Source of the DNA: a virus
Virus record (IMG/VR): IMGVR_UViG_3300017963_000421
Span: 1 to 41,923 of that record
DNA: 41,923 nucleotides
Reading direction: 5' to 3' (one strand)
In this document: piece by piece, positions 1 to 41,923 of the stretch
How the letters are laid out: each line of letters starts with the position of its first letter
Numbering within the stretch: the stretch's first letter is position 1
Notes under the pieces: model-generated
Told to the model about the DNA's origin: nothing
What the model saw: the letters and a program-made list of their open reading frames with translations, nothing else
The model's database searches: none
Made by a program: the position numbers and the translations under genes

Positions 1-118
1 CTCCCTGTCCGCCGTGGTTCCCCTGCAGGGGCAAATAGACGCGGTAAGCGCCCTTGCGGGCTCCCTGTCCGCCGTGGTTCCCCTGCAGGGGCAAATAGAC
101 GCGGTAAGCGCCCTTGCC
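1..118. repeat. Terminal overlap identical to 41806-41923
   Basis: The first 118 bases match the last 118 bases without mismatch. Joining the ends through this overlap restores one uninterrupted frame for the fibre gene, whereas simple end-to-end joining would leave a 2-base frame error. This is what an assembler emits for a circular or circularly permuted molecule, but because the overlap lies wholly in 60-bp repeats it could also hide collapsed copies. Confidence 0.85.
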
Positions 119-375
119 GGCTCGCTGCTCAAGTTGATACTGCTTTCGGGCCAAGTCGACGCGCAAAGCGCCTTGGCGGGCTCGCTGCTCATATTGAAGA
201 CGCTTGCGGGGCATGTCGACGCCCAAAGTGTCATAACGGGCGCCATGGTGGCCACCGTGCCCCTGCAGGGGCAAATAGACGCGGTAAGCGCCCTTGCGGG
301 CCTTCTATCGTCGCCCGTGCCCCTGCAGGGGCAAATAGACGCGGTAAGCGCCCTTGCGGGCCTTCTCGACGTGAC
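1..375 (+). repeat. 60-bp tandem repeats, end of array
   Basis: Continuation of the array at 40981-41923. Units stay exactly 60 bp. The units at 16-75 and 76-135 are nearly identical, those spanning 136-255 have drifted, and those from 256 and 316 return to the near-consensus sequence with the palindrome CCCCTGCAGGGG (at 20-31, 80-91, 260-271 and 320-331). Confidence 0.9.
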
Positions 376-514
376 CGTGCCGGCCGATCTCAGCGTGGAG
401 GCCTTCGACGTGGTGAGGCGCGACGGTTTCTTCGACATGCGCAGGCTTGACGGTTTGTTTGAGACGCAACGGCTCGACGATTATTTCGAAGTGAAAAGGG
501 GTAAAAATGACTGA
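1..514 (+). CDS. Repeat-bearing tail fibre/adhesin, C-terminal part (continues from 38993-41923)
   Basis: This is the 3' end of the fibre gene that starts at 38993 and runs off the right end of the window; bases 1-118 duplicate 41806-41923. The frame is open from base 2, so there is no start here. It carries the last 20-residue repeats (consensus around LQGQIDAVSALAGSL), including two diverged copies at about 121-250. After about 375 a short tail follows with three imperfect 9-residue motifs (RRDGFFDM, RRLDGLFET, QRLDDYFEV), ending in a basic GKND. The stop at 512-514 overlaps the next gene's start by 8 bp. A surface-exposed virion fibre is inferred from position in the tail module; the receptor is unknown. 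Confidence 0.8.
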   Translation, partial: SLSAVVPLQGQIDAVSALAGSLSAVVPLQGQIDAVSALAGSLLKLILLSGQVDAQSALAGSLLILKTLAGHVDAQSVITGAMVATVPLQGQIDAVSALAGLLSSPVPLQGQIDAVSALAGLLDVTVPADLSVEAFDVVRRDGFFDMRRLDGLFETQRLDDYFEVKRGKND

Positions 515-863
515 AACATACCACAAGCCGATGAAGCGGCACGACACCGGCGAGCCCGTGCGCCTGCGCGTGATTAGCGAGACCGACGGGCAACCGGTGG
601 CGTTGACCGGGGTAAACGCCTCTTTCCATATGTACAAGGTCAATGACGACGGGAGCATGACCGAGCTCGTAAACGCGCCGGCGTCCATTGAAGACCCGTC
701 AACGGCGGGAATCGTTCGCTACGACTGGCAAGTCGGTGACACGACCGAGATCGGCCTACACTTGGCCGAATTCGAGCTCGTCTTCCCGACGGGAGAAAAG
801 GAGCACTACCCGCGCGAAGGATACATCGAAATCTCGATTGAGCTGGACTTGGATAACGCTTAG
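507..863 (+). CDS. BppU-like baseplate/fibre-associated protein
   Basis: 118 residues. The layout of N-terminal GEPVRLRV, central IVRYDW, then FELVFPTGEKEHYP and a closing strand ending ISIELDL resembles the N-terminal immunoglobulin-like domain of phage upper baseplate proteins (BppU_N, PF10651), which links fibres to the baseplate. Here the domain stands alone. A strong ribosome site (AAAAGGGG) lies at 494-502, and the ATG overlaps the fibre stop by 8 bp, so the two are probably translated together. Role inferred from fold resemblance and position; it could be a chaperone or adaptor for the preceding fibre. Confidence 0.6.
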   Translation: MTETYHKPMKRHDTGEPVRLRVISETDGQPVALTGVNASFHMYKVNDDGSMTELVNAPASIEDPSTAGIVRYDWQVGDTTEIGLHLAEFELVFPTGEKEHYPREGYIEISIELDLDNA

Positions 864-877
864 AAAAGGGGTGCACA

Positions 878-1276
878 GTGAGTGACAGCGAACCCGACAC
901 CGGTGAACGAATACGACGCGTGTATCGCTACGTTGACAAAGAAATAGAGCGAACCGAACGGAACTTAGCGGGGCAAATGGCGAGCGGCTTTGCTCGAGTA
1001 GAGCGCGCGCTCGCTCAAGTGACCAATGACGTAGGTAAGACGCGCGAAGAAGTCGCGGTCGTACGAACGAAAGTCGAAGGCGTGGAGTCTAGCCGGCAAC
1101 AAGAGCCATTGAAAGACATTCTCGCGACACTCCAAAAAGAAAAGAAATCGATGGCGCCGCCGGCGGCGATGAGTACGAAAAGAATGATTCTGTTTACAAG
1201 TGGCGGGGTCGTGGGCGGTGGCGGATTGATTGCAGGTATTTTGAAATTTCTGGAGTGGCTTCAAGCCACTCTATGA
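878..1276 (+). CDS. Holin-like coiled-coil protein with C-terminal membrane segment
   Basis: 132 residues with a GTG start preceded by AAAAGGGG. Residues 10-85 are charged and heptad-like (coiled coil). Residues about 104-124 form one glycine-rich hydrophobic segment (ILFTSGGVVGGGGLIAGIL), followed by a short amphipathic end. Single-span proteins with an N-terminal coiled coil next to lysis genes resemble XhlA-type holin accessory proteins. It is the last gene of the late rightward block and faces a cell-wall-hydrolase-like gene on the other strand. A lysis role is inferred; it could also be a membrane anchor. Confidence 0.45.
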   Translation: MSDSEPDTGERIRRVYRYVDKEIERTERNLAGQMASGFARVERALAQVTNDVGKTREEVAVVRTKVEGVESSRQQEPLKDILATLQKEKKSMAPPAAMSTKRMILFTSGGVVGGGGLIAGILKFLEWLQATL

Positions 1277-1283
1277 CTTTTGT

Positions 1284-1343
1284 CAAGCGCGGGCGGTCGT
1301 TGGCCTGCTATCCTTTCCGCCGTCCGCGCTTGGCTCCTTTTTT
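1284..1343 (+). terminator. Rho-independent terminator for the rightward late operon
   Basis: Inverted repeat CAAGCGCGGGCGG (1284-1296) and CCGTCCGCGCTTG (1320-1332): 13 pairs including one G-U, with a 23-nt loop, followed by a T run at 1338-1343. It lies just after the last rightward stop and extends into the 3' end of the convergent leftward gene. No U tract exists on the leftward side, so it should act only on rightward transcripts. The loop is long for a terminator, which lowers confidence. Confidence 0.55.
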
Positions 1344-1838
1344 CTTCTTCATCCGACAATACTTTCTTGACCAATAATTTTGCAAAGTTCGATTGCCCAA
1401 GCAGTGAACGAGAGTCACGCACTTCAAGCGCTTCGATAGTGGGTCGCAAGCGGCCTTGCCGCCGTCATCGCAGCGGCCGCCGTAATCATCCGCGGACGGG
1501 CATAAAGCGGCGTGGCGTCCTGAGTTCACCGCGTCGATGAATTTTTGCGCCGCTCTCAAGTACCTTTGCCAGCTTCGCCGCTTTGCTTGCCAGTTTGAGT
1601 GCTTGGGCCACAAGTGCGGCTCGGTCGCTTCCGCGTTCAAGTGCTGAATCCATGGCCGCGATCGATTCGGATTCTTCCAATAGGCGTTAAACTTGCGCGT
1701 GAAGGTCTCGAGATCCGTGCCCGACCGTCGGGCGTTTCGGTGGTTCACTTCCCACATGACGACGCACTCTTGCGGGTCGGGTTGAAATGAAATTTCGCTC
1801 ACGCAGGTTTGCGCGAGAAATACGAATAGAGCAATCAT
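1308..1838 (-). CDS. Putative secreted cell-wall hydrolase (endolysin candidate)
   Basis: 176 residues. The ATG at 1838 overlaps the upstream stop as ATGA and is preceded by GAAAGGGAAAC; an in-frame start at 1865 would overlap the neighbour by 31 bp. The N-terminus is a short hydrophobic stretch (MIALFVFLAQ) that may be a signal or signal-arrest segment. The pattern of an early acidic residue in TCVSEISF, a central tryptophan-rich helix region and a late CPSADDYGG with several cysteines resembles phage proteins related to SleB-type hydrolases, as far as I can recall them. The C-terminus is very basic (KKKKGAKRGRRKG). It ends opposite the holin-like gene. Assignment is by pattern only. Confidence 0.42.
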   Translation of the reverse strand: MIALFVFLAQTCVSEISFQPDPQECVVMWEVNHRNARRSGTDLETFTRKFNAYWKNPNRSRPWIQHLNAEATEPHLWPKHSNWQAKRRSWQRYLRAAQKFIDAVNSGRHAALCPSADDYGGRCDDGGKAACDPLSKRLKCVTLVHCLGNRTLQNYWSRKYCRMKKKKGAKRGRRKG

Positions 1839-2119
1839 TGTTTCCCTTTCTTCGAGTGATACCAAAGGATCATAGCATTACACGCGACCGATAGCCAGTC
1901 ACGGGGCTCCGAGACCGTGCCCGCCATCGCTTGCCGAGTATGACGCATGAGCGCAGAATAATAGTGGTCGCGCGTGTCGGTGTCCCACTTCAAGCGCATC
2001 CAATCGCCCGATTTTCGAGTGCCTTTGAGCCCTTCGGCCATGGCGACCGCGAGCGCCGCCACGAAATCCAAAGGGATTAGGTGGAAAGGCGTTTTTGCTT
2101 TGTCTTTGTCGTGTTTCAT
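1835..2119 (-). CDS. DUF5664-type (dATP/dGTP diphosphohydrolase N-terminal-like) protein
   Basis: 94 residues. The order KAKTPFHLIPLDFV, an alanine-rich helix, GDWMRLKWD, YYSALMRHTRQAMAG, DWLSVACNAMILWYH matches the small phage family annotated as the N-terminal domain of dATP/dGTP diphosphohydrolases (DUF5664/PF18909), with the conserved RH at residues 59-60. Some members work in the nucleotide pools of phages with 2-aminoadenine DNA, but no PurZ-like gene is visible here, so a modified genome should not be assumed. It is translationally coupled to the hydrolase-like gene downstream. The true reaction is unknown. Confidence 0.6.
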   Translation of the reverse strand: MKHDKDKAKTPFHLIPLDFVAALAVAMAEGLKGTRKSGDWMRLKWDTDTRDHYYSALMRHTRQAMAGTVSEPRDWLSVACNAMILWYHSKKGKQ

Positions 2120-2122
2120 TGT

Positions 2123-2824
2123 CTACCCCGTGCGAACGGCGATGCCGGTGTCGAGCCGCACTTCGACGCCCGGAATGTCGGTATTGTCTTTGAACTCGCT
2201 CACGACGCGGCCGATCTCCGCGTGGTCGGGACAAAGATACTCGCGCGGCAAGAGCTTTTCATCATAGATCTCGTAAGTCCATCGGGCGCGCGTTTGGATT
2301 CCGTCGGGGACTTCGGGCGCTTCCGAACGCGCGAGCGCGTCCGTATCGCCCTCTTGAACCGCTGCGAGCTTCGCGCGCTCTTGCTCCTGCAGGTATGCAG
2401 AAATCGCCGTCTTGAGCTTGGTTTCGCACTCTTTGAGCGCATCCGTAGCCGGCTTGAACCACGCGTCGACCTGCTTCTTTGCGTCGAGCATCGGCTTGGT
2501 GACGCTCTTTCTCTGCTTCTCGAGTTCTTTGAAGTCGGTTTTGACCTTGACAAGAATCTCGGAAACGATCTCGAGCATCGCTTGGTTTTGAATTGTGAGC
2601 CCGTCAATTTTGGCGTTCGTGGCGTCGTACTCCGTTTTGATGGGCGTGACGAGCTCGGCGATCACCTCTTGGGAAGGCAACGCGGTGTCGTCCGCCTTTT
2701 GAATTTTGACCGCGGCGCCAGCGTGCGCCGCGCAAAACTTGCCGTGCTCGTTCGTTTCGACGGGCGCTTTTTTGCAACGCATCGCGTCGCAGGTATCAGG
2801 CTTGGGGTGTTTTTTTATCTGCAT
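2123..2824 (-). CDS. Coiled-coil phage early protein with cysteine-rich N-terminus
   Basis: 233 residues. I chose the ATG at 2824, which has AAGAAAGGAAC upstream; a start at 2857 would overlap the neighbour by 62 bp. Residues 10-35 hold a Cys/His cluster (CDAMRC, FCAAH) that could bind zinc. Residues 60-165 are a long charged helix, and the C-terminus ends in IPGVEVRLDTGIAVR. The helix plus the closing 'IPGV.V' strand is a widespread phage protein type often found near recombination genes, function undetermined. It sits in the replication/recombination operon, so a DNA-metabolism accessory role is plausible. Confidence 0.6.
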   Translation of the reverse strand: MQIKKHPKPDTCDAMRCKKAPVETNEHGKFCAAHAGAAVKIQKADDTALPSQEVIAELVTPIKTEYDATNAKIDGLTIQNQAMLEIVSEILVKVKTDFKELEKQRKSVTKPMLDAKKQVDAWFKPATDALKECETKLKTAISAYLQEQERAKLAAVQEGDTDALARSEAPEVPDGIQTRARWTYEIYDEKLLPREYLCPDHAEIGRVVSEFKDNTDIPGVEVRLDTGIAVRTG

Positions 2825-3002
2825 TTGGTGTTCCTTTCTTGGCTTCGACGGTGCCACAAGCCGTTATGATGCCCTTGTCATCGATGATCCATTGCCTTTC
2901 GCAGTGCGTGTAGTGCACGCTCACGGCTTCCGGTGCGTCTTCTTCATAGCTGACTACCTTTTGCGCGATGCGCGCTTTTTTACCGCATAGGTAACAGTAC
3001 AT
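2796..3002 (-). CDS. Small CxxC protein, unknown function
   Basis: 68 residues starting MYCYLCGKKARI: a CxxC knuckle at residues 3-6 with later cysteines at about 34 and 49, and a lysine-rich end. The ATG follows AGAAAGGAAAG and overlaps the upstream TAA as TAATG; the 3' end overlaps the next gene by 29 bp. Zinc binding is likely; nothing further can be assigned. Confidence 0.6.
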   Translation of the reverse strand: MYCYLCGKKARIAQKVVSYEEDAPEAVSVHYTHCERQWIIDDKGIITACGTVEAKKGTPNADKKTPQA

Positions 3003-3562
3003 TAGTTCTTTCCTTTCTGTTTGGTCAGTTCGTCAATCCACTCGTGGACTAGTTGTAGTTTGGTGTCTTTGTCGAAGTGTCGGGCCCACGCGCAAACTGT
3101 AGTCGGCTCGTCAATCCATTTGCGCATTAGGTTCACTTTGCCTTGCGCAGCTAGGCCGCTGATGATTTCTTCGACGTCGTCTTCGCTTAGGTATTCCTCG
3201 ACAAGTTTTTTGATTTCTTCTTCGCTTAGCCACTCTATAGCGAGTTCTTTTTTCTGCGCCGTAGAAAGACCTTCTTCGCTTAGCCACTCTATAGCGAGTT
3301 CTTTTTTCTGCGCCGTAGAAAGAAAGTCAGCGAGCTCCACGACGTCGCCCTCGTTTTTGACGATGGTCGCGTCGATTTTCTTTGCCCACAAGTCCGTAAA
3401 TTCCGTGATTTGGTGCTCTACCAAGTTCGTGTAGAGCCAATCGACAAGGCCTTCGATGTGCCCGAAAAGGTCGATCGGTTGCTCCATTGCTTTTCTGATA
3501 AGGCGCTTCGCCGTGCTCGTGTCGAGCTGCATTATTTGAACGGGCCTTTTTTCGTCGTTCAT
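3002..3562 (-). CDS. Acidic helical early protein with internal duplication
   Basis: 186 residues from the ATG at 3562 (ATGA overlap with the upstream stop, GAAAGGA upstream); an alternative start lies at 3586. It is rich in Glu/Lys/Trp and predicted helical. The centre carries two perfect copies of an 18-residue unit, STAQKKELAIEWLSEE plus two linker residues, and related motifs (EIKKLVEEYLSED, HEWIDELT, RKWIDE) follow, suggesting the whole C-terminal half grew from a repeated helix. No family recognised. Confidence 0.6.
   Translation of the reverse strand: MNDEKRPVQIMQLDTSTAKRLIRKAMEQPIDLFGHIEGLVDWLYTNLVEHQITEFTDLWAKKIDATIVKNEGDVVELADFLSTAQKKELAIEWLSEEGLSTAQKKELAIEWLSEEEIKKLVEEYLSEDDVEEIISGLAAQGKVNLMRKWIDEPTTVCAWARHFDKDTKLQLVHEWIDELTKQKGKN
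3217..3323 (-). repeat. Perfect 53-bp direct repeat, period 54 bp
   Basis: 3217-3269 and 3271-3323 are identical, separated by one base, giving a period of 54 bp (18 codons) and preserving the frame of the surrounding gene. The absence of any silent change points to a very recent duplication or to ongoing exchange. Confidence 0.95.
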
Positions 3563-4044
3563 CGTCCGATCCTTTCTATTGCCCACAAGCCGAGCCCTAT
3601 GGCGTCGTAGACGTTATGCCGATACGTTTTGGCGGTTTTTTGCGCTAAGGGCTCGGCTTGTGGGCAATCTCTTTTTATGCGTTCGTGGTGAATGGGCTTC
3701 TCGATCGTGCCCTTCCACTCTCGCGCCGTGGGTGTTAGTATTTTGTGAGTGTAACGCGCTACGCGTCCAGCGATGACCCCAGACACGTAAGCGACGTCTA
3801 GTAAGTCATTTGGATCGCCTTTTTGCTGCAGCTTGTTATAGACGCGCATGCGCTCGATCGCTAGAGTGTATCCCCCTATTATGCTCATATATTGAGTAAT
3901 CAAGTAAGCCATATATTGTGCTTTGTCGTTTAGCTCTTTGGTTTTCGTAGCGCGCAGCACTCCCGCGTCTACTAGCCTTCCACCTATGAACTTCGCAAAG
4001 CCGCACATTTTGACGCCCGGGTCTATCGCAATCAATCTTGACAT
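3559..4044 (-). CDS. RuvC-like Holliday junction resolvase fold protein
   Basis: 161 residues from the ATG at 4044 (GAGAAAGG upstream; the longer frame to 4128 lies over the neighbour). Residues 4-16 LIAIDPGVKMCGF give the first RNase H-fold strand with D8, LAIERM gives E64 at the end of the fourth strand, and HNVYDAIGLGLW near 143-154 supplies H143 and D147. This is the RuvC/phage-resolvase arrangement that cuts branched DNA. In phage it would clear junctions before packaging. Neighbours are replication genes. The fold is fairly sure, the junction substrate is inferred. Confidence 0.72.
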   Translation of the reverse strand: MSRLIAIDPGVKMCGFAKFIGGRLVDAGVLRATKTKELNDKAQYMAYLITQYMSIIGGYTLAIERMRVYNKLQQKGDPNDLLDVAYVSGVIAGRVARYTHKILTPTAREWKGTIEKPIHHERIKRDCPQAEPLAQKTAKTYRHNVYDAIGLGLWAIERIGR

Positions 4045-4388
4045 TTGAGATACCTTTCTCTTTGTTTTTCCCATTCGCACTCGCGCTCGTAGGCTTCTTG
4101 CACGGCGTGACCCGAGCAACTTACACAAAAGACAACGAAAGCGGGCTCGTTGTCTCTTAGGCTGCAGCCTACGCGCTCACTACTTCCACACTCTTTGCAT
4201 GTGAAGGACTCCGCGCACGTTGCCACGAAATCGGCCGCGTCGTTGAACCCGTCCGCGCGCAATCGCCTTTCTAGTACGTAAGGTAGAATAGTGGTGTAGA
4301 CGTCTTCCATGACGAACCAAGGCGGCTCTTTGGGCGCCGCGGGCGTCTTCGTCAATTCAATGGTCACTATGTCAGTTATTTTAGTCAT
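4032..4388 (-). CDS. Small zinc-finger-like protein
   Basis: 118 residues from the ATG at 4388, three bases after the preceding TAA; a GTG at 4403 is possible but lacks a ribosome site. Cysteines in FTCKECGS, VGC and FCVSCSGH form two CxxC pairs about 27 residues apart, a probable zinc ribbon, followed by a charged helix (AYERECEWEKQRERY). The gene overlaps the RuvC-like start by 13 bp. No family recognised. Confidence 0.55.
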   Translation of the reverse strand: MTKITDIVTIELTKTPAAPKEPPWFVMEDVYTTILPYVLERRLRADGFNDAADFVATCAESFTCKECGSSERVGCSLRDNEPAFVVFCVSCSGHAVQEAYERECEWEKQRERYLKCQD

Positions 4389-4390
4389 CT

Positions 4391-4660
4391 TTAGTGAATC
4401 CACTTGGGCGGCGCCGCGTCGCTTTTCATTATTATGGTGTAGGTAATTCCCTTTTCGACGTGTTCGCGCTCCAAAAAGCGCAGGATTGTAAAGGAAAACT
4501 TGTTTACTTTTAGCGGTACATTAGTTGCGCCGTGCGCGAAGTGGTGGAAAAACTCTAGCTCGCCCGGCGAGTTCTCTTCTAGAGTTATTTCTAGTTGTGT
4601 TTCTGTTTCGGCTTTAGAGAGCGCAAGCCAAGTTAGAAAATCGTTTTCTAGCCCTTCCAT
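4391..4660 (-). CDS. Hypothetical early protein
   Basis: 89 residues, ATG at 4660 behind GAAGGGAGA with good spacing. Mixed alpha/beta composition with an acidic middle (LEITLEENSPGELEFFHHFAHG) and no cysteines or membrane segment. Its place between two zinc-ribbon genes in the coupled early operon is the only functional clue. Confidence 0.55.
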   Translation of the reverse strand: MEGLENDFLTWLALSKAETETQLEITLEENSPGELEFFHHFAHGATNVPLKVNKFSFTILRFLEREHVEKGITYTIIMKSDAAPPKWIH

Positions 4661-4664
4661 GGTA

Positions 4665-4826
4665 TCAGTCTCCCTTCAATCGAGGCGCCCCGCAATTCGA
4701 GCACCTAGTCAAGGGCTCGGCTCGTGACTCGTGACTGTTGAGCGCATCGCAGTATGAGCAAACCCACTCTTTGCTCTTTTGCTTTTTCGGCGGCGGTACT
4801 TTTATCGGGCGTTCTAGTCTGACCAC
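4665..4826 (-). CDS. Small zinc-ribbon protein
   Basis: 53 residues if started at the GTG at 4826, which has GAAGGGCGG upstream and overlaps the polymerase stop by 13 bp; the ATG at 4877 would overlap the polymerase by 64 bp. A basic stretch (PPPKKQKSKEW) is followed by VCSYCDALN and RCSNCGAPR: two CxxC pairs 18 residues apart, a classic ribbon close to RanBP2/rubredoxin-like knuckles. Nucleic-acid or protein binding inferred. Confidence 0.55.
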   Translation of the reverse strand: MVRLERPIKVPPPKKQKSKEWVCSYCDALNSHESRAEPLTRCSNCGAPRLKGD

Positions 4827-6733
4827 GGTATCAACCGCCCTTCGTTGTCGAAAGTGGGCTCGGCGGCCTTCGACCATCGACGCATTAGAACCGCGTCGAC
4901 CTTCGTCGGATAGTCCGGAACCACTTTGTTGAACTCATGCGCCATCGTTTCGGCGAATTCGTCCGCGATCGCTTGCCACTTCGTCGGGTCGTCGGGAACT
5001 TCCAAAATCAGCTCGTCATGAACGAAGTTGACAGGGCGGCAACCATACAAAGCGCTTTGCGGGTCAATGTAGCAACGCCGTATTACTTCGTTGATCGCCA
5101 TCTTCGCGCCGTCCGCGGTCAAAGCTTGGAACCATCCGTTACACATTGTTGAGAAGCCGCGGATTTTGCGCAGGCGCTTGGTATAGAAAAACTCGACGGT
5201 CGAAGACTCGGTCGGGCCAAGTTCCTTTTGACAGGCTTTGAAGTAGTCCGTCATTTCGGGGAATGCTTCGAGCCAAGCGTTTTTGAGCTTGACCGTTTTC
5301 TCGTACGTCCAAAACTGCCCGTCTTTCAACCGAATCTTGATAAAAGTTGCGGGGCCCATACCGCCCGCCATGCCGAAGTTGACGGGCTTCGCGTCTTGCC
5401 GCGCCTGCTTGACCTCTTTGTCGCCGGCCTTGTAACGCTCGAGCGCGTCATCGTAGGGCATGTCAAGGGCCTTGCCGGCAACGAGCAAGTGAACGTCTTT
5501 ACCGGCGAGCAGCGCGTCGCCGAGCACGGAGTATCCGAGCTTGTATTTGCAGACCTGCGCCAAGGCGTGGAGCTCCGCGCCCGAGAAATCGCCCGCTAGG
5601 TACACCTTACCAGGGCGGGGAATGAAGCACTCGCGCGGCGTATTGCCAAAGGGCAAAATGTCGGCATCGGGACCGCCCCCACGCGGTTGATTTTGAAGGT
5701 TCCCGCCTACCAAGGGAAGGCGGGGCCCGCTCGACGTCGTGCGCCCCGTGGCGGCCAAGTGAAAGCGGGTCGTCACGGGCAACACATACCCCTTCTCAAT
5801 GAACGAGACGTAGGTGCTGAGAATCTTCTCGCACGTCGAGTACTTCGCCCGCTTGAGCATGACTTCGTCTTGTGAAAAGTAGCAAGCGGCTTTGTCGATC
5901 TGAATCTGTTTTTTCTTCGTCAAGAGGGGCTTGACGCCGCGAGCTTCACAAGCCGCGACAATGCGCTCGCGCGCGGGCTGTTGCTTTTTGATGAATTTTT
6001 GGTTTCGCTTGTCCCACTCGAGCAAGCCCGCGTCGATGAGCTCGGGCTCGAGCTCCTTCATTTTGCTTTCCATGCTCGCGCGCAGGCGCTCGGTCTGAAC
6101 AGGGTCCGTTTTCATGCCATACGCGGAAATCAGGGACAAGCAAAAGGCGGAATAGGCTTGGAAGGCGTCATCGCGTAGGAGGTCGGCAACTTTGTTTTGT
6201 TCGTTCCAAATTTCCCACGTGACGATCGCGTCTTTTTCCGCATACTCGATCGACTCTTTCGGCCACTCCGAGAGCGGTACTTTGTAGAGCTTGCCGTAGT
6301 TGTAGCGCGGGTTGCTCGGGTCGTCTAAAATGCTGTGTTTGTTCGGGAGTTGTTTGTCGAAAATCTTCTCATAGAGACTCGCCAGCGAATAGGCGGCCAA
6401 TTTGTCGTCAGCGAACACGCGGCCGAAGGCGATGTCAAAGAGCTGTTGACGTATCCCGGTATCGGTCACGCGCCCTTGCTCGTAGGCTCGGAAGATGTGC
6501 GGCAACGTTTGCGGCCACGTGGCCGCGATCGTGCCGAAGTCGTAGGCAATGTTGTGACCTACGAACCCGATTTCCTTGTCTTGTAGCGTGTCAATTAGCC
6601 ACTGATAGGTTTCAAAATCGTTGGTTCGTAGGTCGCAACGCTCGCCATCGAATGCAGCGATCGACACGACGGTCGGTAGCGGGCGCTGTCGCGTGATTAG
6701 AAAGGTTTCGTTGTCGATCGCTGTCGTTTTCAC
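4814..6733 (-). CDS. Family A DNA polymerase with 3'-5' proofreading domain
   Basis: 639 residues. I chose GTG at 6733 because AAAGGAG lies 5 bp upstream, inside what would be the first codons of an ATG start at 6748. Exonuclease motifs: AIDNET (D7, E9), GHNIAYD (59-65), YAEKD (164-168). Polymerase motifs: A as GDFSGAELH (381-389), B as RQDAKPVNFG followed by MAGGMG (445-460), C as VHDE (571-574). Motif B lacks the Tyr/Phe of bacterial Pol I O-helices, a variant common in phage Pol A. No 5'-3' exonuclease domain. It is the replicative polymerase of this phage, working with the primase-helicase at 14058. Confidence 0.95.
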   Translation of the reverse strand: MKTTAIDNETFLITRQRPLPTVVSIAAFDGERCDLRTNDFETYQWLIDTLQDKEIGFVGHNIAYDFGTIAATWPQTLPHIFRAYEQGRVTDTGIRQQLFDIAFGRVFADDKLAAYSLASLYEKIFDKQLPNKHSILDDPSNPRYNYGKLYKVPLSEWPKESIEYAEKDAIVTWEIWNEQNKVADLLRDDAFQAYSAFCLSLISAYGMKTDPVQTERLRASMESKMKELEPELIDAGLLEWDKRNQKFIKKQQPARERIVAACEARGVKPLLTKKKQIQIDKAACYFSQDEVMLKRAKYSTCEKILSTYVSFIEKGYVLPVTTRFHLAATGRTTSSGPRLPLVGGNLQNQPRGGGPDADILPFGNTPRECFIPRPGKVYLAGDFSGAELHALAQVCKYKLGYSVLGDALLAGKDVHLLVAGKALDMPYDDALERYKAGDKEVKQARQDAKPVNFGMAGGMGPATFIKIRLKDGQFWTYEKTVKLKNAWLEAFPEMTDYFKACQKELGPTESSTVEFFYTKRLRKIRGFSTMCNGWFQALTADGAKMAINEVIRRCYIDPQSALYGCRPVNFVHDELILEVPDDPTKWQAIADEFAETMAHEFNKVVPDYPTKVDAVLMRRWSKAAEPTFDNEGRLIPWSD

Positions 6734-6744
6734 TTTGTCTCCTT

Positions 6745-7467
6745 TCATGCAAGTTTAGTTCGTACGTCTTCAAGGCGATTCGCTGCTATTTCACAGTAAG
6801 GCTCGCTCAAGTCGATGCCAACAACTCGCTTTTTTAATATCATAGATGCCACAAGCGTAGAACCTACACCCATGAAAGGGTCTAGAATGTTGTTCATGCC
6901 CGTAGCTTGTACGATGTCAAAAAGTAAATCTATCGGCTTTTCTGTTGGATGCTGCTTTTTTGCGTGATGCACGCCCTTGAAGCCTAGCACGGTGCCCCTG
7001 TTACGGTGCGCCATCGCACGCGGTTTACCTAGCGAAGCGAAGACAATGTTTTCGTGTTGGTTTCTCCAATTTGAGCCCATACCAAAAACTTTTTTATCCC
7101 ATACTAAACAATGGTTCACGCGTAAGTTAACGGATTCTAGTAGACCATATACAGTGGGTGTCATTCTCCAATCCGTGAACACATAAAAGTGAGCGCCTAA
7201 CGACACTTTAGGCATTAGTGCCGACAAAAAAGAGCGTAAGAACCATTGAAAACCCCATGACGTCATATTGTCATGAGAAAACCAATTCTCCTTGTGCGCG
7301 GCACCACGCAGCATTGCCCCACGCGCGCTTTTCGATGCGTCGCGACGCGCGCCGCTAGAGTAAGGCGGGTCAGTCAATACTAGTTCTATGTCGCTTAGTC
7401 TGCTCACGCAGTCACGCGCGTCCGCGTTATATATGGTGCAATACTCATTTTGATAATACGGTTTCAT
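6745..7467 (-). CDS. DNA adenine/cytosine-N4 methyltransferase
   Basis: 240 residues. TDPPY at 32-36 is the catalytic motif IV and DPFMGVGST at 196-204 is the SAM-binding motif; catalytic-before-SAM order and the HPTEKP motif (about 173-178) fit the beta-class N6-adenine/N4-cytosine methyltransferases (PF01555). There is no restriction endonuclease partner, so it most likely protects phage DNA or marks it. It is coupled to both neighbours by ATGA overlaps. Target sequence unknown. Confidence 0.88.
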   Translation of the reverse strand: MKPYYQNEYCTIYNADARDCVSRLSDIELVLTDPPYSSGARRDASKSARGAMLRGAAHKENWFSHDNMTSWGFQWFLRSFLSALMPKVSLGAHFYVFTDWRMTPTVYGLLESVNLRVNHCLVWDKKVFGMGSNWRNQHENIVFASLGKPRAMAHRNRGTVLGFKGVHHAKKQHPTEKPIDLLFDIVQATGMNNILDPFMGVGSTLVASMILKKRVVGIDLSEPYCEIAANRLEDVRTKLA

Positions 7468-7670
7468 TCGACACCGTGCTCGTCTAGTCGTTTTTCTATT
7501 GCCTTGAAGGCCTTTTCGATTTCCGCTTCGCGCTCGGTTACTAGGTCGAATAGGAAGGCGCAGATTGGCGCGGGGCTGTATTCGGGGCCCCTTTCATTGT
7601 AGAGATCGGCGGCCTTCTTCTTGAAAGACTCCCAAAGTTCCCTTTTCGTCAGCGCCTTGAAGAGTGCCAT
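7464..7670 (-). CDS. Small helical early protein
   Basis: 68 residues from the ATG at 7670 (a GTG lies one codon earlier); GAGAAAGGG precedes it. Mostly amphipathic helix: KALTKRELWESFKKKAADLY at the start and EREAEIEKAFKAIEKRLDE at the end. No recognised domain. Its stop overlaps the methyltransferase start. Confidence 0.5.
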   Translation of the reverse strand: MALFKALTKRELWESFKKKAADLYNERGPEYSPAPICAFLFDLVTEREAEIEKAFKAIEKRLDEHGVE

Positions 7671-7951
7671 CACACGAGCCCTTTCTCGATTGCGAGACTT
7701 TCAACGACGAAAACCTCTTTCTTGTCTTCGTCGAGCTTGCACGCCGCCTTGGGCAGCCGTTCTTTTTTGCTCGGCTCGAAAATCGATTCGGGTTGCTCAA
7801 AAAGAATCAAATAGGCCTTCTCTCTTCTGACCAGAATTCGAACATAGGGCACGCGAGCAACGCGCGCGCTACTCCGACGGGGCCCCATATAGCGCCCTTC
7901 GCCGAGCTCATCGAAGAAGCGACACGCGTGCTCGTCTGCTATGTCGCCCAT
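7670..7951 (-). CDS. Hypothetical early protein
   Basis: 93 residues starting MGDIADEHACRFF at 7951, where ATG overlaps the upstream stop as TAATG. The open frame extends to 8215, but that part runs antisense-like over the neighbour and is Arg/His-rich, so the shorter start is preferred. The middle is basic (PRRSSARVARVPYVRILVRR) and the end is charged helix and strand. No family recognised. Confidence 0.5.
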   Translation of the reverse strand: MGDIADEHACRFFDELGEGRYMGPRRSSARVARVPYVRILVRREKAYLILFEQPESIFEPSKKERLPKAACKLDEDKKEVFVVESLAIEKGLV

Positions 7952-8418
7952 TATTCGACCCCGTGCTCGGCAAGCTGCTCTTGCGTGGGCACGCTCCACC
8001 GGTGCTGGGTGAAGTCGCCGCCGGCCTTGGTCTTTTTCATGAAGACGCTGACAAAGAGCTTCATGCCTTTGAGCTTGTTGTCGTCGATGACCTCGGCGCT
8101 GATATTCTTCCATTGCTCGCCGTTGTAGTCTTCCTTTTTCACTTGGAAGACGGCGCAAAGGAAGCCGAGCCACGTTGCGCGGGCGATTTCGCGCTTGTCG
8201 CCGGATGCGTTCCATACCTGCGCGGCGATTTGGCCCACTTTGGGCGCGTCGCTTTCGTCGCTGTTCACGCCCAAGACTTTGGACTCGATGACGAAGGATT
8301 CACCCTTGTAGCCTTGCACGAACTTGCACGCGTTGATCTCGACAATGTAGGTGCCGGGTTGGAAGTAAACCGAGTTCTCGAAAACTGTCGCTTGATCTAG
8401 GTTGTCAAAAATACTCAT
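7951..8418 (-). CDS. Phage single-stranded-DNA-binding-like protein
   Basis: 155 residues beginning MSIFDNLDQATVFENSVYF. The opening, the 'PGTYIVEINACKF' strand, GESFVIESKVLG and a C-terminal domain with KLKGMKLFVSVFMKK match a common phage early protein (DUF669-like OB-fold candidates) usually found beside helicase, polymerase and recombination genes. A good GAAAGGA site precedes the ATG. ssDNA binding is inferred from genomic company and the predicted beta-rich fold, not shown. Confidence 0.55.
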   Translation of the reverse strand: MSIFDNLDQATVFENSVYFQPGTYIVEINACKFVQGYKGESFVIESKVLGVNSDESDAPKVGQIAAQVWNASGDKREIARATWLGFLCAVFQVKKEDYNGEQWKNISAEVIDDNKLKGMKLFVSVFMKKTKAGGDFTQHRWSVPTQEQLAEHGVE

Positions 8419-8433
8419 CTCTTTGGGTCCTTT

Positions 8434-8670
8434 CTAGTTCAATTGAACTATGGTGAGGCGTTTTTCGCCTTGTTTGTTTATGTAATAAAATTCGTCTAGC
8501 CCTAGCAAAGCGTCTTGACTTACATGTATCTTGAGCGCTTCTTCGTCAACTGTCACGTTCGTGGGGCAGTCCGCCCAATATCGGTAAAGCTTGGCGTTCA
8601 AAAGCGAAGCGAGAGTCCCGCAACCGTCGAAGTAAAGGCCGGTGTCTATGTCTTTTAGTGCGTAGGCCAT
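8434..8670 (-). CDS. Hypothetical early protein
   Basis: 78 residues starting MAYALKDIDTGLYFDG at 8670, with AAAAGGAAG upstream. Overlaps the helicase 3' end by 16 bp. The frame is open further upstream but only over the helicase coding sequence. Compact alpha/beta composition; no recognised domain. Confidence 0.5.
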   Translation of the reverse strand: MAYALKDIDTGLYFDGCGTLASLLNAKLYRYWADCPTNVTVDEEALKIHVSQDALLGLDEFYYINKQGEKRLTIVQLN

Positions 8671-10316
8671 GAGGCTTCCTTTTCTACGATGTCGGCATAG
8701 CAAAGCTTTTGCCGTTGCCCGGTCGTGTCCTGCACATAGTGCGCGTCCTTCACCGCTTGCCAGAATCCCGCGCGTTGCTCCTCTGCAGTGATCAAAACTT
8801 CGACGTGGACATTGTCCGCTTTTTGTCCCTGGCGATGCGTGCGGCCGATCATCTGTTCCCATGCCGAGCCCAAAGGCAAGCAGTTAAGCACGAGATTTTT
8901 ACTGTACCGCTGCAGGTTGAAACCTTCGCCGATGGCTTTGACGGAAACGATAGCGGGCTTTTTGTACTCGTCTATGTGAAACCACGGATTTTCACTATTT
9001 CCGCCTTTACTAAAATATGGGTAAGGTGTTTGACTGTGTAGCCACTCGCCCGCGGCGCGGTGCTCTACCCACACAAGGCCTTCATTGAAGCTTTGCCAGC
9101 TTGCCACGTAGTCACGTAAAGCGGTTTGCCCCTCCAAAGGCACCGCCACCGTCCGCAACTTGAACGAGGGCGCGATCTCCTTCCACTCGAGCACTTCGAA
9201 CGCGTCCGCGTAGGCGTCGCAAACCTGCGCCATGGTGTCTAGCTTCCGTGACCCTTGCAACTTGCCGCGGACGAACTTCATAAACTCCGAGCGGGCTTCT
9301 AGCCACTCCTTCGGCGGCTCGGGGTCCCACTTGTAGTAAAAGCCGTTTGCAATCTCGCGCGCGTGCCGCCAAAGGTCGACGGCTTCACAAAATTCTTCGC
9401 CGCCCGGGGTCGCCCACGTGCGCCGCATTTCTTTGAGCGCTTCTTCGATGGCGGGAATCTTGAGTTCTACGAGCTCGATCGTGAGGCTCGCGCGCACTTT
9501 GGGGTTTTGTATGGTGACGATACCGGGCGTTTTGCGCAGTTTTTCGCCGTAGGCCTTGCGGACGGTCGGAACGTCGTCCCCCCATACCGTGAGCGCGCCG
9601 AGACCGCGCCGCACTTTCATCTTTGAGTCAAGCGCTTCGGTCCATGTCTCCATTTCTTTGAAGCCATAGGGAAGGGGCTGTAGGCCCTTCGGGAGCGCCC
9701 ATTGCATCAAGTGCCAATAGTCTTTAAAAGAGCGCTGCGCCACGGTGCCGGACAAGCCCACGAAGGTAGTCTCGGGATTTTCTTTCATGTACCGATACAC
9801 GCGCTTGGTGCACGCGGCCTTGGGGTCTTTCAGCTTGTGACACTCATCGGCGATTATGAGCTTTGGCTTCAATCTATTCAATATATCGGGGTCGCGGCTC
9901 ACGGTTTCGTATGTAACAATACGATGAGCGCTTTTTGCATTCCAGTGCTTTTTCAGTGTCAAAAAGTCGTTAGCAGTTTTTTGAAGTAACGCGGCGCGCA
10001 CTATCAAAACAGACTCAAGTTGCGCGTTAAGCACCGCCGGCAAGAGATACGTGATCAACGTCTTGCCTTCGCCCACAGGTAAGAGTACCATGGCGCCCTC
10101 GTAATCGGCCGCTTCAGCGAGCGCGAGCGCTTGCTTGGGCCAAAGCGCCATGGTCCCTTGTGGGGTCTTCAGGCGGGCGGTGAGCGGCGCCGCGATGAGC
10201 TCGCCCACCTTGTCGGGGTCTCTCTCGGGCAGAGCGAGCACGCGCTTGAGCTCCGCGGTGTTGCGAACTTCGCCGAAGTGGGGCTCGCTGTCAAATATAG
10301 TGGCGACGCTTGTCAT
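8655..10316 (-). CDS. SNF2/DEAH-family superfamily 2 helicase
   Basis: 553 residues from the ATG at 10316, four bases after a small upstream gene. Walker A is LPVGEGKT (about 79-86), motif II is DECH (157-160), motif III is VGLSGT, and the C-terminal half ends with a motif VI of IGRTHRQGQKAD type, the SNF2-like signature. VSVKAIGEGFNLQ before it resembles motif V. It would translocate on duplex DNA, fitting replication or recombination work beside the polymerase, resolvase and nuclease. Substrate structure cannot be inferred. Confidence 0.88.
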   Translation of the reverse strand: MTSVATIFDSEPHFGEVRNTAELKRVLALPERDPDKVGELIAAPLTARLKTPQGTMALWPKQALALAEAADYEGAMVLLPVGEGKTLITYLLPAVLNAQLESVLIVRAALLQKTANDFLTLKKHWNAKSAHRIVTYETVSRDPDILNRLKPKLIIADECHKLKDPKAACTKRVYRYMKENPETTFVGLSGTVAQRSFKDYWHLMQWALPKGLQPLPYGFKEMETWTEALDSKMKVRRGLGALTVWGDDVPTVRKAYGEKLRKTPGIVTIQNPKVRASLTIELVELKIPAIEEALKEMRRTWATPGGEEFCEAVDLWRHAREIANGFYYKWDPEPPKEWLEARSEFMKFVRGKLQGSRKLDTMAQVCDAYADAFEVLEWKEIAPSFKLRTVAVPLEGQTALRDYVASWQSFNEGLVWVEHRAAGEWLHSQTPYPYFSKGGNSENPWFHIDEYKKPAIVSVKAIGEGFNLQRYSKNLVLNCLPLGSAWEQMIGRTHRQGQKADNVHVEVLITAEEQRAGFWQAVKDAHYVQDTTGQRQKLCYADIVEKEASWPTH

Positions 10317-10320
10317 TGCG

Positions 10321-10488
10321 CTAGTCTTCGAGCCATTCGGAAAAAGAGGCGAGACAATCGGCGCAAACACAAACTTCTCTAGTCGGTGCTGTAATGGGCG
10401 TTAAGATGCGATCGTCTTCATTTTCAGAAATTTTGGTTCTATGGCACCTATCGCAAGTATATTTGTGCACTGTCTTTGTTTCGTACAT
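10321..10488 (-). CDS. Small zinc-ribbon protein
   Basis: 55 residues, start MYETKTVHKYTCDRC. A very good ribosome site, GAGGTGAAC, sits just ahead of the ATG at 10488. TCDRC and VCADC form two CxxC pairs 26 residues apart, a zinc ribbon, and the C-terminus is a short acidic helix (FSEWLED). The TAG ends four bases before the helicase start. This resolves a gap that otherwise looks empty and argues against the longer GTG start of the helicase at 10370. Confidence 0.75.
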   Translation of the reverse strand: MYETKTVHKYTCDRCHRTKISENEDDRILTPITAPTREVCVCADCLASFSEWLED

Positions 10489-10497
10489 TTGTTCACC

Positions 10498-10728
10498 TCA
10501 CTTGCGCCATGGTTCAAACAAATCGAAGCGCAGGATTTGACAAAGTTGTTTGCTATTTCGCTTTAACCATTCAATGTCATAGGAAATCCCACAATTCGGG
10601 CACCATGCGCGCAGGCCTACGAGGTCGCGCACTTCGATCACGACGGTAATCTTATCGATGTCGACCGCATAGGCGCTTTTTCCGCAAGCCGAGCACAAGA
10701 CGCCCGTTGAATGGGTTTCGGTTGGCAT
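10498..10728 (-). CDS. Small zinc-ribbon protein
   Basis: 76 residues. VLCSACGKS and AWCPNCGIS give two CxxC pairs about 31 residues apart with a central beta segment (KITVVIEVRDL), typical of a zinc ribbon. The C-terminal part is helical and basic. AAGAGGTAG precedes the ATG, which lies two bases after the nuclease stop. Confidence 0.6.
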   Translation of the reverse strand: MPTETHSTGVLCSACGKSAYAVDIDKITVVIEVRDLVGLRAWCPNCGISYDIEWLKRNSKQLCQILRFDLFEPWRK

Positions 10729-10730
10729 GG

Positions 10731-12008
10731 CTACCTCTTGAGCGTCTCGCGCATGCGTTGAATCAAGCGAGCGACCGCGCGCTCGGCCAAAATGTCAATC
10801 ATTTCGTCGAGAAGCGCGTCGAACTGGCCCGATGCCGCGGCCGCTTTGATCGGCTCGGACGCCGGCGATGCCGGTCTCGGCGATTCCGTCATCGGCGATT
10901 CTTTTTTCTTTTGTTTTTTCGGGGACTTGCCCGCCATCGCCGCCACCGATTCCGCCATCGCCGACGCCGATGCCGCCTTCTTCCCCTTCTTACCCTTCGC
11001 CGGCTTGCTCGCCACCGGCAACGATTCCACGCCGAGCGGCTCGGGCGCGAGCGGCTCTTGCGCCTCGGGCGGGTTCACGCCGTCGTGCGGGCTCGGCTCG
11101 GGTTGCTCGGGCTCCGTGGCGGCCTTCTCGGGCTCCGTGGCGGCCTTCTCGGGCTCCGTGGCGGCCTTCTCGACGGCCTTCTCCTCGGGTCTCGCGTTCT
11201 CTTTCGCTGCTTCTTTGATTAGCTGGTCAACCAATGATGTTCCCATGACAAAAGCTCCTATCCTTTCTTTGTCTGTCAGTTTGCACCGCCCAACGTGTTC
11301 GCAGCCACCGAAGACGCCGCAAGCGTCCGCGTTGAATGTCATTTCTAGCGGGTCGGTGCCTCGTTTCTTGTGTCTCAAAATCAGTTTTGCGAACGGCTCG
11401 ACGTGTTCGGCAAAGCGCGCTCTTGCGATTTTCGGGGTCATGGCGCAGCGCGCCACATAAGCAGCGGCCGCGATCGCCTTCGTCGAGCCGTAGTTCCAAA
11501 GGCAATTGACCAGACCGAGATCGGGGTATTTCTCGAGCATGCAAACGGCATAGAGGAGCGCTTGCGGGTCGTGCTCGAGATCCTTGTCGCTCATTCCCCA
11601 CTTTTTGGGGTCCGAACTGGTCTTGTGGTCGATGACTACGGCGGTTTGGCCCATAGCCGAGCGGTCAAGCGAGTGGCAGTCAATGATCGCAGTGTATCGA
11701 ATCCCGTTGTAGTCAAAATCGGTTTTGCCTTCGACGATCGCTTTGCCCGGTTGTGGCAAGTGCGCGTTGATCATCTGCAGCGCGATTTTGCCGGGGTATT
11801 TTACGGGGCCCTTTCCTTCAAACTGCCACGTGTAGTCGGGCGCGGGCGTCGCGTCGCCTTTGAGATACGCTTCGAGTATCTCGTGGACCTTCGACCCGAT
11901 CGCCTTGGCCGCGGTCTCGGGCGAGCGGTGCCCCGCGATGTACTGCCAAGCCCACTTTCGCGGGCAAAGCTTGAAGGTCTTGACCTGTGTCGCGCTTACT
12001 TTGTGCAT
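10731..12008 (-). CDS. PD-(D/E)XK (Cas4/RecB-like) nuclease with long C-terminal tail
   Basis: 425 residues. Nuclease motifs: C15 (KLCPRKW), H42 (GSKVHEIL), D110 (TAIIDCHS), D127-x-K129 (VIDHKTSS) and Q149...Y153 (QALLYAV). Cysteines 230, 236 and 242 with C15 could hold a 4Fe-4S cluster as in Cas4/AddB. Residues about 255-390 are a low-complexity Ala/Pro/Glu/Lys tail with three KAATEPE repeats, ending in a predicted helix (DEMIDILAERAVARLIQRM). An in-frame ATG at 11246 has its own AGGAG site and may yield the tail as a separate 171-residue protein. Role: DNA end processing in recombination, inferred. Confidence 0.78.
   Translation of the reverse strand: MHKVSATQVKTFKLCPRKWAWQYIAGHRSPETAAKAIGSKVHEILEAYLKGDATPAPDYTWQFEGKGPVKYPGKIALQMINAHLPQPGKAIVEGKTDFDYNGIRYTAIIDCHSLDRSAMGQTAVVIDHKTSSDPKKWGMSDKDLEHDPQALLYAVCMLEKYPDLGLVNCLWNYGSTKAIAAAAYVARCAMTPKIARARFAEHVEPFAKLILRHKKRGTDPLEMTFNADACGVFGGCEHVGRCKLTDKERIGAFVMGTSLVDQLIKEAAKENARPEEKAVEKAATEPEKAATEPEKAATEPEQPEPSPHDGVNPPEAQEPLAPEPLGVESLPVASKPAKGKKGKKAASASAMAESVAAMAGKSPKKQKKKESPMTESPRPASPASEPIKAAAASGQFDALLDEMIDILAERAVARLIQRMRETLKR
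11106..11168 (-). repeat. Three perfect 21-bp tandem repeats
   Basis: The + strand unit CTCGGGCTCCGTGGCGGCCT plus one T occurs three times head to tail, encoding KAATEPE x3 in the disordered tail of the nuclease gene. The period is a multiple of three, so copy-number change would only lengthen or shorten the linker. Confidence 0.9.
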
Positions 12009-12349
12009 TTTGACCCGAGCTCCAGCGTCTCGAGACGCTGTGCGAGATTGTGAATTTGCACTTCTTGAGCCTGCAGGGCGGTCGCCAAAGACTCGGTTGC
12101 GTCGATGTGATTGTCGAGAACGCCCTGCAGGTCGCGCACGACGTGAGCAAGAAAGGATTGATTCACGAGATTATCGAGGGTTTCGCGCAGCGCTCTTAGA
12201 CTGTCGTCGAGACCGTCCGCCCGGCTTTGGGACTGCGCGTAAGATTCGTTTAGTTTCTTGTACATAGCGCGCAGCGTCTCGACGTCTTGAATGTTTTCGA
12301 TCGTGGTCAAGCTACCGTGCAACTTGATTTCTTGTTTAACCTCGGTCAT
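11996..12349 (-). CDS. Coiled-coil early protein
   Basis: 117 residues from the ATG at 12349 (AAAGGAG about 9 bp upstream). Two heptad-like helices: residues 25-60 and a long one from about 75 to 110 (ALQAQEVQIHNLAQRLETLEL). Ends in KCTK and overlaps the nuclease start by 13 bp. Likely oligomeric; function unknown. Confidence 0.5.
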   Translation of the reverse strand: MTEVKQEIKLHGSLTTIENIQDVETLRAMYKKLNESYAQSQSRADGLDDSLRALRETLDNLVNQSFLAHVVRDLQGVLDNHIDATESLATALQAQEVQIHNLAQRLETLELGSKCTK

Positions 12350-12638
12350 TTTTGTTTTTCTCCTTTTTGTATTGTTCGATAAAACGGTCTTGCCTGCGAG
12401 CAAGCGCGTTCACGACGCTTTCTATCTGTTGGCTCAAAGTGTCGGGCATCGTCGGGGCGCTCGTGTCTATGACCGCGGCGCGGGCGCCGTCGATTTTTTG
12501 CTCAATAAACACCGTGAGCGCGACGGGCTGCTCGACGCGTATCGTGTAACCACCGGTGTGTTCGTCAAAAGTCAGCGTGACGCGCACGGGACCATGACGA
12601 TTTTGGGCGGTCATCGTTATTGACTCTTTGTCTTTCAT
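12336..12638 (-). CDS. Hypothetical early protein
   Basis: 100 residues from the ATG at 12638 (ATGA overlap with the upstream stop); an ATG eight codons later is also possible. The N-terminal half is beta-rich (PVRVTLTFDEHTGGYTIRVEQP), the C-terminal half is a charged helix ending KKEKNKNDRG. No family recognised. Confidence 0.45.
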   Translation of the reverse strand: MKDKESITMTAQNRHGPVRVTLTFDEHTGGYTIRVEQPVALTVFIEQKIDGARAAVIDTSAPTMPDTLSQQIESVVNALARRQDRFIEQYKKEKNKNDRG

Positions 12639-12832
12639 GTCCAAATACCCCCCATGCAACGCGTGTTTTTGAAGATGGCGCGCGAAGGTACGACGCCATA
12701 CAAAAACGGGTCCTTCTTGTTGACCATCCGGAACTTGACCATTTTCACGGCGAGCGCGTGCTCGGCTTTTTCTTTGGAGTCGTGGACGCTCACGACTTCG
12801 GGCTTTTTGAGATGTACGATTTTGAAGCGCAT
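12635..12832 (-). CDS. Small hypothetical early protein
   Basis: 65 residues starting MRFKIVHLKKPEVVSV at 12832, three bases after the upstream TAA and behind AGGGTC. The longer frame to 12913 lies over the zinc-finger end of the neighbour. Short alpha/beta protein; no recognised family. Confidence 0.45.
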   Translation of the reverse strand: MRFKIVHLKKPEVVSVHDSKEKAEHALAVKMVKFRMVNKKDPFLYGVVPSRAIFKNTRCMGGIWT

Positions 12833-12834
12833 CG

Positions 12835-13143
12835 TTAGACCCTGCCTTTGCCGTGACAGCTCGGGCATCTTATCATGTCGTCGATTATGGGTTTGCCTTG
12901 GCACCGCGGGCAAACGCGCGTCGCTTTACCGGTGGCGGGAAAGGGCCCTTCCTTTTTCGGCTCGCTCTCGCCCAAGCGCAACGCCGCGAGCAGCTCGTCG
13001 ACGTTTCTCGGAATCTCGAGCTCTGCGTCTTCGAGCATTTTGATCACGCCGTGCATGTCGGGGCGCGTGAGCTCGTACCACGCTTTGAGCCACAAGAGCG
13101 TCTTCTCGGTCACTCGAAAATCGTTTTCGCTTGGGTAGTTCAT
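12835..13143 (-). CDS. Early protein with DnaJ-type zinc motifs
   Basis: 102 residues. The C-terminus carries VCPRCQGKPI and RCPSCHGKGRV: two CxxCxGx(G) motifs 17 residues apart, the spacing of a DnaJ-like cysteine-rich zinc site. The N-terminal part is helical and acidic. The start overlaps the upstream stop as ATGA. The zinc site is clear; the partner is unknown. Confidence 0.55.
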   Translation of the reverse strand: MNYPSENDFRVTEKTLLWLKAWYELTRPDMHGVIKMLEDAELEIPRNVDELLAALRLGESEPKKEGPFPATGKATRVCPRCQGKPIIDDMIRCPSCHGKGRV

Positions 13144-13409
13144 TGCCCCTCGCTTTCGTCGCGACCTAGAGCGCTATATGTTTTTTCAACGCTTTGGATT
13201 ATTTGATCGGGGTGTACTGTGTACGCTTCCCAAATCGCCGCGTCATCGTCAACTGTTTCGTAAATGGTCACGTTGACCGTCACCCACTGATCAAGAGCCA
13301 AGGCGATCGCCTCTTGAAGGATGAGATTTCTACCCGATGCCTTGACCGCGTGGACGGTCAAGTTTATCAGGTCAATGTGTTCTAGGGAGTTTCTGACTTG
13401 CTTGCTCAT
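13140..13409 (-). CDS. First gene of the leftward early operon, hypothetical
   Basis: 89 residues, ATG at 13409 behind GAGGAAGC. Helical N-terminus (NSLEHIDLINLTVHAVKAS), a beta hairpin (WVTVNVTIYET) and an acidic end. Being promoter-proximal it would be expressed first and most strongly after infection, which is common for host-takeover proteins, but the sequence gives no direct hint. Confidence 0.5.
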   Translation of the reverse strand: MSKQVRNSLEHIDLINLTVHAVKASGRNLILQEAIALALDQWVTVNVTIYETVDDDAAIWEAYTVHPDQIIQSVEKTYSALGRDESEGQ

Positions 13410-13464
13410 GCTTCCTCGCTTTCGTCTTCGCTGTTTTTTGCGTCTTCGTTATCGCTTAAGGCAT

Positions 13465-13492
13465 ATTTAAAGCACTTCGGGGGGCGTGTCAA
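13465..13492 (-). promoter_or_regulatory. Sigma70-type promoter for the leftward early operon
   Basis: On the - strand a perfect -35 TTGACA (13492-13487) is followed after 16 bp by TTAAAT (13470-13465, 4 of 6 matches to TATAAT). It lies about 55 bp upstream of the first leftward ATG in the AT-rich 216-bp divergent gap 13410-13625. For rightward transcription the same gap offers only a weak pair, TTGTTG (13588) and TATTAC (13611), 17 bp apart. Confidence 0.55.
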
Positions 13493-13625
13493 CTTAATTT
13501 CAACGCTTTTTTCAACAAAGTTTTAAGCGCCCGTTTTTACTGTCTTTTTACGCCGCCCGAAAATTATTTTTGTTTTCTTCCGATCTTTTGTTGAAATCTT
13601 TTTGAAACGGTATTACAACGGATTC

Positions 13626-13895
13626 ATGGACCACTTAGCGCCCGATATTTTGTTTTTTGCCGGCTCGCCCGTTATGGTGAGCCCGCTTGCTCTTGTGAGG
13701 TCGCATGCGCAAGTCAAAAGACATAGACGAAAACGCATCAATAAAAAATGGCTAAAGCGCTATGGAAGGCGGGAGATCTGGACGCCGGGCGCGATATGGA
13801 ACGGCGCGAATCTCGTAGTTCACCCTTTGGTGTTCGCAGAACTTGAAAAGAGATATGGGGTAAAACATGCCAAGTTTACAATTGCAGAACAGTAG
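13626..13895 (+). CDS. Hypothetical phage protein, first rightward gene
   Basis: 89 residues from the ATG at 13626 (ACGGATTC just upstream); a TTG at 13602 is less likely. The strongly basic stretch VKRHRRKRINKKWLKRYG and the ending with HPLVFAELEKRYG are seen in short phage proteins of unknown role. Nucleic-acid binding is possible from charge alone. It overlaps the regulator-like gene downstream by 29 bp. Confidence 0.5.
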   Translation: MDHLAPDILFFAGSPVMVSPLALVRSHAQVKRHRRKRINKKWLKRYGRREIWTPGAIWNGANLVVHPLVFAELEKRYGVKHAKFTIAEQ

Positions 13896-14043
13896 AGCGC
13901 CCAAGCGGCGAATCGCCGTTATACTCGGTCGAAGTGAGTGGGCGTCAATCGTCAAAGAGTTAAAGCGGCTTCGAAAAGAAGGAGTGATCGAGGCTTCCGT
14001 TTCGCACGTAATCCGGTCGTTAATACGTCAACATCTACATTAA
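13867..14043 (+). CDS. Ribbon-helix-helix-like DNA-binding protein
   Basis: 58 residues starting MPSLQLQNSR; GGGG lies about 7 bp ahead of the ATG, and the TAA is 14 bp before the primase-helicase GTG. The layout is a basic N-terminus (APKRR), a strand (RIAVILGRSEW), helix (ASIVKELKRLRKEG) and a second helix (SVSHVIRSLIRQHL), as in Arc/CopG/MetJ-type repressors. Located at the divergent promoter, it is the best candidate for the transcriptional switch of this phage. The call rests on secondary-structure pattern, not on a database match. Confidence 0.6.
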   Translation: MPSLQLQNSRAPKRRIAVILGRSEWASIVKELKRLRKEGVIEASVSHVIRSLIRQHLH

Positions 14044-14057
14044 ACCAGGGGGCGGCC

Positions 14058-16559
14058 GTGGCTTGGATTACCTTTTTGAACGGGGTTTATGACACGCCCG
14101 ACGGGGCAAAAGTCGCCGAGCTTGACGCCGGCGGCTTCCTCGACTACGTGGGCGACGCGGAGAAGTGGCCGTCGGTAGCTTGCTCGAGCAAACGCGAAAA
14201 GCTCAATGGTTTGGGCTTCGTTTGCGGGCGGTACAAGCCGAGCGCGAAATCGAAGCACAATTCGGAACTCGCGCCAGATTCCGCCACCGATGTTTTTGTC
14301 TATGACATCGATTCGATGACGCGGGCGGAAGTTCGGGCGGCCGCGGTGCGCTGGCGTGAGTATGACTGCGCCGTCTATTCGACTTGGAAGCACACCGAGA
14401 AGGCGCCCCGCTTGCGCTTGCTCGTGCGCTTGTCCAAAGCGGTGCCGAATGTCAGTGATTTGCCTTTCAAGTCGTTGTATGCGGCGGGCGCTCGCTTGCT
14501 TGGCGTTTCTCACGACCCGGTCACTCTAAAGGTCGCGAACTTTTTTCTTGGCCCGCAACACATGCCGGACACGAAAGACCAAGTCGAGCGCCTGCGCTTT
14601 CGGGGCAAGGCTCTTGACGTGGGCGAGCTCGCGAAGATGCCCTACGAGTCGCCGGCGGCCTTGGTGCCGTCAAGGGGGGCGATGGCGCTCTCGGATAGGC
14701 CCGACCGAAAAGAAGTCAAGGCGTTCGCCGAGTGGCTGCTCAAGCGGAAGAATCGGGCGCAGCGCACCGCCGGCGAAGCTTTGAAGGCGGCCGTGAAGGG
14801 CGACGCCTACGGCTCACGCGGAGTCTTGCACGACATCCGGGTCAAGCTCGCCTTCGAGTGCGTCCGGAAATGGCGGGAGATTGACGCGGAGTGGTTCGCC
14901 GAGCAGCACTTGCGGGTCTCGTGGGCGGCCACGGAGCCGGGCGAGTCCAAGTGGGAGTATCGGCTCGGCGATTGGGTCAAGTGCGTCGATTCCGCTCGAG
15001 CGAAGCTGCTCAAAATGGACGCGGAGCGGGAGCGAGTCCGCCCGAGCGCCGCGGCTCCGTTGAATGAAGACCAAATCGCGAACGTCGAAGGCCTACGCGG
15101 GGCGCTCGTGGCGTCTTATGGTTCGTCCTATTACGTCTATTCCCCTTACAAGGCCGCCTATCAGGGGCCCTTCAAGGCGGCGCAAGTGCCGATCGCGTTT
15201 CGCGAGTGTTTGGGGGCAATGCCCGGCGTTTCCGAGCTCGACTTTCGAAACGTCAATGGCCCGCCCGGCTTGAAGTCGGCGGGAAAGTTGAATCACGAGT
15301 ATGGGTGCACGGTCGGCGCCGTCCAGTACTACGCGCGGTGCAATGGCGTGGCCTACGACGGGAAAGAGAACGCTATCCGGCTGCAGGCTTACAAGTGGAT
15401 TGAATGGGAACCCCGCTTCTCGGCGTGTTGCGATGAGCTCTTGCGGGCGATTGGCGGGAGCAAATACGACCTTTTGGAGTCCTACTTGTACAAGTTTCGG
15501 GACCTTGACCAGCCCTTGCCCGCCTTGACCCTGGTAGGCACGCAAGGGGTTTGGAAGTCCCAGATCGCCCAAGCCCTTTCCCGCTTTTGGGGGCATCGCG
15601 ACGCGCCGACACCGTGCCGCCCCGAAAAAGTTCTCTTCAAGTTCGCCGCTCCCCTGCTTCAAAACCCCGTCATATGGTCCGATGAGAAACTCGCTTCCGA
15701 CAGGGGCGAACACGGGATTCCGGAGCGCTACCGCGAGTCGATTTCCGAGCGCGTACATATGGTCGAAATGAAAGGCGTTGACCCCTTGACGCTGTTCTCT
15801 TGCACTCGTCACGTAATAAGCGTCAATGAAGAGGAGAAGGTGTTTTCCGCGGAAGTTGACGCGTCTTCGGTCGAAGCCACAATGATTCGGTTTTTGGTGC
15901 TGCGCATCCGGAAGCGTGTGATTGAACGCTTTGAGGAGAAGTGGGCGGGGACTGAGGAGCTCGAGCGGCTCCGCGAAGGCGCGGGCTTGCTCGAGCACGT
16001 GCGCTGGATTGAAGAGAACACCACGCACGAGAGTCAAGGCCGGTTTTGGGTCAACACCGCGAGCGACCTCGACATGGTTTGGCGGGCTCGCTTCGCCGAT
16101 GAGACCTTGAACTACTGCCTAATGATTGCCCTCGATTGCCTCATGGAAGAATGCAATCACTCCGTGCCCGGGCAAATCGACCGCTTGCCCCTGGTTTGCG
16201 ACTCCGAAGGCCAGCTTCGCATCTCGCCCGACCGAATCAACGCCGCTTGGGGCGAGTCCAATGTCGTGGCGGGCTCCCGAGTCAAAAAACCGGCTCCGAC
16301 TACGATCGGACGCTACTTGACGAAGGCGGGTTTTAAGCTGGATTCGGAAGAAAGAGCGAGTAAAACAAAGTTAAAAGCTTGGAAGATTGACCACGTTACA
16401 TTAAAGCGATTTATCGAAAATACCGATCGCTACACGTGGGAAGACTTAAAAGAAGCCGTTAAAAAAGTCTTTAAAGTTTCGGTAGCCGATACAAGTGGGC
16501 CGTTTGGCCGTTCGCGGGCCGTTACTTTTTCGGCGAACGGCCGTGAAGCAAGTGACTAA
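14058..16559 (+). CDS. Primase-helicase: AEP primase plus SF3-like helicase
   Basis: 833 residues from the GTG at 14058 (GGGGGCGG upstream); the frame is open to 13938, but that part lies over the regulator gene. VFVYDIDSM (D83, D85) followed by APRLRLLVRLS (about 107-118) and FFLGPQHMPD fits the archaeo-eukaryotic primase catalytic core. LVGTQGVWKSQIAQ (Walker A, K500) and NPVIWSDEK (Walker B, D542/E543) fit the VirE/D5-like SF3 helicase ATPase. It should prime and unwind at the origin, with the family A polymerase extending. The 3' end already contains four of the heptamers that fill the next intergenic region. Confidence 0.85.
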   Translation: MAWITFLNGVYDTPDGAKVAELDAGGFLDYVGDAEKWPSVACSSKREKLNGLGFVCGRYKPSAKSKHNSELAPDSATDVFVYDIDSMTRAEVRAAAVRWREYDCAVYSTWKHTEKAPRLRLLVRLSKAVPNVSDLPFKSLYAAGARLLGVSHDPVTLKVANFFLGPQHMPDTKDQVERLRFRGKALDVGELAKMPYESPAALVPSRGAMALSDRPDRKEVKAFAEWLLKRKNRAQRTAGEALKAAVKGDAYGSRGVLHDIRVKLAFECVRKWREIDAEWFAEQHLRVSWAATEPGESKWEYRLGDWVKCVDSARAKLLKMDAERERVRPSAAAPLNEDQIANVEGLRGALVASYGSSYYVYSPYKAAYQGPFKAAQVPIAFRECLGAMPGVSELDFRNVNGPPGLKSAGKLNHEYGCTVGAVQYYARCNGVAYDGKENAIRLQAYKWIEWEPRFSACCDELLRAIGGSKYDLLESYLYKFRDLDQPLPALTLVGTQGVWKSQIAQALSRFWGHRDAPTPCRPEKVLFKFAAPLLQNPVIWSDEKLASDRGEHGIPERYRESISERVHMVEMKGVDPLTLFSCTRHVISVNEEEKVFSAEVDASSVEATMIRFLVLRIRKRVIERFEEKWAGTEELERLREGAGLLEHVRWIEENTTHESQGRFWVNTASDLDMVWRARFADETLNYCLMIALDCLMEECNHSVPGQIDRLPLVCDSEGQLRISPDRINAAWGESNVVAGSRVKKPAPTTIGRYLTKAGFKLDSEERASKTKLKAWKIDHVTLKRFIENTDRYTWEDLKEAVKKVFKVSVADTSGPFGRSRAVTFSANGREASD

Positions 16560-16785
16560 AATGACGCGTCTTTTTTGCCGAAAAGGCCGTTTGGCCGTTC
16601 ATTTACGCTATTTAGTAGGGCTGGGAAGTAGAATGTATGTAGTGGTAGGATATAGTAGGATATTTATATCGTGTTTTTTATGGCGAAATAGGGATTTAAA
16701 CGGCCCGAACGGCCCGACGGGCCGTAAGTGCGCGGAACTACTAAACTTGTTTAGGGCCGTTCATTTTTTCGCTAAACGGCCGTTT
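16498..16785. repeat. Cluster of GGCCGTT/AACGGCC heptamers (iteron-like)
   Basis: GGCCGTT at 16498, 16506, 16517, 16585, 16593 and 16755; AACGGCC at 16536, 16699 and 16708; the palindrome AAACGGCCGTTT at 16774-16785; a near copy GGCCGTA at 16720. The 16-mer GGCCGTTTGGCCGTTC occurs identically at 16498 and 16585. CGGCCCGACGGGCCG (16710-16724) forms a 7-bp inverted repeat round one base. Such density in both orientations looks like multiple binding sites for one protein. Confidence 0.8.
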
Positions 16786-16887
16786 TACAGGTATACACGT
16801 AAAATTCCAGGCGCGTTAAAAACGGCGATCTGAAAAGTAGGTGTTTGTGCGACATGTAGGAGCGAAAAACGGAGAAAGGGGCGCTTT
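16560..16887. other. Non-coding region, candidate replication origin
   Basis: This 328-bp gap follows the primase-helicase gene. It combines heptamer sites at its left and right parts with an AT-rich middle (about 16600-16700) that contains the direct repeat TAGTAGGATAT-like sequence (GGTAGGATATAGTAGGATAT). Iterons flanking an easily melted stretch beside the initiator/helicase gene is the common plan of small-replicon origins. The one long frame across it (16495-16833) has no ribosome site and unnatural composition, so I treat the region as non-coding. Confidence 0.5.
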
Positions 16888-17226
16888 ATGAGCGAAGAAC
16901 GAAAATTTAATGGGCCCGTGACGCGGAAGGAGCTCTCGCAGTTAAAGGCGGAAGTGGAGGACTTGACGAAAAGAGTGAATAGCACTCTTTGGCGATACCG
17001 AGAACGTCAAAACGAGTTTATGAACAGACATAAAAGATGTTACGCCGACTTGGAAGACGAACTCGTGACGCTGGCGAAGTCGGTGTCGGGAGTGATCGAG
17101 GCCTTCTTCGACAAGAGCAAGCCCGTCGATGGTATGGATCTACGGATTCCGGTGTCGATGTGGATGCCGCTGAAAGGGGTCAAGAAAAACTGTGATAGAA
17201 TAGTCGAGGAGAAAGAGAGACGATGA
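16888..17226 (+). CDS. Hypothetical coiled-coil protein upstream of packaging genes
   Basis: 112 residues; GGAGAAAGGGG precedes the ATG. A heptad-like helix spans residues 10-70 (KELSQLKAEVEDLTKRV onward), then PVSMWMPLKG and a charged end. It overlaps the next gene as ATGA, opening the rightward packaging operon. Function not recognised. Confidence 0.55.
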   Translation: MSEERKFNGPVTRKELSQLKAEVEDLTKRVNSTLWRYRERQNEFMNRHKRCYADLEDELVTLAKSVSGVIEAFFDKSKPVDGMDLRIPVSMWMPLKGVKKNCDRIVEEKERR

Positions 17227-17429
17227 CCAAGCGAACGATAAAACCAAAAGAAACGCTCTTTCAACGCCACAAGCGCGCGCAAGACGTCGCGGTCGGTATC
17301 GAAGCCGCGAAGCGCGCGGCGCTCCCGCTCCTGATAAAGAACACGCTGCGCAAGACTTTCTTGACCGGGATATTGACGGGAATGCTCCTCTTGCTCGTTG
17401 TCGAGTGGCTCGCGGAGTGGGTCCGATGA
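17223..17429 (+). CDS. Single-span membrane protein
   Basis: 68 residues. The first 40 are basic (KRTIKPKETLFQRHKRAQ), then one hydrophobic helix at about 46-66 (TFLTGILTGMLLLLVVEWLA). N-in/C-out topology is expected from the charge bias. Coupled by ATGA overlaps to its neighbours on both sides. Position just before the terminase genes; a lysis or membrane-associated role is possible, but nothing identifies it. Confidence 0.5.
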   Translation: MTKRTIKPKETLFQRHKRAQDVAVGIEAAKRAALPLLIKNTLRKTFLTGILTGMLLLLVVEWLAEWVR

Positions 17430-17980
17430 GAAGCGACGTTAAAATAAAGCCCTACTTTCGCAAGGCGAATGAGGGGCCGGAAGCGTGGGCGGCTTTCCTT
17501 ATTTACCGCAATTTGGGCTCTAATAGACAATACATGCAAGTTGCGCGCGAGGTTAACAAAACACCGCAACAGATCTCAAAGTGGGCGTTAAAGCACAATT
17601 GGAAGCAACGCGTTTTAATCTACGACCGCGAGAACGAAGCCGCCCAAAGGCGCGCGGAGCTCGAAGCGATCGAGAAGATGCGCAAGCGGCACATTGAGAC
17701 CGCCTTAAAGCTCCAAAAATTGGGCGAGACCGAGATCGAGAAACTGCTCGCGCATGCGGAAAAACAAGAGTCTTTAGCCATCGACCCCAAGCTCGCGCTC
17801 GAGTATCTCAAGCAGGGCGCCGAACAAGAACGCTTGAACCGAGGGCAACCCCGAGAGATTGTGGCCACGGTAGAAGAGACGCCGCCGGACATTAAAAATC
17901 TTGACGTGACCGAACTCGAAATGCTGCAGGTTATGTATAAGAAGCTCAAGAAAAAAGAGGGGAGCGAAAGTGACTTATGA
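17426..17980 (+). CDS. terS: Terminase small subunit-like DNA-binding protein
   Basis: 184 residues from the ATG at 17426 (ATGA overlap). Residues 30-60 (SNRQYMQVAREVNKTPQQISKWALKHNW) form a helix-turn-helix of the kind seen at the front of small terminases, followed by KQRVLIYDRE, long oligomerisation helices (65-135) and a C-terminal segment that could contact the ATPase. It lies one tiny gene upstream of the large subunit. It would recognise the packaging site; that site was not identified. Confidence 0.72.
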   Translation: MRSDVKIKPYFRKANEGPEAWAAFLIYRNLGSNRQYMQVAREVNKTPQQISKWALKHNWKQRVLIYDRENEAAQRRAELEAIEKMRKRHIETALKLQKLGETEIEKLLAHAEKQESLAIDPKLALEYLKQGAEQERLNRGQPREIVATVEETPPDIKNLDVTELEMLQVMYKKLKKKEGSESDL

Positions 17981-18056
17981 CATTATGATAGGCGGGATTG
18001 TGGCTTTGATCATTTTGGTTTACTGGCTCTTTTTCGATGACGATGACGCGTTATGA
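17970..18056 (+). CDS. 28-residue membrane peptide between terS and terL
   Basis: GTG start at 17970 with GAGGGGAGC six bases ahead. Residues 5-22 (IMIGGIVALIILVYWLFF) are one hydrophobic helix followed by DDDDAL. It overlaps the terS stop by 11 bp and its own TGA overlaps the terL ATG as ATGA, so it is held in a coupled string. Such tight fit makes a chance frame unlikely, though it might simply serve translational coupling to terL. Confidence 0.55.
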   Translation: MTYDIMIGGIVALIILVYWLFFDDDDAL

Positions 18057-19558
18057 GTGAACCTTTTATCAGTCAAGAGCAAGTGAGCGAGCTTCTTAGC
18101 ATGGCGAGTCTCGCCACTATCGAACACGAGCTCGCGAACCGAGGTTTGCGCCACTATATCAAGGCCGCATGGGATGAAGTCGAGCCGAGCAGCATTTACG
18201 TTTCAAACTGGCATATTGATGCGATTTGCGAGCATTTGGAAGCCGTGCTCGACGGCGAAATAAGGCGCCTTGTCATTAACGTTCCGCCCGGCACAATGAA
18301 ATCGTTGACGTGTTCGGTGTTCTTTCCTACGTGGGCGTGGACGCAGGAGCCACAAACGCGCTTTATTTACGCTTGCTACAATGACCAGCTTTCGCGAAGG
18401 GATAGTCGGAAATGCCGGCGTCTCATCGGGTCAGACTGGTATCAAGAGAGATGGGGCTACCGATACCGGATACTTGACACGAGGCGAGACAAGGCCGAAG
18501 ACTCATCGAGAATCTTTCACACGAACGAGGGCGGCTTCCGTCTCATCACTTCAATCAAGGGCGGGGTCACTGGCGAGCACGCCCATATCCAAGTGGTAGA
18601 CGACCCATTGAAGCCGCTCGAAGTCACGGGCTCGCTGGCTATATCAAAGACCGCACTCGAGCGCGTTTTGACTTGGTGGAATGACACAATGGCCACTCGT
18701 ATGGTGTCCGCGCAGCAATCCGCGCGAATCATCATTATGCAACGGCTTCACATGGGCGACCTCGCGGGCGAGATGCTGCGCGCGGGCGGTTATGAGCATC
18801 TTTGCTTACCAATGGAGTATGAGCCCAAGCGCAAGTGCATGACGTGCCTTGGCGAGCCGGACCCGAGAACGGAAGCGGGCGAACTGCTTGACCCCGTGCG
18901 CTATCCACGCGAAGCCGTTGACCAGTTGAAAGAGGAGCTCGGGCCAAGGGGCACGGCGGCGCAGTTGCAACAAGACCCGACACCGGCAAGCGGGAACCTT
19001 TTCAAGCGTGAGAAGTTCAAGCACTACACGAAGCGTCCGCCGTGCACGCAAATGATTCAATCTTGGGACTGTACTTTTAAAGACCTAGATACAAGCGACT
19101 TCGTCGTCGGGCAAGTATGGGGCATCTATGAGGGCGATTACTACTTTTTAGCGCAAACGCGCGGCCGTTTGAACGTTAGCGCAACGTGTCGCGCTATTGA
19201 GAAGATGACCAAGCGCTATCCGAAAGCGGTAAGCAAGCTCGTGGAAGACAAGGCGAACGGGCCCGCGGTCGTGGCGCTCCTAAAGAAGAAGATACCGGGG
19301 CTAAAGCTAGTGAACCCGCAAGGCGGGAAAGAGGCGCGGGCGAACGCTGTCGAGCCCTTGTTCGATGCCGGTAACGTGTATTTGCCCGACCCGAGCATCG
19401 CGCCATGGATTAAAGAGTATGAGGAAGAAATGGTCGCTTTCCCGTCCGGTCTCAACGATGACCAAGTCGACGCGACTACGCAGGCACTAAACGAACTCTA
19501 TAGAAAGAGCATTGACAGACTAAAAGCCGCGATGGCGGCCGCAAGGGGTGGAAGATGA
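18053..19558 (+). CDS. terL: Terminase large subunit
   Basis: 501 residues. ATPase: VPPGTMKS (77-84) is the Walker A and HIQVVDDP (178-185) the Walker B with the catalytic acid. Nuclease: SWDCTFKD (D339), VEDKANG and DDQVDATTQ near 470 provide the RNase H-fold metal ligands. Length is normal for the family. It translocates DNA into the prohead and cuts the concatemer. An insert with cysteines (KCMTCLGEPD, about 261-270) lies between the domains. Headful versus cos packaging cannot be decided from sequence alone. Confidence 0.95.
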   Translation: MSEPFISQEQVSELLSMASLATIEHELANRGLRHYIKAAWDEVEPSSIYVSNWHIDAICEHLEAVLDGEIRRLVINVPPGTMKSLTCSVFFPTWAWTQEPQTRFIYACYNDQLSRRDSRKCRRLIGSDWYQERWGYRYRILDTRRDKAEDSSRIFHTNEGGFRLITSIKGGVTGEHAHIQVVDDPLKPLEVTGSLAISKTALERVLTWWNDTMATRMVSAQQSARIIIMQRLHMGDLAGEMLRAGGYEHLCLPMEYEPKRKCMTCLGEPDPRTEAGELLDPVRYPREAVDQLKEELGPRGTAAQLQQDPTPASGNLFKREKFKHYTKRPPCTQMIQSWDCTFKDLDTSDFVVGQVWGIYEGDYYFLAQTRGRLNVSATCRAIEKMTKRYPKAVSKLVEDKANGPAVVALLKKKIPGLKLVNPQGGKEARANAVEPLFDAGNVYLPDPSIAPWIKEYEEEMVAFPSGLNDDQVDATTQALNELYRKSIDRLKAAMAAARGGR

Positions 19559-19770
19559 AATGTGAGAGATGCGAAGACGAGTTTTATATGCGCTTTTGTC
19601 CAGCGTGTCTTGAAGCCATAGAAGAAGAAGGTGAGAGCGCTTTAAGAGAAGATGTAGAGAGACTTGAAGCGCGCAGGGCTACGCTAGAGGAGCTAGTAAA
19701 ACTAGAAGTAGAAAGAGCGGAGTTAACGTCTAGAATTGCATTTTTAGAAGAGCTACTAAAAAGTGAGTAA
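19555..19770 (+). CDS. Small zinc-knuckle/coiled-coil protein
   Basis: 71 residues. MKCERCEDEF and RFCPACLEA give two CxxC pairs ten residues apart, then an unbroken acidic coiled coil to the end (ALREDVERLEARRATLEELV...). ATGA overlap with terL. Its base composition is noticeably more AT-rich than its neighbours. Function unknown; position suggests a link to packaging or head assembly. Confidence 0.6.
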   Translation: MKCERCEDEFYMRFCPACLEAIEEEGESALREDVERLEARRATLEELVKLEVERAELTSRIAFLEELLKSE

Positions 19771-19780
19771 GGGGCGGAAG

Positions 19781-20695
19781 ATGAAAAGAATCAAGTTCAA
19801 GAATTTTGCCGGCGTCCGAATCAAGGGCAAGGTGCCGATCGAGACGCCCGGGGCGCTTGCGTCTATAGGCCATCTAAACCGCGTCGAGTGGCTCACGGCG
19901 ACGGTAGAATCGGGCGGCGTGTTCGGCACCGTCCAAAACTACGACGGCACGGGCATGACCGCGGGCCTTCACCAAGCCGTTGCTTGTTACCCGAGAGCGA
20001 AGGGGCAGGGGCCTTTGTGGCGGCTCGTTGACACTTTCCCCGTAGGTGATGAGTTATTCGAGAAGCTAAAAGAAAGGGGCTTTTGGCTCGGGACGGCGGG
20101 CGAGTTAGTAGACCTCGAAACCGATCGCAGTGCAAGGCGAGCTCGCATTCGCCACGAGTTCACGGGCGCCCGCAATGGCGTCATGCCCCTTCGCGGGCCC
20201 GACCGAAAGCGCGCCGAAGAATGGGCTTGGCTCTTTCACGAGTGCTTTTCCAATCCGGCAACGTTCGAGATTCAAAAGCGAGCGGGCAAAAATTGGTGCC
20301 TTGATAGAGAGCGTCAACGCTTGCGCTTTTCTGTTCGCTGCAGCGATCAGTCTATTCGAGCCGCGGTCTATGGCGGCGCTTGGCTGCAACGTGCGGAAAT
20401 GATCGATCTCGGCATCGAAAAAGACCTCGCTCTCGCTGTTTACTGGTCTCACTCGGTCAACGCCCCGGGCGCCGCGTTTCGTCGCCTTTGCAAGGCGGTC
20501 GATGAAGCGGACCCGCTTGACAATCCGCGCGATTTCGCCAAAGCTCTAATAAGGAGACTCGGAAAAGCGCGTTATGGTCGATGGCACTACACAATCAAAA
20601 ATGGTAGGTATCAACGAACAAGGCGCGCGGCGCGGAAGCTTTGGCCCGCGGAGCTATTCAAAGGCAAGGGCGCGATAATGCCCTATCAATTTTAG
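19781..20695 (+). CDS. Lysozyme-like protein (possible peptidoglycan hydrolase)
   Basis: 304 residues from the ATG at 19781, behind AAGGGGCGG; a GTG at 19763 is the alternative. The segment RVEWLTATVESGG (E43) followed by NYDGTGMTAGLHQ (D55) has the glutamate, then YDG...GxxQ pattern of lysozyme-like folds. The rest, with several conserved-looking aromatic and basic residues, is not recognised. It lies between terminase and portal, so it could be a virion-associated muramidase or the true endolysin. The hydrolase at 1308-1838 is the competing candidate. Confidence 0.4.
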   Translation: MKRIKFKNFAGVRIKGKVPIETPGALASIGHLNRVEWLTATVESGGVFGTVQNYDGTGMTAGLHQAVACYPRAKGQGPLWRLVDTFPVGDELFEKLKERGFWLGTAGELVDLETDRSARRARIRHEFTGARNGVMPLRGPDRKRAEEWAWLFHECFSNPATFEIQKRAGKNWCLDRERQRLRFSVRCSDQSIRAAVYGGAWLQRAEMIDLGIEKDLALAVYWSHSVNAPGAAFRRLCKAVDEADPLDNPRDFAKALIRRLGKARYGRWHYTIKNGRYQRTRRAARKLWPAELFKGKGAIMPYQF

Positions 20696-20706
20696 GAGCA
20701 ACCACC

Positions 20707-22236
20707 ATGCCCGAACTAAACGAGAAAGTGCCGGTTTTCGGCGGCGTCACGCGAATGAAGAAGGCTATGAGCTTGCTTCGGACGGATGCTTGGCAAAACC
20801 CCTTCACCGGCTTCGGAACCGACCGCGACAAGGCGACCGCAACGACGTTCGCAGCCGACACGCGCCTATCGGATGACCAGCTTGAAGCGCTCTACAACGG
20901 TGAAGACATGGCCGCGACCATTGCCGACACCGTGCCCGATGAAATGCTGCGCCAAGGCTACAGCGTCAAAATCGATGTGTCTGACGAAAGCGACGACATC
21001 GACGAAGAAGCCGCGAGAGCGAACGAGACCGCGAACGCGGTCAAAGAAGCGGCCAAGGCGATGAACACGCAAGGGAAGTTTATCGAAGCGGAAACGTGGG
21101 CGCGTGTCTTCGGCGGTGCCGGCATCTATCTCGGATGTGATGACGGGGCGAGAGATAACGAGCTCGCCTTGCCTTTGGACGAAAAACGGATAACCACTTT
21201 CGACCACATGAACGTGCTTGACAAGCGCTATTTGGTGCCGCTCAAGTGGTACAGTGACCCGACCGCGCCCAAGTTCGGCTACCCCGCGACCTATCTCGTG
21301 ACGCCGGATGCGGTCCCGACCGCGGCGCTCGCCGAGTTCAATGCAAACGACATCGACAAGAAGAGGAGCGCTTTCACGGGCGCCGTAGAAGTGCACGAGT
21401 CTAGAATGGTAATCTTCGGCGGCGTGCGTACCACGACCCGAGAGCGACAGCGCAACAACGGGTGGCATCGAAGTCTTTTGCAACGGTGTCATACCGTCTT
21501 GCAACAGTTTGGAATAGGTTGGTCGGCGCTCACGCACATTTTGCAAGACGCAAACGTGGGCGTCTTTAAGATGGACGGCTTGATCGAGGCGCTCGCGCAA
21601 AGCGAGCTCGCCACTATCCAAACGCGGCTCGAGCTCGTTGACATGGCAAAGAGCAACGCGAGATCGGTTGTGATAGACCGCGAGACTGAAGAATACGCCC
21701 GCGAAAACTTCAATTGGTCGGGCATCGACAAGCCCTATATTATGCTTATGTTGCGTCTTTCGGCTTGCGCCCGCATACCGGTAACGATTTTGATGGGTCA
21801 GTCTCCCGCCGGTATGGATGCCACCGGCGATTCCGACATTCGATGGTTTTACGATACCATCCGAACCAAGCGTGAGAACGAACTCGATCCAAAGCTTCGC
21901 CGCGTTCATGAACTGATTATGCTTTCGAAAAGCGGGCCCACTAAAGGCAAGGTGCCTGATAGTTGGTCTCTTCAGTATCCGTCACTTTGGCAAATGACCC
22001 CGAAAGAGGAAGCCGAGATTCGCGAGCTACAGTCACGCACCGATAACGTCTACTTAACGAACGGGGTACTACTGCCCGAAGAAGTGGCGCTCTCTCGCTT
22101 CCGTCCGGACGGGTGGAGCGGCGAAACCACTATCGACACCGCGGCGCGCGTCCACATACTCGAGTCGGGCACCGAAGAAGCGCTCGAAGACGAGCCCGAC
22201 ATCGACACCGACACCGACACCGACGGCGGCGAATAA
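20707..22236 (+). CDS. Portal protein (DUF1073 family)
   Basis: 509 residues from the ATG at 20707 behind AGGAGCAACC. LRTDAWQNPFTGFGTDRD near the start, the 'YNGEDMAATIADTVPDEMLRQG' helix, WARVFGGAGIYLG, VHESRMVIFGG, and the crown/wing helices with ILMGQSPAGMDATGDSD are the DUF1073 portal pattern. The protein ends in an acidic DIDTDTDTDGGE tail from a short GACACC-type microsatellite. Twelve copies would form the DNA channel at one capsid vertex. Confidence 0.9.
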   Translation: MPELNEKVPVFGGVTRMKKAMSLLRTDAWQNPFTGFGTDRDKATATTFAADTRLSDDQLEALYNGEDMAATIADTVPDEMLRQGYSVKIDVSDESDDIDEEAARANETANAVKEAAKAMNTQGKFIEAETWARVFGGAGIYLGCDDGARDNELALPLDEKRITTFDHMNVLDKRYLVPLKWYSDPTAPKFGYPATYLVTPDAVPTAALAEFNANDIDKKRSAFTGAVEVHESRMVIFGGVRTTTRERQRNNGWHRSLLQRCHTVLQQFGIGWSALTHILQDANVGVFKMDGLIEALAQSELATIQTRLELVDMAKSNARSVVIDRETEEYARENFNWSGIDKPYIMLMLRLSACARIPVTILMGQSPAGMDATGDSDIRWFYDTIRTKRENELDPKLRRVHELIMLSKSGPTKGKVPDSWSLQYPSLWQMTPKEEAEIRELQSRTDNVYLTNGVLLPEEVALSRFRPDGWSGETTIDTAARVHILESGTEEALEDEPDIDTDTDTDGGE

Positions 22237-23111
22237 TGCCGCGCGACCCATTAAAATCGATCATACTCGCGGAGCGCTTGAAGCGTTTCAAGCAAGAGCG
22301 CGTTACCGCCCGCACGCTCGAAGTATTGAGCCAAGACCGCCCGCCCGTGCCGAAGGCGCTTGCGACGCGATACTCGGCTTTTTTGACTCGAGCGCAAAAA
22401 GAGGTCAACCGGCGAATCCGCGAGATTTTGAACCCGCTGAAAAAGACTTTGTTCGAGCTACGACAAGACGCGCTTGACGACCTAATCACGGAGACCTTCA
22501 AGACCGCGCTCCGTGTCGAGGGCGTCATCGACAACTTTCTAAATCCCGAGCGCTTGGTCGTGGGAATCAACAAGCAAGGCAACGACATTGCCCTTTGGAA
22601 CGAGAAAAAGTTCGACAAAAAGAAGGTTTATAGGATTCTAGGAATCAACAACTTGCCCGCGGGCACCGAACTCGGCATCGTGAACGGTTGGACCGTCGAG
22701 AATCTCGAGCTGATAAAAAACGTGAACGTCGAGCAGTTGCAGAAAATAAAGGCGCTCCTCTACAGATCTTTAAGGGACGGCTCGCGCGCTTCCGACATTA
22801 CCCGAGCCATAGCCAAGATAATGAAGTCGAGCGTGAACCGCGCGTCGCTCATCGCCGTCGACCAAACGCTCAAACTAAACGGGCAACTTGACCGGGTCAA
22901 AAACGAAAACGCAGGTATCGAAAAGTATATTTGGCGGACAAGCAAAGACGAAGCCGTGAGAGCGAAACACCGAGCGCGTGAGGGCAAAAGCTACTTTTGG
23001 AGCAAGGGCCCCCCGGGCGGTCAGAATCCAGGTCAAGAGGTTCATTGTCGTTGCTCGTCCGAACCCGACTTAGAGCACCTTTTAGGTAAAGACTGGGACA
23101 AAGCCGCGTAA
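22236..23111 (+). CDS. Mu gpF/SPP1 gp7-like minor head protein
   Basis: 291 residues; TAATG overlap with the portal stop. The frame extends to 22113 but that part is Arg/His-rich shadow. The C-terminal third has RASLIAVDQTLKLNGQL, KYIWRTSKDEAVRAKHRAREGK and HCRCSSEP, the hallmark of the Phage_Mu_F family, including the D-x-x-V-R-x-x-H core and the paired cysteines. Family members are injected or internal head proteins made next to the portal. Confidence 0.9.
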   Translation: MPRDPLKSIILAERLKRFKQERVTARTLEVLSQDRPPVPKALATRYSAFLTRAQKEVNRRIREILNPLKKTLFELRQDALDDLITETFKTALRVEGVIDNFLNPERLVVGINKQGNDIALWNEKKFDKKKVYRILGINNLPAGTELGIVNGWTVENLELIKNVNVEQLQKIKALLYRSLRDGSRASDITRAIAKIMKSSVNRASLIAVDQTLKLNGQLDRVKNENAGIEKYIWRTSKDEAVRAKHRAREGKSYFWSKGPPGGQNPGQEVHCRCSSEPDLEHLLGKDWDKAA

Positions 23112-23203
23112 ACACTCGCCTTTTTCGTTGCAACTTTATTTCAATTACGTTACCACTGTAATTTTTTGTTGACTCTCGCCCCAAAAGCACTCATTTTTAA
23201 AGT
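23112..23203 (+). promoter_or_regulatory. AT-rich gap before capsid genes, possible late promoter
   Basis: A 92-bp non-coding gap in an otherwise gapless operon. TGTAAT at 23157-23162 matches a -10 at five of six positions, with only a weak TTTATT 16 bp upstream. A TTGACT at 23169 has no properly spaced -10. No hairpin terminator follows the preceding gene. A separate start for capsid transcription is plausible but weakly supported. Confidence 0.3.
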
Positions 23204-24439
23204 ATGGTCAAAAGGCTTCAAAGGTTCGATTCCGCGGACGCGCCCAAAAGATTCCAGCGCTTCGACTACTCAAACTTGAGCGATAAACCGACCCGAACAC
23301 CGCAAGGTTTCTTGCGCGTTTCGGGCAACTTGACCCGAACGGGCGTGCTCGAGTACAAGCGCGCCGACGGAACCACTTTTAAAGAGCTTCGCTTGCCCGA
23401 AGAAGTCTTCGACGCCGCGTCACTCGAGTCGCTCAAAGGCGCCCCGATTACCGACCTTCATATCGGCATGGTTACCCCGCAAAACGTCAAGAGCGTGCAA
23501 GTCGGCTTTGTCAAAGAAGATGTGCGAGAAGAGGCGCAGTTCGTTAAGGGCTCGCTCGTGATTCAGGACGAAAACGCGATCGCCCTCGTTGAAAAAGGCG
23601 ATCGGCGCGAGCTCTCGCCCGGTTACACGTGCTTCGTGGAAGACTCGCCCGGGGTCTACCAGGGCGAGCGCTACGACGGCATACAACGGGGCATCGTTTA
23701 CAATCACTTGGCTATTTTGCCGAAGGACGCAGGGCGATCGGGCAATGAAGTTGCCTTGCATATGGACGGAATCGAAGACGGCGCCGCCTTCCAAAGCGGC
23801 GAGCCGCCCGAGCATAAACCGAAAAAAGAGGTAAAAGGCATGAAAATCAAGATTCATTTGGATGGCGTCGAGTACGAGGTCGAAATCGCCGAGCCGCTCG
23901 CGGCCAACTTCAAGGCGGCGCTCGAGCGCTTGAAGCAAGAGCACAAAGACGGTAAAGAGCTCGTCGCCGAGCTCGAAGGGGAGCGCACAGCGAGCGAGAA
24001 AGAGGTCAAAGAGCTGAAAGAGAAGCTCGACGCCGCGCAGTCGCCCGAGCTGCTCGAGCAAGCGGTCAACGAGCGCGTTGACCTCGTGGAGCAAGTCAAG
24101 AAGCTCGACCCCGAAATCAAGACCGACGGCAAGACCGCGCGCGAGCTCAAAGTCGAGGCGCTCGCCAAGAGGGGCTACGAAAAAGAGGCCTTCGACGGGA
24201 AAGAGGACTCTTTCGTCAATGGAGTCTTCGCAGCGGAATCCCGCAAAGAGCCGGCGACCGACACCGCCGGCGACACCGACACCGGCGACGAAGGCGCGCG
24301 CAGCGTGGGCGCGGACCCGAAACCGAAGGCGGACGCCGCCGACGACACGCCCGACACCGCGCGCGAGCGCATGATGGAACGCAATCGGAAATTGTACGAA
24401 AAACGCTTGGACGCGTCGAAAGAGACGGCCGAAGCTTAA
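23204..24439 (+). CDS. Prohead protease/scaffold fusion (DUF2213 type)
   Basis: 411 residues. Residues 30-200 (TPQGFLRVSGNLTRTGVLEY, PITDLHIGMV, RELSPGYTCF, GIVYNHLAILP) fit DUF2213, a family thought to be a divergent prohead protease. Residues about 213-411 are a beta segment followed by a long coiled coil and a disordered acidic tail, typical of a scaffold. An in-frame ATG at 23840 has AGAGGT nine bases upstream and would make the scaffold part alone, as in lambda C/Nu3. It precedes cement and capsid genes, the usual order. Confidence 0.8.
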   Translation: MVKRLQRFDSADAPKRFQRFDYSNLSDKPTRTPQGFLRVSGNLTRTGVLEYKRADGTTFKELRLPEEVFDAASLESLKGAPITDLHIGMVTPQNVKSVQVGFVKEDVREEAQFVKGSLVIQDENAIALVEKGDRRELSPGYTCFVEDSPGVYQGERYDGIQRGIVYNHLAILPKDAGRSGNEVALHMDGIEDGAAFQSGEPPEHKPKKEVKGMKIKIHLDGVEYEVEIAEPLAANFKAALERLKQEHKDGKELVAELEGERTASEKEVKELKEKLDAAQSPELLEQAVNERVDLVEQVKKLDPEIKTDGKTARELKVEALAKRGYEKEAFDGKEDSFVNGVFAAESRKEPATDTAGDTDTGDEGARSVGADPKPKADAADDTPDTARERMMERNRKLYEKRLDASKETAEA

Positions 24440-24449
24440 ACCCAAGAAG

Positions 24450-24466
24450 GAGCCCCACGAGGGCTC
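24450..24466 (+). other. Small RNA hairpin before the cement gene
   Basis: GAGCCC, loop CACGA, GGGCTC: a 6-bp stem in the 43-bp gap between the protease/scaffold and cement genes. One AAGGAG lies at its left foot and another AAGGAG just after it, the latter being the cement ribosome site. No T run follows, so it is not a terminator; it may be a transcript-processing or translation-control element. Confidence 0.35.
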
Positions 24467-24482
24467 TAAGGAGATTGAAAAA

Positions 24483-25616
24483 ATGTCTCAAACATCCGTA
24501 GCAGACCAGCCGGCTCGAGCGTATGAGGGAAAAGTTCACGCGTCCGGCGAATATCCCACCACTTTCGAAAGCTTGCTAGGAAGCGGCGAAATCCCCTTCG
24601 GCAAAGCGGTGTCAATCTATGCCGACAACGAGGTCTCCCTAGGTAATCAGCGCTGTAAGTTGCCGACCTCGGGAGACCAAGGGCCCGCGAAGAAAGCATG
24701 CGACGCGGAGACCTACGCGCTCGTAGACGGTGACGCTTTCGTGCTCGACGTTGACAACGTAGGAAACGCCACCATCACTTTCAACGCAGCGGCGGGGTCC
24801 CAAACTTCAAGCAATTCTTGGCCGCTCAGTGACCAAGACGGGCTCAAAGATAGCGTGGTCGTGGACGGCGGCGCTGCGCAGGTCGTCACGTATCCGGCGT
24901 CGACAACCACGGCTTTGCAAGTGGCCGCGGCTTTGAACGCGCAGGTAGAAGGCGCCTCGTTTACCGTCGTCGGCTCGGATGTCGTTGGAACTTCCGACAC
25001 CGAAGGCACGGGCTCGAGTATCGCGATCACGCCCGTCGATTCCGGCACGACTTGGGCGACCGCGGTAGCGGGCACCGGCGACGCGGTGAACGCGGACGCG
25101 GTGACCGCGGCCGAAATCGAGACTCTTATCGAGGGCGACAGTACCGCGCTCGTGAGCGTTTCCGGTGGCGTGCCAACCATTCAGTCGCCCACTTACGGGA
25201 CAGGCTCGGAACTCGATTTCATTTCGGGCACAATGCTCGCCAAGCTCGGTCTCAGCGTCGAGACCATTTCCGCGCCGTCCGCCGGTGACCTGGCGCCTAC
25301 CAATTTCCGAGGCATCGCGATCGCGGACGTGACCAAAGAGCCGATCGCGTCCACTTACGGCGGTTACGCTGACAAGGATTCGGTCACCGTCATGCGCAAG
25401 GGCTTGGTTTGGGTCGTGTCCGCGGACGCAGTTGACGACTTGAGCAAAGGCGTATACGTGCGCTATCAGAACGGCGCCGCGGCGCCAGCGAACACGCTTG
25501 GCTCGTTTCGAGCCACGGCGAACGCCGACTATCAACTCATGACAGGTATGCAGTGGAAGGCGTCCGAAACAATCGGGTCCGTTTACTACGGCTTGCTCGA
25601 AGTCAACTTGCCGTAA
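24483..25616 (+). CDS. Capsid cement/decoration-like protein with inserted domain
   Basis: 377 residues. The ends (QPARAYEGKVHASGEY, IPFGKAVSIY, and near 270-377 DLAPTNFRGIAI...VWVVSADAV...MKASETIGSVYYGLLEVN-like strands) resemble phage structural cement proteins that bind the capsid lattice. Residues about 75-240 are an insertion of repetitive beta sequence rich in Thr/Ala/Gly/Val, like the adhesin-type domains found in phage tail proteins. It directly precedes the major capsid gene. The insertion makes it longer than usual for the family and probably protrudes from the shell. Confidence 0.62.
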   Translation: MSQTSVADQPARAYEGKVHASGEYPTTFESLLGSGEIPFGKAVSIYADNEVSLGNQRCKLPTSGDQGPAKKACDAETYALVDGDAFVLDVDNVGNATITFNAAAGSQTSSNSWPLSDQDGLKDSVVVDGGAAQVVTYPASTTTALQVAAALNAQVEGASFTVVGSDVVGTSDTEGTGSSIAITPVDSGTTWATAVAGTGDAVNADAVTAAEIETLIEGDSTALVSVSGGVPTIQSPTYGTGSELDFISGTMLAKLGLSVETISAPSAGDLAPTNFRGIAIADVTKEPIASTYGGYADKDSVTVMRKGLVWVVSADAVDDLSKGVYVRYQNGAAAPANTLGSFRATANADYQLMTGMQWKASETIGSVYYGLLEVNLP

Positions 25617-25630
25617 AAGGAGCAAAGAAA

Positions 25631-26569
25631 ATGAACTACTTGGCTACAATTTTGATGGCGATCGGGCTCCGAATGGACGCGAAGTTCAACGCGGTGCTCG
25701 AGAAGCAACTCGAGTACGTTAAAACAAAGACCTATGACGTGCTCTATCCGGAGCTGAAAGGGCGGCTCTACTGTCCGGTTTCAAACGAAGCCGACCCGGG
25801 CGCGGAAACGATCGCTTACCGACAGTGGGACGAGTTCGGCATGGCTCAAATCATTTCGAACTATGCGGATGACCTTCCGCTTATTGATGCGCTAGTCGAA
25901 GAATTCCAGCAAAAAGTCAAGGGGCTCGGCGCGGCGTATCAATATTCACTTCAAGACTTGCGACGGTCAGCGATGGCGAACTCGCGGCTTGACCAGCGCA
26001 GGGCAAACGCGGCGCGCAAGGCGATCGAACTGCAGATCGACGCGATCGCCGCACTCGGAAACGCGAACGCAGGTCTGACCGGTATCGCGAATAACGCGAA
26101 CGTTTCCCTTGTTTCGCCCGTGACGGGGACTTGGTCCACGGCCACCGGCGAGCAGATGGTCGCTGATATGATGCACTTCGCGAGCTCGATCGTGATTGCC
26201 AACAAAGAGACCATCATCCCTGATACTGTCATTCTCGATGTCACGAATTACAACAGATTCGCGAATAAGCGTATCAGTACGACCGGCGACACGAACACGA
26301 CCGCGCTTCAAGCGTTTCTCGCTTCGAGTCCTTACATTAAAAATGTGGGCTCGTGGTACAAGCTCGGGACCGCGGACGCTGCCGGCACCGGCCCGCGGGC
26401 GATTTGCTACAAGCGAGACCCCGAAGTGCTCACGCTCGAAGTACCGCAGGAATTCGAGCAGTTGCCGCCCCAAAACAAGAATCTCGCTTTCCAAGTGCCC
26501 GTGCATGCGAGAACGGGCGGCGTGATCGTCTACTACCCGATCGGTATGGGGTATATGGACGGGCTCTAA
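25631..26569 (+). CDS. Major capsid protein (DUF2184 family)
   Basis: 312 residues from the ATG at 25631 behind AAAAGGAGC; the open frame back to 25553 lies over the cement gene. Early segment YDVLYPELKGRLYCPVSNE, then ETIAYRQWDEFGMAQI, the long SRLDQRRANAARKAIELQ helix, 'PDTVILDVTNYNRFA' and the ending VHARTGGVIVYYPIGMGYMDG are the DUF2184 HK97-fold capsid pattern. Strong ribosome site and position after protease/scaffold agree. Confidence 0.9.
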   Translation: MNYLATILMAIGLRMDAKFNAVLEKQLEYVKTKTYDVLYPELKGRLYCPVSNEADPGAETIAYRQWDEFGMAQIISNYADDLPLIDALVEEFQQKVKGLGAAYQYSLQDLRRSAMANSRLDQRRANAARKAIELQIDAIAALGNANAGLTGIANNANVSLVSPVTGTWSTATGEQMVADMMHFASSIVIANKETIIPDTVILDVTNYNRFANKRISTTGDTNTTALQAFLASSPYIKNVGSWYKLGTADAAGTGPRAICYKRDPEVLTLEVPQEFEQLPPQNKNLAFQVPVHARTGGVIVYYPIGMGYMDGL

Positions 26570-26609
26570 GCCCTACAGCGCAACGATAAAGGAAAGGATA
26601 GCAAGGACC

Positions 26610-27011
26610 ATGAGCAGCAAAGATAAAAACCTAGTGATCGAGAATACGCGGCCTTCTATGGTGCAACTGCCCGGTTTTCCGAGCAAGGACCCAAAGTTGG
26701 CCGCGGGTCTCGCCCTCTTGCCAGGCGAGAACAATGTTCCCGAGTGGTACTGGAGGAAGTGCTTGACGGTGAAGTGCGTGAAGATCTGGCACTTGTCCGA
26801 GATTTTGAAGGACAAGGGGGCGGGCACCGCCAAGCCGCTCGACGCCGGTCTCGACAGCTTGACCAAAGTCGAGGCTAACACGCGGATTTTCAAGTGCGGA
26901 AGCGTCAAGCTCTTGCGTGATTGGGCGGACAAGACCGAGAGCTCGGAGCTCAAGAAAGCGTGCGACGATCGCATCAATGACTTGATAAAGTCGGAAGGTG
27001 ACGACGCTTGA
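26610..27011 (+). CDS. Head-associated hypothetical protein
   Basis: 133 residues; GGAAAGGATAGCAA precedes the ATG, the same 14-mer found before the tail chaperone gene. Residues 5-55 (ENTRPSMVQLPG, LLPGENNVPEWYW) resemble a short domain common in phage proteins just downstream of DUF2184 capsids. The rest is lysine/aspartate-rich helix. Probably a structural or assembly protein of the head. Confidence 0.5.
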   Translation: MSSKDKNLVIENTRPSMVQLPGFPSKDPKLAAGLALLPGENNVPEWYWRKCLTVKCVKIWHLSEILKDKGAGTAKPLDAGLDSLTKVEANTRIFKCGSVKLLRDWADKTESSELKKACDDRINDLIKSEGDDA

Positions 27012-27292
27012 CGGTGACTCTCCAAAGCTTTGTTCAGAACTTCCCCGAGTTCAACAAAACGGATAGGACACTTGTGCAGAAGAAGCTCGACACCGCGTTC
27101 AATCTGATTGACCCGGGCGCTTGGGGAAGTAAGGCCGACACCGGCCAGATGTACTTGGCCGCGCATCTACTCACGGCCACGCCAGAAGGGGAACAAGCCC
27201 GCTTGAAGAAAGAGAACAGGGTCACCACTTATTGGATCGAGTACGAGCGTTTGAGAAAGGCCGCGGTCATGGGACTGGGAAGGGTGATTTGA
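27008..27292 (+). CDS. Head-tail connector (DUF4054-like)
   Basis: 94 residues, TTG start overlapping the previous stop as TTGA, with GGAAGGTG upstream; a GTG two codons on is the alternative. FVQNFPEFNKTD, helices, WGSKADTGQMYLAAHLLT fit the head-completion adaptor fold of DUF4054/gp6-like proteins, which bind below the portal. Confidence 0.65.
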   Translation: MTVTLQSFVQNFPEFNKTDRTLVQKKLDTAFNLIDPGAWGSKADTGQMYLAAHLLTATPEGEQARLKKENRVTTYWIEYERLRKAAVMGLGRVI

Positions 27293-27777
27293 TGGCGCGA
27301 ACGCCTCTAAAAGTAACGACTCGCGTCATCGACAAAGATCGTGGATGGAAACGCGTGCTGAAAGAGGCGAGCATCAAAAAACACGTGGTCGTAGGAATCC
27401 GCGGAGATGACGACCCGCGCACCGGCGACGCCTTGGGCAATGTGGAGCTTGGCGCTATTCACGAGTTCGGGCTCGGAAACGTTCCCGAGCGCTCTTTCAT
27501 CCGAGACCCCGTTGACGCGAACTTGAACAAGTATCGCCCTTTGACCAAGGCGCTCGGGCGCAAGGTGTATTCGCTCAAGCTGTCGCTGACCCAAGCGCTA
27601 AACGTGCTCGGGTTGAAAGCTCAAGCTGACATGCGCAACGCGATCACACGGGGAATCGCGCCCGGTCTAAAGCCCGCCACCAAGGCGCAAAAAAGGAAGA
27701 AGGGAAAACCTAAAAACACGCCGCTCATTCTTACCGGTCAGTTGAAAAGCGCCATTACCTACAAAGTGACGAGATGA
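27292..27777 (+). CDS. Neck/tail completion protein (HK97 gp10/Mu gpG-like)
   Basis: 161 residues from the ATG at 27292 (TGATG overlap). HVVVGIRGDD, NVELGAIHEFGLGNVPERSFIRD is the signature of small phage neck proteins: a beta strand, the 'A.IHEFG...PERPF.R' loop and long helices. The basic C-terminus (KAQKRKKGKPKNTPLILTG) is also typical. It should cap or connect the neck. Confidence 0.75.
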   Translation: MARTPLKVTTRVIDKDRGWKRVLKEASIKKHVVVGIRGDDDPRTGDALGNVELGAIHEFGLGNVPERSFIRDPVDANLNKYRPLTKALGRKVYSLKLSLTQALNVLGLKAQADMRNAITRGIAPGLKPATKAQKRKKGKPKNTPLILTGQLKSAITYKVTR

Positions 27778-28400
27778 CCGGGCGTTTTGAACATCCCGAC
27801 CTTGACAAGAAGATGGAAGCCGTCCGTGATTGGCTCGCTTGGTGCTCGGACTCCAATATCATTTGGATAGACCAAAAAGACGGCGGCAACTTCCGCAAAG
27901 CGAACCGCGTTTGGGGCGAACTTCGCCCGCGTCAAATCACGAGACAAGGTACGGACGAAATCCGCCACGAAGACGTCGACAATCAAGCGGGCGACGCGGA
28001 GTTCCCGCGGCAAGACGTTCTCATTGCATGGCGCCAAATCGCTTTTGAGCTGCGCATGCGGTCACGAGACCAGGAACACCGGCAAAGCGCATGGTATGCG
28101 GGCGCTCGAGCGGAAACGCGTTCAAGTCACCGCTATGGGCGCGACAGGTGGCTCGAGCCTAACGACATGTCTTTCGCCGACGCCGACGCCTTGGTCAATA
28201 TGCCGGATACAATCGAATGGGATGACCGAATCGAAGACGTCGCGAACTGGGAGTTTCGATTAAACACCTTTTTGTGCGACCGTGACGCGGCCGCCATCGG
28301 TACTTGGATCGAACACGTAGAGGTAACGAGCAGACTACGCAACGCGGGCGGGGAACTCCTTGACGCGTCGCTACAACTAAATGAGGAGTTGATGCCATGA
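27774..28400 (+). CDS. Neck/tail terminator protein (LIC_12616-like)
   Basis: 208 residues, ATGA overlaps on both sides. An N-terminal helix (WLAWCSDSNIIWIDQ), a middle strand region with FELRMRSRDQEHRQSAWYAG, and EVTSRLRNAGGELLDASLQLNEELMP at the end resemble the LIC_12616 family that sits before DUF3383 sheaths in myovirus clusters and is thought to terminate the tail tube. Confidence 0.65.
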   Translation: MTGRFEHPDLDKKMEAVRDWLAWCSDSNIIWIDQKDGGNFRKANRVWGELRPRQITRQGTDEIRHEDVDNQAGDAEFPRQDVLIAWRQIAFELRMRSRDQEHRQSAWYAGARAETRSSHRYGRDRWLEPNDMSFADADALVNMPDTIEWDDRIEDVANWEFRLNTFLCDRDAAAIGTWIEHVEVTSRLRNAGGELLDASLQLNEELMP

Positions 28401-29740
28401 CGACATTGAGCAATATTGTCAACGTCGTGATAACGAGCGAAGGCCGCGGCGTGACGAGGCGATCTTTCGGGATTCCCCTTGTGATAGGCAAGCACGACGC
28501 CTACGGTGACCGTTATCGCGTTTATAACATGGGAACCGCGCCCGCCGACCTCGTGGCCGACGGAATTGTCGCGGACAGTCCCATACATCGGGCGGTTTCT
28601 GCGCTCGCGAGGAACACGCCGAAGGCGCGTCAAGTCGCCGTAGGGCGTCTTGTTGACGACTTCGACCACACTTTCGAAATCACAGTCAATGCCGCGGCCG
28701 CGGTCGAAGGCAAAGAGGTAAGTTTTAGCGTCATCGCACCTAATGGTGGGGCGACAACTGAAATCAGCTACACCGTATTAAGCGGAGACACGCCGACCGA
28801 CATAGCCACGGCCTTGGCGGCGTTGATCACTGCGGTCACGAATCTCACGGCGACGTCAGCGGCCGCGGTAGTCAGTTGCGCCGCTGACAATCCAAATGAG
28901 CAATGGTACGTCAGCGGCTTGAACTTGCTCGACTTCGGCTTCGAAGACACCACGATCGACAGTTCGCTCGTCACGGAACTCGGCGAAATCGACGCGCTTT
29001 ATCCGCACTGGTATGGGCTCATTTTGGCGGACCCGAATTCAAAGGCCCGCGTCACCGCTCTCGCCGCCCAAGTCGAGACAATGGAGCGCATCTTCGGCTA
29101 CACCACGCACGACACCGAAGTCGGCAATGGCACGAGCACGACCGACGTCTTCTACACCTTGAATGCCGCGCAGTACTTCAGGACTTACGGTATCTACAGC
29201 GGAGACCAGGGCAAGCACGCCGGGGCCGTTTGGATGGGCAACCGGTTCCCCATTGACCCGGGCGGCTCCACGTGGGCCTACAAGGCGCTCTCGGGCGTGA
29301 TCGTGGACGAGCTCACGGCGTCCTTCACCGATGCCGTCTTCGCCAAGAAGGGCAACTACTACCAAGAGATCGCGGGATTGCCCGTGACCTATGATGGTAA
29401 GATGGCCGCCGGCGAATGGATCGACGTGATTCGCGGGCGCGACTGGACCGTCGCGCGCTTGCGCGAGCGAATCTTCGGGCTTTTCGCGAATACGCCGAAG
29501 GTGCCCTTCACCGACCCGGGCGTCGACCAAGTGGTCGTGCAAGTCGAAGCGCAGATGGAAGAAGGCATCGGAGCCACTTACTTGGCCGCGGACCCCGAGC
29601 CCGTGGTCACTGCGCCACTAGTGGCGGACGTGCCGAAGGACAGCAAGATCGCGCGGACGCTGCCCGACGTCAACTTCGAAGCAACGCTCGCGGGAGCTAT
29701 TCACATCGTTGACCCGCTCAACGGCGTTATTAAGGTATAG
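28397..29740 (+). CDS. Contractile tail sheath protein (DUF3383)
   Basis: 447 residues. Begins MTTLSNIVNVVITSE and has the usual order: RSFGIPLVIG, VAVGRLVDDF, an inserted beta domain at about 95-175, then DLDA-type HWYGLILADPNSK, AAQVETMERIFGYTT, HAGAVWMGNRFPIDPGGSTWAYK, IDVIRGRDWTVARLRERIFGL, and a C-terminal strand domain (GAIHIVDPLNGVIKV). This is the DUF3383 sheath family and establishes contractile tail morphology. Confidence 0.92.
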   Translation: MTTLSNIVNVVITSEGRGVTRRSFGIPLVIGKHDAYGDRYRVYNMGTAPADLVADGIVADSPIHRAVSALARNTPKARQVAVGRLVDDFDHTFEITVNAAAAVEGKEVSFSVIAPNGGATTEISYTVLSGDTPTDIATALAALITAVTNLTATSAAAVVSCAADNPNEQWYVSGLNLLDFGFEDTTIDSSLVTELGEIDALYPHWYGLILADPNSKARVTALAAQVETMERIFGYTTHDTEVGNGTSTTDVFYTLNAAQYFRTYGIYSGDQGKHAGAVWMGNRFPIDPGGSTWAYKALSGVIVDELTASFTDAVFAKKGNYYQEIAGLPVTYDGKMAAGEWIDVIRGRDWTVARLRERIFGLFANTPKVPFTDPGVDQVVVQVEAQMEEGIGATYLAADPEPVVTAPLVADVPKDSKIARTLPDVNFEATLAGAIHIVDPLNGVIKV

Positions 29741-29748
29741 GTGACACC

Positions 29749-30189
29749 ATGAGCAACCAAGTCAAAGTCTACAACGCTGACGAAGTCACGGTCGTCTTGG
29801 GGCCCGCTCTCATCGATAGCGGTCTCGCCGACGGGGAGTTCGTCCGAGTCGAGCAAGAGAGCGACGACACCGTCGACGTCGTGGGCGTCGACGGGGAAGT
29901 GTCGGTTAGCCGAACGAACGACAAGCGAACCGACATCACGATCATTGTGATGAGTACGTCGACCGGCAACGATCAACTTTCGATTCTCTCGAACTTGCTT
30001 AGAACGGCGCCCGGCATGGTCGGCGGTATTGTGCCCTTGAAGATCAAAGACCGCAACGGGCGCGCGCTCTACACCGCGGAAAACGCTTGGATCAAGAAGC
30101 CACCAGATGTTGCTTTTGACCGGCAAGCTACCCCGCGCGAGTGGACCATCCGAGCGGCTCACCTGATACGCTTCGACGGCGGAAACTAG
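29749..30189 (+). CDS. Tail tube protein (DUF3277)
   Basis: 146 residues of mostly beta structure. MSNQVKVYNADEVTVVLGP, VDGEVSVSRTNDKRTDITIIVMSTSTGNDQL and the DRNGRALYTAENAWIKKPP strand fit the DUF3277 tail tube fold, a hexamer ring inside the sheath. Placed directly after the sheath as expected. Confidence 0.88.
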   Translation: MSNQVKVYNADEVTVVLGPALIDSGLADGEFVRVEQESDDTVDVVGVDGEVSVSRTNDKRTDITIIVMSTSTGNDQLSILSNLLRTAPGMVGGIVPLKIKDRNGRALYTAENAWIKKPPDVAFDRQATPREWTIRAAHLIRFDGGN

Positions 30190-30214
30190 CGCGCAACTAG
30201 GAAAGGATAGCAAA

Positions 30215-30766
30215 ATGCTCGAAACCAAAGAAAGAACCATCGATGGGTATGACTTCAAGTATTACCCGTTAATGGCGACGCCCGCGCGTGAGCTTCTCGA
30301 CAAGCTCATTCGCATGTTCGGCCCGTCTATCGCGGCCGCTGTCGAGGGGCTCGAAGGCGCGGACGTCGGTGTTGACATGAAAGTCACCGACATCCTTGGA
30401 TCGGCTATGGGCTCGATCGGTGGCTCCCTGCGAGAAATCGCGGGAGCCGTTCAACCCGCCTTTCACCACAAGCTTGTCGAGGACCTTGGGAAGCAAACGG
30501 AGTGGCGAAACGAAGAAGGAAACTTCGTGCCTTTGAAGAAAGACATGCGCGAAGTGCTTTTCGCCACGAATTTACTGACCGAATTCAAATGGATCGCGTT
30601 CTGCTTGGAGGTGCAGTTTTCCGATTTTTTCGGGCTATTTCAGACTCTAGCGGGTCAAGCGGTGGCGTTGCGAGCGATGGCGAACGAGTCGAGATCAAAA
30701 TCCCAAAGGGGCTCGACTGGAATATCCAACGAGTCGCCGCCGACGATCGCTACAGTAGCGGATTGA
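30215..30766 (+). CDS. Tail assembly chaperone, upstream frame
   Basis: 183 residues; GGAAAGGATAGCAA lies ahead of the ATG. Helical protein with the opening TIDGYDFKYYPLMATPARELLDKL, typical of chaperones between tube and tape measure genes. At residues 137-139 the codons GAT TTT TTC contain the heptamer T TTT TTC, and a second frame lacking a credible start continues downstream, so part of the ribosomes probably shift by -1 to make a 222-residue fusion. Confidence 0.75.
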   Translation: MLETKERTIDGYDFKYYPLMATPARELLDKLIRMFGPSIAAAVEGLEGADVGVDMKVTDILGSAMGSIGGSLREIAGAVQPAFHHKLVEDLGKQTEWRNEEGNFVPLKKDMREVLFATNLLTEFKWIAFCLEVQFSDFFGLFQTLAGQAVALRAMANESRSKSQRGSTGISNESPPTIATVAD

Positions 30767-30882
30767 TCGAGATTCAAACACTGTGGAGCCTAGGCGACAT
30801 ATACCGCGCGCATCAAACGCTCGACGCACTTGACGAAGCGCACGCGCGGTACTTGAGAGACAATAAGCCGCGGGGTAAGTAA
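30631..30882 (+). CDS. Tail assembly chaperone, -1 frameshift extension
   Basis: 83 codons in the -1 frame after the slippery heptamer at 30625-30631. The segment from VEIKIPKGLDWNIQRVAADD to TLWSLGDIYRAHQTLDALDE looks like a true domain but overlaps the 0-frame end by 136 bp and has no start codon with a ribosome site before the conserved-looking part; the TTG at 30763 lies too late. Its TAA overlaps the tape measure ATG as TAATG. Fusion by programmed frameshifting, as in lambda G/GT, is the best explanation. Confidence 0.6.
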   Translation, partial: RAISDSSGSSGGVASDGERVEIKIPKGLDWNIQRVAADDRYSSGLIEIQTLWSLGDIYRAHQTLDALDEAHARYLRDNKPRGK

Positions 30883-32645
30883 TGCCAGTCTTGCGCGACA
30901 TAGTAGCGAAACTCTCCTTAGACCTCGACAAAAAGAGCTTCAAAGAAGCCGATACGTCAATCGGTAGCTTGACCAAGCGCTTTGCCGGTCTCGAAGGTAA
31001 AATCGCCTTGGCCGCGGCCGCGTTCGCTGCTTTCAAGATCGTCGATTTCGCAAGCGACGCGCAAGAGACCTTGAACGTGCTCGAAGCATCCTTCGGCGAC
31101 AACACAAACGCGGTGAAAGAGTGGGCGGCCGCCACCGGCGAAGCCGCGGGGCGTTCCGAATACGCCCTGCGTGAGATGGCGGGGACTCTCGGCGCCGTGC
31201 TCAATCCGATGATGGATCGGAATGAGGAAAAAGCCGCGAAGATGTCGAAAAGATTTTCCGAGCTCGCGGTCGACTTGGGGTCTTTTTTCAACAAGACGGA
31301 CAAGCAAGCCCTTGAAGCGCTGCGATCGGGTCTCGTAGGCGAAGCCGAGCCGCTAAAGCAATTCGGCGTGGTCATGAGCGTCGCCACTTTGGAAGCTTTC
31401 GCGCTTTCCAAAGGCATCAAAAAGAACATGAAGGACATGACGAACGCCGAAAAAACGGCGCTTCGTTATGAATTCATTCTCGAGCAGACCGCGAGCGCTC
31501 ACGGTGACGCGGCAAAAACCGCGGACGGCTTCGCGAACGCGTCAAAGGGACTCGGAGCGGCGTTTAAAGACGTGGCTACTAGAGCGGGGCAAGTGCTCTT
31601 GCCGGCGACCGAGAAGATTGTCGGCATGGCTCGTGACGGTCTACGAGCTTTCAACGAATACGCGAAGAATTCACACATTTTGAAAGCCGCTTTGATTGTG
31701 CTCGGCGCCGTCGCCGTCAAGGTCGCGGCCGCGGTCGTGATCGCAATGCTGCCTATCCTCATTCCTTTGCTGAAGTTGATCGCCGTGGTCGCCGTTGCGA
31801 CTATCGTGCTTGAAGACTTGATCTCAATGTTCGAAGGCGGTGAGAGCGTGATCGGTGATTTCATCGACGCCGTCTTCGGTCCCGGGTCCGCTACTGAAGC
31901 CGTCAAAAATCTGAAGATGGCTTGGGAAGGCATGACGCTTTTTTGGACCAATGAAGTTGTGCCCGCTTTGCGCTTTTTGGGCGCTGCTCTCGTGGATTCT
32001 ATCAAGTTTTGGAAGGAGCTTTTTGTCGATATGTTCGCGGCGATTCGTAGCGGAATCGCTTCTTTTATGGATCGGTTTAATGCTTTCGTGAACTTTATCA
32101 AAGAAAAAGCGCAGGTTGTCGCCGACTTCTTGGGCTTCGAGCTCAAGTTTGAAGAGGAGCGGCAACAGTCTATTGATGATGACTACAAGTATGACCCCGC
32201 GAGAGCGCGTGAGCAGCGGAAGCAATACGAAAAGCGAATGGCGGAATACAAGAGGCAAAACGAAAAAGAAGAAAGAGAGCGAAAGCGCGCTCGCAACAAG
32301 AGGGGCAAAGGAGACAAGAAAGCAGATAGTCGCGCGGCAGCTAGGCGCAAAAAGGCATTGAACGCGAAGAAAAAAGCGCTAGCCGAAGCGCGGAAACTCG
32401 ATCGGGCTGCTATGCAAGCGCAAACGCGTTACTTTGTAAATATTCAATTTGCGGGCGCGCGCCCCACGGTTGCAGCGCCCTTCCACTCGAGCGCAGGACC
32501 CGCGACCATAAACCAAACCGTCGCCGTGAATGTAGCAGGGAGCGCTAGCGCGAGCGACGCGACCACGATCGCGGATGCTTCCGCTAGCAGCGTGCGCAGG
32601 GAAAACCAAAAAACGCTCGCGGCCTTAGTGCAAAGGGGCTCTTGA
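30882..32645 (+). CDS. Tail tape measure protein
   Basis: 587 residues. N-terminal helices with EALRSGLVGEAEPLKQFGVVMS (a hallmark of tape measure proteins), a hydrophobic region at about 265-310 (AALIVLGAVAVKVAAAVVIAML, IPLLKLIAVVAVA), then long helices, a very basic stretch at 440-500 and an Ala/Ser-rich end. It sets tail length and scaffolds tube growth; at roughly 0.15 nm per residue it implies a tail of about 90 nm. Confidence 0.92.
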   Translation: MPVLRDIVAKLSLDLDKKSFKEADTSIGSLTKRFAGLEGKIALAAAAFAAFKIVDFASDAQETLNVLEASFGDNTNAVKEWAAATGEAAGRSEYALREMAGTLGAVLNPMMDRNEEKAAKMSKRFSELAVDLGSFFNKTDKQALEALRSGLVGEAEPLKQFGVVMSVATLEAFALSKGIKKNMKDMTNAEKTALRYEFILEQTASAHGDAAKTADGFANASKGLGAAFKDVATRAGQVLLPATEKIVGMARDGLRAFNEYAKNSHILKAALIVLGAVAVKVAAAVVIAMLPILIPLLKLIAVVAVATIVLEDLISMFEGGESVIGDFIDAVFGPGSATEAVKNLKMAWEGMTLFWTNEVVPALRFLGAALVDSIKFWKELFVDMFAAIRSGIASFMDRFNAFVNFIKEKAQVVADFLGFELKFEEERQQSIDDDYKYDPARAREQRKQYEKRMAEYKRQNEKEERERKRARNKRGKGDKKADSRAAARRKKALNAKKKALAEARKLDRAAMQAQTRYFVNIQFAGARPTVAAPFHSSAGPATINQTVAVNVAGSASASDATTIADASASSVRRENQKTLAALVQRGS

Positions 32646-33259
32646 TGGCTTTCCAAGAAGACTTAAAGGGGGTCAAATCAAAGTGCGTGATCGGTGAAGT
32701 GCGTTGCGACGCTTCTATCCAAGAGGAGCACGAGCAAAACGCGACAGTGAGCGAACACCCTGTCGAATTCGGTTCAGACATCACTGACCACTACAGACCC
32801 GAGCCCGCCACGCTATCGATACAGGGAGAAGTGAGCGACACGCCACTAAGCACGGACTTTCCCTTTCAAACGGCTATCAATAGCGCGAAAACCGCTTTCT
32901 TGGGTGGAAGCCCCGTGCAAAACGCTTGGAAGGAGTTCAAGCGCCTTTTTGCCGAGCAAGTCACAATCGTTATAGAAACCAGCTTAGAGACATATCGCGA
33001 CATGGTGCTGACCTCGTTTAGTGCTACGCGAAACAATCAAAATGGGGGCAAGCTCTCTTTCACGGCGACCGCGCGGCCTATTGAATTCGCCTACACTTCG
33101 GAAATCGACGCACTTGCGGAAATCGCCGCCGAGACCGCGTCAACAACTGTTGACGGACAAGTCAGCGACGGAGCGCAAACGACAGCGGACGCGAGCACGA
33201 CGGAAGCGGCGCAAGCCGAGCATCTGCTCGACTCTCTAGCGGCGCAAGGTGTAATTTAA
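32645..33259 (+). CDS. Baseplate Dit-like protein
   Basis: 204 residues from the ATG at 32645. NATVSEHPVEFGSDITDHYRPEP, LSIQGEVSDTPL and later RDMVLTSFSATRNNQNGGKLSFT are the pattern of Dit-like distal tail domains in myoviruses, which ring the tube end. The last 45 residues are a low-complexity Ala/Thr/Glu stretch. Follows tape measure, precedes the plug and hub genes. Confidence 0.7.
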   Translation: MAFQEDLKGVKSKCVIGEVRCDASIQEEHEQNATVSEHPVEFGSDITDHYRPEPATLSIQGEVSDTPLSTDFPFQTAINSAKTAFLGGSPVQNAWKEFKRLFAEQVTIVIETSLETYRDMVLTSFSATRNNQNGGKLSFTATARPIEFAYTSEIDALAEIAAETASTTVDGQVSDGAQTTADASTTEAAQAEHLLDSLAAQGVI

Positions 33260-33606
33260 TGGCCATTCAAAACATACCGACACGCGCGGACGGAACGAGC
33301 CACTACAAAGAGTCAATCGTTTTTGATGGGATTTCTTACATTCTGTATTTTGACTACAATGCGCGTGACCTTCATTGGTATTTGACTATCCATGACAGTG
33401 GCGACCAACCGATTGAAGGGCTCGTGAGTAGAAAGATCGTTGTGAATTGGAGCACCCTAGTTAGAGCGACGTCGCCAGATAAACCGAGCGGCGCAATACT
33501 TGCGGCAAGCCAAGGGCACGCCGACCCGGGGCTCACTGACTTGGGCGAGAGCGTGCTCTTACACTACATTCCCGAAACGGACTTAGAGGCGCTAGAGAAT
33601 GGGTAA
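33259..33606 (+). CDS. Baseplate plug protein (cyanophage Pam3 gp18-like)
   Basis: 115 residues of beta structure. FDGISYILYFDYNARDLHWYLTIHD and PIEGLVSRKIVVNW fit the short plug-type baseplate domain usually encoded between Dit-like and hub genes. TAATG overlap with the preceding gene; its end overlaps the hub start by 8 bp. Confidence 0.65.
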   Translation: MAIQNIPTRADGTSHYKESIVFDGISYILYFDYNARDLHWYLTIHDSGDQPIEGLVSRKIVVNWSTLVRATSPDKPSGAILAASQGHADPGLTDLGESVLLHYIPETDLEALENG

Positions 33607-34468
33607 ACTCTACAACAGAAAGTACAGATTGAAGGTGCAAACTTTGCCCTTGGTCTTTGTAGAGATCAACTCTCTCGCCGGCTTTCGCCAACTCGATTTT
33701 ACTTTCAACGTCGTGCGCACGCTGTCGCAAGAGCCTAACACTAGCGAAGTTAATGTTTTCAACTTGAAGCCCGAAACGCGGTCAGAGCTTGAGACAATGG
33801 GGAAGTCTACGATCGAGCTCGAAGCCGGCTATGTAAGCGGAAGCAGTATCATTTTTAAAGGTGACATACGAGACATTGAAAACAACAAAGAGCGCGTTGA
33901 CTGGATAACGACGCTTTCAAGTGGCGATGGCGAGAAAACCATTCAAGAGGCGCGCGTCAATAAGTCCTTTCCCGCGGGCACGACGGTAACCACGGTTTTG
34001 ACCGAGATCGCCAAAACCATGGCGGACGCAAATGGCGGCAAGGGCGCCCAAATAGGGAACGTCGTATCGATAGCGCCGCAAGGCGCGCTGCTCGGGTCGG
34101 GCACTCAATTCTTAAACGGATGCACCGTTAGTGGACCGAGCGCAAAAGAGTTTAGTCGTATCTGCAAAAGTGCGGGGCTCGAGTGGAGCATCCAAAACAA
34201 CGTCATACAGCTCTTGACCGTGGGCGCGCCTGTCCCAGTACCAGCGGTCGTTTTGAGCCCGAGAACGGGCCTTGTGGGCGCGCCTCGTGTGAGTAGCGAC
34301 GGGGTCATCTACTTGCGCTCTTTGATCATACCGGGAGTCGAGCCGGGTCGCCTGTTGAGCGTGGTTACAAGCTACATGAACGCCCAAGCCGTCGCGCAGC
34401 GGTGTTCCTATTCAGGCGACACGGCGGGCAACGACTGGTATATTGATATTGAGGCGATAGCACTATGA
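33599..34468 (+). CDS. Baseplate hub protein (gp27/gpD-like)
   Basis: 289 residues. LDFTFNVVRTLSQEPNTSEVNVFNLKPETR and IELEAGYVSGSSIIFKGDI form the first hub barrel, followed by TVTTVLTEIAKTM and the LEWSIQNNVIQLL / RSLIIPGVEPGRLLSV segments of the hub family. It joins the tube to the central spike. Confidence 0.82.
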   Translation: MGKLYNRKYRLKVQTLPLVFVEINSLAGFRQLDFTFNVVRTLSQEPNTSEVNVFNLKPETRSELETMGKSTIELEAGYVSGSSIIFKGDIRDIENNKERVDWITTLSSGDGEKTIQEARVNKSFPAGTTVTTVLTEIAKTMADANGGKGAQIGNVVSIAPQGALLGSGTQFLNGCTVSGPSAKEFSRICKSAGLEWSIQNNVIQLLTVGAPVPVPAVVLSPRTGLVGAPRVSSDGVIYLRSLIIPGVEPGRLLSVVTSYMNAQAVAQRCSYSGDTAGNDWYIDIEAIAL

Positions 34469-35178
34469 CGATCACACCGGAAATGGCCGAAATCATAACC
34501 AAGGCGATTGAAGACGATCGCATTGACCTTCACACCGGTTTGCCGGGCAGGGTGCAAAAGGTGTACCCCGCGGTCGCCGGCGCTCAAGATTTGGCTGTCG
34601 ACGTAGTACTCGAAGTCAAGCGCACAATTCCCAAGAACGAAAAAGAATACACCACTGAAGACTTGCCAGTTTTGAAAAACGTTCCCGTGAGCTTGTCCGG
34701 CTCGAGCGAATTCTTTTTAGCGTTCGCGTTGAGCGAGGGCGACCAAGGGTTCGTCTTTTTCAGCGAGCAGTCAATCGACCAATGGCGGACGAAGGGCACG
34801 AACACGAGCCCGGGCGATATAGGGCGGCATACCCTATCGGGCGCCGTGTTTTGGCCGGGCGGCGTGCGCTCTATTTCTAAGGCCTTTACGGATGCGTTGA
34901 CGAGCGGCGCGGTCTTCGGAAAGAAGGGGGGTTGTCAGCTTCGCTCGAAAGACTCGACGATGGAAGTGACGACGGGCGGCGCGGTCTCTGCGCTTGATTT
35001 TGTCGCCATGGCGGCCAAAGTGCTCGCGCAGTGGACCGCGCTTGATACGCTTATACGCACTACTTGGGTGCCCGTGCCAAACGATGGCGGGGCGGCGCTC
35101 AAAACTGCGTACTTGGCCGCTTTTCCCGCGCCGCCTACGTTGAATGACTTCAAGTCGTCAAATTTGAAGGCGGATTAG
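34465..35178 (+). CDS. Baseplate spike protein (gpV/Gp138-like)
   Basis: 237 residues. HTGLPGRVQKVYPAVAGAQDLAVDV is the OB-fold start, DQGFVFFSEQSIDQWRTKG and GRHTLSGAVFWPGGV are the usual Gp138_N features. The C-terminal part has a short repeated-strand segment (QLRSKDSTMEVTTGGAVSA) expected to form the membrane-piercing needle, then helices. ATGA overlap with the hub gene. Confidence 0.82.
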   Translation: MTITPEMAEIITKAIEDDRIDLHTGLPGRVQKVYPAVAGAQDLAVDVVLEVKRTIPKNEKEYTTEDLPVLKNVPVSLSGSSEFFLAFALSEGDQGFVFFSEQSIDQWRTKGTNTSPGDIGRHTLSGAVFWPGGVRSISKAFTDALTSGAVFGKKGGCQLRSKDSTMEVTTGGAVSALDFVAMAAKVLAQWTALDTLIRTTWVPVPNDGGAALKTAYLAAFPAPPTLNDFKSSNLKAD

Positions 35179-35559
35179 ATGACCACTGACTATAAAGACA
35201 TATTGATGAGTGAATGCGGTGACATCGCCTTAAGCGACGGCGACCTCGTGCTCGTGGACAAGGCGGACGTGATTAGGCAAGCTTGGCTCATTCACATACG
35301 CACCTTTTTGGGCGAGTGGTTTCTAAATCTAAATATCGGGGTCCCGTACATTCAAAAAGTGTTCGCGAAGTTTTTGACTAAAGCGGAAGTGCAAAGAATC
35401 TTTAACGAGAAATCTTTGGAAGTGCCCGGCATCAAAAGAGTTGATAACGTCGACGTGGGCGATATTGACTTGTCGAAGCGTCAAGTGGAAGTGACGGTCG
35501 AAGCCGTTTGCGACAACGTAGAGGGAACACATACCTTTAGGTATAAAGGCGGCTGCTAA
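35179..35559 (+). CDS. Baseplate wedge protein (gpW/gp25-like)
   Basis: 126 residues. DIALSDGDLVLVDKADVIRQAWLIHIRTFLGEWFLNLNIGVPY is the typical gp25-like lysozyme-fold (non-enzymatic) wedge sequence, with EWFLN...GVPY especially characteristic. Begins directly after the spike stop codon. Confidence 0.85.
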   Translation: MTTDYKDILMSECGDIALSDGDLVLVDKADVIRQAWLIHIRTFLGEWFLNLNIGVPYIQKVFAKFLTKAEVQRIFNEKSLEVPGIKRVDNVDVGDIDLSKRQVEVTVEAVCDNVEGTHTFRYKGGC

Positions 35560-35571
35560 AAGAGGTGCAAT

Positions 35572-36750
35572 ATGGTCTATGGCGTAACAAATGACGGGTT
35601 CGTTCGAAAGCCATTTTCGGTTATTCGGTCAGAAGTGGAAGACTATCAGCGAACGAATATAGACCCGGGGCTCATTCTTTCAGACCGTAGTTTGCTCGGT
35701 CAAGTGAATGTTTCAATAATCAATCAGATCGCGGAAGTTTGGGAGCTCGCCCAAGGCGTCTACGCGTCGCAGTATCCGGACAGCTCGAACGGTTGGAACC
35801 TTGACCAAGTTTGCGCGCTCACGGGCACTAGGCGCAGCGATGACAGCAAAACGACGGTGACGGGGCGCGTTACCCTGCAGCCGCTCAAAAATCTGCCCGC
35901 GGGGTCCGTAGCGCATCTTACAAGCCAGCCGAACACGCGCTTCGTGACTTTGGCCGAAGTTCCCGCGAATCCCGCGGGCGGTACCTTCGACGCCGTCTTC
36001 GAAGCGGAAGAAGCGGGCGCGATCGTGGTCGCTGTCGGGCAACTTAGCGAAATCGCCGAGCCCGTTGACGGTTGGACGGCGGTTACTAACTTGGTCGCCG
36101 GCGACACGGGCACGCAAAGCGAAGAAGATGACGAGTTGAGACTCAAGCGCGAAGACGAACTCGAGGCGCAGGGCTCGACGAATGTCGATTCAATCCGTGC
36201 TACTCTGCGCCGCGTCGAAAACGTAGTCGACGCCGTGGTCACTGAGAACGACAAAGACTATGTCGTGGGCGGTTTAGAGCCTCACTCAATTTACTGCATA
36301 GTGCAAGGAGGGTCAGATTCCGACATCGCGCAAGCGATTTTTGACTCGAAAGCCGCAGGTATTAAAACGAACGGGAGCGAATCCGAAGACGTGCTTGACT
36401 CGAAGGGGTACGTTCATACGATGCATTGGGATTATGCTGTAGAAAAAGCAATACACACTATAATTAAAGTGTTGGTCGATTCTCTTGTGTTTGACAGCGT
36501 ACAAGGGCCCATCGATATAAAAGACGAAATTGCGGCTTACTACAATTCTTTGGGCATAGGCGACGACGTGATCTATGACCAAGTAAAGTGTGCCGCTTTT
36601 AAAGTAACGGGAATTGTAAACATCCAAGAGTTGAAAATCGGCTTCGTTGACCCACCAACCGGCACGGGCAACTTGCTGCTTGACGCTGACGAATTCGCTT
36701 CTGGCGACGTTGCCAACGTCGATGTGACTGTCGTGACGTCGCCGACTTAG
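35572..36750 (+). CDS. Baseplate J-like wedge protein
   Basis: 392 residues. PFSVIRSEVEDYQ at the start, WNLDQVCALTGTRR, GDTGTQSEEDDELRLKREDEL, SIRATLRRVENVVDAVVTEND and GGSDSDIAQAIFDSKAAGIKTNG are the standard Baseplate_J (PF04865) landmarks. It would pair with the gp25-like and DUF2612 proteins in the wedge that triggers sheath contraction. Confidence 0.9.
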   Translation: MVYGVTNDGFVRKPFSVIRSEVEDYQRTNIDPGLILSDRSLLGQVNVSIINQIAEVWELAQGVYASQYPDSSNGWNLDQVCALTGTRRSDDSKTTVTGRVTLQPLKNLPAGSVAHLTSQPNTRFVTLAEVPANPAGGTFDAVFEAEEAGAIVVAVGQLSEIAEPVDGWTAVTNLVAGDTGTQSEEDDELRLKREDELEAQGSTNVDSIRATLRRVENVVDAVVTENDKDYVVGGLEPHSIYCIVQGGSDSDIAQAIFDSKAAGIKTNGSESEDVLDSKGYVHTMHWDYAVEKAIHTIIKVLVDSLVFDSVQGPIDIKDEIAAYYNSLGIGDDVIYDQVKCAAFKVTGIVNIQELKIGFVDPPTGTGNLLLDADEFASGDVANVDVTVVTSPT

Positions 36751-36758
36751 GGGAAGCT

Positions 36759-37367
36759 ATGACCGCTGATATTACCATAGTCAACAATCGACTCGAGCAA
36801 GCGCTCGCTAAGATTTTGACACAGTTCAAGGGCTTGCCCGTCATGGAAGGCGTGATCGCTTCCTACATGGAACAAATCCAAGAGCTAGAAAACGTGTTTA
36901 TCGATCTCTTGCTCCTTCGCACTTTGGACAATGCAGAGGGCGCGCAGCTCGACGGAATAGGCGACATAGTGGGCGAACCCCGGCTCGGTCGAAACGACAC
37001 GGACTACAAGGCCGCCATTTCAGGCAGAATCAAAATAAATCGTCAGCACTCACGCATCGAAGACATTCTCACGGCCATGACTTTGACGCTTGATGAGCCC
37101 TACGAGTTGACCGAGTACCCAAACGCGAAATTTATCGTTCGGCTCGTTACAGCGTGGGTTGCTACTTTTCCGAGCCTAGGGGCTTTAAATGCTGTACTTC
37201 AGCGAGCCAAGGGCGGCGGGGTGAAGGCCTTCTTCCAATATGCAACGGTCGACGATGACAAAATCTTTCAATTTGCAAGCGGGGACACTCCCGAGGTAGA
37301 CTCTAATCAAGGTTACGCCAATGACGGACAAACGACGGGCGGAACCTACAGCGATATTGTAGGGTGA
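36759..37367 (+). CDS. Baseplate/tail protein I-like (DUF2612)
   Basis: 202 residues. LLRTLDNAEGAQLDGIGDIVGEPRLGRNDTDYKAAISGRIKINRQHSRIEDIL is the DUF2612 signature. A more beta-rich C-terminus with FASGDTPEVDSNQG follows, where fibres may attach. Sits between J and the fibre genes as expected. Confidence 0.8.
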   Translation: MTADITIVNNRLEQALAKILTQFKGLPVMEGVIASYMEQIQELENVFIDLLLLRTLDNAEGAQLDGIGDIVGEPRLGRNDTDYKAAISGRIKINRQHSRIEDILTAMTLTLDEPYELTEYPNAKFIVRLVTAWVATFPSLGALNAVLQRAKGGGVKAFFQYATVDDDKIFQFASGDTPEVDSNQGYANDGQTTGGTYSDIVG

Positions 37368-37371
37368 TAAA

Positions 37372-38562
37372 ATGACAATGGATCCAAAAATGAATCTACC
37401 CGTGAACTTGGCTAGATGGGCGACGGGAGCGAATCGCACGCTTGAGCCGGACTCCACTTGGAAAGATAGCGGCTGGAACGACAGCACGAAGCCGCCCGCT
37501 CGCTGGCAAAATTGGCTTCAAAAACTCAACTACGAGTGGACGCAGCGCATCGGGGGCCTCTTAGTTGGCAACTGGCAAGTGGTAAACTCAGCGATTACCG
37601 CGTCGCTTCCGGAAGCTTTGATTCATCATCCTACGATGGAAGACGGCGGCCTTTGGATGCTCATTAACAGCGCCGAAGCAGTGATCAAAAGCGTTGACGG
37701 TCGCAACTGGACGGCTGCGGGCACAAACGTTTTAGACACGCTTGCTTCGCGTCAAGTTGCCGCTATCGATAGCAGTAATATAATTTTTGGTGGCATACAT
37801 AGCAGTTCTACGGGGTTGGCTTATACTTCAAACAAAGGCGTTTCGTGGAGCGTTGACACAGGGATACCGGAATCGGTGGCGCCTAACTTTATTGTGTCTA
37901 AGTATCCGGATAGCGACCTCTTGATCGCCGCCGTGTCGGCGGGGACAAACAAAGTTTACATCGCATCCGGTGGCGTGGGCTCCTCTTGGGTCGCGGCTAC
38001 CACTGACCCGGGGCTTTCTCTAGAAGGGGGCGTGCGAGTGGGCGCTAACTCTTTTATGGGAATCGGCGGCGCTGGCGTAACCTACATTAGCAGCGATGAC
38101 GGTGACACTTGGGCGGGTACGCCTGGCAGCCCGTCCGATGTCGGCCTAAACAGCATAGCGCGGGCAATGGGGTGCGATAGGGAGACCGGCACTATAGTAG
38201 CCGTGGGCACCGCTACAGCGGCGGCACCTACAAACGTTGCAACGGTCGCATTCACAAGAAATCAAGGGCTAACGTGGACAAGGGCGACCGTCTACGGCGC
38301 CGAGCAATCGACAAAACTCGAAAACGTTTACGCGTGCGGCGGCGGCTTGTGGTTCGCGAATGGCGTTTTAAGTGGCTTGGGTTCGGGCGCGGGTTTTGTC
38401 TCCTTCGACGATGCCGAAACTTGGTATCCTGCGTCTTACTTCGGTGACAGAATAACCCCGTCGGCCATTCAAGACGTGGCAAGTGACGGGCGAATGCTGC
38501 TAGCGGCTCGCTCCGACAATAGAGTCGCTCATAGTTTGTCAATTCCCGGCTACATGCCGTAA
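37372..38562 (+). CDS. Tail fibre with Asp-box beta-propeller
   Basis: 396 residues. The N-terminus (PVNLARWATGANRTLEPDSTW, PPARWQNWLQKLNYEW) is the usual attachment segment of phage fibres. The rest has at least five Asp-box-like turns (SVDGRNW, SNKGVSW, SSDDGDTW, TRNQGLTW, SFDDAETW) spaced by strands, as in sialidase-like or BNR propellers. It likely binds a surface glycan. No catalytic residues of a sialidase can be picked out, so enzymatic activity should not be assumed. Confidence 0.68.
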   Translation: MTMDPKMNLPVNLARWATGANRTLEPDSTWKDSGWNDSTKPPARWQNWLQKLNYEWTQRIGGLLVGNWQVVNSAITASLPEALIHHPTMEDGGLWMLINSAEAVIKSVDGRNWTAAGTNVLDTLASRQVAAIDSSNIIFGGIHSSSTGLAYTSNKGVSWSVDTGIPESVAPNFIVSKYPDSDLLIAAVSAGTNKVYIASGGVGSSWVAATTDPGLSLEGGVRVGANSFMGIGGAGVTYISSDDGDTWAGTPGSPSDVGLNSIARAMGCDRETGTIVAVGTATAAAPTNVATVAFTRNQGLTWTRATVYGAEQSTKLENVYACGGGLWFANGVLSGLGSGAGFVSFDDAETWYPASYFGDRITPSAIQDVASDGRMLLAARSDNRVAHSLSIPGYMP

Positions 38563-38579
38563 AAAAGAAAGGAAAAACC

Positions 38580-38984
38580 ATGGGTTCTTTCGCAGATTAT
38601 CTAGAAAACAAGCTTTTGGACCACGTCCACAACCAGACGACGTTCACGAGCCCCACGAATCTTTATTTTGCGCTGTCGACCACGACAATCAATGACGACG
38701 GCACGGGCATGACCGAGCCATCGGGCGGCGCCTACGCGCGCGCGAATATGGCGGCGAACACGACCAATTTCCCGGCCGCTTCCGGGGGCGCCATCTCGAA
38801 CGCTGTTGCGATCACGTTCCCGACGGCCACGGCGTCGTGGGGCACGGTTACATACTTCGCCGTGATGGACGCTGCGTCCGGTGGTAACATGCTCGGATAC
38901 GCCGCTTTGGCCGCGAGCAAGACCATTGACAGCGGCGATACTCCCAGCTTCGCGATCGGTGACTATGACTGCACGCTCGACTAG
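38580..38984 (+). CDS. Gp80-like tail fibre/structural protein
   Basis: 134 residues. FADYLENKLLDHV, TSPTNLYFALSTTTINDDGTGMTEPSGGAYAR, ITFPTATASWGTVTYFAVMDAASGGNMLGYAAL and SGDTPSFAIGD are the signature of a widespread phage fibre-associated beta domain (Gp80-like). AAAGGAAAAACC precedes the ATG. It stands between the propeller fibre and the repeat fibre. Confidence 0.82.
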   Translation: MGSFADYLENKLLDHVHNQTTFTSPTNLYFALSTTTINDDGTGMTEPSGGAYARANMAANTTNFPAASGGAISNAVAITFPTATASWGTVTYFAVMDAASGGNMLGYAALAASKTIDSGDTPSFAIGDYDCTLD

Positions 38985-38992
38985 GGTACCGA

Positions 38993-41923
38993 GTGACCGC
39001 GGCATCTATCACGAAGGAGAGCGCAGCGCGCTACAACGTCGACTTTAACAAGCACTGCAAAGTCGAAATAGGCGACGCTGCGCTCGCTTTCTTCTCTCCA
39101 AAAGTCAAGTTTAAAAAGTGGGGCGACGAATGTTGGATTTCGCTTTCGCCTCAAAAAGCGTACACCCAAAAAACGCCCGCGGAGCTCGGCGACAGCAAAA
39201 TCGACAAAGTGGTCGTCGACTCCGACGACGCGAAAGAAGCGCACCACTTATACCCATTAGACGAAAGCGAAAACCACGAGCAAGAAGAGGGGCTTTTCGA
39301 GCTCGAAGCGGTCGTCTATGAAAAACCGCTTTCGGGCGGTTTCACTTACGCTTGGAATCTCGAGCACAGTGACAACCTAGCGTTCTTCAAACAAGATATT
39401 TTGAACGCGCCTCTTATAGGCTCGGTGGCGAGTCGTGACGAGTTCGGGGGTTATGACGCCAAAGGCAAGCAAGTCGAATTTTGGGCGCCCGAAGCTCTCA
39501 ACTCATATGCCATCTATCGCAAAGATTTGCCCGCGGTAATGTCAGAAGCCGACGGCGCGAAGTACAAATCGGGGTGCGTGGGTCGCCTGCGCCGCCCGAA
39601 GGTAATCGACGCCAAGGGCGCTTGGGAGTGGGCAGATCTGGACGTCGACACGGAAAAGAAAACTGTTACCGTGACGGGGTCTGCAGAGTTCGCAAAAAGA
39701 GCGGTTTTACCCGTGCGCATCGACCCCACTTTCGGCTACACGACGGCGGGCTCGTTCTCCACGTTCGGCGATGATCGTATTCAAGGCACTTACGCCCGCC
39801 CTGCGTCGCCGGGGCGCGGTATCGTCACGAGTCTTCACGCCTACATCGGTAGTTGGTCAAGCGGCGACAAAGTGAAAATGGCGCTCGTCACGGGAGCCGA
39901 CAACAATCTCAAAGCGCCATCTACCGCCGAGCGTTCCGACGGGCACTCGGGCGCGCAGTGGGCAACCTTCACTTTTTCGGACCCCAAACCCGCGCTACAG
40001 TATCTCTACTATACGAACGTGATTTGGAGCGACAGCGTCATCGACGTCTATTATGACTTTGGTTCGTTCGGCGATTCGCGCGACGTGAGTCTCACTTATG
40101 GCGATTGGCCAAGGCAACTTAGCTTGTCAGATTCGCCTTGGCTCGTGTCGACGTATGCGACCTTTGAAACGTCTACGATCGAGAAAGTGCGGAATGTTGA
40201 TTGGGCGTATGCCTACCACTTTCCGGGCGCGAAAAATATAAAGGTCGACGGCTCTTTCGGGGCGACCCAAGGCGACGCGTGGGTCAAGATAGGCGACGCC
40301 GATCAATGGTCTTCCGTGGTCACTTCCGACACGTGCACGATCAATTCGTGGAGCGCTTCCCAAATTGACATCACAATACCCAAGAGCCTTGCCAACACTC
40401 TCGGGAATCTTTGGCTCTACGTGAAGCCGAACGGCGGGTCGGCGAACGCTTACGGGTTCCCCGTCGTCATCAAAAAGGAGTGGGGCCAGCGCTATCCGGA
40501 CGCGGAATCTACTACAGTGAATTGGTGTCGCGCCATGGGGGGCACGTCGCCCGATGTCGACAACATGACACTAGAAAGCGTGAGCGTCTATTGTGGCACG
40601 AGCCATGGCGCGCAAGTGCGCGTCGCCGTCTACCAAGGCGGCACGCTGACTGACCCGACCGGGGCGTCTTTAGTGGAAGACTTCGGGGTGACAGCCGGAA
40701 GCGACACGGAAGCTTGGCAAACGCTTCTAAGCTCGTCAAATCCGTCGCTTACAAAAAACGCGGTCACGTGGATTGTCGTAAAGGGCAATGACAGCTCTTT
40801 TGGCGTGGCCTTTTCGGGCGACTCGGGCGGCGGCGACTTCCAAACCGCACGCGGGCGTTATCAGTCGTCGAGCATGAATAGCATAGAAAGCTCAGTTTTT
40901 CCCGCTAACTGGCCGACGGACTCCGGAAGCTTCGCCGATTTTTGGTATAGCTTCCGCTTGGCCTATTCTACGCCGCCGTTGTCCGCATTGCAGGGGCAAA
41001 TAGACGCAAAAAGTGTTGTCGCGGGCTCCCTGTCCGCCACCACTTCCCTGCAGGGGCAAATAGACGCGACAAGCGTCTTTACAGGCGCCCTGTCCGCTAC
41101 CGTGCCCATGTTTGGCCAGATCAACGGGCAAAGCGCGATTACGGGCGCCATTACCGAAGTTAGAGCTCTGCAGGGTCAGATCGCAGGGCAAAGCGCCCTT
41201 ACCGGCTCGCTGCTAAAAGCGATAGACCTATCGGGGCAAATAGACGCGGTAAGCGCCCTTACAGGCTCGTTGTTCAACTCGGTGCCAATCTCGGGACAAA
41301 TCGATGCGGCAAGCGCCCTTACCGGCTCGCTGCTCAAGTTGAAACAGATTTCGGGGCAAATAGACGCACAAAGCGATCTATGGGGTTGTTTGTGCTCCGC
41401 TGCAGCTCTGCAGGGACACGTTGACGCGCGAAGCATCGTTGCGGGCTCCCTATCCGCCACCGTTTTCCTGCAGGGGCAAATAGACGCACAAAGCACCATA
41501 GAAGGCCTTTTGCTCAAGCCCGTGTTTCTTTCGGGGCAAATAGACGCGGATAGCGCCCTTACGGGCGCCGTGACGGTCGCTGCAGGCCTGCAGGGGCAAA
41601 TAGACGCGGTAAGCGCCCTTGCGGGCTCCCTGTCCGCCGTGGTTCCCCTGCAGGGGCAAATAGACGCGGTAAGCGCCCTTGCCGGCTCGCTGCTCAAGCT
41701 GATTGGCATTCGGGGGCAAATAGACGCGGCAAGCGCCCTTGCGGGCTCCCTGTCCGCCGTGGTTCCCCTGCAGGGGCAAATAGACGCGGCAAGCGCCCTT
41801 GCGGGCTCCCTGTCCGCCGTGGTTCCCCTGCAGGGGCAAATAGACGCGGTAAGCGCCCTTGCGGGCTCCCTGTCCGCCGTGGTTCCCCTGCAGGGGCAAA
41901 TAGACGCGGTAAGCGCCCTTGCC
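38993..41923 (+). CDS. Repeat-bearing tail fibre/adhesin, N-terminal and central part
   Basis: GTG start at 38993, nine bases after the previous stop; open to the window end and continuing at 1-514, total about 1,108 residues. Residues 1-260 match a domain common at the start of phage structural proteins, ending RAVLPVRIDPTFGYTTAG. A beta sandwich follows (260-400), then an IPT/TIG-like immunoglobulin domain at about 410-495 (NIKVDGSFGATQGDAWVKIG), a second sandwich (510-655) and from 40981 onward about twenty 20-residue repeats built on LQGQIDAxSALxGSL. Expected to be trimeric and surface exposed. Ligand unknown. Confidence 0.82.
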   Translation, partial: MTAASITKESAARYNVDFNKHCKVEIGDAALAFFSPKVKFKKWGDECWISLSPQKAYTQKTPAELGDSKIDKVVVDSDDAKEAHHLYPLDESENHEQEEGLFELEAVVYEKPLSGGFTYAWNLEHSDNLAFFKQDILNAPLIGSVASRDEFGGYDAKGKQVEFWAPEALNSYAIYRKDLPAVMSEADGAKYKSGCVGRLRRPKVIDAKGAWEWADLDVDTEKKTVTVTGSAEFAKRAVLPVRIDPTFGYTTAGSFSTFGDDRIQGTYARPASPGRGIVTSLHAYIGSWSSGDKVKMALVTGADNNLKAPSTAERSDGHSGAQWATFTFSDPKPALQYLYYTNVIWSDSVIDVYYDFGSFGDSRDVSLTYGDWPRQLSLSDSPWLVSTYATFETSTIEKVRNVDWAYAYHFPGAKNIKVDGSFGATQGDAWVKIGDADQWSSVVTSDTCTINSWSASQIDITIPKSLANTLGNLWLYVKPNGGSANAYGFPVVIKKEWGQRYPDAESTTVNWCRAMGGTSPDVDNMTLESVSVYCGTSHGAQVRVAVYQGGTLTDPTGASLVEDFGVTAGSDTEAWQTLLSSSNPSLTKNAVTWIVVKGNDSSFGVAFSGDSGGGDFQTARGRYQSSSMNSIESSVFPANWPTDSGSFADFWYSFRLAYSTPPLSALQGQIDAKSVVAGSLSATTSLQGQIDATSVFTGALSATVPMFGQINGQSAITGAITEVRALQGQIAGQSALTGSLLKAIDLSGQIDAVSALTGSLFNSVPISGQIDAASALTGSLLKLKQISGQIDAQSDLWGCLCSAAALQGHVDARSIVAGSLSATVFLQGQIDAQSTIEGLLLKPVFLSGQIDADSALTGAVTVAAGLQGQIDAVSALAGSLSAVVPLQGQIDAVSALAGSLLKLIGIRGQIDAASALAGSLSAVVPLQGQIDAASALAGSLSAVVPLQGQIDAVSALAGSLSAVVPLQGQIDAVSALA
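40981..41923 (+). repeat. 60-bp in-frame tandem repeat array
   Basis: Fifteen full units and part of a sixteenth, each exactly 60 bp (starts at 40981, 41041 ... 41881). Units before about 41560 have drifted; from 41581 most are nearly identical. Core CAGGGGCAAATAGACGCGG is present in most. The palindrome CCCCTGCAGGGG is perfect at 41645, 41765, 41825 and 41885. Together with the copies at 1-375 there are about 20 units in the circular molecule. Confidence 0.95.

Follow-up and report, generated by a model that had tools for sequence, protein, structure and literature searches.

The analysed window, a stretch of 41,923 nucleotides from the IMG/VR record IMGVR_UViG_3300017963_000421, represented one phage genome. 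A sister contig, G001 (42,432 bp), contained the same DNA from another starting position, and an overlap of 144 bp between its ends supported a circular map. The contig ends of the window (40990-41923 and 1-420) were located inside a coding 60-bp tandem repeat (20 aa, ..LQGQIDAxSALxGSL..), and one ORF with this repeat crossed the circular junction from 38969 to 514. A marker word of the repeat was present in 22 copies in G001 versus 14 in the window, so the 118-bp end overlap of the window appears to be a collapsed repeat. At 3217-3323, apparently within a gene, a 54-bp unit was present as two exact tandem copies. The early genes encoded a family-A DNA polymerase, an SF2 helicase, a PD-(D/E)XK exonuclease, a methyltransferase and a possible Holliday junction resolvase. 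The early proteins that were scanned included no recognisable second primase or initiator. The two gene arms are separated by a divergent region (13410-13866), likely the early promoter region, in which the 60-mer with the highest AT content of the genome is located (13560).

The features of the locus are listed in Table 1. The repeats followed and partly overlapped a gene whose product was assigned, on weak sequence similarity, as a putative SF3/DUF5906-type primase-helicase. Its PHROG primase/helicase matches covered residues 84-207, near the N-terminus (7e-8 and 1.6e-6), and the helicase segment matched DUF5906 weakly, with 9.5e-5 and below the gathering score. In an alignment of 12 proteins, comprising that of the window and 11 DUF5906 proteins, it retained all invariant columns (8/8), including the P-loop lysine. 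Coding scores identified 13938-14057 as non-coding, and the true start may be the GTG at 14058 instead of 13938. The annotated start was overlapped by a 58-aa ORF (13867-14043), which appeared ribbon-helix-helix-like by eye and had no Pfam or PHROG match. The final 26 codons of the primase gene, which carry repeats, also had a negative coding score. AlphaFold models of the whole protein and of its last 159 residues were of low confidence (pLDDT 36 and 44). Besides the sister contig, no close relatives of the primase were present in the viral and genome collections searched. Downstream of the repeats, the gene order was a 112-aa ORF, a 68-aa ORF, TerS (start at 17405) and TerL.

Table 1. Coordinates of the features at the primase-helicase locus of the window.
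Feature	Position	Strand	Details
Primase-helicase gene, proposed initiator	13938..16559	+	873-codon ORF; PHROG, DUF5906 and alignment evidence
Left iteron group, 3' end of primase gene	16498..16542	both	GGCCGTT at 16498+, 16506+, 16517+, 16536-
Tandem iteron pair	16585..16599	+	16585+, 16593+; 8-bp pitch; sequence identical to the pair at 16498
AT-rich stretch, proposed unwinding element	16601..16698		34% GC
Right iteron group	16699..16784		16699-, 16708-, degenerate 16720+, 16755+, 16775-, 16778+
Palindrome formed by heptamers 16775- and 16778+	16774..16785		perfect, 12 bp, AAACGGCCGTTT
Primase-to-next-gene gap	16560..16887		328 bp; spanning ORF 16495-16833 scores non-coding

The heptamer GGCCGTT/AACGGCC occurred 13 times in the whole window. 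Eleven copies, seven on the plus and four on the minus strand, were located within 287 bp (16498-16784), giving an exact count to the 'eleven or so' in 290 bp of the first-pass annotation. The remaining two were found at 19163 and 29224. With one mismatch tolerated, 14 heptamer sites were counted. The binomial probability of at least 11 of 13 heptamers falling into the cluster span was ~1e-22, and the maximum in 200 simulated Markov genomes was three heptamers per 300 bp. No other 7-mer of the circularised genome was equally dense in clustering; the second-densest cluster was that of the 60-bp coding repeat in which the contig ends lie. The heptamer was far rarer outside the cluster, so that an equal frequency elsewhere, which the first-pass annotation had named as counter-evidence, did not apply. 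The exact sites formed a left group of six, including the tandem pair, and a right group of five, on both sides of the 98-bp AT-rich stretch. Counted from the primase stop codon, they spanned -61 to +225, with tandem spacings of 8, 11, 8 and 9 bp. An AT content as high as that of the central stretch (66%) was reached by only 0.06% of 98-bp segments. The cluster region was identical in the window and G001.

Several details of the first-pass annotation were confirmed, namely the flanked AT-rich stretch, the perfect 12-bp palindrome and the identical 16-mer pair (16498-16513 and 16585-16600). Its 15-bp inverted repeat (16581-16595 and 16771-16785) was present but imperfect, with 87% complementarity. 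Most sites were indeed in the gap beside the primase gene, but the first four precede the primase stop at 16559, and the cluster is therefore not wholly intergenic. Describing this gap as the only large one in the genome was too strong, as the divergent region at ~13410-13866 is comparable if the TTG ORF at 13602, which scores as weakly coding, is not a genuine gene. The proposed GC-skew check gave a cumulative minimum at ~11-12 kb and not at the cluster. This minimum follows gene orientation, which makes the skew uninformative as an origin test. A hidden gene across the gap (ORF 16495-16833) was ruled out by its negative coding score, and an RNA feature was rejected based on the absence of an Rfam match. 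The 16-mer was discarded as a searchable family mark: it was found in 10 viral contigs with a single match each, save for the sister contig, and these had no DNA in common with the window.

Distant primase relatives from phages and plasmids were used for comparison. In 1 kb around the 3' end of each DUF5906 gene, the most repeated 7-mer per 300 bp was counted on both strands and compared with Markov shuffles. A cluster was called when its count was unmatched by any shuffle (0/200 in one set, 0/100 in another). Of the 26 loci that could be tested, 12 (8/11 plasmids and 4/15 phages) had a cluster of a different short word 3' of the DUF5906 gene; the other 14 showed no such cluster at this position. 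The plasmids were from Vibrio vulnificus, Roseomonas, Citrobacter, Proteus, Klebsiella (two) and E. coli (two), and the phages were MJing1, PCA1, Chi and Mcat5. The words were CCTGACC, TGGAAAA, CCCTGGA, ACCAAGT, GGTTACA, AATCCCA, CTGTCTC, AGGTTCC, GTTACAA and CCTGCAC. Because a few loci have a common word, the clusters are not all independent. Most clustered loci held the word in both orientations, with a single orientation in Klebsiella L111. The DNA between the groups was AT-rich, with 60-bp minima of 12-38% GC in the ten loci measured, including the window. A tandem pitch of 9 bp accounted for 17 of the 35 spacings of up to 14 bp. Locus L125 was too short for the test, and MSW-3 (L130) was left out due to a 15-bp repeat period inside another gene. 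Several other clusters were rejected as coding or low-complexity repeats: those preceding the primase in L115 and L117, those in L026 and L130, and one at the contig start of L022. Further scans using the relatives as queries added little.

In P4, the two best clusters of the scan coincided with annotated type 1 repeats, one set being at crr, directly beyond the alpha 3' end, and the other at ori. The known origin of Streptococcus phage Sfi21 scored weakly by 7-mers, with four copies equalled by 6 of 100 shuffles, and the scan thus misses degenerate iterons. For a negative control, the 2.5 kb upstream of TerL were scanned in 43 relatives of the large terminase, and no 7-mer reached six copies in any of them. 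This control bears on a role of the cluster in packaging, in which TerS would bind the repeats and the site of the first DNA cut would be defined by them, as at the P1 pac site. In the window, the TerS and TerL genes are located ~0.6-1.3 kb downstream of the cluster. However, a repeat cluster of at least six copies accompanied the terminase genes in none of the 43 relatives, and the layout accompanied the primase in small plasmids without an annotated terminase in the stretch (e.g. L107, L108 and L111). A packaging site is accordingly considered very improbable. Other repeats were noted in viral contigs with related TerL. One contig of 44-46 kb held eight AAGCCTT in an ORF upstream (L044:4258-4530), recalling the origin in the lambda O gene. 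In another viral group, GGTAACT was arranged at 8-/9-bp pitch in a divergent intergenic region (L060:6092-6203, also L051, L063 and L079), which is possibly another iteron origin.

Operators or terminators controlling readthrough from the primase gene into the packaging and structural genes would be a further function for the array. Two terminator-like hairpins were predicted versus 0.8 expected (sd 1.0), and the RNA folding of the region was better than that of shuffles (z -2.65), but such folding is produced by inverted iterons alone. A search of the region gave no promoter-like site, and regulation would account neither for the width of the AT-rich centre nor for the regularity of the pitch, so that we attach very little weight to this function. 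The product of the small ORF at 13867, which the first-pass annotation had offered as an alternative binder, is an unlikely ligand of the repeats judging from its sequence, and a partition or operator site bound by it is the most improbable explanation: the placement of a short gene directly before that of a primase-helicase recalls the orf56/orf904 operon of pRN1 (PMC4234260), but the ORF lacks a Pfam or PHROG family, has a negative coding score and shows no heptamer near its start.

The best-supported reading is that of a phage replication origin, with the adjoining primase-helicase as putative initiator that would bind the iterons and melt the AT-rich centre. We estimate its probability at roughly 85%, from the concentration of heptamers around AT-rich DNA in the window and by analogy with the clusters beside the primase genes of some relatives, with P4 crr and with the Sfi21 origin. 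The steps of initiation are modelled on these known systems. The primase-helicase would bind the GGCCGTT iterons on both sides, probably via its C-terminal part, and its SF3 helicase core would assemble on the AT-rich stretch between the groups and melt it. The primase part would make primers, to be extended by the phage's own family-A DNA polymerase. This provides a concrete candidate origin and initiator for an uncultured phage without close relatives in the collections searched.

In phage-inducible chromosomal islands (PICIs), the origin directly follows the 3' end of the gene for replication initiation, with two iteron sets always flanking an AT-rich region, and a pri-ori segment was shown to support plasmid maintenance (PMC6092414). 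The PICI pri-rep-ori arrangement thus resembles the window in the position directly 3' of the primase/initiator and in the two sets of short iterons around AT-rich DNA (PMC6092414). The PICI iteron sequence differs from GGCCGTT and, unlike the satellite PICI, the window is a genome of ~42 kb that itself encodes a terminase, a head maturation protease and a family-A polymerase. P4 shares the short repeats, which are 8 bp long, occur in both orientations and are spaced 9-10 bp apart, as well as the position of crr just past the alpha 3' end. In contrast to the one cluster of the window, P4 requires two separate elements, crr being composed of two 120-bp direct repeats, and its iteron, GGTGAACA, is unlike that of the window. 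In the archaeal plasmid pRN1, a non-coding stretch downstream of the primase-helicase gene is required and was suggested as the origin, but it forms a 100-nt stem-loop in place of an iteron cluster; the same authors report that phage BIP-1 has a comparable stem-loop, located 3' of its replication protein (PMC4234260).

Two further phages were compared with the window. In the tailed phage Sfi21, the annotated 302-bp origin starts in the last codons of a putative primase and has 11 copies of GTTAC/GTAAC, which surround DNA with an AT content of up to 93%. The element was described as an independent replication origin (PMC6356513). Like the candidate origin of the window, it extends into the 3' end of a putative primase gene and has short inverted repeats on both sides of AT-rich DNA, whereas the repeat core is GTTAC and the putative primase is shorter, with 382 residues as annotated. 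Microcystis phage MJing1 carries inverted CCTGACC groups around AT-rich DNA right after the primase, followed by TerS and TerL. Its iteron sequence is another one, and its DUF5906 protein is a distant relative with weak protein similarity (tblastn E 0.02). Tentatively, and with slightly less than even confidence, the PICI-type origin, reported as peculiar to PICI satellites, may represent a portable cassette of initiator and iterons that occurs in free-living tailed phages as well as in satellites and small cryptic plasmids. The pitch of ~9 bp and the AT-rich centre of such a cassette would be constant, and its iteron word would vary along with the protein. The design itself has known precedents in phage satellites, P4 and phage Sfi21, and the window would add a further example from a phage without close relatives.
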